DNA of 64,000 nt. Origin: Mesobacillus sp. AQ2. GTDB lineage: Bacteria > Bacillota > Bacilli > Bacillales > Cytobacillaceae. Each line of letters opens with the position of its first letter. Position 1 is the stretch's first letter. The notes beneath the pieces were generated by a model. The model had not been told where the DNA came from. It saw only the letters and a program-made list of their open reading frames with translations, and did not search any database. The DNA is taken from positions 2,671,001 to 2,735,000 of the forward strand of contig NZ_CP126080.1 in the NCBI RefSeq assembly GCF_030122805.1, in the 5' to 3' direction. Position numbers and translations under genes: made by a program. Below are positions 1 through 64,000 of the stretch, piece after piece.

Positions 1-1076
1 GTAATTCCTGAGCCGAATATGTCTTCAAATGATACGGTCCATGCTTTAAACCACCCTGCTATCGGAAGGGAATTGAGCCTTGTCAGGATCAATAGCACAC
101 CAACGAGAACATAAGGTGTCCATGCACGAAACATGCTCATGCTGCCGCTTTTATGGGTAACATCCTTGATTTCAAGATTGCCGATCCATTCAGCATCCCA
201 CTTTGATTTTTCTTCAAAATCCCATTCTTCTTCTTTCGATGGCATCAGGAATCCTTTTTTAGCGGCAAAAATGACAATCACCAATCCAACCAGGCCGCCA
301 ATCATTGAAGGGAACTCTGGTCCTAGGATGTTCACGACAATTATATATGGAATCGTCATCGCAAACGAAGCGAACAGTGCAAATTTCCAGACTTTGATTC
401 CTTCCGAGAACGATTTGTTTTTCCCGAAATACCTTGTCATCAGGGCAACAACAAACAATGGTACCAGGGTTCCTGCAATCATATGCAGCAGAGCAACCTT
501 TACAGCAATGAGATCCACGAGGCCAAGGAAATCACTCGTGATGCTTGAGTCTGCGGATAATCCTGTAAAAACGCCTACAAGCATCGGAGTCCCAACTGCA
601 CCAAACGAGACTGGGGTACTCTGGATGACCATACCGGCCACTACCGCCGCCATAGCCGGAAATCCCAGTCCGACCAGTAAAGGTACAGCCACCGCTGCTG
701 GAGTGCCGAATCCTGCGGAGCCTTCAATGAACGAGCCAAACAGCCAGGCAATAATGATAACCTGTATCCTTCTGTCCGCTGAAATATCGGTGAATCCCTG
801 GCGGATTGTTTTTATCCCGCCGCTTTCCTGTAAAGTGTTCAACAGCAAGATCGCTCCAAAAATAATGTAAAGAAGAGTTCCTGCTACAATCAACCCATGA
901 ACTGAGGCAGCACCAACATTGGCACCAGGCACTTTCCATACGAACAAGGCAAGGCCTATGGCCACCAAATATGAAATTGGCATCGCCTTGCTTGCTGGCC
1001 ATCTTAGTCCGACCAGAAAAATACCTACCGCAAGAATCGGCAGCAAGGATAAAAACGCTAACAATCCAGTACTCAC
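1..1076 (-). CDS. lctP: L-lactate/glycolate permease, LctP family (3' end off window)
   Basis: Membrane permease that imports lactate or glycolate with protons. The reading frame starts at GTG 1076 after a GGGAG ribosome binding site and stays open to the left edge, so about 358 of the ~520-560 residues usual for the family are present. Successive hydrophobic helices are seen. The family-typical segment [18 protein letters not shown] lies near residue 110, followed by [16 protein letters not shown]. It sits downstream of glyoxylate-metabolism genes, so glycolate (GlcA role) is as likely a substrate as lactate. Two kinds of palindrome lie just upstream, which suggests separate regulation. Family assignment is firm; the substrate is inferred from context. 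Confidence 0.88.
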
Positions 1077-1125
1077 AAAACACCATCTCCCTTTTGTTTG
1101 ATAATAAAAAACAATGAATTTTATT

Positions 1126-1177
1126 GTTGCGAATCACGCAACATTGTTATATAACTATAAGATTCATGTTATATAAC
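1126..1177 (-). promoter_or_regulatory. Palindromes upstream of the permease
   Basis: Three dyads lie 50-100 bp before the permease start. One is GTTGCGAATCACGCAAC (1126-1142), with GTTGC and GCAAC arms around seven bases. The others are two copies of the self-complementary GTTATATAAC (1146-1155 and 1168-1177), 22 bp start to start, about two helical turns. This layout fits cooperative binding by a dimeric regulator, probably the neighbouring IclR or GntR protein. The assignment is inference. Confidence 0.5.
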
Positions 1178-1181
1178 ACCT

Positions 1182-1199
1182 ATTTCTTATTATACAAAC
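1182..1199 (-). promoter_or_regulatory. Degenerate GTTTC-N7-GAAAC operator before lctP
   Basis: ATTTCTTATTATACAAAC resembles the perfect dyad GTTTCTTATTACGAAAC found before malate synthase, with one extra base and a weakened right arm. It is probably a weaker site for the same cluster regulator. Confidence 0.4.
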
Positions 1200-1419
1200 A
1201 ATCCAGTCCGAATTTCAACAATTTTAAGAAAATTTAGATTATTATATTAATAAAAGGATTTTTTTGCCTTTATAAATTAACAGGTCTCAATTGCATATAA
1301 AGCTGGGAAACAGATGTTTTTGTCAAAGATTAAATATTTTTTGAAGTTAAATGGTATGGATGATTTTTCAAAAGAACAGCAGGTTAAATGCGGGTTGGGT
1401 TTTATATCTAAAAAAAACA

Positions 1420-1457
1420 AAAAAATTTGCCCGATATAACATCGAACAAATTTTTTG
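1420..1457 (-). terminator. Terminator after the iclR-type gene
   Basis: An A/T-rich hairpin has arms AAAAAATTTG and CAAATTTTTT and an inner CGAT/ATCG pair. It lies directly after the IclR stop codon and ends in a T run when read on the minus strand. Confidence 0.65.
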
Positions 1458-1464
1458 ACTCTTC

Positions 1465-2247
1465 TTAATTAAGTTGATTTGGTTTTGAGTAGCCAAGTCG
1501 TGAAGAAATCCTCAGCCCCACATTGACCATCTTCTTTTTCAGCTGCTCAAGTCTTTCCTCGGTCATCCGGATTGATGGTCCTGAAATACTGACAGCAGCA
1601 ACAACTTTTCCAAGATGGTCGAAAATAGGGACGGCAATACAGGTGATTCCACTTTCATTCTCTTCAAGGTCAAGAGCATATCCCGCTTTTTTTACCCGGA
1701 TCAACTCCTCGAACAAGACATTTTTTTCAGTAATGGTCTTATCTGTGTGTATTGGCAGGCCTTTACGGTCAATGATTTCCTGGACGATGGCAGTTGGCTG
1801 ATAAGCAAGAATCGCTTTTCCTACGGATGTACAGTGCATAGGAGCACGCTTTCCAACCTTTGAATGCATCCTTAATGTCTCAGTTCCTTCCAGTTTCTCA
1901 ATATAAACGACCTCTCCCTGATCATATACGACAAGATGGATGACTTCATTAGTCTCATTCTCCAGCTCCTGGAGGAATGGTCTAGCTTCTGCTCTCAAAT
2001 CGATTGAATCAAGCAGTTTAGAGCTGATTTCCAGAAATTTATACCCCAGTTTATAACGGCCTGTTGACTCGTCTTGTTCAATATAACCATATTGAGCAAG
2101 AGTTGAAAGTATTCTGTAAACAGAGCTTTTATTAATATCTATTTGTTTTGAAATCTCTGTTACTCCTAATCCGCCCTTTTTCAAACTGACCAACTGGATG
2201 ATATCAAGTGCACGGCTGACTGATTTAACAACATTTTCCCTTTCCAC
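1465..2247 (-). CDS. IclR-family transcriptional regulator
   Basis: A 260-residue repressor or activator with the standard IclR layout. An N-terminal winged helix-turn-helix (about residues 8-70; VTEISKQIDINKSSVYRILS) is followed by a GAF-like effector domain with the typical HCTSVGKAILA segment and a C-terminal IAVPIFDHLGKVVAAVSISG strand. The start is GTG 2247, preceded by GAGGTGAGGG. It follows the FAH-fold gene by 48 bp in the same operon. IclR proteins often sense glyoxylate, pyruvate or aromatic acids, so this is the prime candidate to bind the GTTTC-N7-GAAAC dyads of this cluster. Family is certain; effector and sites are inferred. Confidence 0.9.
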   Translation of the reverse strand: MERENVVKSVSRALDIIQLVSLKKGGLGVTEISKQIDINKSSVYRILSTLAQYGYIEQDESTGRYKLGYKFLEISSKLLDSIDLRAEARPFLQELENETNEVIHLVVYDQGEVVYIEKLEGTETLRMHSKVGKRAPMHCTSVGKAILAYQPTAIVQEIIDRKGLPIHTDKTITEKNVLFEELIRVKKAGYALDLEENESGITCIAVPIFDHLGKVVAAVSISGPSIRMTEERLEQLKKKMVNVGLRISSRLGYSKPNQLN

Positions 2248-2295
2248 TTTCCCTCACCTCATGTACTGCTGCCCCTTGATTAGTTTGCGGTGTTG

Positions 2296-3075
2296 TCAGC
2301 TGGCAGTTGTTTTTTCCTTGACAGCTGTAAAAACATTCTTAAGCGTTCCTATCTCATCAATCTGACACTCAATTACATCTTCTGAGCCCACTAGCTCTGC
2401 ACCTACTGGACTGCCTGTAAGGATGACATCCCCGGGTTTAAGCGTCATGACCTTTGTCAAATAAGAAATCATTTTGCGGATTGGAATGATCATCAACTCA
2501 GCAGGGCTGTTTTGTTTTTCAACACCGTTTAAATTTGCCTTTACATTTACTTTGAAAGGGTCGAGTTCAGTTTCGATTACTGGTCCAAGTGGTGTAAAGG
2601 TATCAAAGGATTTGCCGATTGTCCAATGTCCATCCTGGTGGAAAAAGCTTGGTGCTGTGACATCGTTGCCGATCGTATAACCAAACACATAGTCTAAAAC
2701 TTCCGATTCTGAAATATTCCTTGCTTCTTTCCCAATCACGACGGCAAGTTCAGATTCAAATTTAACTTGTTCTGTTCCTTCAGGTATGATGATTTCTTCT
2801 TCAGTCCCGATAACAGAAGATACAGGTTTAAAGAAAAACACAGGAATCTCCGGAAGTTCAGATGGGAGATCCTCCTTTTTCGCAACAAAATTGGCGCCGA
2901 TTCCAATTATTTGGTTTGGAACAAGAGGGGCAAGGAACTTAACCTCTTCAGCTGAAAAGACTTCTCCTGAATAATCCCAGCTACCCAACATATCTCCTGA
3001 AATGCCCTTGATGCCTTCATCCGTAACGACACCTGAATACTCCTTTGTATCAACTGTAAATCTAGCGAATTTCAT
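2296..3075 (-). CDS. Fumarylacetoacetate hydrolase (FAH) family protein
   Basis: A 259-residue protein of the FAH superfamily, whose members are hydrolases, decarboxylases or isomerases of oxo-acids such as acylpyruvate or 2-hydroxyhepta-2,4-diene-1,7-dioate. The metal-binding signature is visible as KFESELAVVIGK (E-x-E pair) and GYTIGNDVTA (aspartate), followed by GKSFDTFTPLGP and a C-terminal MTLKPGDVILTGSPVG. An AGGAG-type site precedes ATG 3075. It is followed by the IclR gene. In a glycolate cluster an oxaloacetate decarboxylase or acylpyruvase role in draining C4 acids is plausible, but the exact reaction cannot be read from sequence. Confidence 0.85.
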   Translation of the reverse strand: MKFARFTVDTKEYSGVVTDEGIKGISGDMLGSWDYSGEVFSAEEVKFLAPLVPNQIIGIGANFVAKKEDLPSELPEIPVFFFKPVSSVIGTEEEIIIPEGTEQVKFESELAVVIGKEARNISESEVLDYVFGYTIGNDVTAPSFFHQDGHWTIGKSFDTFTPLGPVIETELDPFKVNVKANLNGVEKQNSPAELMIIPIRKMISYLTKVMTLKPGDVILTGSPVGAELVGSEDVIECQIDEIGTLKNVFTAVKEKTTAS

Positions 3076-3143
3076 CCTTTTGCTCCTCTCAGACTCTAAG
3101 GTTCATTAGAGTTATCTATGCAGTTTATGGTTTATTGCATGTT

Positions 3144-3160
3144 TATTTAAAATAAGAAAC
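3144..3160 (-). promoter_or_regulatory. Half-conserved operator before the FAH gene
   Basis: On the minus strand GTTTCTTATTTTAAAT keeps the left arm and core of GTTTCTTATTACGAAAC but has lost most of the right arm. It lies ~70 bp before the FAH-family start, a suitable position for a regulatory site. Confidence 0.35.
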
Positions 3161-3235
3161 TATTTTTCTTGACCTGTTTTTTACATATGGAACAGGGGCA
3201 CTCTTATCTGGATAGAATGCCCCAGTTGAAATAGA

Positions 3236-5416
3236 TTAGTTTTTCACAGCATACTTTGCTTTAGCTTCCTGCCGGCGGCGATGGAGGATTGGCTCTGTAT
3301 ATCCATTTGGCTGTTCAAACCCGCGAAACACAAGGTCGCATGCGGCCTGGAAAGCAACCGAGTTGTCAAAGTCCTCTGCCATTGGGCGGTAGGAAGGATC
3401 CAGCTCATTTTGCTTGTCAACGACTTTTGCCATACGTTGTAAAGTCTCAAGTACTTGATCTTTAGTGCAAACTCCATGATGAAGCCAGTTTGCCATATGC
3501 TGGCTGGAAATCCTTAATGTTGCCCTGTCCTCCATCAATCCTACATCATTGATGTCAGGAACTTTGGAGCAGCCAATTCCTGACTCCACCCAGCGGACCA
3601 CATAACCGAGGATTCCCTGTGCGTTATTATCCAGCTCTTCCTGGATTTCCTCTTCCTTCCATTGAGGATTGTCAGCGACAGGGATTTGCAGGATATCATC
3701 ACGGTAATCCTTTGATTCGCCTGCCAGCTGGTCCTGGACTTCAAATACATCCACCTGATGGTAGTGAAGCGCGTGTAAAGTCGCAGCTGTTGGAGATGGC
3801 ACCCATGCAGTATTGGCTCCCGCCTTTAAGTGGCCAATCTTTTGCTCAAGCATTGGTCCCATCAAATCAGGCATCGCCCACATCCCTTTACCGATTTGCG
3901 CATGTTCTTGGAAACCAACATCAAGTCCCGTTGCAACATTGGACTTTTCATAAGCCTGAAGCCAAACGGATGATTTCATATCATTTTTGCGGACCATTGG
4001 ACCAGCTTCCATTGAAGTATGCATCTCATCGCCAGTACGGTCGAGGAATCCAGTGTTGATGAATACGACCCTGTCTTTCACTTCACGGATACAAGCCTTA
4101 AGGTTTAGACTTGTACGGCGTTCTTCATCCATTACTCCGATTTTAAGAGTATTGCGTTCAAGACCGACTAAATCCTCTGTCCGGTCGAACAACTCATTGG
4201 CAAACGCAACTTCCCTTGAGCCATGCATTTTAGGTTTTACAATATAGACTGAACCCTTGGAGGAATTCTGGTATTTTGTATTTCCAATTACGGAATGTTT
4301 AGCGATCAAGCTAGTAAAGACCGTATCGAGGATACCTTCTGGAACTTCATTTCCTTCGGCATCAAGGACAGCATTGCTTGTCATCAAGTGGCCCACATTG
4401 CGAACGAACATAAGTGAGCGGCCTTTAAGGGTAAATTCCTCCCCATTAGGAGCTGAGTACTGGCGGTCAGGATTCATCGTCCTGGTCATGCTGCGGCCAT
4501 TCTTGTTGAATGTCGCGGAAAGATCACCCTTTTGCAATCCCAGCCAGCTGCGATAAACGACAACTTTGTCCTCAGCATCAACCGCTGCGACAGAATCCTC
4601 GCAGTCCATGATTGTTGTCAGTGCTGCTTCAAGCAGGATATCTTTTACCCCGGCTTTATCAGTCTTGCCAATCGGATGTTCCTGATCGATCTGGATTTCA
4701 AAATGCAAACGGTTATTTTTCAGCAATACAGCCTTTGGTGCATCAGCATCTCCCTGGTAACCTGCCAGCTTTTCCTCTTCCTTTAAGCCAGTTCTGGTAC
4801 CGCCAGAAAGTGTAACAGCCAGCTTTCCATCAACAACGGCATATTTCTCTGCATCTTTATGGGACCCCTCCGCTAATGAGGCAGCCTTGTCAAGAAAATC
4901 CCTGCCATAAGCGATAACTTTATCACCGCGTACCGGATTGTAGCCAAGACCTTTTTCTGCTCCATTTTCTTCACTGATGGCATCTGTGCCATAAAGCGCA
5001 TCATACAGACTTCCCCAGCGTGCATTTGCCGCATTGATCGCATAGCGTGCGTTATTGACTGGGACGACCAGCTGCGGACCTGCCTGCAAAGCAACCTCTT
5101 CATCAACAGCTTCTGTAGTGACCTGGTAATCTTCCGTTTCCGGCTCCAGGTAACCGATTTCATTTAGGAACGACTTATATTTTTCAAAATCGAAATCTCC
5201 GTTGTTTTCCCTATGCCATGAATTCAGTTTTTCCTGGATTTCGTCGCGGACCTTCAAAAGCTCCCTGTTTCTTGGGGCCAGTTCCTGGACCAGACTGCCC
5301 AATCCGGACCAGAACTGTTCCTGATCCACCCCTGTTCCCGGAAGAACCTCGGAATTGATAAATTCATATAGTTCTACTGCTACCTGTAAGTTGCCCGCTT
5401 TTACATAGTCTGCCAT
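3236..5416 (-). CDS. glcB: Malate synthase G
   Basis: Condenses glyoxylate with acetyl-CoA to malate. The 726-residue length matches the G form (about 723), not the shorter A form. Family segments seen are [19 protein letters not shown] (Mg/glyoxylate site, near residue 275), [19 protein letters not shown] and, near residue 630, [20 protein letters not shown], which carries the catalytic aspartate of the family. ATG 5416 is preceded by a GGAGG-type site. It stands between glcD and the FAH gene with its own upstream dyad, so it can be transcribed separately. It uses the glyoxylate made by GlcDEF. No isocitrate lyase gene is present in the window. Confidence 0.97.
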
Positions 5417-5440
5417 GCGAATACTTTCCTCCCTTTACCT

Positions 5441-5475
5441 TTTCGTTAATAAGTATTTGTTTCTTATTACGAAAC
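5441..5475 (-). promoter_or_regulatory. Operator dyad before malate synthase G
   Basis: The perfect 17-bp dyad GTTTCTTATTACGAAAC (5459-5475) overlaps a second inverted copy, TTTCGTTAATAAG at 5441-5453, giving nested palindromes 25-60 bp before the glcB start. An exact GTTTC-N7-GAAAC twin lies before glcE, which supports a shared regulator. Confidence 0.6.
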
Positions 5476-5560
5476 GCTGTTTCAAAATTTCTTTAAAAAA
5501 ATCATATCATGAATTTCGGTTGCATTTCAAATATTTTATCCCTTTTGATTATTCTGATTT

Positions 5561-7030
5561 TTATTGAGATGAAGCCGCGGCAATTTCCTTTTTCACCTCG
5601 ACACAACGTCCAGGAGATGGGAAGAGTTTTCCAGCATTCAAGAGATTTTTAGGGTTGAATACCTGCCTGATTTCTGTTTGTGCATGGATTTCCTCGTCAT
5701 TGAACACAAACCGCATTTCTTCCCTTTTCTCTATTCCAACTCCATGTTCACCGGTTATCGTTCCGCCGACATCTGCACAAACCTTCAGACACATGCTTCC
5801 GGCTTCCAGCGCTCTTTCGGATTCCCCCGGCTTTCTCGCATCAAACAGAACGAGTGGGTGCAGGTTCCCATCCCCGGCATGAAAGATATTGGCGATCCTC
5901 AGCCCAAATTCTTCGCTTATTTCATTGATCCGCTTTAAAACCTCAGGGAGCCTGCTTCTTGGGATAACGCCATCCTGTACTAAATAATCAGGTGATATTG
6001 CGCCCATCGCTCCAAAACCCGTTTTCCGGTTGGCCCACCATCTTGCTCTTTCCTGTTCACTCTGGGCTGCTTTTACTTCGCGGACATTATTGTTATTGCA
6101 TACCTCAAGAATCTGGTTGATCTGTTCATCGAGGCCAGCGGCAATTCCATCCACTTCGATCAGGAGCACAGCCTCTATGTCCTTTGGATGCCCTACAGGA
6201 AAAGCGGCTGCCTCCACGCCTTCAATCGCCGTTTGATCCATCATCTCCAGTGCAGCAGGGACAATTCCAGCTGAAATAATATCTGATACAGCTTTGCTGC
6301 CATCTGCTACTTTATCAAAGTAGGCAAGCACGGTTTGCTTTCCTTCTGGATTCTTCAATATCCTTACAGTTATTTTTGTAACAATCCCCAATGTGCCTTC
6401 GGAACCAGTCAATAATCCAAGCAGGTCGTAGCCCGGCAGATCCGGGATACCATCTTTTCCGATTTCTATAATATCCCCATTTGGCAGGACAACCTCAAGT
6501 CCGAGAATATGGTTCGTCGTAACACCATATTTCAGGCAATGCGCTCCCCCAGCGTTCTCGGCCACATTCCCGCCGATCGTACAGCAATACTGGCTCGATG
6601 GATCCGGAGCATAATAATATCCCTTATCTGAAATGGAGTTGGTAAGTTTAAGGTTGACAAATCCTGGTTCCACCACTGCACGTCTGTTTTCAAAATCAAC
6701 ACTCAGGAGTTTTTTCATCCGGACCATGCTGATGATTACCTCTCCGTTCAAAGGAATTGCTCCTCCGCTCAGACCCGTTCCTGCCCCTCTTGCTAAAAAT
6801 GGCAGTTCACTTTCATGACAGTATTTAACGATGGCAGCAACTTCAGCTGTATTCTTCGGGAAAACGACAACCCTTGGCAGATGCTTATGGATGGTGAAAC
6901 CGTCACAGTCATAGGCAAGAAGATCTTCCTTTTCATAGAGAACGGACTTGCGGACAGGATCATAACCGACGATTTTAGCTAGATTCAGGACATGAGGGTC
7001 CTTCGATTGAATACCTTTCTTTGCCATCAT
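5561..7030 (-). CDS. glcD: Glycolate oxidase subunit GlcD (FAD-linked)
   Basis: FAD-binding catalytic subunit of the GlcDEF enzyme, which oxidises glycolate to glyoxylate. It has 489 residues with a PCMH-type FAD domain first (FLARGAGTGLSGGAIPL near residue 80, GGNVAENAGG, LTGSEGTLGIVTKIT). The FAD-oxidase C-terminal domain follows, with NIFHAGDGNLHPLV and TGEHGVGIEKREEM. The start codon overlaps the glcF stop (ATGA), with GGAGG inside the end of glcF, so the two are translationally coupled. B. subtilis GlcD is the closest relative I can name. D-lactate dehydrogenases share this fold, but the adjacent glcF and glcE settle the call. Confidence 0.95.
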   Translation of the reverse strand: MMAKKGIQSKDPHVLNLAKIVGYDPVRKSVLYEKEDLLAYDCDGFTIHKHLPRVVVFPKNTAEVAAIVKYCHESELPFLARGAGTGLSGGAIPLNGEVIISMVRMKKLLSVDFENRRAVVEPGFVNLKLTNSISDKGYYYAPDPSSQYCCTIGGNVAENAGGAHCLKYGVTTNHILGLEVVLPNGDIIEIGKDGIPDLPGYDLLGLLTGSEGTLGIVTKITVRILKNPEGKQTVLAYFDKVADGSKAVSDIISAGIVPAALEMMDQTAIEGVEAAAFPVGHPKDIEAVLLIEVDGIAAGLDEQINQILEVCNNNNVREVKAAQSEQERARWWANRKTGFGAMGAISPDYLVQDGVIPRSRLPEVLKRINEISEEFGLRIANIFHAGDGNLHPLVLFDARKPGESERALEAGSMCLKVCADVGGTITGEHGVGIEKREEMRFVFNDEEIHAQTEIRQVFNPKNLLNAGKLFPSPGRCVEVKKEIAAASSQ

Positions 7031-8385
7031 TCACCCTCCTTCTGGCTATCTTCTTTTTGATAAGCCCAATCAAGCAGCTGAATCGTATGGACAACCTTTT
7101 GATTTCTTCCGTGCTTCTCGACTCCGATTGCCATCTGAAGCATGCATCCCGGATTCCCCATCGAAATCATCTCAACATCTTCCGGGACATTTTCCATTTT
7201 ACTTTCAAGGACAGCACCGGCCATATCAGGGTTTGTGATGTTATAGATTCCCGCACTGCCGCAGCAGCGGTCAGAGTTAGGCATATGCACCATTTCCACT
7301 CCAGGGATATTCAAAAGAAGATCCCGCGGTTCCTGTCTTATTCCCTGTCCATGTGCCAGGTGGCAAGCATCATGATAGGTCATCCTGACGTTCATCGCTG
7401 CTTTTGGCTTTTCATATCCAGTGTCATGAAGATATTTAGAAATGTCTTCAACCTTCTTGGAGAACTCCAACGCCCTGTCATGCCACTCGGGATCGTCGCG
7501 GAACAATTCATGGTACTCCTTTAGCATGCTTCCGCATCCCGCTGCGTTAACAATGACTTTATCAGCATCCTTGAATGCTTCAATATTTTTCCTGGCAAGC
7601 TTCCTGCCTGTTTCCCTGTCACCAGCATGGACATGCAGTGCCCCGCAGCATGTTTGATTCCTCGGAATGATGACATCGTTGCCATTTCGGGTCAATACAT
7701 TTATGGTTGCTTCATTGACATCACTGAACATGACGTCCATTACGCAGCCAGTCAGCATCGCTACTTCATTTTTTGTTTCTGTTTTCGCCTTGATCACATC
7801 GACATTCTGATATTTTTTGCGTACAGGTTCATGTACCTCCGGCATGATTGCTTCCATTTCCACAAGGTGTTTCGGCATGATGTTGATCAGCCCCGTTTTC
7901 CTGACTGCCTTCTGAATGCCGCTCTTTTGGTAAAATTTCAGCAGGCTGCCCAAGGAATTAAGGCGATTTTGATGCGGGAACAACTCTTGAAGGAACAGTT
8001 TGTTTACTGCACCCTTCCAGCCTGTCAGCGGCATCGCCTGGCGAATTTGTCCGCGGGCTTCTTCAATCAGGCCACCGACATTGACATCGGCAGGACAGGC
8101 AGTTGTACAGGCACGACAATCGAGACAGGCGAACACAGGATCCATGAACTGCTCATTTACCGAGAGTTTGCCTTCTGCAACCGACTTGATCAAATGGACC
8201 CTTCCTCGCGGAGAATGCTGTTCCTGACCCGTAAGTTCATAGGTTGGGCAAGATTCTAGACACATGCCGCAATGGACACAGTCGGCCCATTTATTTTCAT
8301 CTGGAAGGTCGCTCCAGAGGTAATTGCCTAAAGTCTTGGAACTGCAAGCAGGCTCTTGCTTTAAATCTATCTCTCGTAAACTCAC
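7027..8385 (-). CDS. glcF: Glycolate oxidase iron-sulfur subunit GlcF
   Basis: A 452-residue electron-transfer subunit. Two ferredoxin-type clusters are visible near the N-terminus, CVHCGMCLESCP and CLDCRACTTACP, each with the CxxCxxC-x3-C layout of a [4Fe-4S] site. Two cysteine-rich CCG domains follow (TCCGALHVHAG and RCCGSAGIYN), which is the standard GlcF order. The start is GTG 8385 behind GGGGGATATAATT and lies 3 bp after the glcE stop. Electrons from GlcD and GlcE pass through it, probably to the membrane quinone pool. Confidence 0.95.
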   Translation of the reverse strand: MSLREIDLKQEPACSSKTLGNYLWSDLPDENKWADCVHCGMCLESCPTYELTGQEQHSPRGRVHLIKSVAEGKLSVNEQFMDPVFACLDCRACTTACPADVNVGGLIEEARGQIRQAMPLTGWKGAVNKLFLQELFPHQNRLNSLGSLLKFYQKSGIQKAVRKTGLINIMPKHLVEMEAIMPEVHEPVRKKYQNVDVIKAKTETKNEVAMLTGCVMDVMFSDVNEATINVLTRNGNDVIIPRNQTCCGALHVHAGDRETGRKLARKNIEAFKDADKVIVNAAGCGSMLKEYHELFRDDPEWHDRALEFSKKVEDISKYLHDTGYEKPKAAMNVRMTYHDACHLAHGQGIRQEPRDLLLNIPGVEMVHMPNSDRCCGSAGIYNITNPDMAGAVLESKMENVPEDVEMISMGNPGCMLQMAIGVEKHGRNQKVVHTIQLLDWAYQKEDSQKEGE

Positions 8386-8387
8386 AA

Positions 8388-9713
8388 TTATATCCCCCCA
8401 ACAAAACGTCCAGGATTCAGGACTCGATTTGGATCAATCTTTGTTTTGATTCCATCCAGAATGAACTGGTGTGCCTGCTTTTCTCCCCATACATTTACCA
8501 TTTTGCGCTGTTCAAGGGGTAAATGCCTGACTACAGCATAACCGCTAAGTTCTTCAGCTTTGCTTCTTAAAGGATGGATTGCAGAATTAATGTCTGCCTC
8601 TGCTCCCTTCAGTACCAACTGGCTTATTCCATGACCAAGACCGCCATGCGCTTCTATGAGCAGATTATGGGAATCCTGTACCACCTGACATTCCTGCAAT
8701 ATTTTGATTACATTCATATTCACAGTGCCGATCTTCAATATTGCTTCTGTTTGTTTTTCAGTATTACTAACAGCAGCATTTGGCACGAATCCATAAAATT
8801 CATTCCAGAATGATCTTGCCTCTTCATTCCGAAGGATGTCCAGACTGGACTCAGATGGCTTATGCTTCTGGATAAAATCTTCCTGATACATCACGGAGCT
8901 TTCCACATCTTCGAGACTGACTGCCATGGTGTAAACCTTTTCATTTAAGAGTTTTGCTGATAATGAGGGATTGATCAGCTCCAGGGCAACTGGTTCAATT
9001 ACCGTATCCAGCAGTTTTACAGCAAAAGTCCTTGCATCTTCCAGACTTTCTTGACGAAATTTAAGAAGTACCAGGCTTTCGTATTTTGCCACAGGACGAA
9101 GCTTCAAGGTGATTTCGGAAATCACTCCAAGAGTGCCCATTGCCCCGATAAACAATTTGTTCATATCATAGCCTGCAACATTCTTTACAACCTTTCCTCC
9201 TGAGCGGATGACAGTACCGTCTGGATAAACAATCCGGAGTCCGATGACTGCATCACGCGCCGACCCATAGCCAAGCCGTTTGGGTCCGCTGTCATTGGCA
9301 GAAATTATACCGCCAATTGTCGCATAGGCAGGCAAGAATGGATCAAGTGCGATTTTTTGGTTAAAATCCAGCAAATAATCCTGGATTTCTTTAAAGGTGG
9401 TACCCGGTTTAACTGTAAGTGTCATATCCCCGGGAACATGCTCGACGATTCCTTTACAATTGGACAGTGACAGAAGGATATCTGCACTTTCAGTTGTTCC
9501 CCCGTATCCTTTTTTTGTCCCTCCGCCAATGACATTCACGGTTTTATTTGTCTCATTGGCATATTTTAATAGACTTGCGATTTCCTTTTCGGTATTCGGA
9601 AATACTGTCAACACCCCTCCATTGCCAAAAGGTTGCTTTCCGTCTCCTCCTTCCGATATCTGAGTTTCAGGAAAAACAGCTTTTATCTCCGTTAAAAGCT
9701 CTGCGGTAATCAT
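8388..9713 (-). CDS. glcE: Glycolate oxidase FAD-binding subunit GlcE
   Basis: A 441-residue FAD-binding subunit with a PCMH domain (VIGGGTKKGYGG near residue 60, then GSARDAVIGLRIVYPDG and GKVVKNVAGYDMNKLFIGA). A C-terminal region with GRFVGGI at the very end is typical of GlcE. It is the first gene of the glcEFD run, so the order differs from the E. coli glcDEF order. ATG 9713 has GGAGG ten bases upstream. A perfect 17-bp dyad lies just before it. Confidence 0.93.
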   Translation of the reverse strand: MITAELLTEIKAVFPETQISEGGDGKQPFGNGGVLTVFPNTEKEIASLLKYANETNKTVNVIGGGTKKGYGGTTESADILLSLSNCKGIVEHVPGDMTLTVKPGTTFKEIQDYLLDFNQKIALDPFLPAYATIGGIISANDSGPKRLGYGSARDAVIGLRIVYPDGTVIRSGGKVVKNVAGYDMNKLFIGAMGTLGVISEITLKLRPVAKYESLVLLKFRQESLEDARTFAVKLLDTVIEPVALELINPSLSAKLLNEKVYTMAVSLEDVESSVMYQEDFIQKHKPSESSLDILRNEEARSFWNEFYGFVPNAAVSNTEKQTEAILKIGTVNMNVIKILQECQVVQDSHNLLIEAHGGLGHGISQLVLKGAEADINSAIHPLRSKAEELSGYAVVRHLPLEQRKMVNVWGEKQAHQFILDGIKTKIDPNRVLNPGRFVGGI

Positions 9714-9728
9714 GGCAGCCCTCCAACT

Positions 9729-9745
9729 GTTTCTGAGTAAGAAAC
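9729..9745 (-). promoter_or_regulatory. Perfect operator dyad before glcE
   Basis: GTTTCTGAGTAAGAAAC has GTTTC and GAAAC arms around seven bases, and even GTTTCT/AGAAAC. It lies 16 bp before the glcE start and 14 bp after the GntR stop, so a bound protein would block transcription into glcEFD. Confidence 0.6.
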
Positions 9746-9758
9746 AAAATTTGTTTTT

Positions 9759-10454
9759 TTAAACATTTAAAACGGAACTATTTTTCAGCAGATCTTCTAC
9801 ACAGTCCAGATGTTCCTGCATCAATCGTTTTGCGTGAGCAGGATTTTTTGTCAGGATCATCTGATAAATCCCGTAGTGCTGGCCGGCGATCTCTTCAAAA
9901 ACTGCCCTGTCTTCTTCTATAAAGCCATGGAATCCGATCATCGTTTTTTTCATGGATGCTGAAATGAATTCAAGCAGCTGAACAAGGATTTCGTTACCGG
10001 CAGCTCTCGCAATCGCCATGTGAAAGTTATAATCAGCTTCCCAGCTATTTTCCCCTTTTCCGGAAAGCAATTCGGCCATTAACTCCAAATCGGCCTCAGA
10101 ACGGTTCTGCGCAGCAATGCCTGCAATGCCTGGCTCAAGGAGTTTCCTTACCTGAAAAAGCTGGCTTATGTCCTTTGAACTTGGAAGCAGAAGGTGATTG
10201 TTAAATAATTTTCCAGAGTCGAACTTACATATGTAGGTACCTTCCCCCTGCTTCACGGTAACAGCACCCTTTCCTTTAAGGGTTGTAATGGCGTCCCGTA
10301 CCGCGGAACGGCCGACTCCGAACATGTCACAAAGTTCACGGACCGAAGGAAGCTTTTCTCCCGGAAGGAAAGTCCCCTCTTCAATCATTTTCTCGATTTG
10401 CTCCGTAACCGACTCAGACACTTTTTTAGTTGGAATCTTCTCCACCTTCACCAC
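9759..10454 (-). CDS. GntR-family regulator, FadR subfamily (FCD domain)
   Basis: A 231-residue regulator. The N-terminal GntR winged helix (about residues 10-70; FLPGEKLPSVRELCDMFGVGRSAVRDAI) is followed by an all-helical FCD ligand domain (about 80-225). The conserved FCD histidines fall in NFHMAIARAAGN and QHYGIYQMI, and QEHLDCVEDLL lies near the end. GlcC, LldR and PdhR belong to this subfamily and sense glycolate, lactate or pyruvate. The start is GTG 10454 behind AAGGGGGTG. It is first in the minus-strand glc series and has a perfect palindrome 24 bp upstream, consistent with autoregulation. Confidence 0.92.
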   Translation of the reverse strand: MVKVEKIPTKKVSESVTEQIEKMIEEGTFLPGEKLPSVRELCDMFGVGRSAVRDAITTLKGKGAVTVKQGEGTYICKFDSGKLFNNHLLLPSSKDISQLFQVRKLLEPGIAGIAAQNRSEADLELMAELLSGKGENSWEADYNFHMAIARAAGNEILVQLLEFISASMKKTMIGFHGFIEEDRAVFEEIAGQHYGIYQMILTKNPAHAKRLMQEHLDCVEDLLKNSSVLNV

Positions 10455-10477
10455 TTCACCCCCTTATCGTCAGATAT

Positions 10478-10494
10478 CACATATCTGATATGTG
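10478..10494 (-). promoter_or_regulatory. Perfect 17-bp palindrome before the GntR gene
   Basis: CACATATC-T-GATATGTG is a perfect dyad 24-40 bp before the GTG start. FadR-type regulators often repress their own promoter through such sites. It differs from the GTTTC-N7-GAAAC dyads, so two regulators probably act on this cluster. Confidence 0.5.
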
Positions 10495-10586
10495 TCATAC
10501 TTAAATCTATTTAAGCATTAAAATGTGTTGGAATCAACAAAATAGTTTGAAAATATTAAAAAATCTAATAAGTTAATTTACACTTT

Positions 10587-10646
10587 CCATAATTTGGAAT
10601 AGGAGACAAATTCTTCTTAACTTTAAAATTCATATTCTCTTTAGCT
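10587..10646 (+). repeat. Degenerate copy of the glpQ promoter (Pho-box-like)
   Basis: About 55 bp here match 11402-11451 upstream of glpQ, with a shared TTCTTCTTAACTTTAAA-type core then TTCATATTCTCTT. TTAACT (10617), TTCATA (10629) and TTTAGC (10640) keep roughly 11-bp phasing. The two copies flank the YitT gene, as if that gene had been placed inside a duplicated promoter region. Confidence 0.5.
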
Positions 10647-10652
10647 TTAAAG

Positions 10653-10680
10653 TAAAAAAAGGATAGGTTCCCCCCTATCC
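10653..10680 (-). terminator. Terminator after the short YitT gene
   Basis: The hairpin GGATAGG/CCTATCC with a six-base loop is followed on the minus strand by a run of seven T, just after the YitT stop. Confidence 0.85.
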
Positions 10681-10688
10681 TTTTCCAA

Positions 10689-11273
10689 TCAATACCTATA
10701 TATTGTTATCGATTTTATTGATGTAAACAGTAATGCTATCAGGCCAACAAGTGTAACAATCACTAGGGAGTAAAGAAATACAGTCTGTTTAAAGATGACT
10801 GCCCCGCTTAAGATGATGAAAGTATCTATCATCAGGATGATCACTCCAACATTTAGCGAAAAAATTTTTGATAGCATCAGCGCCAGTAAATCCAGACCTC
10901 CAGGACTCGCATGAATTCTTAACATCAGGCCGGCTCCAGTTCCCACAAAGATACCTCCTAAACAAATACTTATCAGAAACGGAAAATGAAACATTCCATT
11001 TAGAGGAGATAAAAGGCTGATCATTAAGGCAGATATAAATGTACCAATTAGGCCGTAGAAAAAAAGGTTCATATCATAATAAATGGCTATAAAATAAATA
11101 GGAACGTTTAAAAAAGTAAAGATTATTGCCAATTTCCATCCTAATAAATAACTAAGCAATAGGCTGATTCCCCAAACGCCCCCATTAATCAGATGAGAAG
11201 GAATAATAAAACCATTTATCCCGACCCCAATGAACACACTGGCAATGGTGATGGTAACTATTTTTCCTGCCAA
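10689..11273 (-). CDS. Short YitT-family membrane protein without DUF2179
   Basis: A 194-residue integral membrane protein with five to six hydrophobic helices. The YitT signature appears as IPSHLINGGVWGISLLLSYL near residue 25 and GTGAGLMLRIHASPGGLDLL near residue 115. It ends right after the last helix and lacks the ~80-residue cytosolic DUF2179 domain carried by the two longer YitT proteins at 43,331 and 44,764. TTG 11273 follows GAAGGAGAT. YitT proteins have no settled biochemical role. It is a single-gene unit with its own terminator. Confidence 0.82.
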   Translation of the reverse strand: MAGKIVTITIASVFIGVGINGFIIPSHLINGGVWGISLLLSYLLGWKLAIIFTFLNVPIYFIAIYYDMNLFFYGLIGTFISALMISLLSPLNGMFHFPFLISICLGGIFVGTGAGLMLRIHASPGGLDLLALMLSKIFSLNVGVIILMIDTFIILSGAVIFKQTVFLYSLVIVTLVGLIALLFTSIKSITIYRY

Positions 11274-11418
11274 ATCTCCTTCTCCTCCCGGAACTTTACT
11301 GAATACATTATCCTATGAGTGATTCCTCCGTTAAATTCATCCTTAATCTTACAATGAAAAGAACCTCTAATTAGTCAACGTTTAAAAGATATTTGCTAAA
11401 TCCATAACTTAATAGAAT

Positions 11419-11457
11419 CTAAACTCTTCTTAACTTTAAATTCATATTCTCTTAAAC
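11419..11457 (+). promoter_or_regulatory. PhoP-type box before glpQ
   Basis: Four TTAACA-like hexamers occur at exact 11-bp steps: CTAAAC (11419), TTAACT (11430), TTCATA (11441) and TTAAAC (11452). This matches the tandem Pho box of Bacillus (TT(A/C/T)A(C/T)A with about 5-bp spacers) that binds phosphorylated PhoP. B. subtilis glpQ is a PhoP-controlled gene, so context agrees. Confidence 0.65.
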
Positions 11458-11506
11458 TTTCGGAATTATTATTAAGAAGAAATATCACGAAAGGAGATTA
11501 CAAAAT

Positions 11507-12406
11507 ATGAAACCAATTTTCAGAAACATCTTAATGTCAGCAGCCTTGATTGGAATCGGTTCGGGAATAGTTGACTCGGCCGCGGCGGCTGAACCTGTTG
11601 ATCCATCCTTAACAGCAAACCAAATTTTAAATGTGGCACATCGGGGAGCATCTGGATATGCACCGGAGCACACACTCACTTCCTATGAATTGGGTGAGAA
11701 GATGAAAGGAGACTACATAGAAGTCGACCTTCAAATGACAAAGGATGGCCAATTGATTGCCATGCATGATGAAACATTGGACCGGACAACAAACGGAACC
11801 GGACTCGTCAAGGACTATACGCTGGATGAAATCAAAAAGCTGGATGCCGGCTCATGGTTCAATGAAAAATATCCGGACTATGCAAAAGAGGAATATGCAG
11901 GACTGAAAGTGCCAACACTTGAAGAAGTGATCCAGAAATTCGGCAAGGATGCCCGCTACTATATCGAGACAAAATCGCCTGAAGTATACCCAGGGATGGA
12001 AGAAAAATTGTTAGAAATACTTGAAGAGTATAAGTTAACAGGAGTTAATGCTCCTTCCAGCAAAGTTTTGATCCAATCCTTCAGCCCTGAAAGCCTGAAG
12101 AAGATTCATGATTTAAATCCTGATATCCCGCTTATCCAATTATTATGGTATGACGAGACAGCAGCCATTACAGATGCTGAACTAGAGGAATATAAAACAT
12201 ACAGCATCGGACTGGGCATGAATTTCAACCGTATAGATGAAGCATATGTACAAAAGGTCAGAGAGTATAATTTGCTGATACATCCGTATACAGTCAATGA
12301 GAAGGAAGATATGAGAAAACTCCTTGATTGGGGTGTCACAGGAATGTTTACAAACTTCCCAGACCGATTGCAAGAAGTTCTTCATGAAAAAAATAACACA
12401 CATTAA
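11507..12406 (+). CDS. glpQ: Secreted glycerophosphodiester phosphodiesterase
   Basis: Hydrolyses glycerophosphodiesters, in Bacillus including teichoic-acid ends, to glycerol-3-phosphate. It has 299 residues. A signal peptide ends near residue 28 (VDSAAAA). The GDPD TIM-barrel motifs follow: [12 protein letters not shown] (catalytic His), [12 protein letters not shown] (metal Glu-x-Asp) and [13 protein letters not shown] (second catalytic His). AAAGGAGATTAC precedes ATG 11507. A Pho box upstream and a strong terminator downstream make it a monocistronic phosphate-starvation gene. The symbol follows the B. subtilis name. Confidence 0.92.
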
Positions 12407-12420
12407 ATATTAGGCAGATA

Positions 12421-12458
12421 AAAGATAAAAACGCATGCTTTTGGCGTTTTTATCTTTT
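12421..12458. terminator. Bidirectional terminator between glpQ and proA
   Basis: AAAGATAAAAACGC and GCGTTTTTATCTTT form a 14-bp stem around a nine-base loop, with T runs on both strands. It serves the convergent glpQ and proA genes. Confidence 0.85.
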
Positions 12459-12482
12459 ATTTATGTAAAACATGATCGTTGA

Positions 12483-13727
12483 TTATTTCACTTGTCCGTT
12501 ACCCTTAATTATATATTTGGTTGAAGTCAAGGCCTGCAGCCCCATTGGCCCCCGTGCATGAAGCTTTTGTGTACTGATTCCAATTTCAGCCCCAAATCCA
12601 AATTCATATCCATCTGTGAATCTAGTTGAAGCGTTGTGGTAAACTGCAGCAGCATCCACTTCCTGTAAAAACCTGTATACATTTTCAGGGTCGGAAGAAA
12701 CAATCACTTCAGAATGCTTTGTCCCATACCCGTTAATATGCGAAATGGCTTCATCTATGCTGCCAACTACTTTTATGGCTACTTCCAATCCCAAATATTC
12801 TGTCGACCAGTCTTGCTCAGTGGCTGGAATGATTGCTCTCCCGGGAACCATTTCATCACCGTGAATGATTACCCCTTTGTCCTGCAGGGTCTCTACCAGT
12901 TTGGGCAGATGCATGGCTGCCCACTCTTCATGGACAAGGATTGTTTCACACGCATTACAAACAGACGGACGCTGTGTTTTCGCATTCATAGAAATATTGA
13001 TTGCCATATTTCTGTCAGCTGATTGATCGATAAACACGTGACAGTTACCCGCACCCGTTTCCAATACAGGAACAGTAGAGTTTTCCACAACCGTTTTGAT
13101 CAGTTTCGCACCGCCTCGGGGAATCAGTACATCGAGGTAGCGGTTCAACTTGAACATTTCAGATGCAGTGTCCCTGCTTGTATCTTCAACAAGCTGAACT
13201 GCATCAACAGGCAAATCGCTCTTCTCAAGCGCTCGATGGATTACCTGGACAATGGCTTTGTTTGATTTGATCGCTGTTGAACTTCCGCGCAGAAGCACAG
13301 AATTACCAGTTTTCAAACAAAGGCTTGATGCATCAACCGTCACATTCGGGCGCGCCTCATAGATCATGCCAATAACCCCGAGCGGGACGCGCGTCTGTGA
13401 AATTAAAAGGCCATTTTGCCGTTCCCATTGCTCCAATACTTCACCAACTGGGTCCTTTAGCTGTGTTAACGATATTAAGGCTTCCGCCATATCTTCAAGC
13501 CTCGCCGCATCCAACCTAAGCCGATCCAAAACTGATTCACTCATCCCATTATCTGTCCCGGCAGCCAGATCTTTTTTATTTTCTGCAAGGATAAATTCCT
13601 TTTCCTTGATCAGCTGGCTGGAAATGAGTATTAGAGCTGAATTTTTCTGTTCTGTTGTCTTTTTTCCCATTAACGCAGCTGCTTTTTTTGCTTTTTCCCC
13701 TTTTTGAATCAATTCGATTGCACTCAT
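12483..13727 (-). CDS. proA: Glutamate-5-semialdehyde dehydrogenase (gamma-glutamyl phosphate reductase)
   Basis: Second step of proline synthesis: NADPH-dependent reduction of gamma-glutamyl phosphate. The 414 residues match the family. Segments seen are [19 protein letters not shown] (cofactor domain), [13 protein letters not shown] and the catalytic-cysteine region [36 protein letters not shown] near the C-terminus is a ProA hallmark. ATG 13727 shares its A with the proB stop codon, so translation is coupled. The gene is controlled by the T-box upstream of proB. Confidence 0.97.
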
Positions 13728-14845
13728 TAATTCTTCTCCTTTCGCTGGCTGACCCAGTGATCACGGTGGATAACAACGCTTCTATCACTGTTGACAATGG
13801 CCATCGCCTCTGAACTTGATAACCCTTTAATTTCGCCTAGCTCCCTTGATGAAAAATTGACCTGTCCTCTCCCTACTAATTCGCCATTGGGGCCAACTAT
13901 CTCCACGACATCGTTAACCATAAAGCTGCCAATAATATTTGTTATCCCAGCCGGAAGGAGACTTTTACCATGTTTTAAAATGGCCTGAACTGCCCCCTTG
14001 TCCACCTCAACCTTTCCTCTTGGAATCGAATGCAGTGCCAGCCATTGCTTCGATGTTTTCAGGCTTGCATGAGAAGTACATCCAATATAGGTGCCATCCC
14101 CTTTCCCATCCAGAATCTCTACCAGTTTCTCCGCTCCAGTACCAGAGCCAATAAAAACCTGAACTCCCAATGCCGTTGCAGTCCGTGCAGCTTCAAGCTT
14201 TGTTTTCATTCCTCCCGTCCCGACTTTTGAACCCGCTCCTGATGCACTTTCGAATAATTCATCCGGAATTTTCGCAAGGTAGTTGAACTTTTTGGCATCT
14301 GGATTGGTCCTGGGATTTTGATCATATATTCCATTGATATCTGTCAAGATTATTAAATGATTTGCATGAATGAGGCCGCTCACCAATGCGGAAAGCAAGT
14401 CATTATCACCGAATGCCAGCTCCTCAATCGATACGGAATCATTTTCATTTATGATTGGAAGCACATTTCGTTTTAGTAGTTCGGATATTGTTGCATATGC
14501 ATTCTGATACTGTTCTTTATGAAGGAAATTTTGCCGTGTAAGCAGCAGTTGTGCGGCAACAAGTCCATATTTTTTCAATTCCTCTGTATATCCCTTGAGA
14601 AGATGGCCCTGCCCTACTGCTGCAGCTGCCTGCTTCCCGGCAATGGTTACAGGCCGGGATGAATACCCGAGGTCGCCAAAACCGGCGGCAACGGCTCCTG
14701 ATGAAATCAAAATCACTTCATGGCCAAGCTTCTTCAAGCGCGCCAGCGCATCTACATGTTCGCGCAGCATATCGATACAAAGCCCGCCATTCAAGTTTGT
14801 CAGTGAACTGCTTCCAATCTTTACGACAATCCTCTTTCTTTTCAT
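13727..14845 (-). CDS. proB: Glutamate 5-kinase with PUA domain
   Basis: Phosphorylates glutamate to start proline synthesis. I place the start at ATG 14845 ([17 protein letters not shown]), behind AAGGTGG. The open frame continues upstream only because it reads through the T-box leader. The protein has 372 residues: an amino-acid-kinase domain ([10 protein letters not shown] near the start, [55 protein letters not shown]) and a C-terminal PUA domain (about 280-360). It is the first gene of proBA. Confidence 0.96.
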
Positions 14846-14910
14846 ATGCTGCCACCTTCTTTTTGTTATTGGTTCAACAATAATTAAAAAGCCTATGATC
14901 TTTTGATGAA

Positions 14911-15155
14911 TAAAAAAAAGCCCTCCTATCCCTTGATAAAAGGACGGAAGAGCTTGTCTTTCGCGGTACCACCTTCTTTGGCACTTATCATACAAGTGCC
15001 CGACTTCATGTTCCGGAAACGGCGGAAGCCGGTCAGGTTTTCCTGACAGTTCAAGGGATAGGTTCAATAGCTTTGCAGGCTGTAAGATCTTTCAGCCGGT
15101 GAATCCTACTCTCTATTGCCTGATTTCTATTTACTGGTTCCCTGTCATTACTGTT
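14911..15155 (-). ncRNA. T-box leader of proBA, proline (CCU) specifier
   Basis: On the minus strand the T-box sequence GGTGGTACCGCG (14962-14973) is followed by a terminator hairpin ending in eight T (about 14915-14955). Upstream a Stem I is closed by TGACAG/CTGTCA with AGTA on the 5' side. On the 3' side GAA-CCT-A places the specifier triplet CCU (15060-15062). CCU is a proline codon, matching the proline biosynthesis genes below. Uncharged tRNA-Pro should allow read-through. Confidence 0.93.
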
Positions 15156-15442
15156 GACGATTATATTTAAATTTTCAGTTTATTAGACATTATGTATGAC
15201 ACAGGATTTTATGTCAATAAAAACTTTCTCGTCAATCAATCAACCTGCAAAAATTACTGATCCTTATTACCAGTAAAAATTCCCCCTCAAGTTACATTCC
15301 TTCTGTACAGAAAAACTGAACAACTTAAAGGGGACAAATCCAATTTTTTTAGTTAAAGCTGTTTAAGTATTGATTTTGCTGTTGCTTCTTGAAAATTTTG
15401 AATTCATTGTGAGAACTACAAATTTTAGGATACTGGCCTTAT
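15156..15442. other. Intergenic stretch upstream of the T-box
   Basis: Apart from the expected proBA promoter at its left edge I see no gene, hairpin with a T tail or repeat. It is A/T-rich and noncoding. Confidence 0.5.
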
Positions 15443-15769
15443 TTAAACAGCTTTGGGGGAAAATTGAACATTTTTGAATAGTTCAGGGAAGTCATTTGCA
15501 ACCATCTTTCGAATTTCAATGATATCCACCACTTGAATCGGATATGCTTTGATTTTCATTAGAGAAGAAAACGAACTGCCTTTAAAAATAGTAATATATT
15601 TTTGTATAGTGCAGCCCTTTTCTAATAAGCAATCATCTTTAATCTCATAGTCTCTAAGTTCAATTTTCTCGTATAAGACATGATAGTTTTCGATAAATTC
15701 GCAACGAAGCATTTCCTTTGTGTCAAGCACTTCATAAATTCTCAACTTAATCACTCTCTCATTCAACAT
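15443..15769 (-). CDS. Hypothetical protein, 108 residues
   Basis: Not recognised. The open frame is soluble, without signal peptide or membrane segment. It is charged in the first half (many Glu, Lys and Asp) and has a hydrophobic IKAYPIQVVDIIEIRKMV segment near residue 75. The ATG at 15769 has no clear ribosome binding site; a GTG at codon 6 is an alternative start. There is no operon partner, since the malic enzyme downstream has its own promoter region. Two cysteines occur (near residues 24 and 46), too few for a zinc ribbon. It could be a lineage-specific gene or, less likely, a chance frame. Confidence 0.45.
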   Translation of the reverse strand: MLNERVIKLRIYEVLDTKEMLRCEFIENYHVLYEKIELRDYEIKDDCLLEKGCTIQKYITIFKGSSFSSLMKIKAYPIQVVDIIEIRKMVANDFPELFKNVQFSPKAV

Positions 15770-15889
15770 AATTTAAATTCCGTCAAAATACCGCCGATTG
15801 ATCTGGAATGCCTTCGTCACTGATAAATCCAACTTGCAAAACTGAACACTAGTCTGTTTAGGAAACAATCTCTACAGAAATAAAGTGAT

Positions 15890-17104
15890 TTATTGCTGGG
15901 TATTGACCAACTGATTGGATAAAACCTCTTTGCGCGCTACACCTGTTTCCCAGGCAGCCTTCGCCACCGCTTCTCTTACTGCAGGAACGACTCTGCTGTC
16001 TAATGGCGCTGGTATCACATAATCCTCTTCTAGCTCCTCACTCTGAATTAAACCTGCAATTGCTTTAACAGCTGCAGCCTTCATCTCGTCATTTATATCG
16101 GTAGCCAAAACATCCAAAGCTCCTCTGAAAATACCAGGGAACGCAAGGACATTATTTACCTGGTTAGGCAAATCAGAACGACCTGTTCCAACTACCCTCG
16201 CTCCGGCAGCCTTTGCTTCTTCAGGCATAATCTCAGGCACCGGGTTGGCCATGGCAAAAATGATTGCCTCGCCAGCCATTGTTTCTACCATTTCCTTAGT
16301 CATGGCACCGGCGGAGGAAACTCCAATGAAAACATCGGCATTAACAATCACATCTGCCAGCTGTCCTTTAAGTTTGCGGTGGTTGGTAATCCTTGAGATG
16401 GATTCTTTCAGCGGATTCATGCCTTCCTGTCTGCCTTCATAGATTGCGCCCCTTGTATCACACATAATAATATCGTTTACACCCATTGTGATTAAAAGCT
16501 TTACGATGGCAATCCCTGCAGCACCTGCTCCATTGATAACTACTTTTATTTCATCGATTTTTTTATCTACAAGCTTCAAAGAGTTAATCAACCCCGCTGC
16601 TGTTACGATTGCGGTTCCATGCTGATCATCATGGAATACCGGGATATTCATTTCTTTTTTCAGCCGTTCCTCGATGTAAAAACAATTGGGTGATGCGATA
16701 TCCTCCAAATTGATTCCTCCAAAGGCTGGCTGCAGCAGCTTTACTGTTTTAATGATTTCTTCAGGGTCTTTCGTATCCAGGCAAATAGGAACGGCATCAA
16801 TCCCTGCGAACGACTTGAATAGGGCAGACTTCCCTTCCATTACTGGCATTGCCGCCTCGGGGCCAATATCGCCTAAACCCAAGACCGATGTTCCGTCAGA
16901 AACAACTGCGATTAAATTGCCTTTGATGGTATAATCATAGACTTTTTCTGGTTGATCATAGATCTGCTTGCACGGTTCAGCCACCCCAGGGGAATATGCC
17001 AAGCTTAAATCCTTCATGCTATTTAATGGCATTTTTACTTCTACCGACAACTTTCCTTTGAACTTCTCGTGAATGAAAAGCGCCTCTTTTTGTAAATTGC
17101 TCAT
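15890..17104 (-). CDS. NAD(P)-dependent malic enzyme (YtsJ type)
   Basis: Oxidative decarboxylation of malate to pyruvate. The 404-residue short bacterial form is near the ~410 of B. subtilis YtsJ. Segments visible are AYSPGVAEPCKQI and the metal site GGINLEDIASPNCFYIEE. PVFHDDQHGTAIV follows, then the Rossmann motif NGAGAAGIAIVKLL (residues ~190-205) and FAMANPVPEIMPEEA. AAGGAGATG precedes ATG 17104. It is divergent from a LysR gene with a 273-bp shared control region. It would feed pyruvate from the malate made by malate synthase. Cofactor preference is not safely readable from sequence. Confidence 0.93.
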   Translation of the reverse strand: MSNLQKEALFIHEKFKGKLSVEVKMPLNSMKDLSLAYSPGVAEPCKQIYDQPEKVYDYTIKGNLIAVVSDGTSVLGLGDIGPEAAMPVMEGKSALFKSFAGIDAVPICLDTKDPEEIIKTVKLLQPAFGGINLEDIASPNCFYIEERLKKEMNIPVFHDDQHGTAIVTAAGLINSLKLVDKKIDEIKVVINGAGAAGIAIVKLLITMGVNDIIMCDTRGAIYEGRQEGMNPLKESISRITNHRKLKGQLADVIVNADVFIGVSSAGAMTKEMVETMAGEAIIFAMANPVPEIMPEEAKAAGARVVGTGRSDLPNQVNNVLAFPGIFRGALDVLATDINDEMKAAAVKAIAGLIQSEELEEDYVIPAPLDSRVVPAVREAVAKAAWETGVARKEVLSNQLVNTQQ

Positions 17105-17201
17105 CTTTACATCTCCTTTTCCTGCAGAAAATTTTTAATTTTCTGTATTCAGATTTTACAATGCACCTGATAAATTTAGTTCATTATATAATGGGTTGCA
17201 G

Positions 17202-17222
17202 TTATAAATGAAATACATATAA
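17202..17222. promoter_or_regulatory. Candidate LysR-type T-N11-A box
   Basis: TTATA-N11-TATAA lies in the divergent malic enzyme/lysR intergenic region, 98 bp before the malic enzyme start and 156 bp before the LysR start. This is the form of a LysR recognition site, but A/T-rich DNA makes chance matches easy. Confidence 0.4.
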
Positions 17223-17377
17223 TCTATATCCTTTATGCTTTTTAGCTATAAAGCAGTTACTCACAATAGAAACAGCAGGTTCACACAGTAGACTCAATGA
17301 GGTATTATCATTTAAAATGTTAGAATATTATAAAAAAACAATAAAACATTAATCCATTTTCAAGGGAGGGAAGATTT

Positions 17378-18271
17378 ATGGACATTCGTCATTTGGAGTA
17401 CTTTACAGAGGTAGCGAAGCATTTAAGCTTCACGAAAGCTTCACAAACATTGCATGTAACCCAGCCTTCAATCAGCAAGGCAATTAAAAATTTAGAGGGA
17501 GAATTGGGTGTTCCTTTATTTTACCGTTCCTCAAAGCAGCTGGAATTAACGGATGCAGGAAAAGCGGTATTAATTAATGCAAAGGAAGTTTTACAGGCAT
17601 TCAAAAACCTCACACTTGAGTTAACTGACATTATGGAACTGAAAAGCGGGGAAATAAGAATCGGCATTCCTCCTATTGTGGGTGCTGCCTTCTTTTCAAA
17701 GTTCATAAGCCAATATAAAGAGAAATATCCTCTAGTGAAAATAACTTTAACAGAAGTAGGGACCAAGAAAATAAAGCTGGGTGTAGAGGAAGGAACTTTG
17801 GATATAGGTCTGATTTGCACATTGCCTGCCCCTAACAGCAGCTTTGAAATCATAAATGTAATAAAGGATCCTTTGATGTTAATTGTCCATCGGGACCATG
17901 GATTAGCTTTAAAAAAAGAGGTGCACTTCTCTGAATTGGATAATGAGCCGTTTATACTATACCGGAAAGACTTCACGCTTTATGACCTAATCATTGAGGA
18001 GTGTTCCAAGAATCACTTCCAGCCCAATATCGTCTGTGAAAGTTCACAAAAGGATTTCCTGCTTGGAATGGTCGAGGGAAAAATGGGAATAGCACTATTG
18101 CCTAGTAAAATTTGCAAAAATATAAGCAATGATGAAATTGCTGTCATTCCTCTTGTTCAATCAAATGTTAATCTAGAGCTGGGGATGATTTGGAAAAAAA
18201 ATAAATACTTACCCTTTACTGTCCGTGAATTTATAACTACCTCCCGGCAATATCTTGAGCTGGAAAGCTAA
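17378..18271 (+). CDS. LysR-family transcriptional regulator
   Basis: A 297-residue regulator. The N-terminal winged helix-turn-helix (residues 1-60; LSFTKASQTLHVTQPSISKAIKNLE) is followed by a periplasmic-binding-like effector domain (about 90-295). GGGAGGGAAGATTT precedes ATG 17378. It is divergent from the malic enzyme gene and likely controls it, perhaps in response to malate or another organic acid. Its helix-turn-helix and domain spacing resemble CidR/YwbI-type regulators. A hairpin with arms around 18279-18290 and 18328-18335 follows the stop but lacks a T run. Confidence 0.9.
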   Translation: MDIRHLEYFTEVAKHLSFTKASQTLHVTQPSISKAIKNLEGELGVPLFYRSSKQLELTDAGKAVLINAKEVLQAFKNLTLELTDIMELKSGEIRIGIPPIVGAAFFSKFISQYKEKYPLVKITLTEVGTKKIKLGVEEGTLDIGLICTLPAPNSSFEIINVIKDPLMLIVHRDHGLALKKEVHFSELDNEPFILYRKDFTLYDLIIEECSKNHFQPNIVCESSQKDFLLGMVEGKMGIALLPSKICKNISNDEIAVIPLVQSNVNLELGMIWKKNKYLPFTVREFITTSRQYLELES

Positions 18272-18377
18272 TCAAAGCGAAGGCAGACGGGCAGCCCCCC
18301 TATTTACAGCAGGGTCTCCTGGCGGCACCGTCTTCATTACCTGTGTTTAAAAGAAATCGACTATATATGTTGAACTA

Positions 18378-18417
18378 CCCGCCACTTAACTGCTCTTGCG
18401 AACCGTTGAAGCGGGGG
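18378..18417 (-). repeat. Right-end hairpin / possible omega-RNA remnant
   Basis: Imperfect stem with outer CCCGC/GCGGG pairs and inner TTCAAC/GTTAAG, immediately downstream of the tnpB stop. In IS200/IS605 elements the right end folds as a hairpin and supplies the 3' part of the omega RNA that guides TnpB. Here TnpB is dead, so at most a relic remains. Confidence 0.55.
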
Positions 18418-18421
18418 ATTC

Positions 18422-18994
18422 CTAAGAACACCATCGTAACCGCCAGTTATGGATTAGGCTAGCCCCGGTTAGAAGTCTTATGGCTTCGTATTTGAGATTT
18501 AACCCTGCATTAATATCGCGGTCGTGATGCACACCACATATAAAGGTCCATTCACGCAAACCTTGATCTTTAACATCCTTATTTTTATAACCGCAGCTCG
18601 AACACGGCTGAGAGCTAGGGAAGGTTTTACTCACTTCCACTACTGTCTTGCCGTACCATTCATTCAGCCTTGTATTTTAGCATCGTTTTGAATTGATACC
18701 AAGACACATCCGCGATAGACCCAGCTGTCTTCTTATTTTTCATCATGTTTGATACTTGCAGAATCTTTATTCCGATAAGATCGTGGTTTTTGATGATATC
18801 CGTAGAGGTCTTATGTAGGAAATCTGTCCGTTTGTTTTCAATCATTTCGTGAATTCGGGAAACCTTTTTTCGTTGTTTATTCCAATTACCAGAGCCGATG
18901 ATTCGCCTTGACAGGATCTGTTGGGCTTTTGCTAACTTTTGCTCTAACGACTTAAAATAACGGTTGTTTCTGTACCTTGTCCCATCTGCCAGAA
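18422..18994 (-). pseudogene. Truncated, frameshifted TnpB (RNA-guided nuclease family)
   Basis: Translation from 18994 leftwards gives the C-terminal half of TnpB: ILADGTRYRNNRYFKS, then KLAKAQQILSRR, then [19 protein letters not shown] 4-base tandem duplication (AATGAATG near 18651) shifts the frame and makes an early stop. The next frame continues with [11 protein letters not shown] and [11 protein letters not shown], then [12 protein letters not shown]. Active-site damage adds to this: the usual Glu-Asp of the second RuvC motif reads KI (IGIKILQVSNM), and one cysteine of the second zinc-ribbon pair is missing. The RuvC-I aspartate region is deleted. It cannot be functional. Confidence 0.88.
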
Positions 18995-19152
18995 TCGCGG
19001 AAAGCCAAAGGAGTGACCTCGTCGTGGATTATTCCCGAGTGAATGCAGAGGTCCTCAAATATTCAGAAGATGGTATTAATATCATGATTGCGAACGAATG
19101 GCTTGAGCAGCCACCCTTATCAGTTGACCGAAAGGATCTTACCAAAAGTTAA
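18994..19152 (+). pseudogene. C-terminal fragment of a DUF3231-family gene
   Basis: The frame reads IAESQRSDLVVDYSRV, then EVLKYSEDGINIMIANEWLE and QPPLSVDRKDL before a stop. This resembles the end of DUF3231 (YndN-like, ferritin-fold) proteins of Bacillus, which usually run ~330 residues. Only ~52 codons survive. The apparent upstream ATG at 18964 lies inside insertion-element DNA, so it is not a native start. Confidence 0.7.
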
Positions 19153-19161
19153 TTTAGATTA

Positions 19162-19199
19162 AGACCCCCGATGGGTATTTAGACCTTTTTGGGGGCTTT
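19162..19199 (+). terminator. Possible terminator of the DUF3231 remnant
   Basis: A CCCCC...GGGGG stem with a long loop containing GGGT/ACCT lies just after the fragment's stop. There is only a short T run. Confidence 0.4.
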
Positions 19200-19319
19200 G
19201 CTGTTAATATGACGGCTTTTTATGCCCTGTTTATTCTTCACCCTAATGTTGCCGCATTGGATTGTAAATAATATCCATTCGCTGCCTTTATAAATGGATA
19301 AGGAATACTTAATTTTCCC

Positions 19320-19649
19320 TCAAGGTTGTTCACCAAATTCCCAATCTATATCCCATAAATAAACAAGAAGGGAAATTGCTCGATCAGACTTAAATTGAAC
19401 ACCTTCTGAGATTAGCAAAGATTTCTGGGTTTGAAACATCTCCTCATCCTTGAAACCAATTTCCCCTTTGGAATTAATGACTCTATGCCATGGCAAGTTA
19501 TATTTTTCTGACATGGAATGCAGGATTCTGACAACCTGTCTTGCTGCTCTTGGGCTTCCAGCGGCTTTTGCGATTTGGCCATATGTCATGACTTTTCCAG
19601 ATGGAATATTTTTAATGATATTAATCACATTTTTTGTAAACTGCGTCAT
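19320..19649 (-). CDS. Alkyltransferase-like protein (ATL), MGMT fold without the acceptor cysteine
   Basis: A 109-residue protein equal to the DNA-binding half of O6-alkylguanine-DNA alkyltransferases. The helix-turn-helix MTYGQIAKAAGSPRAARQV and the active-site loop LPWHRVINSKGEIGF (about residues 53-67) are clear. The reactive cysteine of the PCHR motif is replaced by tryptophan (PWHR), the hallmark of ATLs. ATLs bind O6-alkylguanine, do not repair it, and hand the lesion to nucleotide-excision repair (known for E. coli YbaZ and yeast Atl1). The start is ATG 19649. It is convergent with the DUF3231 relic and not operonic. Confidence 0.88.
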   Translation of the reverse strand: MTQFTKNVINIIKNIPSGKVMTYGQIAKAAGSPRAARQVVRILHSMSEKYNLPWHRVINSKGEIGFKDEEMFQTQKSLLISEGVQFKSDRAISLLVYLWDIDWEFGEQP

Positions 19650-19683
19650 TGTGCCACATCCTTCTCACAACAATATACCATGA

Positions 19684-19711
19684 AAAACCCTGGCTCAAGA
19701 GCCAGGGTTTT
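19684..19711. terminator. Strong hairpin terminator
   Basis: AAAACCCTGGCTC and its complement form a 12-bp stem with a short loop and T runs on both sides. It lies just after the CBO0543 gene stop. Confidence 0.88.
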
Positions 19712-19714
19712 CGA

Positions 19715-20320
19715 TTATGTGGAATATGATTTGAATTTTTTAATGATTGCCCAGCACATCAATCCCAATAACCAGTAAATTGGGAAGCTATATATATGTT
19801 TCCATGTGAATTCTTTATAAATTCCAAGATGGACCATAAATGGCTCTGCCATAAATGCCAGGAAAAGAGATAACAGTCCAGTTGCGATGAAAAATTTCTT
19901 AAACGAACTGCTGAACCTTTGATATACGAGCATGAAAGGTATGATGACAACTCCAACATCATAGGGATATAACTGCGGATTTAAATATGGAGTCAGCCTG
20001 ACTGGATATGTCCACACCATGGCATTGGTGCCAATTGAATCCAGGAAGATGGCTGTGACTCCATAAAAAAGACCAAATGAAGTATTTTCAATCAGTCTTG
20101 TTTTATCGACCTTCATCCACCAGATAATAGCCGGAACAATGGAAAGGACAACAAGGAACCACCATTCATATGTCAAAAAATTATTCTCGTGCCAATATGC
20201 CCTTAATATCTTATGATATTTTGCCTCGGCATCCAATACTTCCTGCAGCGAGATGGTGCCTAAAACAATAAGATATTTATTCAACGGTTCTCCTGCTGCA
20301 CAAATAATGGAAGAAAGCAT
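19715..20320 (-). CDS. CBO0543-family membrane protein
   Basis: A 201-residue integral membrane protein with about five helices (WWFLVVLSIVPAIIWWM near residue 55, then FGLFYGVTAIFLDSIG, GVVIIPFMLVYQ, IATGLLSLFLAFMAEP and FPIYWLLGLMCWAII). I recognise the overall pattern as the CBO0543 family, common and uncharacterised in endospore-formers. The start codon ATG 20320 and the AGGG ribosome binding site lie inside a perfect 18-bp hairpin that could mask them. It is downstream of, and probably co-transcribed with, the 93-residue gene at 20377. Confidence 0.75.
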   Translation of the reverse strand: MLSSIICAAGEPLNKYLIVLGTISLQEVLDAEAKYHKILRAYWHENNFLTYEWWFLVVLSIVPAIIWWMKVDKTRLIENTSFGLFYGVTAIFLDSIGTNAMVWTYPVRLTPYLNPQLYPYDVGVVIIPFMLVYQRFSSSFKKFFIATGLLSLFLAFMAEPFMVHLGIYKEFTWKHIYSFPIYWLLGLMCWAIIKKFKSYST

Positions 20321-20359
20321 AAAATCACACCCTTTGTATATAGGGTGTGATTTTATGCT
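20316..20359 (-). promoter_or_regulatory. Perfect 18-bp inverted repeat over the CBO0543 start
   Basis: AGCATAAAATCACACCCT and its exact complement are separated by eight bases. On the minus strand the 3' arm contains the AGGG ribosome binding site and the ATG (20318-20320). The folded mRNA would hide both. It could also work as a terminator for the upstream gene, but no T run follows because coding sequence begins there. Confidence 0.65.
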
Positions 20360-20376
20360 GTTTTATATGTAAGCAG

Positions 20377-20658
20377 TTAACTTTGATGTTTTATTTCTTT
20401 ATAAGCCCTAATCAGCCGGTCCGGCTTGGCATTTGTATAAAAGGAATACACCCCTCTTGTGGTATGGAGATAAAGGAATCCTTTCATTCCTGACATATTT
20501 TTAAAGGTAATATCAAGGATATCATGGAGGTAAAAAATATCAGAAGCTGTGGTTATTCGATCATGATACATTGTGATGAACTGTTCATTCTCTTCATAAA
20601 TTTGCTCATTATCCACTATTCTTCGATTCACTTTCAAATAACCATGTGAACAAAGCAT
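20377..20658 (-). CDS. Hypothetical protein, 93 residues
   Basis: Not assigned to a family. GGGGGAAG lies nine bases before ATG 20658, so translation is well supported. The protein is soluble, with a beta-rich centre (RITTASDIFYLHDILDITF, then GFLYLHTTRGVYSFYT) and a C-terminal helix (PDRLIRAYKEIKH). That beta-strand then helix order resembles small PH-like domains, but this is a guess. Stop to next start is 56 bp, and the hairpin between them suggests differential expression within one transcript. Confidence 0.7.
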   Translation of the reverse strand: MLCSHGYLKVNRRIVDNEQIYEENEQFITMYHDRITTASDIFYLHDILDITFKNMSGMKGFLYLHTTRGVYSFYTNAKPDRLIRAYKEIKHQS

Positions 20659-20779
20659 ACACAGCTTCCCCCTTTCACATTTTCATTTTCCCTGCCCTTT
20701 TTATTTTACGCATGTTGATTAGGATCGACTAATATATTTAACAATATTAACAAGGTATTATAGAAAAGGGAGGATTTTT

Positions 20780-21241
20780 TTGAAGTGCATTGGCGAATTT
20801 TTGGAACATGAGAAGTACAATGCCTATGGAAGAATCGCAATCATCGAAAATAAGGAAGCCATCTTGAAGGTATTTGGATTCAAAAATGGAAAGTGGCTTG
20901 ATTTATGGGATATCGATCCCCGGGTTCTGACCCTCTTTTATCGATCTTATGAAGATGAGTGTGATTGGTTCATCGTTGTATACGACTATCCCTCTTTCTG
21001 TATTGACAATGACATAAAGGAAGCAATCATCTGGCATGAAATTGGGCATATTGAACATCCGGTCCCCGAGCAGCAAGTCAGCATTGATAGTGAAATTCAT
21101 TGCGATAACCTTGCCATCAAAAACGGCCACAAAGAAGGCATCCGTAAAATCCTTAATCTTACGATGAAGATGGCTAAGACTCTTAATCATGAAATTTTAA
21201 CGCAAATGACCATGGAAAGGCAAATGAAACTGCCATTTTGA
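20780..21241 (+). CDS. Small HExxH zinc-metallopeptidase-like protein
   Basis: A 153-residue soluble protein. It carries HEIGHIEHP at about residues 89-97, a zincin HExxH motif. Further on, DSEIHCDNLAIKNG (about 105-118) supplies an E...D/N pair like the third-ligand helix of minimal zincins or of ImmA/IrrE-type peptidases. The start is TTG 20780 behind GGGAGG. No helix-turn-helix or signal peptide is present, so it would act in the cytosol. It is alone in its transcription unit and divergent from the 93-residue gene. I cannot name its substrate; an IrrE/ImmA-like or phage-derived origin is possible. Confidence 0.7.
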   Translation: MKCIGEFLEHEKYNAYGRIAIIENKEAILKVFGFKNGKWLDLWDIDPRVLTLFYRSYEDECDWFIVVYDYPSFCIDNDIKEAIIWHEIGHIEHPVPEQQVSIDSEIHCDNLAIKNGHKEGIRKILNLTMKMAKTLNHEILTQMTMERQMKLPF

Positions 21242-21282
21242 ACCTTAAAAAACCCATCCAGTTTTTTACTAATAACTAAAGA

Positions 21283-21302
21283 GACCCGCCAATCGGCGGG
21301 TC
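21283..21302. terminator. Terminator between the zincin gene and ppc
   Basis: GACCCGCC-AATC-GGCGGGTC forms an 8-bp G/C-rich stem. It lies between the convergent genes. The T run is weak. Confidence 0.65.
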
Positions 21303-21308
21303 ATCCTG

Positions 21309-24071
21309 TCAACCAGTATTCCTTAAACCAGCGGCAACGCCACTGATTGTCAATAAAACCTGTGTCAATAATTCATCATCCGGATTTTCATCCTTGCGAA
21401 GTTCTTTAATCAATTCCACTTGAATGAAGTTTAGTGGATCGACATACGGATTTCGCCTATGGACAGAATCTTTGATGTTCGGTGTATGGTCAAGCAGCTC
21501 TTCATCCTCCGAAATTTGGAGAAGAATGTTCCTTGTCCGTTCATATTCCTCCAGGATATTGCTGAAGATACGGTCGGCAATGGATTTGTCCTCAACTAAG
21601 GAAGTATATTCCTGGGCAGTGGTGATATCCGCTTTCATCAAAGCCATCTGCAGATTATCAATCGTACTGCGGAAGAATGGCCATTCAGCGTACATTTCCT
21701 GCAATAGCTTCAGATTTCCCGAATTTTCCTGCGCAAAGCTCTGCAGGCCTGATCCAGCTGCATACCATGCCGGGAACAGTTGCCTGCTCTGTGTCCAGGC
21801 GAATACCCATGGAATAGCACGCAAATTTTCGAATTTGCTGCTGTTTTTACGGCTCATTGGCCTCGAACCGATATTAAGCTCCGCAAGCTCTTTCAGCGGG
21901 GTCGCCTGATTGAAATAAACTAGGAAATCGGGATCCTCAAATACCAGGGACTGATATTTCTTTAACGAAACAGCAGAAATTTCTTCAATCGCATCTACCC
22001 ATCTTTTATCGCGGACATGCCCCTGTTCTGATTCCTTCAACACATTGGCTGCCGCCTTCATCATTGTCGAAGTAGCCTGCTCAAGACTTCTATAAGCGAT
22101 GTCTTTCAAAAGATAACGGGATGAGAGAACTTCCCCTTGTTCGGTGATTTTCACGCCCTGTCCAAGTGTCTCGACCGGCTGTGAAAGAAGGCTTCTATGC
22201 AAAGGTCCGCCTCCCCGTCCTAGTGACCCCCCTCGACCATGGAAGAACTTGAGAGCAATGTTATATCTCTTTGCCATTTCATTAATCTCAAGCTGGGCTT
22301 TGTAAAGTTTCCAGTTTGCTGTCAAAGTTCCGCCATCCTTGCTTCCATCTGAGTATCCCAGCATGATTTCCTGCTGATCTCCCATTTTATTTAAGTGATT
22401 GCGGTATAATGGCAGATTGAATAATGTTTCCATAATTTTTGGACCGGCTGTCAAATCATCGATTGTTTCAAGAAGCGGAGCGACATTAAGATCAGATTCC
22501 AGGGTTCCGTCAGCATGGAGCCTGTATATACCTGCTTCTTTTGCCAGTATAAGTACCTCTAGCAAATCACTCGCAGATTGCGTCATACTCACTAGATAAA
22601 CGGAAATTGAACGTTTGCCGAATTCTTGATGCGCCCGCTTGATCATCTGGAATACCTCGATCATTTCCTGTGTTTCTTTTGAGTAATCCTCGTGAAGCAG
22701 CAGCAGTGGTCTTGGGTTTTCCAGAAGCTTGACAAGCAGTTCCTGTTTTCCCTCTTCTGATAGTGCTGAATAATCTTGAGTGATCCCCACCTTTTTCAAT
22801 ATTTCGGCGATTGCCGCTTCATGTTCCCCGCTGTGGTTTCGTATATCAAGCGTGGCAAGATGGAATCCGAATAGTTGTACTTGTCTGATCAATTTTTGTA
22901 ATGTTTTCAGTTCATGATGTACCGGGTGATGCTGATAAATGCTTCGTTTTATGACAAGAAGGTCATCGAGTAATTCTTCTGATGCTTTGTAGCCAATCTC
23001 TGATCTGCCTGCTTCCTTAAGCCTTTGAATAATGACCGCGAATTTCCGGCGGTACACCTCGCCTTCAACATTCCATTTTTGATCGTCGGCAAGGTATTTT
23101 TCTTCATCCCGTTTGACGGATTCCAGTAATTCTTCACTTACAGCTGCTCTTGTAGTTGAATGGCTGAATCGTTTCATCAAATCAACTAATACAGCTTTGT
23201 ATTTTTTTAACACAAGGCGTCTTTGTCTTTGCAATGTTTCCCATGTGACCTCAGGTGTGACATTTGGATTCCCATCCCTGTCACCGCCAATCCAAGATCC
23301 AAAGCGCAGGAAATGAGGGACTTTCCATTCATGTTCCGGATAATGTTCTTTCAAACTAGTTTCCACCTCTTGATGGATTTCAGGCAGGACATCGAACAAT
23401 GTCTTGTCAAAATAATATAGTCCATTCCTGACTTCATCAATGACTGTCGGTTTGCGGTCTCTCAGTTCATCTGTCTGCCACAGGACAGAAACCTCATTGA
23501 ATAAGCTTTCCTCTACCTTCTCACGCTCTTTCCGGGATAACAGCGGATTATCAAGGCTTTTAAGGATATCCGCAATCCTTTTCTGTATTTCAAGGATAGA
23601 GCGCTTAGTAGCTTCTGTAGGGTGGGCTGTGATGATTAATTCCAACGATATGGCATTGATGACATTTTGAATAATATCGGAGGATATATAATTGTCTTTT
23701 AGTGAAAGGATGGCTGCTTCTATTGAACCTGGCTGTGTGCTTATGTCCGAATCGAGCAGATAGTCGCGGCGTCTGCGGATCCGATGGTTTTGTTCTGCTG
23801 CATTGATTAAATGGAAATAGACTGAAAACGCGCGAATGATATTTTTTCTCATCGGAACAGACAATCCTGCAATTTCCGTTTTTAAAGCCGTGTATGTTTC
23901 AGGGTCATTTTGATTTCTGAGTGTTTTACACATTGCCCTGATCTTTTCTACTTTTTCAAACAATTCCACTCCGCCATGATAGACAAGTATGTCACCAAGG
24001 ATGTTTCCAAGCATTTTCACATCCCGGCGCAATGGCAAACTGCTGTCATTTACTTCAATTCCTGATGTCAT
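21309..24071 (-). CDS. ppc: Phosphoenolpyruvate carboxylase
   Basis: Carboxylates PEP to oxaloacetate to refill the TCA cycle. It has 920 residues, normal for bacterial PEPC. Signatures seen are LIITAHPTEATKRSILE (catalytic histidine near residue 150), FGSWIGGDRDGNPNVT, LGYSDGSKDGGTLTANW, FHGRGGSLGRGGGP (mobile glycine loop) and QPVETLGQGVKITEQGEV. The C-terminus ends in RNTG, the usual xNTG ending that closes the active site. GAAGGTGACAAA precedes ATG 24071. It is monocistronic. Confidence 0.98.
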   Translation of the reverse strand: MTSGIEVNDSSLPLRRDVKMLGNILGDILVYHGGVELFEKVEKIRAMCKTLRNQNDPETYTALKTEIAGLSVPMRKNIIRAFSVYFHLINAAEQNHRIRRRRDYLLDSDISTQPGSIEAAILSLKDNYISSDIIQNVINAISLELIITAHPTEATKRSILEIQKRIADILKSLDNPLLSRKEREKVEESLFNEVSVLWQTDELRDRKPTVIDEVRNGLYYFDKTLFDVLPEIHQEVETSLKEHYPEHEWKVPHFLRFGSWIGGDRDGNPNVTPEVTWETLQRQRRLVLKKYKAVLVDLMKRFSHSTTRAAVSEELLESVKRDEEKYLADDQKWNVEGEVYRRKFAVIIQRLKEAGRSEIGYKASEELLDDLLVIKRSIYQHHPVHHELKTLQKLIRQVQLFGFHLATLDIRNHSGEHEAAIAEILKKVGITQDYSALSEEGKQELLVKLLENPRPLLLLHEDYSKETQEMIEVFQMIKRAHQEFGKRSISVYLVSMTQSASDLLEVLILAKEAGIYRLHADGTLESDLNVAPLLETIDDLTAGPKIMETLFNLPLYRNHLNKMGDQQEIMLGYSDGSKDGGTLTANWKLYKAQLEINEMAKRYNIALKFFHGRGGSLGRGGGPLHRSLLSQPVETLGQGVKITEQGEVLSSRYLLKDIAYRSLEQATSTMMKAAANVLKESEQGHVRDKRWVDAIEEISAVSLKKYQSLVFEDPDFLVYFNQATPLKELAELNIGSRPMSRKNSSKFENLRAIPWVFAWTQSRQLFPAWYAAGSGLQSFAQENSGNLKLLQEMYAEWPFFRSTIDNLQMALMKADITTAQEYTSLVEDKSIADRIFSNILEEYERTRNILLQISEDEELLDHTPNIKDSVHRRNPYVDPLNFIQVELIKELRKDENPDDELLTQVLLTISGVAAGLRNTG

Positions 24072-24257
24072 TTTGTCACCTTCCTAAAACTTGTGAGAAT
24101 ATTTTAAATATTAATCTATCACAAAAGTACCCAGTTTGTGAAATGATAAGCATATGGACTGAAAATGGATTAAAAAATTTGATGCTCAAAATCCTTAATT
24201 TTCAGTTTAAGTATTACATTATCATAGTACCCTTAAATGCTCTTTTCAAAAAGAAAA

Positions 24258-24278
24258 GGCTCCCCCAGAAAGGGAGCC
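24258..24278 (-). terminator. Terminator after the giant subtilase gene
   Basis: GGCTCCC and GGGAGCC form a 7-bp stem, followed on the minus strand by TTTTCTTTTT, 36 bp after the stop codon. Confidence 0.82.
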
Positions 24279-24313
24279 AATATGAATTGGTCTTTAAATT
24301 ATAAGTTTTGCTG

Positions 24314-27300
24314 TCAGCTTGCTTTGTCTTTTTTCTCAGGTTTCCCGGTCACAATCAATTTCATTGCCTTTATTGCCTTCGTTTTACCTGCGTAGTTTTC
24401 AGTTTCTGCAATCAAAGTATGGATACCATTATCCAAATTCAGTTCTGCCTGGAAGATTCCGTCACGTCCAGTTTTAACAGAATCAATCAGGAAGATTTCG
24501 TTTCCGCGCTTTTCGTAGATATTCACAGAGGTGCCATTGGTTGCTGTACCCTTTACCAAGGCAGGTTCTCCTTTCACCATCATTTCTTCTTGATCCCATA
24601 ATGGTTCTTCAGGGATTTCCTGCTCTGCATCCTTCGACCAGCGCAATGCATTTACGAATAATTTTCGCCCATTCTTCGTCCATCCATAATCAGGTCCGAT
24701 CATATTGGTGACCGCAAATGAAGACATCAGCAAATGCATATGCTCCTTGCTTCTGAATTCAAACTCAATCGAATTACCTTTTCTTTCACTATCGATATAT
24801 AAGCTCGAGAGTGGTACACCTGAGTAATTTTTGAAAGTTGAGTATGGACTTTTTGCGGTATGGATTTTGACCAGACCGTCCTCATCAAAACTAATGCCAT
24901 CAAAAATTGGGTGTCCATCCACTCCATCGATATAAACAGCGCCTTCATTATACCCTTGCTGATCGATTTCAGGACTTCCCACTAACTCGTTGAGCACTGG
25001 AATGGAACCTTCATCGACACCCCATGTTCCTGTGAACACCAAGCTGGTTTTATGTTCATCGCTTTCTTCTATCAGCTGTTGGAACTGTTCTCTAGTACCT
25101 TTGCTCGTATTGACCAGGATGATCTCATATTTCTCGACATTTCCGAGGATGTCCCAGCCTTTTTCTTCTGCATACAATTTTTGTTCATTCAGCAGCTTTG
25201 ACAGTGCTCCGTTTACATCTCCAAGCACGGCTGCTTCAAATGGATTCAATTCCAGGTTAAATTCCAAATCATCTGAGCCTATAGTGAACTCGAAACTTTC
25301 CTTGAGGTAACCATCGACAGTTACCTGCAGAGTATAGTCACCAGGCAATAAATCTTTAAATAGATAGGTTCCATCATCCTTGGCGGAGCTTTCGGTCTTA
25401 AAGTCCGGCTCATCTTTCGGAATCAAAATCAATTGTGCATCAGCTATCGGTTTCTTGCTTTTCTTGGATGTAATGGCACCCTTCAATTCTGATCCATCAA
25501 TTGCTTCAAGGGTAAAGTGCAGCTCAACCCTGCTTCCCACATCTTCGACTTTCGCTTCCTTGGTCTGTTCTTTAAAGCCTCTTGCCTGGACTTTTAAGTT
25601 ATACTCACCAACACCAATGCCAAATTTATACTGGCCAGCTTTATTAGTTGTCGTTTTGTGGCTGGTTCCCTCAATGGTGACAAAAGCTCCTGCAATCGGC
25701 TTCCCTTGACTGTCCTTGACTTCCCCAGTAATCTCTCCCTGGCTTGCTGTCAACGCATAATCAATCGCATTCAAGTATACTTTTTTAGCATTTTCAGTCC
25801 AGCGATCGTTCGGGTGGCCATATGCACTAATTTGTAGTGCAGAAAGCAGGATGTGGACACTATTCGATGAACTGAACTTATAGCCAATCGTGCTTCCCAG
25901 CTCCCCCTTATTCGGATTCGTCAGAGATGCAAGCGTTGTTCCACTATAATTTGAATACACCGAGTACTGCACAACACCTTTTGGATTTACAAGGAGCTGG
26001 ACCTCATCCCCTTTATTGAAACCTTTCAGGATAGGATGATCTTCTGCCACTTTCAAACTGATTTCTCTATCAACGTAACTTCTTTCAAGGGATTCCGGAT
26101 CACCGTAAGCGTTGCTAAGATCACCAATTGTCCCTCCATAATTCGCAGTGAAAATCATGCTGACTTCATTTTCGTTCGCCTTCTCAACCATAGCCTTGAA
26201 GCGGTCTTCATTCATGTAAGTGTCATTGACAATGACTGCTTTATAATTTTGCATATTCTCTATCAACCGTTCGTATTCCTTATATGGATAGAATTCAATA
26301 TCATAACCATTTGTCTCAAGGAACGGCATGATTCTATCCTTCTGAGTAGGATTGGCAAGAATAGCAATCTTCTCGGATTCAATAAGAGAGGCATTAAAAT
26401 CAGTTTGCTGCCCTTCTGTAATTTCGACTGACTGGTAAATCGGGCTATAGCCTGTCGCAATCACTCTAACTTCATAAGTTCCTGCAGGCAGTGTCGTCTG
26501 ATAATTCCCTTCCTCATTTGTCTTCACGGTCACTGGTGTGCCAATTACCTCGACATTTGCCCCGGCAATCTCTTCTTTAGTAGATGCATCAACTATTTTA
26601 CCTGCCAGAATACCGGAATTGACAGGTTTGATGGCGAAAGCTTCAGTCACTGCCTGACCATTGGAAATTGTGATGGTAAAATCTTTTGATTCGTGACCAA
26701 AAGCTTCCACAGTCAGAGAATAAGTTCCTTCCTCAAATGCGGCGAAGAAATTCCCTTTATCATCTGTCTGATAAGTTTTGCCCGTTTCTTTTACTTTGAT
26801 CGACGCCATGACTGGTCCATTCTCATTCTGGACAGTACCCAGGAGTTCCCCGACAAGGGCGTCTTTTTCGTCGAGTGCCCAGTTCAGTGCATTATTCAAG
26901 AGACGCTCCCTTGCAGGGTCAAAGGAATCATTCGGCTTGAAAACATGGCTGATTGTCATATTGGCGAGCAGGATTTCGACTGAATCGATTGTTCTGCCCT
27001 TGTATGCGACCATGCTGCCCTTTTCTCCGGTTGCTGTATGCGAGAAGTCTACGACAGTTTTACCTGAATAACCGTCAAAGCCATAATAGTAACCCGATTT
27101 TCCTGGAATCTCGATAATATCCCCTGTGTTGAATCCTGTTGTCAATGGATGGTCTTCAAGTACAACCCCTTGTGCTCCGGCTTTGTTATTATGTTCAAAG
27201 ATTGTCTTTGGATCTTGGTTGAATTCCTGCAAATAGCGAATGGAACCTCTTCCGCCAGCCTGGCCAGTCCAAATGACCGATTTACGCTTTTCATCCAGGG

Positions 27301-30300
27301 CTTTTTGGAATGCGAGGAAATCCTCTTTTGACGGGACGAGGCTCGGTGCATAATCCGAGTTGGCGAAAACAACATCCACCTCATCCAATTTTTCTATATC
27401 CTGATAATTGAGGTACAACACCTTGTAACCTCTTTCCTCAAGATACTGCTTATACGATGTTCCCGAAGCAGTCAGGTCCACGATCACTCCTATTGTTGGT
27501 GAAGGACGTAATTTCACACTCAGGGAAACTTTTTGTTTATCAGTCACCTTCAGGCTGACATCCTGGCGTACATATCCATCCTTTTCAATCCTTGCTGTGT
27601 AATCTCCCGGCTCAACTTTGGTGATAACATATTGTCCCTGCAAATTTGTCACTGCTTCTCTTGGTTTTCCGAGGATGGTTACCTTGGCACCCTCTAGCGC
27701 ATTTCCATCCATGGAATCTTCAACTGTTCCAGAAATCACTCCGACATTCTCAGCTGGAGAAAGAATAACTTCCTTTGGTTCACTATCCACTTCTGCACTA
27801 GCCTTCACTGTTCTTGCACCATACCCATAGGCACTGATTTCAATTTCGTATTCCCCTGGCAGTATAGCGATCGTGAAGCCCCCATCCTCGTTGCTTGACT
27901 GGGTCTGGAACGGCTGTCCCTTTACTTTGATATCCGCTTTCAATGGATTGCCTTGTTCATCGACAACCTTCCCGCTGATTACGGGATACTCGACATTGGC
28001 TGCCCATAATACCGAGTTGATCAAAAGCTGCTTTCCTTCCTCGGTGTAGTCTTTCGCTCCATGATAATAACCAAAACCATGGCCGCTCATCAGCAATTCT
28101 GCACTTCCGGCCGACCGTGGCTTATAAGCCATGCCAAGACCATGAGGGACATCAGAACCTTCATGCTTGATTTCAGCCAGAGGATAACCGCTGTAGTCCT
28201 TGAAATATCCGATATAGCTGGCAGCCGGGGACAGGATTTCAACCAATTCTTCTTCCTTTGCTCCATTGAAGACAGGATGCTCTTCGAGAACTTTATATTG
28301 AGCCGCTTCTGTCGTTTTCCTTATTGTTTTCAGCTCTTTTGGATCATTCCTGTAACTCACGAGCTGCTTGATTCCGCCACCCCATACCGCATCACCAAAG
28401 ATCAGGCTGGTCTGTGCTTTGTCGGCAGCAGCAAACATCTCATCGTTTAAAGCTGATGAACTCGGATCATTGAAGAAAATAACATCAAACTCATTCATCT
28501 TTTCAATTAAATCTGCAGGCTGTACATCCCTGACTTCAACCCCGATTTCTTTAAATAATGCCTTAAAGTTTTTATCTGTTGAATAGTAGTCACCTACAAC
28601 TCCGACAGATGGCATAGGGATGATTTTGATATCCAAATCTCCAGTATGACGTGCTACATCAATGCTTTGCTTATTCGTGATGTATCCTTCCTTGCTGAAA
28701 GTAATTTCAAATACCTCTTCCGCTAATCCTGATATTTTATAACGTCCATTCGTTGCGGTCTGTACTTGTTCTACTATTTCTCCCGCCTGGTTTTTCACAG
28801 AAACAAGGACGTCGGAAAGCTCCATGCCAGATACTGAATCCTTGACACTGCCTTCCAGATCACCTTTTTCTGATTCACCAAGTGCGATTTGAACAGTTGC
28901 TGGGGATTCATTGGCTACTGTGATTGTCTCTGACTTGGATCCCAATCCCTTCGAACGCACTTCCAGCTTAAAGGTTCCTTCATCATGAAAAATGGTAAAG
29001 CTTCCGTTTTCGTCAGTTTCCGCTTTTACGCCAGTTTCCAATACTTCGATAGATGCTTCAATAGGCTGTCCGGATGAATTGGTTATTTTACCAGTGACCT
29101 TTCCATATTTCACGTTATACAGGTAGTCAATGCTATTGAACAAAATTTGCTGCTGTCCTCGCAGCCATGCTTTCGATGATTTCCACGGAACTGTAGCATG
29201 ACTTGACAACAATAAATGGGCACTGTCTTCGGAGACAGCATTATAAGCGATACCCGCCCCGACAAAACCCTGATCGGTGCTTCCGATTTTTCCAATTGTC
29301 CTTCCAGAATAATCGTTGAACCAGGCAAAATCAGCGTTCCTTTCTAACACATTGATTCTGTCCCCCGCTTTGTATCCTTTGAAAATAGGATGTTCAGCTT
29401 CAACCTGGATTCTGATTTCCCCAACATCATAATCATGGCCCAGCTCTTTAGGATTATTATAGAAGTCTTTCAAATGATGAATGGACCCATAATTTGAGCC
29501 CCACTGGTCGGTGAAGATGATGCTGACATCATTCGCTTCTGCTTTATCGACTAAATCTTTAAACTGTGCCTCTGTTGGCTTGATTCCATCTGAACCATAG
29601 CCTCCATTCAAGTAAATCACTTTATAACGGCCGATCTCCTCAATCACGTCCCATTCCCGCTCTTCAGCTGTATACCCATTAACGTTCAGCATGGTGGTGA
29701 TTTCGCTCTTGTAATCATTCAAGACCGCAATATCAATTGGCTGCAATTCGAATGTCATATCCGCATTTTCACCGGCTTTTACAACGATTTCCTTGCTGCC
29801 AGCCTTAAATCCTTTCATAGAAATCGACACAGTGAAGGTTCCTTCAAACACTTCTTCAACTGAAAATAACCCTTTGCTGTCTGTTTGACCTTTCACTGGT
29901 GAGCCCTTCAATTCAATCCCTGCTCCCTCTACAGGCTTGCCAGTTCGCTGGTCTTTTACCAGGATGGAGATTGACCCTTTTGCTGCATCTTCAAGTTCAT
30001 AGTCTTTTGTTAAAACATACCCGGAAGATAACCCAACTTGTTCGGTAATTTGCTTTTTGCCGTAAGATGAAATCCGGATCGTATAATCTCCCGGAGTCTG
30101 TTTTAGCAGAAATTCTCCATTTTTATCTGTTTCAATAGAATTTCCTGTTTCGGCAACAGTAACAGTACCTTTAATGGCATTCCCACCTGTATCTTTCAAT
30201 GTCCCTTTTACAGAAGCTGGTGAATTGTAACTTTGAACACCGTTCTGGTAAGGCACGAAAATTTGTCCTGGCAGGATCGGTATACCAGAAGTACTGTAAA

Positions 30301-33300
30301 CTGGAAGGCTGAAATCCTTCAATCTTTCACCGGTATACACATCAATGACAGATAGGTTTCCGCTTGTGCCTGCAAAAAACAGAAGCCCATTAGCAGATAC
30401 AGAACCATTGTTCAGCGTCGTTCCGACAGCCCGGTTGTTCCAGAGTTCCTCGCCAGTATTCGAGTCAAAAGCGCGCAATGCAGGCTGTACAGCTGAACCG
30501 ATCACAACGATATTTTCATAGACGATTGGAGACCCAGCCTGAGTATCTCCAATTCCGCCTGCTTTCCACTTTTCTTCGCCCGTTTTCGCATCAAGGGCAT
30601 AAAGTGTGCCGCCTTCTGTATTGAAATTGGTACCTGCAACATATAGTGTTCCTTTATCGTATACCGGCTTGGATGCAATTCCTTCATTTACAAGAGTTTT
30701 GCTCCATACTTCGCTTCCGTCTTCTACACGAAGAGCTCTTAGTTTTTGATTATCATAGCTGCCGATAAATAGCATCCCGTCGCCTGCACTTGGCCCGAAA
30801 TAGGCAGGGCCTCCAAGTTCGACGATCCATTTCTTTTTGCCTGTTTCAGCATTCAACGCAATCAGCTTTGCTTGATCTCCAAGATCGGAAGCAACAAACA
30901 GTGTCCCATCAATGTATAAAGGAGATTCATAGACTCCTATTGCACCTGTGTTTGCAGTCCATACAATGCTGCCTGATTTTAAATCGAGTGCATACATCTT
31001 TCCGTCCTGCCCGCCTGAAAGATAGACTTTGTCTCCTTCTATCGTTGGTGAAGACCTATTCGAGCTTCCAATTTTCACTGTCCATAGCTCTATTCCGGTT
31101 ACAGCATCCACTGCAATAACAGACCCGCTGTCGGTAACCAGAATCAATTTCCCTTTGGCTGTTGCAGGAGTGGAAAATAAAATTTTTCCTTTACCTCCTG
31201 TATCGTAGTTCCATCCTTCAACAAGCGCATCCAGGTCTATGGCATTTCCGGATACTGCATTCCTGTGCATATTCCCATTCGCCATACTCCATTCTTTTTT
31301 TGTCAGTGTGGCGTTCGCTTTGACCTTCAGTTCAAGAGAGAGATCCTTGCTGACTTCTATCTCCTTTGCCAGGCCAGTTATTCCTTCACCCGAAATCTGC
31401 AGAACATACTTTCCTGCTGGCAGATTCTTGACCTCAAACTTTCCGCTTGCATCCGTTCGATAAGTGGATAGAGGAGTTCCTTTTACCCTTACAAAGGCAA
31501 AAGGGATTGTTTCCCCGTCCTCAATTGATACATTTCCTTTTACACTAAAAGTATCTGCATTCTCCAATACCCAGTTCACAGATTCTGTTTCGCCCTTCTT
31601 CAGCTGTATTGTGAATTGCAAATCCTTATAGCCAAAGGAAGTGACCTTAACCTTATGGCTGCCTTCCCTGATTTTGAACTTGAAAGTTCCATCTTTGCCA
31701 ATGTCATAGGACAGCCCTTCTTCTGCAACCTCAAGTTTCCCTGGTATTGGCTTTCCAGCCTTGTCTGTAAGCTTTCCGGCAAGTTCACCCGCAAAGGCTG
31801 TTTCGGTGACAGCCTGATAAATATTGATGATTCCGCTGCCATAGGAATCATTGGGCAGAGTACCCATATGCGGTTCAACTCTGACAGTCTGTTTAAGTGT
31901 TTCTTTTATCTGGTCGACTGTCAGGCTGGGATTCGCCTGCAATAAAAGCGCGACTGCCCCTGTGACATGAGGAGTGGCCATCGAAGTACCGCTGATTGTA
32001 TTGTATTTTCCTTCATTTCGCTTGGATGGCCATGCTGAATAGATCTTGTGGCCAGGCGCAGAGATATCCGGTTTGATAAGTCTATGCTCATTTCCATTCT
32101 CATCCTTCCAAAAAACCGGACCCCGACTTGAGAAATAAGCTGTTTGATCATAAATATCCGTTGCCCCGACCGCGAAAGTTTCCGGAAAACTTCCCGGTGA
32201 ACCGATTGTTTGTGAGCCAGGGCCATCGTTTCCAGCTGCGAAAGCTGGGAATATCCCTGCTGATACCCATGCTTTGACATCTTCATAAAATTCGAGATTA
32301 TAAGTATTGGCATTCCCCCATGAATTATTGACCACATCCGGAGCCTTTGAAGGGTCCCCGCCTGGAGCCATGAACCATTGGAATGCCTGATGGATGGCTG
32401 ATAGTGTTGTCGAACCGCCGTCGTTGAAAATTTTGGCGGCAATCCATTCAGCTTCAGGTGCTACGCCGATCGGCTCTCCGTCTCCTCCGCCAACGGCAGT
32501 ACCCGCTACGTGCGTTCCATGGCCAAATCCGTCATTTGGCGTTTTATACCCCTGACCTGACAGGTCAATCCAGGAATACTGACCGTTTCCGTCCCGACCG
32601 CGGTAATTTTTCTTTAGAGCTTCGTGGTTTCCATCTACTCCGGAATCCATGATACCAACAACAATCCCTTTTCCTTTTAACCCGTATTGTCCCCACACTT
32701 TAGGAGCATAGATTTTTTCGAGTCCCCATTCAGGCAGTCGCGGGGGAGACTCTTCCACAGTCACCTCAGGTAAGCTGAGGGTTTCATCAAGGGAGATTTC
32801 CGCAATATCTTCACGTTTTTTCAGTTCATCCAGAGCTTCCTTTGTGACGGAAGCGGTTATTCCATTGATAATCCATAGAGTCTCTTTCTTTTTGGCTTTT
32901 CCCTTTGTCTCCATTGCTGATAGTGCCTGTTGTAATCCCTTTTGGGAATTGTCCGCTTTTTCTTTGAGGTGGTCTTGAATTGATTTTATTTTTTCTGCCC
33001 GGTTTTTCTTTTCTTTTACCTGGGGATAAATCTTATTGAGATCAGGTTGGTCCTTCATCCTGATGATGACATCAATTACTTGCTCCCTTTCAAAGGCTTT
33101 AAGGAGAACAGCATCCTTTTCCTTTTCAGCAGCTGTTTGTTTATCACCTTTCAATGGTGGCGGTTCAATGCCCAGTCCATCTAACAGGTTCGTCAGCTCT
33201 TTATGGTCTGCTGACTTAGTTTCATTCTCTCCTGTATTGCCTGATTCATATTCTTTTTCCCGTTTTTTCTCCAGTACGAGTTCTTCTTTTGAAAAACTAG

Positions 33301-33418
33301 CTGGCTTCTGTGATGCAGCAATGGCTAGCTGTGATGAAAAAGTCGAAAATACCATTATGAATGCCAGTATTACCGCCCAGAGCTTTCTAGCAGTCTTTTG
33401 CTTCGATAATCTTCCCAA
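24314..33418 (-). CDS. Giant secreted subtilase (3034 residues) with PQQ-type propeller and five-fold repeated module
   Basis: TTG start at 33418 behind AGGGGGTG. A signal peptide (about 1-35) is followed by a charged propeptide with an I9-like part (about 100-225). The S8 catalytic domain (about 230-540) is of bacillopeptidase F type with Asp258 (MDSGVDGNHE), His300 (GHGTHVAGT), Asn397 and Ser479 (GTSMATPHV). Next come two carboxypeptidase-regulatory-like beta domains (about 545-705), a PQQ/PEGA-like beta-propeller (about 735-1065) and two more beta domains. Then five ~205-residue alpha/beta domains start at 1229, 1604, 1975, 2350 and 2728, each separated by two beta domains. A final beta domain closes the protein. 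There is no sortase motif or C-terminal membrane helix, so it is probably released or wall-bound. Known S8 chemistry predicts extracellular proteolysis; the role of the array is unknown. Confidence 0.93.
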   Translation of the reverse strand: MGRLSKQKTARKLWAVILAFIMVFSTFSSQLAIAASQKPASFSKEELVLEKKREKEYESGNTGENETKSADHKELTNLLDGLGIEPPPLKGDKQTAAEKEKDAVLLKAFEREQVIDVIIRMKDQPDLNKIYPQVKEKKNRAEKIKSIQDHLKEKADNSQKGLQQALSAMETKGKAKKKETLWIINGITASVTKEALDELKKREDIAEISLDETLSLPEVTVEESPPRLPEWGLEKIYAPKVWGQYGLKGKGIVVGIMDSGVDGNHEALKKNYRGRDGNGQYSWIDLSGQGYKTPNDGFGHGTHVAGTAVGGGDGEPIGVAPEAEWIAAKIFNDGGSTTLSAIHQAFQWFMAPGGDPSKAPDVVNNSWGNANTYNLEFYEDVKAWVSAGIFPAFAAGNDGPGSQTIGSPGSFPETFAVGATDIYDQTAYFSSRGPVFWKDENGNEHRLIKPDISAPGHKIYSAWPSKRNEGKYNTISGTSMATPHVTGAVALLLQANPSLTVDQIKETLKQTVRVEPHMGTLPNDSYGSGIINIYQAVTETAFAGELAGKLTDKAGKPIPGKLEVAEEGLSYDIGKDGTFKFKIREGSHKVKVTSFGYKDLQFTIQLKKGETESVNWVLENADTFSVKGNVSIEDGETIPFAFVRVKGTPLSTYRTDASGKFEVKNLPAGKYVLQISGEGITGLAKEIEVSKDLSLELKVKANATLTKKEWSMANGNMHRNAVSGNAIDLDALVEGWNYDTGGKGKILFSTPATAKGKLILVTDSGSVIAVDAVTGIELWTVKIGSSNRSSPTIEGDKVYLSGGQDGKMYALDLKSGSIVWTANTGAIGVYESPLYIDGTLFVASDLGDQAKLIALNAETGKKKWIVELGGPAYFGPSAGDGMLFIGSYDNQKLRALRVEDGSEVWSKTLVNEGIASKPVYDKGTLYVAGTNFNTEGGTLYALDAKTGEEKWKAGGIGDTQAGSPIVYENIVVIGSAVQPALRAFDSNTGEELWNNRAVGTTLNNGSVSANGLLFFAGTSGNLSVIDVYTGERLKDFSLPVYSTSGIPILPGQIFVPYQNGVQSYNSPASVKGTLKDTGGNAIKGTVTVAETGNSIETDKNGEFLLKQTPGDYTIRISSYGKKQITEQVGLSSGYVLTKDYELEDAAKGSISILVKDQRTGKPVEGAGIELKGSPVKGQTDSKGLFSVEEVFEGTFTVSISMKGFKAGSKEIVVKAGENADMTFELQPIDIAVLNDYKSEITTMLNVNGYTAEEREWDVIEEIGRYKVIYLNGGYGSDGIKPTEAQFKDLVDKAEANDVSIIFTDQWGSNYGSIHHLKDFYNNPKELGHDYDVGEIRIQVEAEHPIFKGYKAGDRINVLERNADFAWFNDYSGRTIGKIGSTDQGFVGAGIAYNAVSEDSAHLLLSSHATVPWKSSKAWLRGQQQILFNSIDYLYNVKYGKVTGKITNSSGQPIEASIEVLETGVKAETDENGSFTIFHDEGTFKLEVRSKGLGSKSETITVANESPATVQIALGESEKGDLEGSVKDSVSGMELSDVLVSVKNQAGEIVEQVQTATNGRYKISGLAEEVFEITFSKEGYITNKQSIDVARHTGDLDIKIIPMPSVGVVGDYYSTDKNFKALFKEIGVEVRDVQPADLIEKMNEFDVIFFNDPSSSALNDEMFAAADKAQTSLIFGDAVWGGGIKQLVSYRNDPKELKTIRKTTEAAQYKVLEEHPVFNGAKEEELVEILSPAASYIGYFKDYSGYPLAEIKHEGSDVPHGLGMAYKPRSAGSAELLMSGHGFGYYHGAKDYTEEGKQLLINSVLWAANVEYPVISGKVVDEQGNPLKADIKVKGQPFQTQSSNEDGGFTIAILPGEYEIEISAYGYGARTVKASAEVDSEPKEVILSPAENVGVISGTVEDSMDGNALEGAKVTILGKPREAVTNLQGQYVITKVEPGDYTARIEKDGYVRQDVSLKVTDKQKVSLSVKLRPSPTIGVIVDLTASGTSYKQYLEERGYKVLYLNYQDIEKLDEVDVVFANSDYAPSLVPSKEDFLAFQKALDEKRKSVIWTGQAGGRGSIRYLQEFNQDPKTIFEHNNKAGAQGVVLEDHPLTTGFNTGDIIEIPGKSGYYYGFDGYSGKTVVDFSHTATGEKGSMVAYKGRTIDSVEILLANMTISHVFKPNDSFDPARERLLNNALNWALDEKDALVGELLGTVQNENGPVMASIKVKETGKTYQTDDKGNFFAAFEEGTYSLTVEAFGHESKDFTITISNGQAVTEAFAIKPVNSGILAGKIVDASTKEEIAGANVEVIGTPVTVKTNEEGNYQTTLPAGTYEVRVIATGYSPIYQSVEITEGQQTDFNASLIESEKIAILANPTQKDRIMPFLETNGYDIEFYPYKEYERLIENMQNYKAVIVNDTYMNEDRFKAMVEKANENEVSMIFTANYGGTIGDLSNAYGDPESLERSYVDREISLKVAEDHPILKGFNKGDEVQLLVNPKGVVQYSVYSNYSGTTLASLTNPNKGELGSTIGYKFSSSNSVHILLSALQISAYGHPNDRWTENAKKVYLNAIDYALTASQGEITGEVKDSQGKPIAGAFVTIEGTSHKTTTNKAGQYKFGIGVGEYNLKVQARGFKEQTKEAKVEDVGSRVELHFTLEAIDGSELKGAITSKKSKKPIADAQLILIPKDEPDFKTESSAKDDGTYLFKDLLPGDYTLQVTVDGYLKESFEFTIGSDDLEFNLELNPFEAAVLGDVNGALSKLLNEQKLYAEEKGWDILGNVEKYEIILVNTSKGTREQFQQLIEESDEHKTSLVFTGTWGVDEGSIPVLNELVGSPEIDQQGYNEGAVYIDGVDGHPIFDGISFDEDGLVKIHTAKSPYSTFKNYSGVPLSSLYIDSERKGNSIEFEFRSKEHMHLLMSSFAVTNMIGPDYGWTKNGRKLFVNALRWSKDAEQEIPEEPLWDQEEMMVKGEPALVKGTATNGTSVNIYEKRGNEIFLIDSVKTGRDGIFQAELNLDNGIHTLIAETENYAGKTKAIKAMKLIVTGKPEKKDKAS
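24629..29734 (-). repeat. Five tandem ~375-codon modules in the giant subtilase gene
   Basis: Each module has an alpha/beta domain of ~205 residues plus ~165 residues of paired carboxypeptidase-regulatory-like beta domains. The alpha/beta starts map to 29734, 28609, 27496, 26371 and 25237, a period of 1113-1134 bp. Shared marks are a first strand such as IAVLND, VGVVGD, IGVIVD, IAILAN or AAVLGD, then FTDQWG-like, then EHPIFKGY-like, then a YSG tripeptide, then HLLLS-like. The alpha/beta fold is reminiscent of ThuA/class I glutamine amidotransferase-like domains. Copies are diverged at the residue level, so the duplications are old. Confidence 0.85.
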
Positions 33419-33599
33419 GTTTCTTGCACCCCCTGAAAATTTAATTACCGAAGAAATACTGCAAAATTTTGTAAAAACCTTTAATTATTTTGAATATTTA
33501 TACTTTTCAGATTAAAATGATTAAAAAGCATTATAACTATGCTGGAATATATAGTAAATAAGTAACAGCTGGTCATAAATAAAAGACCATATAATGGTC

Positions 33600-34454
33600 T
33601 CAATAGCAGTCTAAGTCGATTGAAGGAATCACTTTAGCGTTACAGGTTTTTTCATAAAATTCAATCGGTCCGGCTTGATCAATGATGATTTCCTTGTAGC
33701 CCATCTTGCTCATTTCTTTCAGGCAAAAATGCAATAATGACTCTCCAATGCCCTTCGATCTTCTGTTCTTTACAACGCCCATCGGTCCAAAAAAGCCTGG
33801 TTTTTGAATGTCAAAGGCTGCAAACCCTACAATCTCTTCCCCATCCTGATCCAGGGCAACACATATAGATGATTTCTGCTGTACTATGGATTGCTGAATC
33901 GAGTCCGTCCATCGGGACCCGAATTCTTCTTGGATGAAACGAATCAGTTTTTCCCCGTCCTGATTACTTAACATCCTGATATATTTGTATTCTCCTCCGG
34001 TTGAGTTATATCTTTTTAAAGATAGTATCATGTCCCTTGAAATAGTTGCTATATTCAAAAGGGCATTTTCCTGATCCCTGGTTAATAATCCTTTTGTTTG
34101 CCCTGTCTTGATCAGTGCTTTCAGGACATGTCCCTCATTGAGAAAAATTTGATTGTAGTTTTTCATATAGTTGACCGCTTGCTTGAGTACCAGTTTTGTT
34201 GATAGACAGACTGGCAGATTAAATGGTTGGCAAAACTCATACGACATCGTCTCTTCATGAGGAATTAAAGATTCCCTCACGAACGAAGGGTCAATTAAGC
34301 TTTTTTGCTTTGCCTCCCAGACTGGGAACGAACCGTCGTTCAGGCAGCCGAGCAATAGATGACCGGGCAAAATGCAGGGACTTAAAGAACCTTTGCGCTC
34401 TTTTTCCGCGATTTCCAATGCCTTTTCCATTTGTTCAGTAAGTTTGTACTGCAT
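33600..34454 (-). CDS. Clp_N-like domain fused to a GNAT acetyltransferase
   Basis: A 284-residue fusion. Residues ~1-130 follow the double Clp N-terminal repeat of ClpC/ClpA. LTEQMEKALEIAEKE and ILPGHLLLGCLNDG form the first half, and STKLVLKQAVNYMK and LNEGHVLKALI the second. Residues ~155-284 are a GNAT fold with the acetyl-CoA loop region GVVKNRRSKGIGESLLHFCL and a terminal IEFYEKTCNAKVIP. No AAA+ ATPase domain is present. Clp_N domains bind adaptors or degradation-tagged clients, so an acetylation step tied to Clp targeting is conceivable but only inferred. It stands alone between the subtilase and an EmrE-type gene. Confidence 0.75.
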   Translation of the reverse strand: MQYKLTEQMEKALEIAEKERKGSLSPCILPGHLLLGCLNDGSFPVWEAKQKSLIDPSFVRESLIPHEETMSYEFCQPFNLPVCLSTKLVLKQAVNYMKNYNQIFLNEGHVLKALIKTGQTKGLLTRDQENALLNIATISRDMILSLKRYNSTGGEYKYIRMLSNQDGEKLIRFIQEEFGSRWTDSIQQSIVQQKSSICVALDQDGEEIVGFAAFDIQKPGFFGPMGVVKNRRSKGIGESLLHFCLKEMSKMGYKEIIIDQAGPIEFYEKTCNAKVIPSIDLDCY

Positions 34455-34507
34455 CCCGCATCCACCTCTTTTAAAGAGTGCTAAATTACTAATAACTTGT
34501 TCTCAGA

Positions 34508-35473
34508 TTAAGCACTTATTTTCAGCTTTTCTTCTTTTCTGCTAAGCGTAGAGTAGCTGTGCAATGCCATTCCAAGCATGACAAGTCCACTACCTGCCCA
34601 GGATAAAGGAGAAGGCAGCGGCATCGAAAGGATTAAATATTCACCAGCTAACGCAAAGAGAACCTCCATTGACTGGGTTGCTTCGACAGCAGCAAGTTGG
34701 GCCATATTCCCCCTAACTAAATCTGTTGCCCTGAAAAACAATACGGTTGCGATTACTCCTGAGGCAATGGCAACAAGAAGGGATTGCAGGCTTTGGCTCA
34801 TGGATGGAGCTCCCTCTGTAACATAACCAAAAACAGCAAGAACGAGCCAGAATGGCAGACTGGCCAAAGTCATTCCAAGCACTCGCTGATAGGCGTCGAG
34901 ACTTCCATTAATAACTTCCATCATTTTTCGATTGCCAAGTGGATAAGCAAAAGATGCAATCAAGACTGGAATCACTCCAAGCAATACCATTTGGAGAGGA
35001 ATCTGCCGTGCATGTTCGATTTGCATCAACATGATGCCCAATATGATGACAACGGACATCCCCAGTCCCTTAAAAGGGATTTTTCCTCTGACAGCTACTA
35101 AACCATCGTTTGTCTGTTTTATTTCATAAAACAAGGGACTGAGAAAAGCGCCTGATATAATCGTGATTTGCCATGTACCTGCGATCAGCCATCCTGGAGA
35201 ATAGGCAGCCGCATATGTCAGTGGTGCATAAAAAAGGACAAATCCAATAAAACTCCATAAAAACCACGGGAATAGATTTTGTTTCATATGCTGGATTAAT
35301 GACTTTAAATTCTTCCTTGCAGCTACTATTGCCAATAGGAACGGGACCATGAATATGTATCTTAATGAAGCACTCCATATCCAGCTTCCACCTGATAATT
35401 CCATTGACTGATTAAGGACGAAGGTAAAAGCAAAAAAGAAGGCAGCTAAAACACCTAACATAATTGGACCCAT
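34508..35473 (-). CDS. EmrE-type multidrug resistance efflux transporter family protein (DMT superfamily)
   Basis: About ten hydrophobic helices in ~320 residues mark a drug/metabolite transporter of the 'multidrug resistance efflux transporter' family (PF13536-like). Typical pieces are NQSMELSGGSWIWSASLRYI near the start, YSPGWLIAGTWQITIISG, and RGNMAQLAAVEATQSMEVLF near residue 265. I choose ATG 35473 because GGGAAGTG lies just before it. An in-frame ATG at 35488 adds five residues but lacks a ribosome binding site. The substrate is unknown. Confidence 0.82.
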   Translation of the reverse strand: MGPIMLGVLAAFFFAFTFVLNQSMELSGGSWIWSASLRYIFMVPFLLAIVAARKNLKSLIQHMKQNLFPWFLWSFIGFVLFYAPLTYAAAYSPGWLIAGTWQITIISGAFLSPLFYEIKQTNDGLVAVRGKIPFKGLGMSVVIILGIMLMQIEHARQIPLQMVLLGVIPVLIASFAYPLGNRKMMEVINGSLDAYQRVLGMTLASLPFWLVLAVFGYVTEGAPSMSQSLQSLLVAIASGVIATVLFFRATDLVRGNMAQLAAVEATQSMEVLFALAGEYLILSMPLPSPLSWAGSGLVMLGMALHSYSTLSRKEEKLKISA

Positions 35474-35555
35474 TGGTTCACTTCCCATTCTTTATTCGGA
35501 ATCTATTTCAATCTATCATACTACCATAATCCAGGCTTTTCCACACAAAAACAGA

Positions 35556-35573
35556 CACCTGGTATCCCAGGTG
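35556..35573 (-). terminator. Terminator after the RDD gene
   Basis: CACCTGG-TATC-CCAGGTG forms a 7-bp stem with TCTGTTTTT following on the minus strand, 20 bp after the RDD stop. Confidence 0.7.
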
Positions 35574-35592
35574 CCTAAAGCCGCTAATGGTA

Positions 35593-36015
35593 TTACTGTT
35601 CATAATTTATTTCATCAGGTTTTTCATAGGTTACATAAGTTCCAGCAATAAAATCATGAATCGCTCTTTTATCCTGGCGCAAACCTACCATGAAGGCACT
35701 GACAATTACACCAATCCCTAAAGTCAATAGATAAACAAGCCCAGCGACTACTGTACGCATGAGCATCGTCCCAAAACCAAGTTTTTCGCCATTGACTTTC
35801 GCGATCCTTACCCCTACAATTTTCTTTCCAACGGTATACCCAGACCATATTACTGGCACAAGAACAGTGTATATCAAGTTCATTGTGGAAGTAAATATGT
35901 TGTCTTCCGCGTTGCCTGTTATCAGGTAACTAATGATTGAAAGTGGTACACCGATAATTAATCCATCCAAAATTGCTGCACCTAGTCTCACCCAAAAACC
36001 TGCTGGTCTGCCCAA
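35593..36015 (-). CDS. RDD-family membrane protein
   Basis: A 140-residue protein beginning GRPAGFWVRLGAAILDG, which contains the R...D pattern of RDD domains. Three hydrophobic helices follow (LIIGVPLSIISYLI, MNLIYTVLVPVIWSGY and VVAGLVYLLTLGIGVIVSAF), and the terminal RQDKRAIHDFIAGTYVTY holds the last aspartate. The start is TTG 36015 behind AGGAGG. Some RDD proteins act in Na+/H+ exchange or in targeting, but most are uncharacterised. It is a monocistronic unit. Confidence 0.87.
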   Translation of the reverse strand: MGRPAGFWVRLGAAILDGLIIGVPLSIISYLITGNAEDNIFTSTMNLIYTVLVPVIWSGYTVGKKIVGVRIAKVNGEKLGFGTMLMRTVVAGLVYLLTLGIGVIVSAFMVGLRQDKRAIHDFIAGTYVTYEKPDEINYEQ

Positions 36016-36181
36016 TGCATTCCCTCCTAGAAGTAAAATGAATTCCCTGTATTTACACGTGAGAATGCAATGAGTGCATTCTTGTGGTCATACATATTAA
36101 TACTTAATACAAATAAGGATTATTTATTCTTATTTTTGTTTTAGGCTCTGCCGGTCTATTTGCTTATTTCCTTCAATCCAT

Positions 36182-37204
36182 TCATATTTTTCTTTTTTGG
36201 TACTGATCAATCAAATCATCGAGCCTTTTGAGTTGAAAGGCATAATCATAAATAGCTGAACCTATTATCGTCAGACGCAGTCTGTCATCTCGGTCCATTG
36301 CTTTATCCTCCATGATTGTTTCAAGGAAATTCCCGCTTTCCTCGACAATCGGATCTACATTAAATTCCTTGATTTTGCCAGAGTATTTCAGGAGAATCAG
36401 TTCATGGTATTGGATTAGTTCTTCAAGATGATCATCAAACTCTCTGCTCTCCTCCTGCTGTGGCCGGCTCTGAAAGAAATGGCCCTCGACAATATCAAGG
36501 AGTCTCAAGCCGTGATGAAGACAAGCCAGCATTTGTTTAAACACGACCAGTTCCCTAACATCAAGGCGTTTGAACTTTGATATTTTCTCTCTCTCTTCGT
36601 CGAGTATTTTATATAGTTCTTCCAATTTAGCGATATCTTTTCGCAATTGGACCCACTGTGTTTGAAAAGTTTTTTCGGTAAGTTCATTGGATATTGCCGT
36701 CCTGATCAGCAATGACAATGTTTTAAAGCTGCTATCCATTTTACCTGTGAAATTTTTATTGAAATTAGGCGGATAAACGATGAGATTCACGAGAAATGCC
36801 GATCCCATTCCTACAAGGACAATCAGGAACTTGTTGGCAGCTGTAATGATACCTTCAAATTCCTGTGAACTCATCATGATTAAGACCGTGATAACTGTTA
36901 AGGATATTGAACTTTCCATTTTAAGCTTAAGACTTAATATGATGACAATCATTGTTACCAGGCCGATGACAACAGGGTTGTTTCCGAATAAATATATGGA
37001 GGCAACGGCGATGAGCGCACCGACCAAATTAGCCTGGAATTGTTCTAAAACTTGTTTCCAGGAGCGATAAATCGATGGCTGGATTGTAAACGAAGCTGCA
37101 ATTGCCGCGAAAACCGGCGGCTCTAATCCAATCCATTTTGTTAAGTAGAGGGCCAGGGCCACTGCGATTCCAGTTTTCAGCACTCTTGGACCTAAAGTAA
37201 TCAT
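36182..37204 (-). CDS. Aromatic acid exporter (ArAE/FUSC-type) family protein
   Basis: A 340-residue protein with an N-terminal membrane half of six helices (about 1-150; GIAVALALYLTKWIGLEPPV then FAAIAASFTIQPSIYRSW) and a C-terminal cytosolic helical half rich in charged residues (about 160-340). This is the layout of YqjA-like ArAE proteins in Bacillus, related to the E. coli AaeB/YccS exporters. The helix content, the QPSIYRSW motif and length fit. ATG 37204 has only a weak AAGTGGG site. It is divergent from the beta-helix gene. The exported compound is not known. Confidence 0.83.
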   Translation of the reverse strand: MITLGPRVLKTGIAVALALYLTKWIGLEPPVFAAIAASFTIQPSIYRSWKQVLEQFQANLVGALIAVASIYLFGNNPVVIGLVTMIVIILSLKLKMESSISLTVITVLIMMSSQEFEGIITAANKFLIVLVGMGSAFLVNLIVYPPNFNKNFTGKMDSSFKTLSLLIRTAISNELTEKTFQTQWVQLRKDIAKLEELYKILDEEREKISKFKRLDVRELVVFKQMLACLHHGLRLLDIVEGHFFQSRPQQEESREFDDHLEELIQYHELILLKYSGKIKEFNVDPIVEESGNFLETIMEDKAMDRDDRLRLTIIGSAIYDYAFQLKRLDDLIDQYQKRKI

Positions 37205-37384
37205 GGAAAACCCACTTTCTTTTAAAAGAAAATCTATCTATTCTATGATTACCTTAATAGGCAGGATAAAAACTCATTGGGTCTTAATACTCTCTTAAAT
37301 ATCATGTTTTTAACATACAAAGAGGTTATCTTTCCCTCCATCGGGAATAATATTCTAGCAGCTTTTTTAAAAGGTGGGAATAAG

Positions 37385-39064
37385 ATGCTGAAATTAGAAA
37401 GAAATCATGACCCCAGGAAAAATGCTGAAATGATCTCACGCATCTCCGGGAAAAAATTATCGATGGTTCAATTGATCAGTGAAACTAACCAGTTATTCAG
37501 AGAAGTCAGCGAGGATTACAAGCCTCTATTAATGAATTCAAATAAAAAAATATCGTCTATTTTCACTAATTTCCAGACTAGCCTAAGAAGAGTTTTCCAG
37601 ACTAAATCAGCCTTTGATGACGCTGTTCAATATGACACGATTGTTGACAGAAATGGAAATGTCTTTCCCGATTGGATAGGAAAATTGAATGAAGAGTATA
37701 AACACCTCGTAAAAGAAATTAATCGGGAGGTTCATATTGAAGACTTCGGAGCGGTCGGAGATGGTAAGACAGATAATACCGAAGCTTTCAGGATGGCTGT
37801 TGGACGTGGACATGTAAAGGTATATGTACCAGAAGGTATATTTATCGTGAAGGAGATAAAACTGCCATCCTATACCAGTCTTGTCGGCGCAGGAAAGGGA
37901 AAAACAGTCATCAAGCTTCATGACTCTTCCCCAAAAGGAAAAAGGCTAGTAACGAATAAACATCACCGAACGGGAAATCGCAACATTTATGTCAGCGGAA
38001 TGACCCTGGACTGGAATGTTGAACGGCTCGGAAATGTTGAAAAAACAAGCACCTGGGGAAACCACTCCAGCTGCCTGCTGTATGCCAATGTAAAATACGG
38101 CTGGGTAAAGGATGTTGAAGGAATCAACCCCGGGCTTCATTGCTTCGACATTTCGTCACCTCTCTACAATTACTATGGAGATGGGTACCGGGCAAGGGGC
38201 GGAAGTGAATTTATCTGGCTGGACAATCTGACAGGCTACGGTTTTGGCGATGATGGGATTACCACTCATCATAGCGATAACATTTTCATTTCAAATTGCC
38301 ATATGAGTGATCCAAGCGGAAAAGCACATAAAAAAGGATTTTCAAACTCCAACGGAATAGAAATAGATGATGGTTCAAGAAATGTATGGCTATTGAACAA
38401 CTCTACCACCAGATGCTTCGGCGGTATTGAAATTAAGGCCCACCATACATCTTCTGCAGCAAATAATGTTGTCATTATAGGCCATTTATCAGTGAACGAT
38501 AATCGATCTTATAATTTTCGGCATATTGGCCATCACAAGGAGAATGATCCTGAATCAAAAACAGCCATTAACATAACAGCAGCCAACATCATCTCCATCC
38601 ATCCGGTTTACACTGAACTATATGCCCATTCAGCACCTAGAGCCATGGTTGTATCTGCGTACAAAAACGTTGCCGTCAACCATTTCACGGCAATTGGCGA
38701 TCCATCCTATGACTATAATGGCGAACCTGTCTTGGCCATCCAGTACAGAGCCCGAAATGTCATGCTAAAAAATATAGAACTAAGGGGTTTTTCAAACGCT
38801 GGTTCAGACATCAAGGTTTTCGGAGGCAATAATCATGCTGACAATGTAAAAATTAGAAATGTGGTCACAACACATTCTGCTCCTAAAACAATAGAAATCG
38901 GGAAGGGCGTAACAGAATCATCAGTTGAGAAGGTTTTCGCTGAGGCAATCAATGGCAGGACAGTTGTACAAATATCTGAAAATAAGGCCATGGTAAAGGA
39001 TATTCAATCAAAAGGCTTCAGGCAAAATATATCGAGACACTTCGGAAGTGAGATTAAGGTGTGA
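37385..39064 (+). CDS. Right-handed beta-helix protein, pectate-lyase-3 / GH28-like
   Basis: A 559-residue protein. I start at ATG 37385 (MLKLERNHDPRK) behind AAGGTGGG; the open frame further upstream lacks a ribosome binding site. Residues ~1-115 are helical and charged. Then HIEDFGAVGDGKTDNTEAFR (about 121-140) opens a pectate-lyase-superfamily beta-helix. Within it GDDGITTHHSDNIFISNCHM and NSNGIEIDDGSRNVWLLNN are the aspartate-rich turns seen in GH28 enzymes and phage tail spikes. No signal peptide or membrane helix is visible, unusual for a polysaccharide-degrading enzyme. It could act inside the cell, leave by another route, or be a domesticated phage spike. Confidence 0.78.
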   Translation: MLKLERNHDPRKNAEMISRISGKKLSMVQLISETNQLFREVSEDYKPLLMNSNKKISSIFTNFQTSLRRVFQTKSAFDDAVQYDTIVDRNGNVFPDWIGKLNEEYKHLVKEINREVHIEDFGAVGDGKTDNTEAFRMAVGRGHVKVYVPEGIFIVKEIKLPSYTSLVGAGKGKTVIKLHDSSPKGKRLVTNKHHRTGNRNIYVSGMTLDWNVERLGNVEKTSTWGNHSSCLLYANVKYGWVKDVEGINPGLHCFDISSPLYNYYGDGYRARGGSEFIWLDNLTGYGFGDDGITTHHSDNIFISNCHMSDPSGKAHKKGFSNSNGIEIDDGSRNVWLLNNSTTRCFGGIEIKAHHTSSAANNVVIIGHLSVNDNRSYNFRHIGHHKENDPESKTAINITAANIISIHPVYTELYAHSAPRAMVVSAYKNVAVNHFTAIGDPSYDYNGEPVLAIQYRARNVMLKNIELRGFSNAGSDIKVFGGNNHADNVKIRNVVTTHSAPKTIEIGKGVTESSVEKVFAEAINGRTVVQISENKAMVKDIQSKGFRQNISRHFGSEIKV

Positions 39065-39078
39065 CGGTATGAAACAGA

Positions 39079-39107
39079 GAGAGGAAGCAGTGCAACTGCT
39101 TCCTCTC
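39079..39107. terminator. Bidirectional terminator
   Basis: GAGAGGAAGCAG-TGCAA-CTGCTTCCTCTC forms a 12-bp stem between the convergent beta-helix and HAD genes. Confidence 0.82.
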
Positions 39108-39108
39108 T

Positions 39109-39855
39109 TCAAACGAGCACCCATTTATGAATTGACTGAGCGACTCCGCTTTCACGATTCGTACCTGTAACATCATCCGCAGCTTCCTTGACAACATCCT
39201 GGGCATTTCCCATCGCGATTCCCAATCCAGCCTCAGTGATCATTGCAATGTCATTCAGGCTGTCTCCAACGGCCATCACGTTTTCCATTGAAATCCCTAA
39301 TAATTCACAGACCTTCTGCAAGCCCTTGGCCTTATTGATTCCTAATGCGTTGACTTCAATATTTTTCAGACTGGAATTGCTTATTTCAAATAAACCTTTT
39401 TCTTTTAACTCTGTTAATACACTTTTCCTGATTTCATCCTCTTCAATATGGAAGCCAAACTTGAGCCACTTTTGTGAAAATAAGTCCTCTGGCATGTTAT
39501 TCCTCCAAACGTCTTCACTGCTTGTAGCCCAAAATCCCGTTTTGTGCTTCCTAGACAGCTCAAACATCCATTGGATATGTTCTGTATCGACCGGATTAAC
39601 TTCAACGAGCTCCCCATCTGGTCCCCATATTTCTCCACCATTAACTGTCACAAGATAAGAAGATAATTCGAGGGATATAACATAATCTCGCGCTGTTTTG
39701 AGACTGCGTCCGGTACTGAGTACCACAAATACCCCTCTTCGTTCAGCTTCCTTGATTGCCTGTCTATTTTCATCTGTAACCTCATGGTTTTCATTGAGGA
39801 GAGTTCCGTCCATATCGAGTGCAATTAATTTAATATTTGATCCTTTTTTATTCAA
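39109..39855 (-). CDS. HAD-superfamily hydrolase, Cof type
   Basis: A ~248-residue phosphatase of the Cof/YkrA-like subfamily. Motif I LIALDMDGTLLNE holds the nucleophile aspartate; motif II VLSTGRS, motif III lysine in the GINKAKGLQKV region and motif IV MAVGDSLNDIAMI are all present. A C2 cap domain sits between motifs II and III (about 80-180). I choose TTG 39855 because TAGGAGG lies six bases before it; an upstream ATG at 39876 adds seven residues but would place that site inside the gene. It follows the RsbR gene and is probably co-transcribed. Confidence 0.88.
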   Translation of the reverse strand: MNKKGSNIKLIALDMDGTLLNENHEVTDENRQAIKEAERRGVFVVLSTGRSLKTARDYVISLELSSYLVTVNGGEIWGPDGELVEVNPVDTEHIQWMFELSRKHKTGFWATSSEDVWRNNMPEDLFSQKWLKFGFHIEEDEIRKSVLTELKEKGLFEISNSSLKNIEVNALGINKAKGLQKVCELLGISMENVMAVGDSLNDIAMITEAGLGIAMGNAQDVVKEAADDVTGTNRESGVAQSIHKWVLV

Positions 39856-39875
39856 ATCCATCCTCCTATAAACCA

Positions 39876-40724
39876 TTAATTTTGGTTATTGATGCTGTCA
39901 ATTGCCTGTTTTACAGTTGCGAATGTATTGATCCTCGAGAAATCAACTCCACCTTCTACCGCAGCCTGTGCTAGTTCGGGGCGCATCCCAGTTGCGAACG
40001 ATTCCACTCCCAACAACCGCAGGACATTATGAATATCAAAAATATGCTTGGCAATCGCTGCATCTATCGTGACAATTCCTGAAAAGTCAATGATCAACGA
40101 TTGAACCTTTTGCTGAGCAACCTGTGGAATCGCCCGTTCCATGATTAGTCTCGCCCGATCATGGTCCATTTTTCCGACTAAAGGCAAGACGGCTATATTC
40201 TCCTGGACTGGAACCACAGGGGCCGACAAGATATCCACTTCGTCCTGGACTTCCTTCATCAGTTTCGAAGCTTTCCTTTCAAAGGCAAATACAGTTTCAT
40301 TAATGCTGATATCAAGCATATTGTTTACTTTTTTATTGATCCAAATTAAATCTTCAGTGTCTACACCATGTTTGAGACTTATATCTGCCATTTTATCGAT
40401 AAACACTATTCTTGTTGGCGGATATCTGAGAAGTATGTCAGAAATTTGTCCTCCTCTTGCAGCTTCCCTCTCTCCATTGTCCTTGCTCCATTCAATCAAC
40501 CCATGTGGAGTGGTTTCATCTGCATTCCTGATTGAGTCACCAAGAAACCCAAGATACTCAGTATAAACAACAATTGCCTGGTCAATTTCCTTCTTTGGGA
40601 TTTCGACACCAACAATTTCAACTATTGAATCTACCATTTCCTTTGCGATAGTTTCGGCTTTTAGTTGTAATTCATTTGCCACCGCAGCTGTTGGATTCAC
40701 AAAGGTCACTTCCCTTTTCTTCAT
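39876..40724 (-). CDS. RsbR-type stressosome protein (N-terminal sensor plus STAS)
   Basis: A 282-residue RsbR paralogue. The N-terminal ~150 residues form a helical, globin-like sensor module (AETIAKEMVDSIVEIVG, then LRYPPTRIVFIDKMADIS). Residues ~165-280 form a STAS domain with VLPLVGKMDHDRARLIME and SLIIDFSGIVTIDAAIAKHI. GMRPELAQAAVEGGVDFSRI is the typical RsbR region. The serine of IDFSG matches a phospho-acceptor position of the RsbT kinase target. No rsbS or rsbT lies nearby. ATG 40724 lacks a clear ribosome binding site; GTG 40700, after GGGAAGTG, may be the true start. Confidence 0.85.
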   Translation of the reverse strand: MKKREVTFVNPTAAVANELQLKAETIAKEMVDSIVEIVGVEIPKKEIDQAIVVYTEYLGFLGDSIRNADETTPHGLIEWSKDNGEREAARGGQISDILLRYPPTRIVFIDKMADISLKHGVDTEDLIWINKKVNNMLDISINETVFAFERKASKLMKEVQDEVDILSAPVVPVQENIAVLPLVGKMDHDRARLIMERAIPQVAQQKVQSLIIDFSGIVTIDAAIAKHIFDIHNVLRLLGVESFATGMRPELAQAAVEGGVDFSRINTFATVKQAIDSINNQN

Positions 40725-40879
40725 ATTAATAAAAGTCTATTACTTACTATCAATAGGATACACTTTAAGCGAAAAATAATCTCTTTTTAAATCGTTATTT
40801 TGAACAGGGAATAGAAAATAATCGGGTCGGCCTAGTTAAATAGTAACAAACAAGATTCAACTTCCATTTAATCACACGT

Positions 40880-41596
40880 TTAATATTCTTTTGAAATTCG
40901 GGTCAATTCAAAAAACTCTTTTTCTGGTTTCATCCATTTTGTTCCCTTATCTGAAACTAAATAAATCCCGTTATCCAAGTCATAATAGACAGTAATAGTC
41001 AAAGTTCCAAACATAATAGTGCTTTTCTCTTTATATAAAAGTTGCTGATTTCCTGCTTCTGGTGCTTCATTGATCATTTCTCCAATTTGACTGATTATTT
41101 TTTTGTCAGTCATCTTGAAGCAATCACCACTTCGGTCTGGCTGCTCATTTATACAGACCTCAGGCACTTCAGATTCGACCCATTTTGCAGCTTTTATTGG
41201 TACTGTTCTATCGAATGTGACCTCCGTCTGGTCCATATTTATGAAATATGACCCGCTGATTGACAATGCCCAATCTGTCCCTTTCTTTTCCCAGCTTGAT
41301 GTGAAGCCAGCTCCATCCTCATTGGAATCTGACGAGGCCTGCTGCATAATTAAACTCCAACCATTTTTCGGGAGCTCCTCCTCGTAAAACTTCATGACCT
41401 CACTCCAATGATTTCCCTCTATTTTATAGACTGGGCTATCTGCCTCCAGCCCTTTATATAGCGGAATATCCTCAGTGCGTTCAGGAATCAGATCAAACCC
41501 TTCGTATTTTTCTTTTTGATTTTGTTGAAAATAAATCAGTATGGCGGCAAACAAAAGAACAAAAAAAATCAACCATGGCAATCTCCCAACCTTCAA
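40880..41596 (-). CDS. Membrane-anchored hypothetical protein
   Basis: A ~238-residue protein with one N-terminal hydrophobic segment (LPWLIFFVLLFAAILIYF) that acts as anchor or signal. An extracytoplasmic domain of ~215 residues follows. The segment SEVMKFYEEELPKNGWSLI matches a pattern seen in small envelope-stress proteins, but I cannot assign a family. Two cysteines (VCINEQPDRSGDCF) could form a disulfide. The start TTG 41596 follows AGAGGG; the longer frame from 41635 lacks a site. It is divergent from ywbE with a ~85-bp shared promoter region. Confidence 0.75.
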   Translation of the reverse strand: MKVGRLPWLIFFVLLFAAILIYFQQNQKEKYEGFDLIPERTEDIPLYKGLEADSPVYKIEGNHWSEVMKFYEEELPKNGWSLIMQQASSDSNEDGAGFTSSWEKKGTDWALSISGSYFINMDQTEVTFDRTVPIKAAKWVESEVPEVCINEQPDRSGDCFKMTDKKIISQIGEMINEAPEAGNQQLLYKEKSTIMFGTLTITVYYDLDNGIYLVSDKGTKWMKPEKEFFELTRISKEY

Positions 41597-41680
41597 GGCA
41601 ATCCCTCTTTGCTTTTTTCCTATATAATAAAGCAAAAGATGGTAGAATAGAATACTTGAAATGAAGTGAGGTGAAGATTG

Positions 41681-41887
41681 ATGACAAAGAGTAAAGATGG
41701 AAAAAATCGAAATGACATCAAACCTGGTTTAAAAGTAAATATAGTTCTCAAGGCAGACCAGAAAACAGGAAAACTCACTCAGGGAGTCGTTAAAGATCTC
41801 CTTACCAATTCGGGCACACATCCACACGGAATTAAGGTTAGGCTTGAGGACGGTCAGGTTGGGCGTGTAAAAGAAATCCTGGAATAA
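41681..41887 (+). CDS. ywbE: YwbE family protein
   Basis: A 68-residue soluble protein with the YwbE pattern RNDIKPGLKVNIVLKADQKT, then GVVKDLLTNSGTHPHGIKVR, then EDGQVGRVKEIL. Family members are ~65 residues with a beta-barrel, possibly nucleic-acid-binding fold and no settled function. GAGGTG lies upstream of ATG 41681; a TTG just before it is the alternative. It is monocistronic with its own terminator. Confidence 0.92.
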   Translation: MTKSKDGKNRNDIKPGLKVNIVLKADQKTGKLTQGVVKDLLTNSGTHPHGIKVRLEDGQVGRVKEILE

Positions 41888-41921
41888 GGGATTATTCCTG
41901 CCAAGTACCGGCCACATAAAA

Positions 41922-41951
41922 AAGCATTAAAGGGATGACCCTTTAATGCTT
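41922..41951. terminator. Bidirectional terminator after ywbE
   Basis: AAGCATTAAAGGG-ATGA-CCCTTTAATGCTT forms a 13-bp stem. Its right arm touches the stop of the convergent antiporter gene. Confidence 0.82.
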
Positions 41952-43095
41952 AACTTCTTTTTTCTTTAACTTTATCAACGATCAATGTATTTAACCTCGG
42001 TGCCAACTGGAACAAAATTGTTCCTATAAAAGCAATAACCAAGATATATATACTGGCGAAAACCTTTAACTCTCCAGTTGCAAGTGCAGCTATGATTACG
42101 GAAAACTCACCCCGCTGAGTAAGCGATAGCCCCGCTTTTAGCGAATCGCTTCTTGACAGGCCAAACCATTGCCCTCCCATATACCCAACAATCAATTTAT
42201 GGATCAACGACCACAGAACGAGCACGACAAGCAGTCCTAAATAAGGAATATCGCTAGTCAATTCAATGTGAAGACCAAAATTCAGGAAAAAGAATGGAAG
42301 GAATATATTCCTTACTGGCAATGCTGCTTTTTCAACCTTGTCCTTTATTGTTAACTCAGATAGCATCATACCAGCGAGAAAGGCACCGATTACCTCTGAT
42401 AGCTCCAGCATTATGGCAATTCCTCCGTAGGTGAGGGCAATGCCGGTAATCAAAACGATGAATATATCGTCCTGGTTGATTTCTTTTAGAATTGATTCCG
42501 CCTTTTTAAAGACAACCTTTGCAAAGAACACGGCAATCCCGGCGAGAATGCCTATCTTCGCTAAAATTATTAAAAAATCAGTAACCGTCAATCCTTTTCC
42601 AGAGAGTCCAATAAGTACTGTTACAAGGACGGGAGCAATCAAATCCTCAAAAACCAGGATCAGAAGCATGAACTCGGATTCTTTATTCTCAGTCCTGTTC
42701 TTGTCCTCCAACAGTTTTGCCGTAATAGACGAACTGGTAGCATAGACAATTCCACCTACAATCAAGGATGATACCCAATCCAGTCCGAACAGCGAGCTGA
42801 TCACAGCAGTTACCAAAACCCCCAGCACCACATCCAGCAAGCCGCCCTTCCAAACCCTGGAACTGTTCGATATTAACCTGTTTACAGGGAATTTCATTCC
42901 AAGAATAAAAAACAGCAGGACTAATCCAATCTCCCCTACCACTTCAATTACTTTGGATTCTTTAATAACTAATGATAATACCAGTCCAAGTAAAATATAT
43001 AATAATATATCTGGAATTTTAATCAATTTGATGCCAACCATGCCGATCAGAAAAAGCACCAACAGAAATATTCCAATGAATAAAGTCAAATTCAA
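41950..43095 (-). CDS. CPA2-family monovalent cation:proton antiporter
   Basis: A 381-residue integral membrane protein with ~12 helices and no cytosolic TrkA domain. Segments seen are LVLLFFILGMKFPVNRL near residue 60, GGIVYATSSSITAKLLEDKN and LVFEDLIAPVLV (the transport-site acidic residue). LELSEVIGAFLAGMMLSE and SLTQRGEFSVIIAALA complete the pattern. This resembles KhtU/GerN-type K+ or Na+/H+ antiporters. KhtU normally pairs with the KhtT regulator; no such gene is adjacent. TTG 43095 follows AGGTGATG. Ion specificity is not readable from sequence. Confidence 0.88.
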   Translation of the reverse strand: MNLTLFIGIFLLVLFLIGMVGIKLIKIPDILLYILLGLVLSLVIKESKVIEVVGEIGLVLLFFILGMKFPVNRLISNSSRVWKGGLLDVVLGVLVTAVISSLFGLDWVSSLIVGGIVYATSSSITAKLLEDKNRTENKESEFMLLILVFEDLIAPVLVTVLIGLSGKGLTVTDFLIILAKIGILAGIAVFFAKVVFKKAESILKEINQDDIFIVLITGIALTYGGIAIMLELSEVIGAFLAGMMLSELTIKDKVEKAALPVRNIFLPFFFLNFGLHIELTSDIPYLGLLVVLVLWSLIHKLIVGYMGGQWFGLSRSDSLKAGLSLTQRGEFSVIIAALATGELKVFASIYILVIAFIGTILFQLAPRLNTLIVDKVKEKRS

Positions 43096-43330
43096 TTCAA
43101 TACATCACCTTTTCGTTTTTTAAAAAAGCATTTACCTTCCTATTTTGTACCCAATTCATGACATTTCAACCCTGGAAAATTGAACTACTTACTGGCTTAC
43201 TTACTGTCTGGATAAGAACTATTGAAGATTCACACATTAAATAGAAACATACTTTCAAACAGTACATTTACATCTTTTATGATAAAATAGATTATATATT
43301 CAAACGGTTGATTCTACTAAGGGGGAACAA

Positions 43331-44224
43331 ATGAACAGCAGTCAAGAAGCAGTTCTTGCCCGGCAGCAGCATAAGGGCATTACAAAAACAAAACTAGCTA
43401 AAAGAATCTTTTTCATCATTTTGGGAGCTGTCCTGATGGGTGTAGGAATTGAGGAATTCCTCGTCCCAAACAGAATTTTGGATGGCGGAATTGTTGGCAT
43501 TTCAATTATCCTCTCTCATTTAACAGGCTGGCGCCTCGGCCTCTTTATTTTTGTATTAAACATTCCTTTCTTTTTCATTGGTTATAAACAAATTGGAAAA
43601 ACATTCGCACTTTCCACCCTTTTGGGGATTACTGTTCTTTCATTAACAACCAGCTTTCTTCATGAAGTACCTGTTTTTACAGAAGATTTGCTGCTTGCCA
43701 CCGTATTCGGAGGGATCGTTCTCGGGGCTGGTGTAGGCATAGTCATCCGTTACGGCGGATCTCTGGACGGTACTGAGATTCTGGCAATCCTCGCAAATCG
43801 AAGACTCCCATTTTCAGTCGGTGAAGTCATCATGTTTTTTAACATCTTCATTTTTGGAACCGCAGGATTTGTGTTTGGCTGGGATCGTGCAATGTATTCG
43901 ATTCTCGCGTACTTCATCGCTTTTAAAACAATTGATATTGTGATTGCTGGACTGGATGAATCAAAAGCAGCGTGGATCATCAGTGACCAGCATAAGGAAA
44001 TCGGCGAAGCGATTCTTGCTCGGCTTGGCCGGGGTGTAACCTATTTAACAGGTGAAGGAGCATACACCGGGGATGACAAGAAAGTAATTTTCTGTGTCAT
44101 TACCCGTCTGGAAGAAGCGAAACTAAAATCAATTGTCGAAGAGCTGGATGAAACTGCCTTCCTTGCTGTAGGTAACATTGCTGAAGTACGAGGAGGAAGG
44201 TTCAAGAAACGAAATATCCACTAG
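43331..44224 (+). CDS. YitT-family protein with DUF2179
   Basis: A 297-residue membrane protein. Six helices (about 25-205) include GVGIEEFLVPNRILDGGIVG and GIVIRYGGSLDGTEILAIL, the two YitT signatures. The C-terminal ~85 residues are the soluble DUF2179 domain (GRGVTYLTGEGAYTGDDKKV, then ETAFLAVGNIAEVRGGRF). GGGGGAAC precedes ATG 43331. It lies near a paralogue at 44764; the two are separated by a minus-strand DUF1292 gene. The role is not established. Confidence 0.9.
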   Translation: MNSSQEAVLARQQHKGITKTKLAKRIFFIILGAVLMGVGIEEFLVPNRILDGGIVGISIILSHLTGWRLGLFIFVLNIPFFFIGYKQIGKTFALSTLLGITVLSLTTSFLHEVPVFTEDLLLATVFGGIVLGAGVGIVIRYGGSLDGTEILAILANRRLPFSVGEVIMFFNIFIFGTAGFVFGWDRAMYSILAYFIAFKTIDIVIAGLDESKAAWIISDQHKEIGEAILARLGRGVTYLTGEGAYTGDDKKVIFCVITRLEEAKLKSIVEELDETAFLAVGNIAEVRGGRFKKRNIH

Positions 44225-44254
44225 TGATTATTTTAACCGCAGGGAAAAAAGTGC

Positions 44255-44278
44255 AGCCCAGAGAACATCTGGGCTTTT
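44255..44278 (+). terminator. Terminator after the first long YitT gene
   Basis: AGCCCAGA-GAACA-TCTGGGCT is followed by TTTTCG. Confidence 0.82.
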
Positions 44279-44308
44279 CGTTTATCATCAAGTAATTTGT
44301 TAGCCCCA

Positions 44309-44566
44309 TCACTCTTCCGCTGGTGCTGCATCAACAGCAATTTGATAGGCATCTAGCAAGTTGGATTTTTCACCTTCACTTTCAAGTCCTACGAGAAATT
44401 GGTCCTCACCTTGGTCCTCTACTTTCATTACCACAGTTTCTTCCCCTTCTCTCAACATCGCATAAGATAGTCCATTCATTTCAAACAATGCTTCTACTTC
44501 GAACTGTCTCTCATTTCCCATCTCATCTCTTACGGTTACCAGGTCCCTGACTGAATCATTGTCCAT
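44309..44566 (-). CDS. DUF1292 family protein
   Basis: An 85-residue acidic protein with the DUF1292 (YrzB-like) pattern: a VTVRDEMGNERQFEVEALFE sheet, then MNGLSYAMLREGEETVVMKV. GGAGGTGAGCAGCT precedes ATG 44566. DUF1292 proteins are widespread in Firmicutes and uncharacterised. It sits alone between two YitT genes. Confidence 0.88.
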   Translation of the reverse strand: MDNDSVRDLVTVRDEMGNERQFEVEALFEMNGLSYAMLREGEETVVMKVEDQGEDQFLVGLESEGEKSNLLDAYQIAVDAAPAEE

Positions 44567-44763
44567 AGCTGCTCACCTCCAACATTAAATCATCTTATTT
44601 TTCCCTTCTCTGGCAGATATATAATTTTCATCATTCGATTTTTGGTTGAAAATAGCACTTCTAAATCAAAATAATATATGAATTTAAAATAAACTTTTAA
44701 ATCCATTTCTTTATTTTCACCGATATAATATTTCTCACACACTATTTATTGGAGGCGTCCTAC

Positions 44764-45579
44764 TTGAAGACAGCTGGAATTATTATTGGCTCACTCATCG
44801 TTTCATTTGCATTCAACCTCTTCCTGATTCCACATGGAATCATGAGCAGTGGAATCAGTGGTCTTTCCATCATTTTATCGATGCTCACATCTATAAATAC
44901 GGGCATTTACAATTTCCTGTTGAACTTCCCCCTGCTTGTTATTGGTTATTTGAAATTAGGGAGAAAATTCATCATTTATACAATCCTTTCAGTCATTACC
45001 ATCTCAATTGCACTTTATTTTATACCTGTATTTAAACTCGCTAAGGACCCGATTCTTTCATCCATTTTCGGAGGGGCTATTGTCGGACTGGGAATAGGTA
45101 TTATCTTTCGCTCATCAGGTTCATCAGGCGGATTTGATATCATTGGAATGCTCCTTGCCAGACGAAAGGACTTTCCAATGGGAACATTATTGTTTGCGAT
45201 GAATTCTATCGTCATTTTGTTATCAGGCTTCTTATTCAGCTGGGATGCAGCACTGAATACCCTTGTTTCTATTTTCGTTCTGGGAAAAGTGATTGATAAA
45301 GTTCATACACATCATGTGAAGCTTACTTTAATGATCATTACCAGAAAAGGCGAGGAAGTGAAACAGCATCTTCTTAAAAATGTCTATCGCGGTGTGACGG
45401 TTATCGACTCTATTGGCGGATACTCCAATGAGCAAAGCAATGTCATCATTACGGTCATATCCCGGTATGAACTTACCGAAGTCAAAACACTCATAGAAGA
45501 AATAGACCCTGTGGCATTTGTGAATATAACAGAAACCCTGGAAGTAATGGGCCTGTTTCATCGAAAACAACAACATTGA
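44764..45579 (+). CDS. YitT-family protein with DUF2179
   Basis: A ~271-residue paralogue of the protein at 43331. YitT marks are LIPHGIMSSGISGLSIIL near residue 25 and GIIFRSSGSSGGFDIIGMLL near residue 115. The C-terminal DUF2179 domain reads GVTVIDSIGGYSNEQSNVII. I start at TTG 44764, eight bases after GGAGG; the longer frame from 44749 would absorb that site. A 13-bp hairpin (45583-45618) follows the stop. Confidence 0.9.
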   Translation: MKTAGIIIGSLIVSFAFNLFLIPHGIMSSGISGLSIILSMLTSINTGIYNFLLNFPLLVIGYLKLGRKFIIYTILSVITISIALYFIPVFKLAKDPILSSIFGGAIVGLGIGIIFRSSGSSGGFDIIGMLLARRKDFPMGTLLFAMNSIVILLSGFLFSWDAALNTLVSIFVLGKVIDKVHTHHVKLTLMIITRKGEEVKQHLLKNVYRGVTVIDSIGGYSNEQSNVIITVISRYELTEVKTLIEEIDPVAFVNITETLEVMGLFHRKQQH

Positions 45580-45582
45580 ACA

Positions 45583-45618
45583 GCAATCAAGAAGCCAGAT
45601 CATCTGCTTCTTGATTGC
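45583..45618 (+). terminator. Hairpin after the second long YitT gene
   Basis: GCAATCAAGAAGC and its exact complement form a 13-bp stem with a ten-base loop. There is no T run, so it may act as a 3' stabiliser or weak terminator. Confidence 0.5.
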
Positions 45619-45707
45619 CCTCTGAAAATTTACAGGAAAAATCATCTTGAAATTTTTCTGGATTCATCATATAATAATTAAGTCGCTGAAATTCAAAACC
45701 AATATAC

Positions 45708-45740
45708 CTTGTCCCAGTAGCTCAGTACGTTCGAATCCGC
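45708..45740 (+). pseudogene. tRNA-Arg fragment (5' part plus T-loop piece)
   Basis: CTTGTCCCAGTAGCTCAG (45708-45725) is identical to the leader and first 15 bases of the tRNA-Arg gene 149 bp downstream. It is followed at once by TACGTTCGAATC, like a T-loop, with the anticodon arm missing. It cannot fold as a tRNA. Confidence 0.6.
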
Positions 45741-45759
45741 TTCATCGAAACGGCTTCAG

Positions 45760-45805
45760 CGTCCACATCGAGCCGCTTCTTGGAATTCATTCTGAGATGT
45801 GGACG
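45760..45805. repeat. Inverted repeat beside the tRNA fragment
   Basis: CGTCCACATC (45760-45769) and GATGTGGACG (45796-45805) are exact complements with a 26-base spacer, between the tRNA fragment and the intact tRNA gene. Confidence 0.45.
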
Positions 45806-45859
45806 GGATATCACACTAATCTAGTTACTTTCTCAAATTTCAACTTTATTTCTAATCTT

Positions 45860-45933
45860 GTCCCAGTAGCTCAGCAGGATAGAGCAACAGTTTCCTAAAC
45901 TGTAGGTCGGGAGTTCGAATCTCTTCTGGGACG
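45860..45933 (+). tRNA. tRNA-Arg (anticodon CCT)
   Basis: A full cloverleaf folds: acceptor GTCCCAG/CTGGGAC, D-stem GCTC/GAGC, anticodon stem ACAGT/ACTGT with loop TTCCTAA, and a T-loop TTCGAAT. The anticodon is CCT, reading AGG (arginine). The discriminator base is G and CCA is not encoded. Confidence 0.96.
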
Positions 45934-45936
45934 CTT

Positions 45937-45967
45937 AAAAACCTTGATAATATATCAAGGTTTTTTT
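45937..45967 (+). terminator. tRNA-Arg terminator
   Basis: ACCTTGATA-ATA-TATCAAGGT is followed by seven T, starting directly after the tRNA. Confidence 0.9.
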
Positions 45968-46311
45968 ATTTTTTCAGATAGTATTAATATTTCCATACGA
46001 AATTTACGATATCCAATCACTTATTCTCTCTTTTCTCTGTCTCCCTTCTTTTTATAAGCTTCTTTTTTTTAGAGAATAATTTTCTTAGAGTTTTTATTTA
46101 ACTGGTTGAGCAGTTGAGGGGAACTTTCCATTACCGTTATGAAAAATCACGCTTGTAGATAAAAAATAGATTTGGTTAAGAATTGTGGAACTAAAGCCTA
46201 TGAAAATCGTCTATATAAGTGATTACAGAAAAGGTAAAAATTGAATGGGGATTAAAATGGACTGTTTGTGGTATTTATACACCATCAGCAATTCAGCAAA
46301 GGGGATAGGAC
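45968..46311. other. Intergenic stretch upstream of the PAP2 gene
   Basis: A/T-rich DNA. No gene or RNA is recognised. The right end carries the PAP2 ribosome binding site AAGGGGATAGGAC. Confidence 0.45.
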
Positions 46312-46956
46312 ATGAAAAATAAAAAGAAAGATCTGCCTTATCTATTATTTTTACTGGTCATGCCAGTATTAGGCATGATTTACAAATTAATAAACAACAA
46401 TCCAAGGGAGGCAGTAATCCTTTCAACTGACTTCGATAAAATGATTCCCTTCCTTCCGGTTTTTATTATACCCTATATCATTTGGTACGGTTTTATTTTG
46501 GGTTATTTGGTGTATTTTTGGTATAAGGATACACGAGTTTATTTAAAGACATTGACTCTGATTGTTGTGGGAGAATTGATTTGTTTCCTGATTTATTTCT
46601 TCTTTCAAACAACCGTTCCAAGACCGGAATTGACAGGAGATGGGATCCTCATTGACCTTGTCGGAATGATCTATAGCCACGATCAACCCTTTAATGCTTT
46701 CCCTAGTATCCATGTGTTGACTACATTCACAATCATTCTTGGCAGTCTTCACATTCAAAACAAGCATATCATCCACAGGATTTTCATACCTTTAATGGGA
46801 TCTTTGATCATCATCTCGACGCTTTTTGTAAAACAGCATTATATCCTGGATATGTTTGGTTCCATGTTCTTGACTTCATTCATCTATGGCATTGTTTTTG
46901 ATGTACTGGAATTCAAGGTCGCTAAAAGCTCGGAAACCGTATATGTAAAAGATTGA
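46312..46956 (+). CDS. PAP2-superfamily membrane phosphatase
   Basis: A 214-residue membrane protein with six hydrophobic helices. The phosphatase signatures are reduced but visible: TVPRPEL, then FNAFPSIHVLTTF (PSxH motif 2), then VKQHYILDMFGS (motif 3 histidine and aspartate). This form resembles the inositol-phosphorylceramide-synthase-like (Aur1) branch. Substrates may be undecaprenyl pyrophosphate or phosphatidic acid; sequence does not decide. AAGGGGATAGGAC precedes ATG 46312. Confidence 0.87.
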   Translation: MKNKKKDLPYLLFLLVMPVLGMIYKLINNNPREAVILSTDFDKMIPFLPVFIIPYIIWYGFILGYLVYFWYKDTRVYLKTLTLIVVGELICFLIYFFFQTTVPRPELTGDGILIDLVGMIYSHDQPFNAFPSIHVLTTFTIILGSLHIQNKHIIHRIFIPLMGSLIIISTLFVKQHYILDMFGSMFLTSFIYGIVFDVLEFKVAKSSETVYVKD

Positions 46957-46965
46957 AGAAACAAC

Positions 46966-47008
46966 AAGGCCACAAAAGAGCTGAAAAGCACAGCTTTTTG
47001 CGGCCTTT
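46966..47008 (+). terminator. Terminator after the PAP2 gene
   Basis: AAGGCC...GGCCTT with inner CAAAAGAGCTG/CAGCTTTTTG arms is followed by a run of T. Confidence 0.8.
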
Positions 47009-47021
47009 TTTATTTACCTCT

Positions 47022-47432
47022 TTATTTACCTGTATCCTCATCGCTTCTGACATCCGGTTTGACAGGGTATAATTCTTCAGATGCCTCTGTTTTGTATCGG
47101 TAATTTCCATTGTTATACTTTTCGCCAACTTCCAAAACACTTCGGGATACGTATTTATGGAAAAAGTATTCAGTAACGGCAATTCCGCCAGCTTCTATTA
47201 AGGATGGGAGCAATAGGCGCTCTCCATAGGTCAAGCTTTCTCCTATTATTCAAATGATCATAAAGACAAGTCCGAAATCTGCTAATGTTGCGATCGTATT
47301 ATTAGTCTTTGACAGAAGGAATAAGTCCCCTATTAAGTATGAAGCAATAATAAGGATCAGAGAAATCAATAGTACGTTAGTAAATGGCATTTCATATATT
47401 ACCCCAAGGATGGTATACAGCAAGGCCAGGCT
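47022..47432 (-). pseudogene. Broken DUF2512 (YndM-like) membrane protein gene
   Basis: One minus-strand frame reads SLALLYTILGVIYEMPFTNV, then SYLIGDLFLLSKTNNT, then ATLADFGLVFMII and a TGA stop. The same frame goes on with IIGESLTYGERLLLPSLIEA, then VTEYFFHKYVSRSVL, then YRYKTEASEELYP. This matches DUF2512 from its first helix to its end, with TGA standing where the family has tryptophan (FLIIW). The N-terminal codons are also lost, since a TAG precedes the first helix. The distal part has an internal TTG with AGGAG (47234), so a 70-residue stub might still be made. Confidence 0.72.
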
Positions 47433-47491
47433 CTAAGGTGTTCCCACTCCATCTCCACCAATATTTAAGATTTATATTATTTTTCTCCATT

Positions 47492-48844
47492 CTATTTATT
47501 CCATACTTTTTTCTGCAAAACAACAGAGATCAATCCAATTAACAAAACAACAATAATGCTGATAAAGAAACCCATTCGTATGCTCTTCTCAGCCAGAGTT
47601 CCTGTAACTGCAGCAAGAATAAGGAATATGCCCAATGTGGAGAGTGTTTTCCCCCATACCTTCATTTCAACTAATTTAAGCCCCGACAGGATAATGAAAG
47701 CCCAATTGAATAGAATCAGGATTCCTGCGGCAGTAGTAATATACTCATATATTTTTCCCGGAAGCAGCAACGCGGTAATTATGGAAGCGATCAGTCCTAC
47801 TACTGCAAGTCCCAGAGATGGAAGCGGCAATTGCTTCCACTTTTCAATTTTCTTGGAGAAAATCTTCGGAGCATCCCCATCCTCGGCCAGTGTGACGAGC
47901 AAGGTTGTAACACCAAATAAAGAAGCTGTCATAGTCGAAAAACCTGCGAGAATGATTGCAGCATTGAATACATGCGGAAAGAAATCCAACTTGAACTGAC
48001 CCATGGCAGTTACAAATGGACTTTCCTTATCGTTAAAAGCTCCGTGTGCAGCCAGAATGACAGCAAAGCCCAATGAAAGCACGTACACAATGACCAGTAA
48101 AATCAGCATGATCACACCCGCTTTTGGGGCATCTTCTTTATTTTTCAATCTTGTCGCCATCAATCCGATTACCTCTATTCCTCCATATGCGTAAAAAGCA
48201 TAAATCAGCGATGACCAAAAGCCTTTTAGTCCGCCAGGAAAAAGTTTATCTACTGAGTTCGGCATATAAACTTCCTGCGTTTCAAGATTGAACAATCCGA
48301 AAAGAGCTGCTGCAGCAATAAGGATGAACATGATGATGGCTGCCGTTTTAATAACCGCAAGCAAATCTTCAACCTTATCAAAGCCTTTATTTCCGGTTAG
48401 GACAACGCCGATTGAGAGAACTGCGTAACCAGTTGCAAAAATCCATAAAGGGATATGGGGAAACCAGAATTGGGATAAGATCGAAAGAGCGGTTAGCTGG
48501 CTTCCCATAATCAGGATATTGGAACTCCAATAATTCCAGCCGCAGCTGAACCCAGCCCATTTTCCGTAAGCCTTTTTGGCATAAAAGCAAAAAGAACCAT
48601 CCTGTGGGTCTTCGGCTGTCATTTTTGCCAATAAATTATAGACCAGGTAAGTACCAATAGCCGCAAGGATAAATGAGATGACGATTGATGGCCCGGTGAT
48701 TTTGATTCCAATGGCTGAACCCAGGAAAAAACCTGTGCCGATCGTACATCCCACACCGATAAGGGATAATTGCCACCATTTTAAATCTCCTTCATTTGAG
48801 TGATCCCCGCCTTTGGATTTTACAGATGGCAGAAAAAAATCCAT
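47492..48844 (-). CDS. APC-family amino acid permease
   Basis: A ~450-residue transporter with 12 predicted helices. The first helix GVGCTIGTGFFLGSAIGI holds the substrate-binding GxG region of the APC superfamily. YAFYAYGGIEVIGLMATRLK (helix 6, with GIE) and GFSTMTASLFGVTTLLVTLA also fit. I start at ATG 48844, behind GGGGAG; the frame upstream to 48889 lacks a site. The amino acid moved is unknown. It belongs to the YbxG/AapA-like amino acid permease group. Confidence 0.88.
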   Translation of the reverse strand: MDFFLPSVKSKGGDHSNEGDLKWWQLSLIGVGCTIGTGFFLGSAIGIKITGPSIVISFILAAIGTYLVYNLLAKMTAEDPQDGSFCFYAKKAYGKWAGFSCGWNYWSSNILIMGSQLTALSILSQFWFPHIPLWIFATGYAVLSIGVVLTGNKGFDKVEDLLAVIKTAAIIMFILIAAAALFGLFNLETQEVYMPNSVDKLFPGGLKGFWSSLIYAFYAYGGIEVIGLMATRLKNKEDAPKAGVIMLILLVIVYVLSLGFAVILAAHGAFNDKESPFVTAMGQFKLDFFPHVFNAAIILAGFSTMTASLFGVTTLLVTLAEDGDAPKIFSKKIEKWKQLPLPSLGLAVVGLIASIITALLLPGKIYEYITTAAGILILFNWAFIILSGLKLVEMKVWGKTLSTLGIFLILAAVTGTLAEKSIRMGFFISIIVVLLIGLISVVLQKKVWNK

Positions 48845-48925
48845 TCCTTTCTCCCCTTTCTCGATAAGTATTATCATTAGAGAATCCACCTGATATTATG
48901 TATTGAGTGATAAGGCAAAAAAAAA

Positions 48926-48949
48926 AGCCAATTCCCTAAGGAATGACTT
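48926..48949 (-). terminator. Terminator after the 115-residue gene
   Basis: CATTCC-TTAG-GGAATTG forms a stem followed on the minus strand by a run of ten T. Confidence 0.75.
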
Positions 48950-48957
48950 TTTTAGAG

Positions 48958-49305
48958 TTAATTCTTGCCTTTATCGGTATCCGATTCCTTGCTCAATCCA
49001 GTCATTGTGCGATACAACTGTGTATACATGCTTCCTTGCACGATATTTTCAAGAAAGAATTCACCAACTAGCTCTTTATACTCCTCATCTTCAAACATTT
49101 TCTTATTTTGAAGCTCCATTTCCGCTAACCCTTCATAGGTGGAAACTAATGCATAGGTATGATCTTCTCCTGATATTGGCGACAAAAGCTCCACCCTATG
49201 GTCATACTGTTCGTTCCGGAAATTTTGAATCAAGCGCAGATTCTTGATCCCGTCCGGGAACTTATCTTGTTTCAATTCAAATGTTTGAATAACAATGACT
49301 GACAT
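48958..49305 (-). CDS. Hypothetical protein, 115 residues
   Basis: Not assigned to a named family. GGGGGATAGGAT precedes ATG 49305. It begins with a beta strand (MSVIVIQTFEL) and has an alternating pattern that ends in a helical stretch (YKELVGEFFLENIVQ). The order resembles dimeric alpha/beta-barrel (ferredoxin-like) proteins, but this is a guess. It is cytosolic. It has its own terminator and follows the permease gene by ~100 bp on the same strand. Confidence 0.75.
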   Translation of the reverse strand: MSVIVIQTFELKQDKFPDGIKNLRLIQNFRNEQYDHRVELLSPISGEDHTYALVSTYEGLAEMELQNKKMFEDEEYKELVGEFFLENIVQGSMYTQLYRTMTGLSKESDTDKGKN

Positions 49306-49405
49306 ATCCTATCCCCCTGTAAAATGGTCGATAGGTTTAGATTTTTCCAAAGGCAACAAATCTATTCATTCCTAGTCAGGAGTTATAAAGATGTAGCGCA
49401 TCCTG

Positions 49406-50752
49406 TTATACTTCTCTTCTCAAAGCCTGGAGCACATCTACTTTTGTAGCTCTCTGTGCTGGACGCAAACCAGAAAGGATTGTGACAAGGTAACAAATTA
49501 TGAAGCTGATTATTGGCAGTGTAAAGGGAATATGGCTAAATATCAAGCCCTCGGGCGGTTCTTCACCAAATGCCTGCTTTATGATGATCGGCAATCCAAA
49601 ATTAACAATTATACTTATAACATAGGCTACGAGCGTGCCGATCGCTGCTCCGATCAAGCCGATATAACTGCTTTCCAGTATGAAGATCTTTTTGATTGTC
49701 TTTGGATTGGCACCAATCGCTTTCATGATTCCGATATCTGGTGCCCTTTCTGTAACGGCCATAGTCATTGTGTTATAAATTCCTATCGAGGCAATGATGA
49801 TGGCAATCGTTCCGATGAAAATAAGTCCAGCCTTCACGATCGTGAACATTACATTCACATCCTGCAATTCATTAATGACCGAATAGGATGGAAAATTGTT
49901 TTCTTCAAGCTTAACTGTAATATCTTTTACTGCTTCCATATCTTCAGCGTATATTTTAACCTCGTCAAACTGGTCAGCCGCTATTGCTGGCAGTTCCATG
50001 TCTGGGTTGTTCGGGTCCTTCATCATTCCCCGCGGTGTTCCTGTAAACTCCTCTACTTGCTTAAGGACCCCTTCGGAAACAAATACCACATTGTCATAGA
50101 CCCATTCCTTCGTGGGCTTCTTACGGATTCCTGCAATGGTAACTTCCAGCTTCTCTTTTATTTCTTTGCCATCTTCAAACTTGATTACGTTCATGATGAT
50201 TTTCTTTCCTACAAGTTCACCTTTGTATTGATATTCTTCTTTTATCTGGCCGTTTTCATTATATATGTCTTCTGTTGCACCTCCGTTAGGTCGCAAATCT
50301 TCAACAAAATGGTAGCCAACAAGCACCTCATTGTCTGATTTCGGCAGATGCCCATCTGATAATTCAAGCCCGGACTTCATTTCGGAAGGCATATCGGCAA
50401 CCACTGCCCGCGCAAAGGTCTGGTGTTCACCAACTTCAAACTGATAATCCTGGAGGTTTTTCCTTCTGGTAACAGCTTTAACATCCTTAATTTTTTCAAA
50501 AAATGCAATATCCTTTTCGCTCAGCTGTTTAAATCCATTTTGAGGATCTTCTTTTCCTGGTACTTCTATCTCTGTCACAATCCTTCTTTCCAGCGTTTCT
50601 TTCACAATCGATTTATGAAGCCCAAATCCTACAGAAGCAAGGACAATGAGGAATGCAACACTCATCGCTGTGGCCAGGATGGTCATGAACAGCCTTGTCC
50701 TGTTCTTCTTCATGTTTTGCCTGACGAAACGAAATTGATCTTTAAGCCTCAT
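49406..50752 (-). CDS. ABC transporter permease, FtsX/MacB type
   Basis: A ~448-residue permease. One N-terminal helix (LFMTILATAMSVAFLIVLAS) is followed by a large extracellular MacB-like domain (about 55-310). Three C-terminal helices include GLIFIGTIAIIIASIGIYNT, AIGANPKTIKKIFILESSYI and HIPFTLPIISFIICYLVTIL. This is the typical layout of antimicrobial-peptide or lipoprotein export permeases. ATG 50752 overlaps the end of the ATPase gene. It pairs with the ATPase at 50742. Confidence 0.9.
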   Translation of the reverse strand: MRLKDQFRFVRQNMKKNRTRLFMTILATAMSVAFLIVLASVGFGLHKSIVKETLERRIVTEIEVPGKEDPQNGFKQLSEKDIAFFEKIKDVKAVTRRKNLQDYQFEVGEHQTFARAVVADMPSEMKSGLELSDGHLPKSDNEVLVGYHFVEDLRPNGGATEDIYNENGQIKEEYQYKGELVGKKIIMNVIKFEDGKEIKEKLEVTIAGIRKKPTKEWVYDNVVFVSEGVLKQVEEFTGTPRGMMKDPNNPDMELPAIAADQFDEVKIYAEDMEAVKDITVKLEENNFPSYSVINELQDVNVMFTIVKAGLIFIGTIAIIIASIGIYNTMTMAVTERAPDIGIMKAIGANPKTIKKIFILESSYIGLIGAAIGTLVAYVISIIVNFGLPIIIKQAFGEEPPEGLIFSHIPFTLPIISFIICYLVTILSGLRPAQRATKVDVLQALRREV

Positions 50753-51440
50753 TTGCAATCACCTCTTCAACTACTCTTCCATCTTTTAATTCAATGGTCC
50801 GATGGCCAATCCTTGCAACCTTGTCATCATGGGTAATGATTAAAAAGGTTATGCCAAGTTCACTATTTAATTTTTTTATGAACCTAAGCAAATCCTCTTC
50901 CGTTTCTGAATCCAGACTTCCAGTCGGTTCATCCGCCAATATGATCGGCGGATTGACAATCAAAGCGCGGGCAATACTCACTCTTTGCTGTTGACCACCC
51001 GATAGTTCTCCGGGGTAATGATCCTGAAAGTCTGCCAATCCAACCATATCCAGAATTTCGCTTGTCCGCAGTTTTCTTTCTTGCTCTTTCACGCCCTTTA
51101 AAATCAAAGGCAGCTCAATATTTTGATAGGCAGTCATACTTGGAATCAACTGAAAGCTTTGAAAGATGAAACCGAGATGGTGAATTCGGAAATCTGCAAA
51201 CTTCGCCTCGGTCAAGGTCGATGTTTTGATCCCATTGATGGTTATTTCCCCATGTTTTGGGCGAATGAAGCCACTGACTAGATTGAGTAGTGTTGATTTT
51301 CCCGAACCGCTTCTGCCTACAATGGTGACGATTTCCCCTTTCCCAACTTGCAAAGAAACATCCTTTAAAACAGGGATGACTGTCTTCCGCCCTTTTTTAC
51401 CAATTTCAAATTCATGACTCAAATGGTTTATTGAAATCAT
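50742..51440 (-). CDS. ABC transporter ATP-binding protein (LolD/MacB type)
   Basis: A ~232-residue ATPase. Walker A is VGRSGSGKSTLLNLVSG, the Q-loop lies in LGFIFQSFQL, the signature is LSGGQQQRVSIARAL and Walker B is PPIILADEPTGSLDSET. The H-loop reads IITHD. I start at ATG 51440, seven bases after GAGGAG. It energises the FtsX-type permease that overlaps its end. Confidence 0.95.
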   Translation of the reverse strand: MISINHLSHEFEIGKKGRKTVIPVLKDVSLQVGKGEIVTIVGRSGSGKSTLLNLVSGFIRPKHGEITINGIKTSTLTEAKFADFRIHHLGFIFQSFQLIPSMTAYQNIELPLILKGVKEQERKLRTSEILDMVGLADFQDHYPGELSGGQQQRVSIARALIVNPPIILADEPTGSLDSETEEDLLRFIKKLNSELGITFLIITHDDKVARIGHRTIELKDGRVVEEVIANEA

Positions 51441-51538
51441 AACTCTACTCCTCATACATTTTATTGAATATTAGTAATTAAATGCCAGTACCTACGATGA
51501 AAAACATAGGCGATTACTTTCATCGCCTAAATCCTGTA

Positions 51539-52060
51539 TCAAGCTGGATATTTCTCTGACATGACTTTTTTCAATTGTTTCCTGGCTCTATGCAGCCTTG
51601 TTTTGACTGTCCCGGATTTGATGTTCAACTTACTGGCGATCTCATTTTCCTTTAAGCCGTACTGGAGTTTAAGTACAAGCACCTGCTGATATTCTTGGGT
51701 CAAAAGATATAGAAGATGCTGGATTTGCTCCTTGAACAGAAGTATTTCTACTTCCTTCTCTAGTGATTGTTCAACGTCGTGATCGCTAAAAATCTGTTCC
51801 ATGATGCTTTGATCGGATGGTAGCCATCTTCTCCGCTTCTCTGCCCGCAAATAATCAATGGCGGTCCTGGCTGCGATTGCCGCTAACCAGGAACCAATCT
51901 TATACTCGTCAACAATGGTATCAGCTTTTTTATATGCCTTTATAAAAGTTTCCTGGACCACGTCTTCAGCTAAATGTCGATCTTTAGTAATCCTGAAAGC
52001 GATTTGCTGAAGTTTTTTGCCATGTATCCTATAGAGTTCATCAAAATCAATATAAGCCAT
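51539..52060 (-). CDS. ECF-type RNA polymerase sigma factor
   Basis: A 173-residue sigma factor. Region 2 is IAFRITKDRHLAEDVVQETF, then IGSWLAAIAARTAIDYLRAE. Region 4 is LVLKLQYGLKENEIASKLNI, then KSGTVKTRLHRARKQL. The start is ATG 52060 after AAGGGGGATCGAT; 41 earlier in-frame codons have no site and no family match. No anti-sigma gene is adjacent. The downstream neighbours are an ABC ATPase and FtsX permease, and upstream is a Ytr-like permease, so an envelope-stress role is likely. Confidence 0.93.
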   Translation of the reverse strand: MAYIDFDELYRIHGKKLQQIAFRITKDRHLAEDVVQETFIKAYKKADTIVDEYKIGSWLAAIAARTAIDYLRAEKRRRWLPSDQSIMEQIFSDHDVEQSLEKEVEILLFKEQIQHLLYLLTQEYQQVLVLKLQYGLKENEIASKLNIKSGTVKTRLHRARKQLKKVMSEKYPA

Positions 52061-52214
52061 ATCGATCCCCCTTGCCCAGAAGCTGAAATTCATTTCAACT
52101 TCAACCTTTCCTGTCTCTATTTGTCTATTATTAAAGCTGTAAAGCAAGGCTGTTGATTTCGTTACTGGCGATTTGCTATCCAATAAAATATCAACATTGT
52201 GCCTTTACAGTACC

Positions 52215-54173
52215 CTATTTAAAGTACTGCTTAATGAACGTTGGAACATCTTTACTGCTGAATGTCCGTATTTCTTTGTGGTTTCCTTTCTTGTAGACAA
52301 AAACAGCGGTATAAGGTTCCTCATTAAACCACCCATAACCTGCTTTCTCTATTGCGGCACGCAGCTGGTCATCGTTCGTTATTTTAAGCGTATTTCCATC
52401 ATTCAATATTCGATTTAATAATTCTTCTTCTTGATATTCTTTGAATTGATCTGATTTTATAGATTCATTTGTTACGACAATATAGTCTAAGTCCTTGGGA
52501 GTCACTATGGCTTCCTCAAGCATGCCGTTATCCTCCAGCCACTTGATGAAGCTTGAATAAGACTGTTTTAGTTCTACATTTTCATAGCTATTGATACCGG
52601 ACATGATTTCAATCGATGACGTATTTCCGACTGGATAATTGTTCACGGTATAAGGTTCCCGCTCAATTTCTTTCCTCAGGATGGAGATAGCCTGTTTGAT
52701 TTTCTCTTTATCTGTAATCGTCAACGGCACATCTGTAATATTCTTATTGATCTGGATGGAATTAACATCTTCGGTTTTAATGTTGAATACTGGATTATGA
52801 GCATGTTTATACTCGGATGATTCATAGATCTTTTTTAATTGCGGTACATAGTCGTTCGGATTGATTCTATACTGGCGGACCAACCTGTCTCCGTTTTCTA
52901 ATTCATAGATAAAAAGAGAATACTCTTGAGATTTCATTCCTTGTTCATTTGTTTTTTCATTATGAATGATACTTTTATGGAATTCCCTTACAGCCACTAT
53001 GTTTTCCCGCTCGAACATTGGTTTTGGAGCATAAGGGTCATTTGGATCGGAATAAATACCGTTCCCATAGATGACACTTTTGATGTCATTAAGTGCAGGT
53101 ACCTTTTTCTCATAAGGAGCAAATGCCTGGGTAATCATGATTAAGATTGCCAGTACGACTGCATAGGCCACCAGACCCCTTCCGCTGCCAAATACCCTCC
53201 ATGTTTTCTGCAGAACCATCTCGGCAGCGAAATAACCGATTGTCGCTCCGGCAGCATAACCGAAGATCAGCCAGGCGAATTCATTTTGCATGGCATCGAA
53301 ATACATGCCGCCCAGCAGTGTCATGCAAAAAACAACTCCGAACTTAAAGACCTTTTTTAAGCCTTTAAAAGCTATGGCTTCTGACGCGGATTCTATATTC
53401 CTCTTTTTATAGATTAATAGTGACAATATGTAAGCTGCTATCACTATGACTAGATAAAGGAGAACGGCCTTAGCAGATATAGATTTACTCTCAAGCAAAG
53501 CGAGATGCGAAATAGGTGAAAGATATTCAATATTCCTGATTTGGAAATAATCACTAGGAAAACCATATAACAACAGACCAAGATTATAGATAATCAACAA
53601 GGTAAAGCCTGCCGGGAACAACAGCATGATATATGTTAAAACTCCCTGTACCACTGATATCCCAGTAACCATTGCCATTAATACTCCGGATAGGAAAAAT
53701 ACAGCATTGTATAAAATGACAATTCCAGTCCAACTGAGAATGTCCCCAAGCTGGAAATACAAACCCAACCCAAATGCACTGTGGATAATGACCGCAATCA
53801 AAGCATTCAATACAACGGGGATAATCAGAAACACAAACCCTGTCAGTGTATAGAAGTGGAAAATATGTTCCCGTTTCAAAGGCAGACTATGCATTAAATC
53901 AGCTGCCTGTTTAACATGTAAGAAACGGTAAAGAAAGATTGCCATCACCACAGGTACCGTGATGATCATGATAAACTGGATCGCAAAGTCGAAGTCGAAT
54001 AATCCTTCTACAGGTGTAAAATAGCGGTAGTCATCACCGGAATAGTTCATCATGATTCTTAATGGTATGGCAAAGAATAACGCAAGAAAATAGATGACGG
54101 ATATCCAGCCGATATTCCTTCCAACCTGGAGGATCATTTCCTTATTATTAAACAATGATATTCTTGATGGCAT
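52215..54173 (-). CDS. ABC permease with C-terminal DUF6449-like domain
   Basis: A ~652-residue protein. Eight or so helices occupy about residues 15-380. The remaining ~270 residues are soluble and charged (YNCGIYSDP-like start, then HKSIIHNEKTNEQGMKSQEY, then FSSKDVPTFIKQYFK). The two-part layout fits DUF6449-containing permeases that accompany YtrB-type ATPases. I start at ATG 54173 (MPSRISLFNNKEM); the ATG at 54194 adds seven residues and lies within the end of the ATPase gene. It is in an operon with the GntR and ATPase genes. Confidence 0.87.
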   Translation of the reverse strand: MPSRISLFNNKEMILQVGRNIGWISVIYFLALFFAIPLRIMMNYSGDDYRYFTPVEGLFDFDFAIQFIMIITVPVVMAIFLYRFLHVKQAADLMHSLPLKREHIFHFYTLTGFVFLIIPVVLNALIAVIIHSAFGLGLYFQLGDILSWTGIVILYNAVFFLSGVLMAMVTGISVVQGVLTYIMLLFPAGFTLLIIYNLGLLLYGFPSDYFQIRNIEYLSPISHLALLESKSISAKAVLLYLVIVIAAYILSLLIYKKRNIESASEAIAFKGLKKVFKFGVVFCMTLLGGMYFDAMQNEFAWLIFGYAAGATIGYFAAEMVLQKTWRVFGSGRGLVAYAVVLAILIMITQAFAPYEKKVPALNDIKSVIYGNGIYSDPNDPYAPKPMFERENIVAVREFHKSIIHNEKTNEQGMKSQEYSLFIYELENGDRLVRQYRINPNDYVPQLKKIYESSEYKHAHNPVFNIKTEDVNSIQINKNITDVPLTITDKEKIKQAISILRKEIEREPYTVNNYPVGNTSSIEIMSGINSYENVELKQSYSSFIKWLEDNGMLEEAIVTPKDLDYIVVTNESIKSDQFKEYQEEELLNRILNDGNTLKITNDDQLRAAIEKAGYGWFNEEPYTAVFVYKKGNHKEIRTFSSKDVPTFIKQYFK

Positions 54174-55038
54174 AACCGATATCCCCCATCTCATAAATGA
54201 AGATTTCTTCTAATGTCAATGGAAGCAGGTCGAAGATAACAGGCTGGGTTTGACTGAAGACCTTTACGATTTCTTCTTCTTTCCCCCGGATAATACATAC
54301 CATTACACTTCCTCTTTTTTCGCAATGGAGCATTGTCAGGCGTTGTCCAAGATATCCTGGTGCTTCCCCCTTATAGGCCACCTGTACTTTATGAATATCA
54401 GACTTGAGGTCATCAAGGTCTTTTTCCAAAAGCAGTGAGCCTTGATGCAAAATTCCAATATGGTCACAGATATCCTCGATTTCACGCAAATTATGAGAAG
54501 AAATCAAAATGGTCATTTCCCGATCTGCTACATCCTGAATCAATAGGTTTTTAACTTTTTTCCTTGCTACAGGGTCGAGCCCGTCCATTGGTTCATCAAG
54601 AATCAAGACTTCTGGCATCGTCGATAATGCAAGCCAGAATGCTGCCTGCCGCTGAATTCCTTTTGAAAAAGTGTGCAATTTCTTTTTTATGCTGAAATCA
54701 AAGACCTCAGCTAATTTTACAAATCTTTCCTCATTCCAGGATGGAAAAATGCTTTTATAAAAATTGGCCATCTGCCTGACTGTATATTGAGGAAAAAAAT
54801 ACGGCTGATCTGATATGTAAAAGATTTTTTGCTTCAATGCCTGGTTTTCATATATGGAATTTCCTTCAAGCATCACTTTCCCCGAATCCTGTTTGTAAAT
54901 GCCGGCAAGCAATTTAATGATGGTGGTCTTACCTGCACCGTTGGAACCGATCAGCCCATAGATTGAACCTTTATTGATGGTCATATTGACATTTTTTACA
55001 GCTTCTTGTTTTTCAAATGCTTTATTTATTTCGATCAT
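54148..55038 (-). CDS. ABC transporter ATP-binding protein, YtrB-like
   Basis: A ~296-residue ATPase. Walker A is IGSNGAGKTTIIKLLAG; the signature motif is the weak FSKGIQRQAAFWLAL; Walker B is EVLILDEPMDGLDPVARK; the switch histidine lies in ISSHNLRE. The C-terminal ~90 residues are a regulatory extension. I choose ATG 55038 (MIEINKAFEKQEA), which aligns with other YtrB-type starts; it overlaps the GntR gene end. Frame-shared overlaps with both neighbours show tight coupling. Confidence 0.9.
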   Translation of the reverse strand: MIEINKAFEKQEAVKNVNMTINKGSIYGLIGSNGAGKTTIIKLLAGIYKQDSGKVMLEGNSIYENQALKQKIFYISDQPYFFPQYTVRQMANFYKSIFPSWNEERFVKLAEVFDFSIKKKLHTFSKGIQRQAAFWLALSTMPEVLILDEPMDGLDPVARKKVKNLLIQDVADREMTILISSHNLREIEDICDHIGILHQGSLLLEKDLDDLKSDIHKVQVAYKGEAPGYLGQRLTMLHCEKRGSVMVCIIRGKEEEIVKVFSQTQPVIFDLLPLTLEEIFIYEMGDIGYAIKNIIV

Positions 55039-55429
55039 TTGAATCATCCTGCCCGTGTCCCCCTTTCGTACCTTCCACGCTTTTGACCAATTCATGGAGT
55101 TCCTCTGCAGATACACCAAGGTATAATGCCTCATTCAGGAGTTTTTCCAACTCCTGCTTTACCTGCAGTATTTTATCGAAATCTTTACCAGTGTCCATGG
55201 GGTTGACGAAACTCCCCTTGCCTTTTAATGAATAAATGAACCCCTGTGTTTCAAGTTCTCTATATGCCTTCTGGATTGTGTTCGGGTTTATAGTCAACTG
55301 CTGTGCCATCTGTCGTACGGAAGGCAATTGTTCATCAGGTTTGAGCACTTCATTGATAATCAACTCTTTCATCTTATCAACCAGCTGTTCGTATATCGGT
55401 TTTCGGCTCCTCAGGTCAAGCTCAAACAT
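55022..55429 (-). CDS. GntR-family regulator, YtrA subfamily
   Basis: A 135-residue repressor. The short winged helix domain (about 1-75; KPIYEQLVDKMKELI, then QLPSVRQMAQQLTINPNTIQ, then GKGSFV) is followed by a short helical dimer arm, the YtrA form of GntR proteins. I start at ATG 55429 behind GGGGG. In B. subtilis YtrA represses the ytrABCDEF cell-wall-stress operon, induced by lipid-II-binding antibiotics. By analogy this one represses its own ABC operon. Confidence 0.92.
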   Translation of the reverse strand: MFELDLRSRKPIYEQLVDKMKELIINEVLKPDEQLPSVRQMAQQLTINPNTIQKAYRELETQGFIYSLKGKGSFVNPMDTGKDFDKILQVKQELEKLLNEALYLGVSAEELHELVKSVEGTKGGHGQDDSNDRNK

Positions 55430-55452
55430 AATGACCCCCAATCTGTACTAAG

Positions 55453-55473
55453 TGTACTATTATTATTAATACA
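55453..55473 (-). promoter_or_regulatory. Candidate YtrA-type operator
   Basis: TGTA...TACA ends enclose TATTA and TAATA half sites, 24-44 bp before the GntR start. YtrA-type repressors bind such dyads at their own promoter. The left arm has one extra base. Confidence 0.45.
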
Positions 55474-55861
55474 GTTAAATTATATGCCAACCTCTTCCAG
55501 AAAGATAGGGGGAATTTTCTTAATAATTTCTTAAGAAAAATTAAGAAATGCGAGGAAGGTGTTTTTAAACGCTACTTACTCAGGTGTAATTTTACACGAT
55601 TATTAACATACGTCTCAATAGTTTTTTTAGAAATTTTTGGAATTCCTTACTTTTTCAAAAAAACCACCCTAGCATTGAGCTGGAGTGATAACGAAAAATG
55701 TATTTATCTATCGTGCGTGCTATTCGGAAAAAACTTGACGCTGATGTTTGTATCTCGACAAATTCAATAAACTCCTTTTCCATTTTCCATTAAACACCAT
55801 CAATCCCATAATACATTAAACCCAATTTATTAAACCATAATATTACGGGAGGTGAATTTCT
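55474..55861. other. Intergenic stretch between ytrA-like and vanW-like genes
   Basis: About 390 bp with divergent promoters expected. I see short TTCTTAA/TTAAGAA inverted pairs near 55520-55550 and no convincing gene. A 31-codon frame at 55698 has a poorly placed GGAG and was not accepted. The right end carries the GGGAGGTG site of the VanW gene. Confidence 0.45.
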
Positions 55862-56770
55862 ATGAAATGGTTGCTGGCATTTGGACTTATACTATCGAGC
55901 AGTACCTCGGACAGCCATGATGATATATCTATTATTTGGGAAGATGAGCCGGTTGCGGAAGTCCATCGAACGGATTTTTCCATACCATGGTTCGGATTTC
56001 CGATTCTTAACCATACATTGCTTCACACCTTGAATATGCAACTTTCCAATCAAATAAAAAAAGAACCGAAGAATGCAGGACTTGATGATTATGGAAATAT
56101 CATACCTGAAAAGGTTGGCTACACTCTTGACGAAAAAAAATTCAAAGAAAAGTTCGCAGAAAGTTTTTTTGATCACGGGCCCTCACAGATCCTTGTTCCA
56201 ACACGTCGCGTGTATCCAAAGGTCGACAGTGAAATAATCGCCAACATCAGGACTAAACTAATTGGCCATTACATAACCTATTTCAACAGTGCCAATAAAG
56301 AAAGAACCCATAATATTTCCCTTGCTGCCGAAGCAATCAATAACCATGTCGTTTTTCCTGGTGAAATATTCTCCTTTAATAAAGTTGTCGGAAAACGAAC
56401 AGCTTCCCGTGGTTATCAACCTGCACCGATTATTGTGAGAGGAGAACTATCGGAAGGAATTGGCGGAGGCATCTGCCAAGTGTCTTCGACTTTATTCAAT
56501 GCTGCGGACCGCTCAGGTTTGAAAATCCTTGAGCGATACTCACACAGCAAGCAGGTCCCTTATGTACCCCCTGGAAGAGACGCGACTGTCAGCTGGTATG
56601 GCCCGGATTTTACTTTTAAAAACAAACATAGCCAGCCAATCTTGATCCGGGCGAAAACCTATCCCGGAAAAATGGTCGTCTTAATTTATTCATCAGATGA
56701 AATCAATGTTGAAAAACGTAAAGTTCCCAGTACGGATAGTAACGCCATAATTCCCGAAGAACCTTTATAA
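55862..56770 (+). CDS. VanW-family protein
   Basis: A 302-residue protein with an N-terminal hydrophobic segment (WLLAFGLILSSSTS). The C-terminal VanW domain (about 150-280) shows SLAAEAINNHVVFPGEIFSF, then SEGIGGGICQVSSTLFNAA, then HSKQVPYVPPGRDATVSW. VanW accompanies some vancomycin-resistance clusters, and YoaR of B. subtilis is similar; no van genes are nearby. A GGGAGGTG site precedes ATG 55862. It stands before a penicillin-binding protein gene, which suggests cell-wall work. Confidence 0.9.
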   Translation: MKWLLAFGLILSSSTSDSHDDISIIWEDEPVAEVHRTDFSIPWFGFPILNHTLLHTLNMQLSNQIKKEPKNAGLDDYGNIIPEKVGYTLDEKKFKEKFAESFFDHGPSQILVPTRRVYPKVDSEIIANIRTKLIGHYITYFNSANKERTHNISLAAEAINNHVVFPGEIFSFNKVVGKRTASRGYQPAPIIVRGELSEGIGGGICQVSSTLFNAADRSGLKILERYSHSKQVPYVPPGRDATVSWYGPDFTFKNKHSQPILIRAKTYPGKMVVLIYSSDEINVEKRKVPSTDSNAIIPEEPL

Positions 56771-56777
56771 ATACCAG

Positions 56778-56805
56778 AGGAATCCCAACTTATTAAGGGA
56801 TTCCT
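56778..56805 (+). terminator. Terminator after the VanW gene
   Basis: AGGAATCCC and GGGATTCCT form a 9-bp stem followed by TTTATTT. Confidence 0.82.
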
Positions 56806-57018
56806 TTTATTTAACAGGAAAACCTTTACATCACAGTAAATAATTATGTAAACTAATGGTAAAAGATGGTTTCCCAATAGTCTTTTATTATTATATTTAT
56901 AACAGTTCTTCTTACCCACACTTCAATTCCTGGAGTATAAACAAACCCAGAAAGTCTGGAAGAGTAGAGAAATGCAAGGAACTAGTTTTATAGAATTATT
57001 GCATAGGATGTGAGATAT

Positions 57019-59100
57019 TTGCCAAAAAAAAAGAATACTACACCCATTCGAGTCAATGTTTTGTTCTTTTCTGTTTTTATCCTTTTTTCACTGCTGGTCC
57101 TGCGTCTCGGGATTGTTCAGATAGTCCATGGAGAGGACTATAAACGGGAAATCAACCGTAAAGAAGATGTTACGGTCAATAACCCGGTCCCGCGAGGAAG
57201 AATGCTGGACAGAAACCTGGAGCTCATTGTCGACAATAAACCTCTAAATGCCATTACATATACAAATGAAGGTGCCTCCCAGGAGGAAATGCTCGATGTA
57301 GCAGCAAAGCTGGCCAAAATCATCGAAAAAGATACTGATAAAGTCCGTGAAAGAGATATGAAGGATTTCTGGATGCTCAAACATCCGGAGGAAGCAAAAG
57401 ACCTTATAACTGAAAAAGAAATGGACCAATTCAGAAATAAGAAGCTGAAAAACAAGGATTTATATAAACTCCAAATTGAAAGGATTACAGAGGAGCATCT
57501 CAAGCAATTAAGTGAACAGGACATTGAGGAGCTGGCCATTTTCAGCATCATGAACAACGGATATAAGTTCGTTCCCCAGATCATTAAAAATAAAGATGTA
57601 TCAAAAGATGAATTTGCCATTGTCAGCGAAAACCTTACCCTCCTTCCAGGCATCAACGCAACGACAACAGACTGGGACCGCGAGTATAAATATGAAGAAA
57701 CCTTCAAGCCTGTATTGGGCAAAGTTACGACGAGCAGTGAAGGTCTCCCCGCTGACAGGATTGATTATTACATTTCTCGCGGATATACCCGAAATGACAG
57801 GGTAGGAAAGAGTTACCTTGAGCAAGAATATGAAGATGTTTTGCAAGGACAAAAAGAGAGGGTTATAAATATCACCGATAAAGCAGGCGTTCTCCTGGAG
57901 AAAGAATTAGTAGCCGAAGGCCAGCGCGGTAAAGATTTAATTCTCAGTATAGACATGGACCTGCAAGTGGCTGTTGAAGATATCATTGAAAAAGAATTAT
58001 GGGCAGCGAAGAGGTCGCCAGGAACCGGATTGCTCGACAGTGCTTATGTCGTGCTGATGGACCCAAATACCGGTGAAGTATTAACCATGGCAGGAAAAAA
58101 GATCGTAAAAGATAAAAAAACGAATGAAGCCCAAATGCAAGATGACGCATTAGGTAACATCATCAACACCTATAATGTTGGATCTGTTGTCAAGGGAGCA
58201 ACCGTCCTGACTGGTTATAAAACACGCGCAATCAGTCCCTGGACCAGTTTCGATGATCGGGCTTTGGACATTAAAGGTACACCGATAAAAAAATCCTATA
58301 GTTATTTAGGGGAATTGAATGATATTGATGCATTAAAAAAGTCCTCCAACGTTTATATGTTCCATACCGCCATCAGGATCGGGAATGGAGTTTATCGCTA
58401 TCAAAAACCGTTGAATCTGGACCCACAGGTTTGGGATACAATCCGAAACTCATTCGCTTCATTCGGTTTAGGTATCAGGACAGGTATCGACTTGCCCAGC
58501 GAACAAACCGGAGCTAAAGGAGCAAACTCTCCAGTCGGTAAAGTGCTGGATTTGGTAATTGGACAGTATGATACCTATTCGAATATGCAGCTAGCCCAGT
58601 ATATTTCTACGATTGCCAATGGCGGGCACCGGATGCAGCCAAGGGTTGTCAAGGAAATACGTGAACCAGCAATGAACGGCGATCTGGTCGGACCGGTTTA
58701 TAAATCGTTCTCGCCAAAAGTTCTCAATGATATTGATATGGAAGATCAATGGCTTGCACGCGTCCACACCGGCTTTAAAAAAGTCATGCAGGAACCAGGA
58801 GGTACTGCTTATCGATATTTTGGCAATGCCACCTATTCACCGGCAGGAAAAACTGGTACTGCGGAGGCCTTTTATGATGGCCAGTACAGAGTAAAAGGTG
58901 ACCCACTCATCGAAACAATGAATATTAGCCTAGTTGGCTATGCCCCTTCGGAAAATCCTGAAATCGCCATGGCGGTCATCGTGCCATGGGCTTATCAGGG
59001 CAGTGTTGACCACGGAGCGAATAAAAAAATCGGCCGTGCCGTGATGGATGCATATTTCAATATGAAAAACCCATCAAAGCAGCCGAATGATGAACAATGA
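57019..59100 (+). CDS. Class B penicillin-binding protein (PBP2/PbpA-like transpeptidase)
   Basis: A 693-residue membrane-anchored transpeptidase that cross-links peptidoglycan. One N-terminal helix (VLFFSVFILFSLLVLRLGIV) is followed by a pedestal domain (VPRGRMLDRN near residue 55). The active-site motifs are SVVK (in NVGSVVKGAT, near residue 397), SSN (KKSSNVYM) and KTG (AGKTGTAEAF). I choose TTG 57019, giving MPKKKN, because AGGATGTGAG lies before it; GTG 57010 is an alternative. Its length and domains match B. subtilis PbpA or PbpH (rod-shape PBPs). Confidence 0.93.
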   Translation: MPKKKNTTPIRVNVLFFSVFILFSLLVLRLGIVQIVHGEDYKREINRKEDVTVNNPVPRGRMLDRNLELIVDNKPLNAITYTNEGASQEEMLDVAAKLAKIIEKDTDKVRERDMKDFWMLKHPEEAKDLITEKEMDQFRNKKLKNKDLYKLQIERITEEHLKQLSEQDIEELAIFSIMNNGYKFVPQIIKNKDVSKDEFAIVSENLTLLPGINATTTDWDREYKYEETFKPVLGKVTTSSEGLPADRIDYYISRGYTRNDRVGKSYLEQEYEDVLQGQKERVINITDKAGVLLEKELVAEGQRGKDLILSIDMDLQVAVEDIIEKELWAAKRSPGTGLLDSAYVVLMDPNTGEVLTMAGKKIVKDKKTNEAQMQDDALGNIINTYNVGSVVKGATVLTGYKTRAISPWTSFDDRALDIKGTPIKKSYSYLGELNDIDALKKSSNVYMFHTAIRIGNGVYRYQKPLNLDPQVWDTIRNSFASFGLGIRTGIDLPSEQTGAKGANSPVGKVLDLVIGQYDTYSNMQLAQYISTIANGGHRMQPRVVKEIREPAMNGDLVGPVYKSFSPKVLNDIDMEDQWLARVHTGFKKVMQEPGGTAYRYFGNATYSPAGKTGTAEAFYDGQYRVKGDPLIETMNISLVGYAPSENPEIAMAVIVPWAYQGSVDHGANKKIGRAVMDAYFNMKNPSKQPNDEQ

Positions 59101-59128
59101 AAAAGCTGTGCCGGCTGGCACAGCTTTT
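59101..59128. terminator. Bidirectional terminator after the PBP gene
   Basis: AAAAGCTGTGCC-GGCT-GGCACAGCTTTT forms a 12-bp stem with T runs on both strands, between convergent genes. Confidence 0.88.
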
Positions 59129-59137
59129 CTTATTCTT

Positions 59138-59638
59138 TTACAATTCCTTTGCTAGAGAAGGCTTTTTCATGTCAACACTTTCAAATGCTGCACCAATCTT
59201 TTCTTCAGCCTGTGCGAATTTCTCATCGGCTGCTTCCAATGCTGGAGCATCCTTCTTCAGCTCTTCTGCTTTCAAATTATATGATTCTGCAAGATCTTTA
59301 AGAGCCGCTTCAAGGTCTGCTTTTTGATCCTTCAATTCAGCAGGAACTTCCAGTCCTTCAACTTTAGTTGCAACTGCAGCTGCTGATTCACTTGCCGCTG
59401 CCTTCTCTTCCGGTTTAGGCTCCTCTGCTCCCTCATATGCATTCAAGTCAGCATCTGCCTCGTTAATTGTGTTCACAATGCTCATGTAAAATTTGTACAT
59501 GGCGCTCTTAGGGTTTACTGCCGGCTTTTCGGCTGTTTCTGTTTCAGCTTTTTCGGGTTCTGCTTCTTTGTCCGCCGAACACCCTGTCAATCCAAGTGCA
59601 AAAGTAATTGCAGCAAGTAAAATCCAAAACTTTTTCAT
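59138..59638 (-). CDS. Lipoprotein of unknown function
   Basis: A 166-residue protein. The signal sequence ends with the lipobox LTGC (near residue 20), so a lipid-anchored, surface-exposed protein is expected. The rest is acidic, Ala/Glu/Lys-rich and helical (EADEKFAQAEEKIGAAFESV near the end), probably a coiled or helical bundle. I start at ATG 59638 behind GGGGAG; the frame upstream to 59692 lacks a site. No enzymatic motif is visible. Confidence 0.85.
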   Translation of the reverse strand: MKKFWILLAAITFALGLTGCSADKEAEPEKAETETAEKPAVNPKSAMYKFYMSIVNTINEADADLNAYEGAEEPKPEEKAAASESAAAVATKVEGLEVPAELKDQKADLEAALKDLAESYNLKAEELKKDAPALEAADEKFAQAEEKIGAAFESVDMKKPSLAKEL

Positions 59639-59796
59639 TCTGATACTCCCCTTCAATCTATATATATGCTTGTTGTGAAACCGGAATTTCACACAGCTTT
59701 TTCATTATATAGGGATTATTTAACAAAAATCAAATTTTTTATTTGTTTTTTCAAAAAAAGTCCCTATTTACTTTGAAGCAGCAATGCATTATCTTT

Positions 59797-60267
59797 TCAG
59801 CGCTTTACCATTGTAATAAAATCATTCGTCATTGTTTTGAATTCAGCTTCCCTCATGAATCCGATTTTTTCATACAACTTAATGGCCCTTATATTAAAGG
59901 ACGCTACAGTAAGCCTAAACGGCTGGTTCTGTGTGCTGGACTCCAAATCTTTCAATACAAAAGAAAAGAAAAGAAAACCATAACCTTTTCCTGTCATCTC
60001 CGGTGCCAGGCCAATCCCTATATCTATAGCCGTTTCACTATAAACTCCGATCTCTCTTCCTGCAGGAACTTGCGCAGAAGGTCCTGTGCAATAAAAACCG
60101 ATTAATGTACCTGCCTGATCTACTACAGACCGATAACCTTCATTCAAGAGCTCCTCTATTGATTCCTCACTGACAGTATTATTGTAAAGTTCATAAGGCG
60201 AGTCATATACCCAGTTCAGGATTGTTACTGCAAGGTCCCTGGTCATCTTGTTGCTGACGAATTCCAA
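59797..60267 (-). CDS. GNAT-family N-acetyltransferase
   Basis: A ~156-residue acetyltransferase. The acetyl-CoA region is IGIGLAPEMTGKGYGFLFFS, with the GKGYG turn of the P-loop-like motif A. RAIKLYEKIGFMREAEFKT is the conserved C-terminal motif B. I start at TTG 60267 behind AGGGGGGAC; ATG 60300 lacks a site. The acceptor is unknown. Confidence 0.85.
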   Translation of the reverse strand: MEFVSNKMTRDLAVTILNWVYDSPYELYNNTVSEESIEELLNEGYRSVVDQAGTLIGFYCTGPSAQVPAGREIGVYSETAIDIGIGLAPEMTGKGYGFLFFSFVLKDLESSTQNQPFRLTVASFNIRAIKLYEKIGFMREAEFKTMTNDFITMVKR

Positions 60268-60449
60268 CTTTATGTCCCCCCTTTTTATTTTCGCAAGCAA
60301 ACTTAATAATTCAGTAGAAAATATGAAATTCCTTCCTTAGATTAAATTTTTTAGGTTGATTTGTCATTCTTTTGTAATATCAGGTTTAATAGTTTTATAT
60401 ATGGGAATATTACAAGTAACAAAACGATGACAGGAGCGATTACATAATG

Positions 60450-60557
60450 ATGACTACATTTGTATTACTTGGTGGAGCTTTCGCAATCGCCGCTGGTTTA
60501 AATTTCTTTGCAGTTAATGATGAAAATGCATTTATAGATGATGAAGCAATTAACTAA
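60450..60557 (+). CDS. Small membrane peptide, 35 residues
   Basis: Reading ATG 60450 gives MTTFVLLGGAFAIAAGLNFF, then AVNDENAFIDDEAIN and TAA. Residues ~4-21 are one hydrophobic helix; the tail is acidic. CAGGAG lies before it, and an adjacent ATG at 60447 adds one methionine. A TTGTAA-N17-TTATAT promoter-like pair lies near 60375, and a perfect terminator starts at the stop codon. All signals of a stand-alone gene are present. The function is unknown; small stress or regulatory membrane peptides look like this. Confidence 0.7.
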   Translation: MTTFVLLGGAFAIAAGLNFFAVNDENAFIDDEAIN

Positions 60558-60585
60558 AGAGACGCTGCAGCAGCGTCTCTTTTTT
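60558..60585 (+). terminator. Terminator of the small peptide gene
   Basis: AGAGACGCTG-CAG-CAGCGTCTCT has a 10-bp G/C-rich stem and runs into TTTTTT. It starts at the last base of the stop region. Confidence 0.9.
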
Positions 60586-60703
60586 CTGTGCCAATTTTGA
60601 AACTTTTATTGTATTTTTAAGCTGTCGCAGGAAATAATAGAATAAAAGAGAAATACTTAAGCATAAACTGCTAGCCTCATTTCAATTAAGGAGGTACGGA
60701 TTC

Positions 60704-61267
60704 ATGCAAACCCCAGATATATTGCCCGGAGAACAAGTGGCACTATGCAAGGTGAAAGAAGATGATTTAGAAAAATGGTGGAGCCTTATCCATAATGATG
60801 AACACCCCGAGTGGAAAAAATGGGATGCTCCTTATTATCCGTTGAGGCATATTGAATATGAAAAATTCAGGGAACAGATGAGCAACCTGATCCAACAGGG
60901 CTATGATCGGAAATATTTAATCAAAGTCGATGATGAAATCATTGGAATGGTCACATATTATTGGGAGCACGAATCATCTCAGTGGCTTGAAATCGGGATC
61001 GTCATCTATCTCCCTGAATTCTGGAATGGTGGATATGGAACAGATGCTCTAATAGCCTGGATCCAGCATCTTTTCGACACTTTCCCCATCCCCCGCATAG
61101 GTTTTACCACCTGGTCTGGAAACGCCAGGATGCTGACTGTCGGCAAAAAACTCGGCATGGTTGAAGAGGCAAGAATCAGAAAGTGCAGGCTATATAACGG
61201 AAAATACTATGATTCAATCAAAATGGGGTTGTTAAGGGAAGAATGGGATGAACGGTATCAGGGATAA
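60704..61267 (+). CDS. GNAT-family N-acetyltransferase
   Basis: A 187-residue acetyltransferase of the RimJ/SpeG-like GNAT_3 type. IGIVIYLPEFWNGGYGTDAL carries the acetyl-CoA turn; FTTWSGNARMLTVGKKLGMV and the final RKCRLYNGKYYDSIKMGLL are typical of this subgroup. AAGGAGGTAC precedes ATG 60704. The substrate is unknown. Confidence 0.9.
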   Translation: MQTPDILPGEQVALCKVKEDDLEKWWSLIHNDEHPEWKKWDAPYYPLRHIEYEKFREQMSNLIQQGYDRKYLIKVDDEIIGMVTYYWEHESSQWLEIGIVIYLPEFWNGGYGTDALIAWIQHLFDTFPIPRIGFTTWSGNARMLTVGKKLGMVEEARIRKCRLYNGKYYDSIKMGLLREEWDERYQG

Positions 61268-61307
61268 TCTTATAAATCATTATCCCTATCAGATTGAAAG
61301 GAAAAAT

Positions 61308-61331
61308 GCCTGGCTTCTGTCAGGCGTTTTT
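61308..61331 (+). terminator. Terminator after the second GNAT gene
   Basis: GCCTG...CAGGC with an eight-base loop is followed by GTTTTTT. Confidence 0.75.
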
Positions 61332-61359
61332 TGATGGACCTCAATGATTTTCGGCGGAA

Positions 61360-61434
61360 TGGTGACCTTACTTTCCGGAATCCCATAAAAGTGTGCACCA
61401 ATGAAGTCTATTGGTGACCTGAATCTCCGGAATC
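61360..61434. repeat. Imperfect direct repeat with an internal dyad
   Basis: TGGTGACCTTACTTTCCGGA (61360-) and TGGTGACCTGAATCTCCGGA (61412-) are 52 bp apart and match at 17 of these 20 bases, with AATC following both. Between them CACCAAT-N7-ATTGGTG (61396-61416) is an exact dyad. This may be a small dispersed intergenic repeat. Confidence 0.5.
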
Positions 61435-61502
61435 ACTTAAGAGTAGGCATCAATGGAATGCCTAACGCTCAACAAGCTATAATCCTGAAAAAATCCCCTG
61501 GT

Positions 61503-62000
61503 CTAAAGGATTCTCGACATATAAAATTCGTCGTAGAATTGTCCATCCTTGAACATTGAATCCTTCTTCGTTCCTTCTATTTCAAATCCCATTTTTGTGT
61601 ATAATGCAATGGCTCCCTGATTCTTTGTTATCACGGTTAGTTCCAGTCTGCGCAGTCCTATGCCGCTCGCCCAATCCAATAATTCAGTGAAGAGACTTGT
61701 CCCAACCCCTTTTCCGCGATATAGATCTTTTATCCCAATTACCAGATATGCTGAATGCTTTATTCTGGGCGCACTTCCGCCTTTGGCGATTAAATATCCG
61801 GTTAATTCACCACCAGTCTCCGCCAGAAAGATATTTGAGTTTTGTTCGGATATAAGTACATGAATCAATTTCTTTTGAGTGTCCGGATTGAACTTTCTTT
61901 CACCTGGCCCAAAAAGCATAAAATCTGAGGAACTTTCCACCTCTTGCATTAGTGTTGCAAACTTATCTGCGTCCCGTTCCTCGGCTTGTCTGATCTCCAT
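61503..62000 (-). CDS. GNAT-family N-acetyltransferase
   Basis: A 165-residue acetyltransferase. VIGIKDLYRGKGVGTSLFTE carries the RGKGVG acetyl-CoA motif, and NQGAIALYTKMGFEIEGTKK with a final FYDEFYMSRIL completes the RimI/PhnO-like pattern. AGAGGTG precedes ATG 62000. The acceptor is unknown; it is unrelated in detail to the other two GNATs nearby. Confidence 0.9.
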   Translation of the reverse strand: MEIRQAEERDADKFATLMQEVESSSDFMLFGPGERKFNPDTQKKLIHVLISEQNSNIFLAETGGELTGYLIAKGGSAPRIKHSAYLVIGIKDLYRGKGVGTSLFTELLDWASGIGLRRLELTVITKNQGAIALYTKMGFEIEGTKKDSMFKDGQFYDEFYMSRIL

Positions 62001-62035
62001 GGAAACACCTCTTTCATTATAGTTTTAAGAAAAAG

Positions 62036-62062
62036 AAAACAGAGGAAAGATTCCTCTGTTTT
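62036..62062 (-). terminator. Terminator after the DUF1002 gene
   Basis: AAAACAGAGGAA-AGA-TTCCTCTGTTTT forms a 12-bp stem next to the stop of the DUF1002 gene, with a CTTTTTCTT tail on the minus strand. Confidence 0.82.
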
Positions 62063-62982
62063 TATGAAAAAATGCTTTTGATGCTTTCTATTAGTTCGTT
62101 GAAGAAGTTGGAGACTGATTCCAGGAACCCTTTATCACCCACTGCTTCCTCGATCCTTTTCTGGATATCATCCGAAAGTGTTTCTAATTGGGTTTTTACA
62201 TTGTCAAAATTTATATTCAGGTCCCTCATCTTATTGAACAGGTCGATAAGGAGCTGCCTGTCTTCAGGACTTACCTGAATCTCAAGTGTTTTTAACTTAT
62301 CATCAATGATTTTTTCGATTTCTTCTTTTGTTGCCGGATTTTGCTCGGCAATTTCCTTCTTGATTTCAGTCAGGAGTTCACTGACTTTATCCTGATCAAG
62401 GCCATCCTTTTTAGCCAGTTTTGTCGCCAGGTTCAATTCTTGATTCGCTACTTCTGTGCGGTCCTTATTGAGTTCTGTTCCTTCACCTTCATCATACGCC
62501 TTGTAAATTCCAACGAGTGCTGAGTGACCAGTAACCTTCACCGGGGAAACCACATCCACGACTGCATCCTCGATTCCTGCAGTCAACAGGGCGTTCGCAT
62601 ACATTTCATCGGTTACTTCTGTAATATTTTCCGGAGTGACCTGGTTAATCACCAGTCCCTCTCCTGTATCTTTCCTGGTGATTTTCGCCGACGAGTACAT
62701 GTTTGAATGTTCGTCACCGTCTATATAATTTACTAGGTCTTTTCCTGTGACAATTATTTCTTTAACTTTTGATGGGTCCTTCACTCCCAGCAGCTCCCTG
62801 ACCTCATCCTTCTGTTTTTCAGAAAGAGCTTCGCCGTATACAACAATCGGAAGGCCATATTTTTCATTAATGGCATCCTCATCATTATCATTAGACGCAA
62901 ATGCTGGTACAGCAATCATCCCTAAAGACAAAATGAGTAGATTGAATAATGCTGTGATTTTCAACAAGTATTTCGGTTTCAT
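62062..62982 (-). CDS. DUF1002 (YpuA-like) secreted protein
   Basis: A ~306-residue protein. A signal peptide (about 1-30) ends near VPAFASN. The DUF1002 domain follows with ITEVTDEMYANALLTAGIED and SPVKVTGHSALVGIYKAYDE, which match B. subtilis YpuA. The C-terminal third is helical with possible coiled coils. I start at ATG 62982 behind AAGGAG; ATG 63000 lacks a site. YpuA is linked to cell-envelope functions but is not well characterised. Confidence 0.88.
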   Translation of the reverse strand: MKPKYLLKITALFNLLILSLGMIAVPAFASNDNDEDAINEKYGLPIVVYGEALSEKQKDEVRELLGVKDPSKVKEIIVTGKDLVNYIDGDEHSNMYSSAKITRKDTGEGLVINQVTPENITEVTDEMYANALLTAGIEDAVVDVVSPVKVTGHSALVGIYKAYDEGEGTELNKDRTEVANQELNLATKLAKKDGLDQDKVSELLTEIKKEIAEQNPATKEEIEKIIDDKLKTLEIQVSPEDRQLLIDLFNKMRDLNINFDNVKTQLETLSDDIQKRIEEAVGDKGFLESVSNFFNELIESIKSIFS

Positions 62983-63021
62983 ATATATTCTCCTTTTCAA
63001 ACCAATTCTTATAAAACAATC

Positions 63022-63249
63022 TTATTTTTCACCAGATTCAAGCTTTCTGGCCACTTGCCTTTCCAGCCTTTGAACTTTGTGCATTAAGTTATAGATCAAA
63101 GCAGTCATAAAACTGAGCTGGATCAACATGAAAATTCCCACGAACAAAGCAGAATCAACTTCAAACCCGGAAAATAAAAACATTAACAAATAGAATAATA
63201 TAATACCTCCAAAAAGATTTGCAATGAATATAAACAGCCAATTATCCAT
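63022..63249 (-). CDS. Small membrane protein, 75 residues
   Basis: Two hydrophobic helices (LFIFIANLFGGIILFYLLMF and ALFVGIFMLIQLSFMTALIY) followed by a charged, coiled-coil-like tail (NLMHKVQRLERQVARKLES). GGGTGGAG lies before ATG 63249. It is 40 bp upstream of the DUF1002 gene on the same strand and may be co-transcribed with it. Not recognised as a named family. Confidence 0.75.
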   Translation of the reverse strand: MDNWLFIFIANLFGGIILFYLLMFLFSGFEVDSALFVGIFMLIQLSFMTALIYNLMHKVQRLERQVARKLESGEK

Positions 63250-63354
63250 TTCTCCACCCTTCAGTACATCTATATGTACGATAAAAATGGTATAAAAGTT
63301 TCAACTAAGTTCAATATGAAATTTTTCTGCTCTATTAAAGAATCCTGGAGAAAA

Positions 63355-64000
63355 TCATTGGTAAATTTCCCTCTTATCCAAATACCTGATATGTTCAATA
63401 TGGCTCTCTCCACTCCCAAAACCATGTGAGTTCCCTGGTAAAGGCGGATACTCATCGCTTCCATCCTTGTTAACGGAGCTCCATCCTAAATAGTATTGTT
63501 CAGGCGGAAAAAAATCAGAAAAAATCGAATTCGGCATACTGGAAGCAGTCAACTGATTTTCTACAGTGATAAATTCAATCCATTCATCAGGAATTTTAGT
63601 AAAACCATAACTGGACTTTCCACCTACTTCTATTTCCAATTCCATTTGGACCTTTGGAAAGTAGTGGTGCTTTCCATCAGATATGCTGAAGTTTCCGTCT
63701 TTCTTTAAATAAAAGTTCAGGTTTGCAAGCTGATTATCCGGATGAAAATTCCAGATAATATAGTAACTCCCGGGATCTTTAGGGTCTGTTTTCCATAATT
63801 GAGGAGTCGCACCTGTGTCAATGCGTGCAAATTCCCACTTGTGTTTTCTCCACTCCCAGAAACTGAGACCATATCCTTCATTTTTTGTAATAAAAGGGGC
63901 CAGAACATGCTTTGAATCAATAAAAATGATATCTTGAATCAACTCTATGTCTGCCTCAGGGAATTCCTTCATCATTTCATTAATGGCTTGTTGTTTGCCA
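63355..64000 (-). CDS. Hypothetical protein (5' end off window)
   Basis: The frame is open at the right edge; an ATG at 63975 is internal, since codons before it (GKQQAINE) continue in frame. At least 214 residues are visible. The protein is rich in Trp, Tyr and Phe (YYIIWNFHPDNQLANLNFYL, then PPEQYYLGWSSVNKDG) and lacks a membrane helix in the visible part. An N-terminal anchor may lie outside the window. Family not recognised; the pattern is that of an extracytoplasmic beta-rich domain. Confidence 0.6.
   Translation of the reverse strand, partial: GKQQAINEMMKEFPEADIELIQDIIFIDSKHVLAPFITKNEGYGLSFWEWRKHKWEFARIDTGATPQLWKTDPKDPGSYYIIWNFHPDNQLANLNFYLKKDGNFSISDGKHHYFPKVQMELEIEVGGKSSYGFTKIPDEWIEFITVENQLTASSMPNSIFSDFFPPEQYYLGWSSVNKDGSDEYPPLPGNSHGFGSGESHIEHIRYLDKREIYQ

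Follow-up and report, generated by a model that had tools for sequence, protein, structure and literature searches.

The window, a stretch of 64,000 nt from a 4.80-Mb, single-contig genome, was read for open frames, and a gene on its minus strand was found to encode a protein of 3034 aa, with a TTG start codon preceded by AGGGGGT, and one stop (Table 1). The product is a secreted subtilase of seven globular domains, namely a Peptidase_S8 domain (S8), a beta-propeller, and five alpha/beta modules (AB1 to AB5), with pairs of carboxypeptidase-regulatory-like beta domains (CpD) as spacers. Twelve CpD stretches were recognised by Pfam, and the CpD profile placed one pair between every two neighbouring globular domains, giving six pairs and, thus, the order S8-cc-propeller-cc-AB1-cc-AB2-cc-AB3-cc-AB4-cc-AB5-tail, where cc is a CpD pair. 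An earlier note on this DNA had each AB followed by two CpD, which implied ten; this was found for AB1 to AB4, but what follows AB5 is a tail some 100 residues long, and further pairs lie before and after the propeller. Other features named in that note were recovered. The PQQ-like propeller gave a PQQ_2 match with an E-value of 8.8e-37, and contains DxxTG-like motifs at residues 771, 856, 943, 985, and 1026. The modules, said to recur every 371–378 residues, start 375, 371, 375, and 378 residues apart. The catalytic residues had been correctly assigned within S8, and the signal peptide is visible by eye as a basic start, a hydrophobic stretch, and AIAA.

Table 1. The subtilase gene, its encoded domains, and flanking signals in the 64,000-nt window.
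Feature	Residues	Position	Strand	Basis
Promoter-like site TTTACT-17-TATAAT		33530..33558	(-)	consensus scan, 10/12 positions
Terminator-like hairpin before gene		33601-33583	(-)	hairpin scan
Whole gene, multidomain subtilase	3034 aa	24314..33418	(-)	ORF, Pfam, triad
Signal peptide	1-35	33314..33418	(-)	read by eye in sequence
Propeptide-like region	36-230	32729..33313	(-)	weak Inhibitor_I9 match 118-216, E 0.063
S8 subtilase domain	249-529	31832..32674	(-)	PF00082, E 3.2e-58
S8 triad	D258; H300; S479	32645-32647; 32519-32521; 31982-31984	(-)	sequence
CpD pair 1	544-704	31307..31789	(-)	CpD profile
PQQ-like beta-propeller	about 706-1066	30221..31303	(-)	PQQ_2, Beta-prop_ACSF4, PQQ stretches within 734-1034
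CpD pair 2	1067-1228	29735..30220	(-)	CpD profile
AB module 1	1229-1435	29114..29734	(-)	alignment, predicted structure
CpD pair 3	1436-1603	28610..29113	(-)	CpD profile
AB module 2	1604-1808	27995..28609	(-)	alignment, predicted structure
CpD pair 4	1809-1974	27497..27994	(-)	
AB module 3	1975-2188	26855..27496	(-)	alignment, predicted structure
CpD pair 5	2189-2349	26372..26854	(-)	CpD profile
AB module 4	2350-2558	25745..26371	(-)	sequence alignment and profile
CpD pair 6	2559-2727	25238..25744	(-)	CpD profile
AB module 5	2728-2933	24620..25237	(-)	sequence alignment and profile
C-terminal tail	2934-3034	24317..24619	(-)	weak CpD-profile match 2957-3018, E 0.016
Terminator-like hairpin after gene, 9 pairs and T-rich tail		24258..24278	(-)	2 overlapping sites vs 0.1 expected

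Two promoter-like sites were found in the window, compared with 1.1 expected; since such sites are no commoner than expected, the one ahead of the gene is not evidence of function. With a terminator-like hairpin on either side, the gene may be monocistronic. Among 34 loci, the gene order was common to the eight closest only (L021–L027 and L029, of which L024, L025, L027, and L029 are titled Mesobacillus). The neighbours in these eight encode a GNAT protein, EmrE, and RDD and ArAE membrane proteins, with a 920-aa ORF downstream, and because they are shared no further, an operon or a conserved partner gene was rejected. A pectate-lyase/rhamnogalacturonase-like gene (PF12708; 37277-39064, plus strand), the fifth upstream and on the opposite strand, is also present at L021–L023 and L025–L027. 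In L023, L027, L053, and L054, the subtilase gene is not one continuous frame but is broken into at least two frames or pieces. L021, titled Cytobacillus oceanisediminis, matches some 20 kb of the window almost exactly, and L022, titled Chryseobacterium sp. ISL-80, has 92% identity and an unchanged gene order; both titles look wrong. AB1 is 99% identical to a module in the L021 record (2691 DE0166), and the array shares 90% identity with its counterpart in Mesobacillus thioparans (P0003). From these likenesses and the gene order common to the loci titled Mesobacillus, the host is presumed to be a Mesobacillus.

The five AB modules align as one family with pairwise identities of 20–34%. Profiles built from four modules recovered the fifth with 113–151 bits (E 1.1e-33 to 2.2e-45), and the best of 1000 shuffled modules reached 7.7 bits against the five-module profile; on this sequence evidence, the copies are a true repeat rather than a chance resemblance. 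Predicted structures revealed a ThuA/class-I GATase-like alpha/beta fold in AB1 to AB3, supporting the ThuA/glutamine-amidotransferase-like fold claimed earlier, and AB4 and AB5 were assigned to it by sequence similarity. Structure matches include 1t0b, 4jqs, and 3rht, at 9–14% identity; unlike these ThuA-like/class-I GATase domains, the AB modules lack cysteine, are secreted, and stand five in a row. In the structure comparison of AB1, IFT52, amidotransferases, and other chains score at least as high as Agd3 (see below). The model of the array (pTM 0.67) is uncertain in domain placement, and its whole-chain Foldseek search returned low-TM matches, mostly beta-domain chains such as pilins, so a rigid superstructure was dropped. 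At E up to 10, hmmscan matched the modules only to RAP (0.0068), 2-Hacid_dh (0.012), Esterase (0.05), UPF0180 (0.075), and SepF (0.22), each in a single module. The same search gave no row for PF06283 (ThuA), which also had none in the host genome at E 0.001, and membership of Pfam ThuA, DUF4350, or GIFT was rejected for want of any such row. With hmmsearch, also at E up to 10, no match was found among PDB sequences. Judged by these searches, AB is a sequence family with no convincing Pfam row or PDB sequence match.

A search with the array region as query (0.55–1.75 times the query length; the 7984 candidates sharing most words scored) yielded 97 proteins, 87 with five AB, one with four, and nine with none. 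With the divergent member P0087 as a second query (same length range; 2411 such candidates scored), 59 rows were returned, 56 of them new. The 153 distinct proteins, scanned with a profile from 435 first-set modules, comprise 129 with five AB, three with four, and 21 with none. Exactly five modules are, thus, found in 129 of the 132 AB-bearing proteins, and their starts lie 364–390 residues apart throughout the 129. The three exceptions, left uncorrected in the counts, are truncated or read in a wrong frame: P0035 breaks off within module 4 and is named partial by its source, P0138 has no N-terminal domains and runs for only about 20 residues into what resembles the start of module 5, and P0139 has no S8 row and an arginine/proline-rich, wrong-frame stretch in place of module 2. 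The first set (P0001–P0085), whose named members are Bacillota, is distinguished here from the second (P0086 onward). Many rows are unnamed; named sources include Mesobacillus, Neobacillus, Sutcliffiella, Evansella, Fictibacillus, Virgibacillus, and Ornithinibacillus, which we take to be Bacillota (the taxonomy of M. thioparans was looked up), and Ornithinimicrobium, Micromonospora, and Gaiellaceae, presumably Actinomycetota, together with Jiangella, for which that taxonomy was looked up. One metagenome-assembled source is labelled Candidatus Limnocylindrales, an order of Chloroflexota, and the label was taken as given. The five-AB architecture defines a family that spans at least two phyla and has a constant number of modules, which the earlier note missed. 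UniRef calls six actinobacterial proteins (P0117, P0124–P0127, and P0132) “alpha-amylase”; a scan of P0117 recognised S8, CpD, and propeller but no amylase domain.

In whole genomes, AB occurs in 25 of 193 of the same family, among them 15 of 21 of the genus, the host included (one of the six without AB is 66%-complete). Samples of 398 genomes each from the class and the phylum held 5 and 3 with AB. These overlapping sets hold 28 distinct AB-positive genomes, every one with exactly five matches, and AB never occurred by itself in any genome searched. The constant five in proteins and genomes contradicts a variable repeat. A search of short proteins (114–362 aa; 3005 candidates scored) returned a single match, P0154, a 209-aa product of a 685-base contig; it was rejected as a standalone module, since it reads as an array fragment made of the end of module 3 and a CpD pair. 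For proteins of about 363–1668 aa, coverage comes only from the genome searches, so that the list of family members is not exhaustive.

A tree of AB modules was built from 26 proteins, with five modules each, hand-picked for spread from the 129 (12 of the first set and 14 of the second). Each AB position formed a single clade, with supports of 0.82, 0.97, 0.996, 0.986, and 0.956. Between the sets, mean identity was 0.28–0.34 for the same position and 0.21–0.285 for different positions, so that, in the aligned modules sampled, the tree separates the positions clearly but identity does so modestly. The S8 domains of the same proteins formed one clade (0.966), divided into the first set (0.854) and the second (0.972). 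Protease and quintet have, thus, been together since before this split, or were moved whole. In 80 full-length first-set relatives, the median identity to the 3034-aa protein was highest for S8 (residues 241–535; 0.79), followed by AB1 to AB5 (0.59, 0.51, 0.51, 0.46, and 0.54) and the propeller stretch (706–1095; 0.52), and was 0.44 for the pro-region, 0.40 for the tail, and 0.36–0.43 for the CpD pairs.

The PF00082 domain and the Asp/His/Ser triad place the protein in Peptidase S8. The triad is intact in 81 of 81 full-length first-set proteins, and the 41 longer second-set proteins all keep Asp and Ser, and 40 keep His, the remaining one, of 2755 aa, having a gap. The S8 region has 19 matches in the host genome, its own gene included, at about 14 other places. 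One paralogue (G000:C1, 2.383–2.387 Mb), an open frame of 1434 aa with I9, S8, MAM, a CpD pair, and glucodextranase-B, is named as bacillopeptidase F by no library model, but we take it to be one (MEROPS S08.017) from its length and layout. In a midpoint-rooted S8 tree of 37 tips (26 from the AB family, seven from the host genome, four neighbour ORFs, and no MEROPS holotypes), the AB family was nearest to this paralogue (OWN_L006) and to the neighbour ORF NB_L046, which, as far as the sample reaches, is in line with the bacillopeptidase F kinship implied earlier. Both proteins have a signal-peptide-like start, an I9 propeptide (the pro-region from residue 94 onward aligns with the I9-bearing region of the paralogue), and a CpD pair, and their S8 domains are 38% identical over 490 residues. 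The paralogue, however, is less than half as long, in keeping with the unusual length that had been noticed, and has MAM and glucodextranase-B where the 3034-aa protein has propeller and AB modules. Lacking the S8, MAM, CpD pair, and glucodextranase-B layout, the latter is a related but separate architecture. The lactocepin/SpyCEP type presumably also comprises large surface subtilases with accessory beta domains, and SpyCEP chains are among the low-TM Foldseek matches of the array model; to our knowledge, this type has neither propeller nor AB array.

Among the best 25 of 28 Pfam matches, none falls in the C-terminal tail and none is a recognised wall anchor. At the place of the tail, the relative P0071 has Big_6/Big_13 matches below cut-off, and the tail is tentatively regarded as Ig-like. 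CWB2 wall-binding repeats are listed for 7 of 88 AB-bearing proteins of the first search, and three CWB2 stretches were confirmed in P0071. A surface role, as proposed earlier, is therefore supported only for those relatives, whose terminal repeats place them at the cell wall; the 3034-aa protein has no recognised anchor and may be released from the cell.

The AB modules have no catalytic cysteine but share a conserved signature where the central sheet ends. Position 190 is aromatic in 635 of 645 modules and position 142 in 626; Gly144 and Gly159 are near-invariant, and Asp7, Asn43, and His115 are present at most module positions. Polar residues drift at position 7 in AB4 of the first set, Asn43 in AB1 and AB2 of the second, and His115 in AB2 of the first. 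The other aromatics of AB1 (Trp28, Tyr46, Trp78, Tyr82, Trp138, and Trp184) are conserved neither across the five positions nor in the whole of the second set; the cleft therefore differs between modules. A possible parallel is CBM87 of the fungal sugar deacetylase Agd3 (6nwz). In PMC7229062, residues 141–364 of Agd3 are described as a GATase1/ThuA-like fold that lacks the Cys-His-Glu triad, has cleft aromatics, and binds galactosaminogalactan; binding is weakened by D242A, W292A, and, most strongly, W344A. CBM87 thus resembles AB in using this fold without catalysis and in its conserved aromatics, but is present in one copy on a deacetylase, whereas AB is present in five on a protease. The likeness is one of fold only: no sequence match was seen, and no Pfam row links the two in hmmscan. 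The VIA alignment ends at AB1 207 and Agd3 361, and position 190 and Trp344 both lie 17 residues before these ends, which are ends of ranges and not a residue alignment.

The Agd3 precedent and the aromatics at 190 and 142 led us to favour, tentatively and at a little under an even chance, a carbohydrate-binding arm resembling CBM87 on a dedicated subtilase. The arm, with five ThuA/GATase1-like sites, would keep the protease bound to a glycan matrix or a polymer of the wall, where S8 would cut a dedicated protein. The architecture, the predicted fold of AB1 to AB3, the fixed number, the position-specific identity, and the intact triad are observed, whereas glycan binding, the substrate protein, and the arm's geometry are inferred. 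Against this reading, no glycan gene neighbours are conserved among the 34 loci, and the conserved polar residues would also fit another activity or plain structure. The frozen number, the even spacing, and the spacer-like CpD pairs would suit modules that bind nothing and act as rigid beads, fixing length or shape to carry protease and propeller off the cell or into a defined assembly. Such a scaffold appears unlikely, as a bead would not need a near-invariant sheet-end signature, and conservation is higher in the modules than in the CpD pairs, although the gap is small for AB4. It is rather improbable that array and propeller recognise a specific protein or peptide and hand it to S8 as a processing protease: no possible partner gene is common beyond the eight closest loci, and two fold relatives, chosen for that reason, act on polysaccharides (PMC7229062, PMC10864358). 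That the modules are enzymes, a new kind of hydrolase or amidotransferase, is very improbable despite the conserved glycines and polar residues, since the latter drift by module and set, the 3034-aa protein has no cysteine at all, and cysteine occurs in 12 of 645 modules, so that AB lacks the catalytic Cys of class-I glutamine amidotransferases and catalysis was rejected as the main reading.

S8, CpD, propeller, and GATase-like fold are known parts; the frozen AB quintet is unexpected. Bacterial surface proteins often carry repeat arrays of variable length, whereas this array of 1700 residues has a constant five modules in at least two phyla, and each position retains a sequence of its own. 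The fixed five, the position-specific sequence, and the finding of no single AB point to a definite composite structure in an extracellular proteolytic system, and the recurrence of the layout in distant bacteria suggests a precise job. It is possible, though we consider it doubtful, that AB is a new domain family existing only as a quintet of non-interchangeable modules, arisen by one ancestral duplication with no later gain, loss, or single use, which would together form a composite site or pseudo-fivefold assembly reading a defined polymer or large partner and feeding a dedicated subtilase, from Bacillota to Actinomycetota. No description of the architecture was found in the open-access literature searched, in part by titles only, in line with the novelty claimed earlier. 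In the accessible parts of two papers, data mining kept sequences of 350–410 aa (PMC9549277), and the words PQQ, propeller, ThuA, and bacillopeptidase are absent (PMC2605481). Names such as “carboxypeptidase regulatory-like domain-containing protein” and “alpha-amylase” hide this proteolytic system, and the question raised is the ligand of five different ThuA-like modules. A further GATase-like domain may be present in a giant 1949-aa ORF of Mesobacillus-group genomes (L073:2853-8702, G085), where matches to an LTD domain and OB folds are accompanied by a segment resembling DUF4350/IFT52-GIFT/OST48 near residues 1310–1550.
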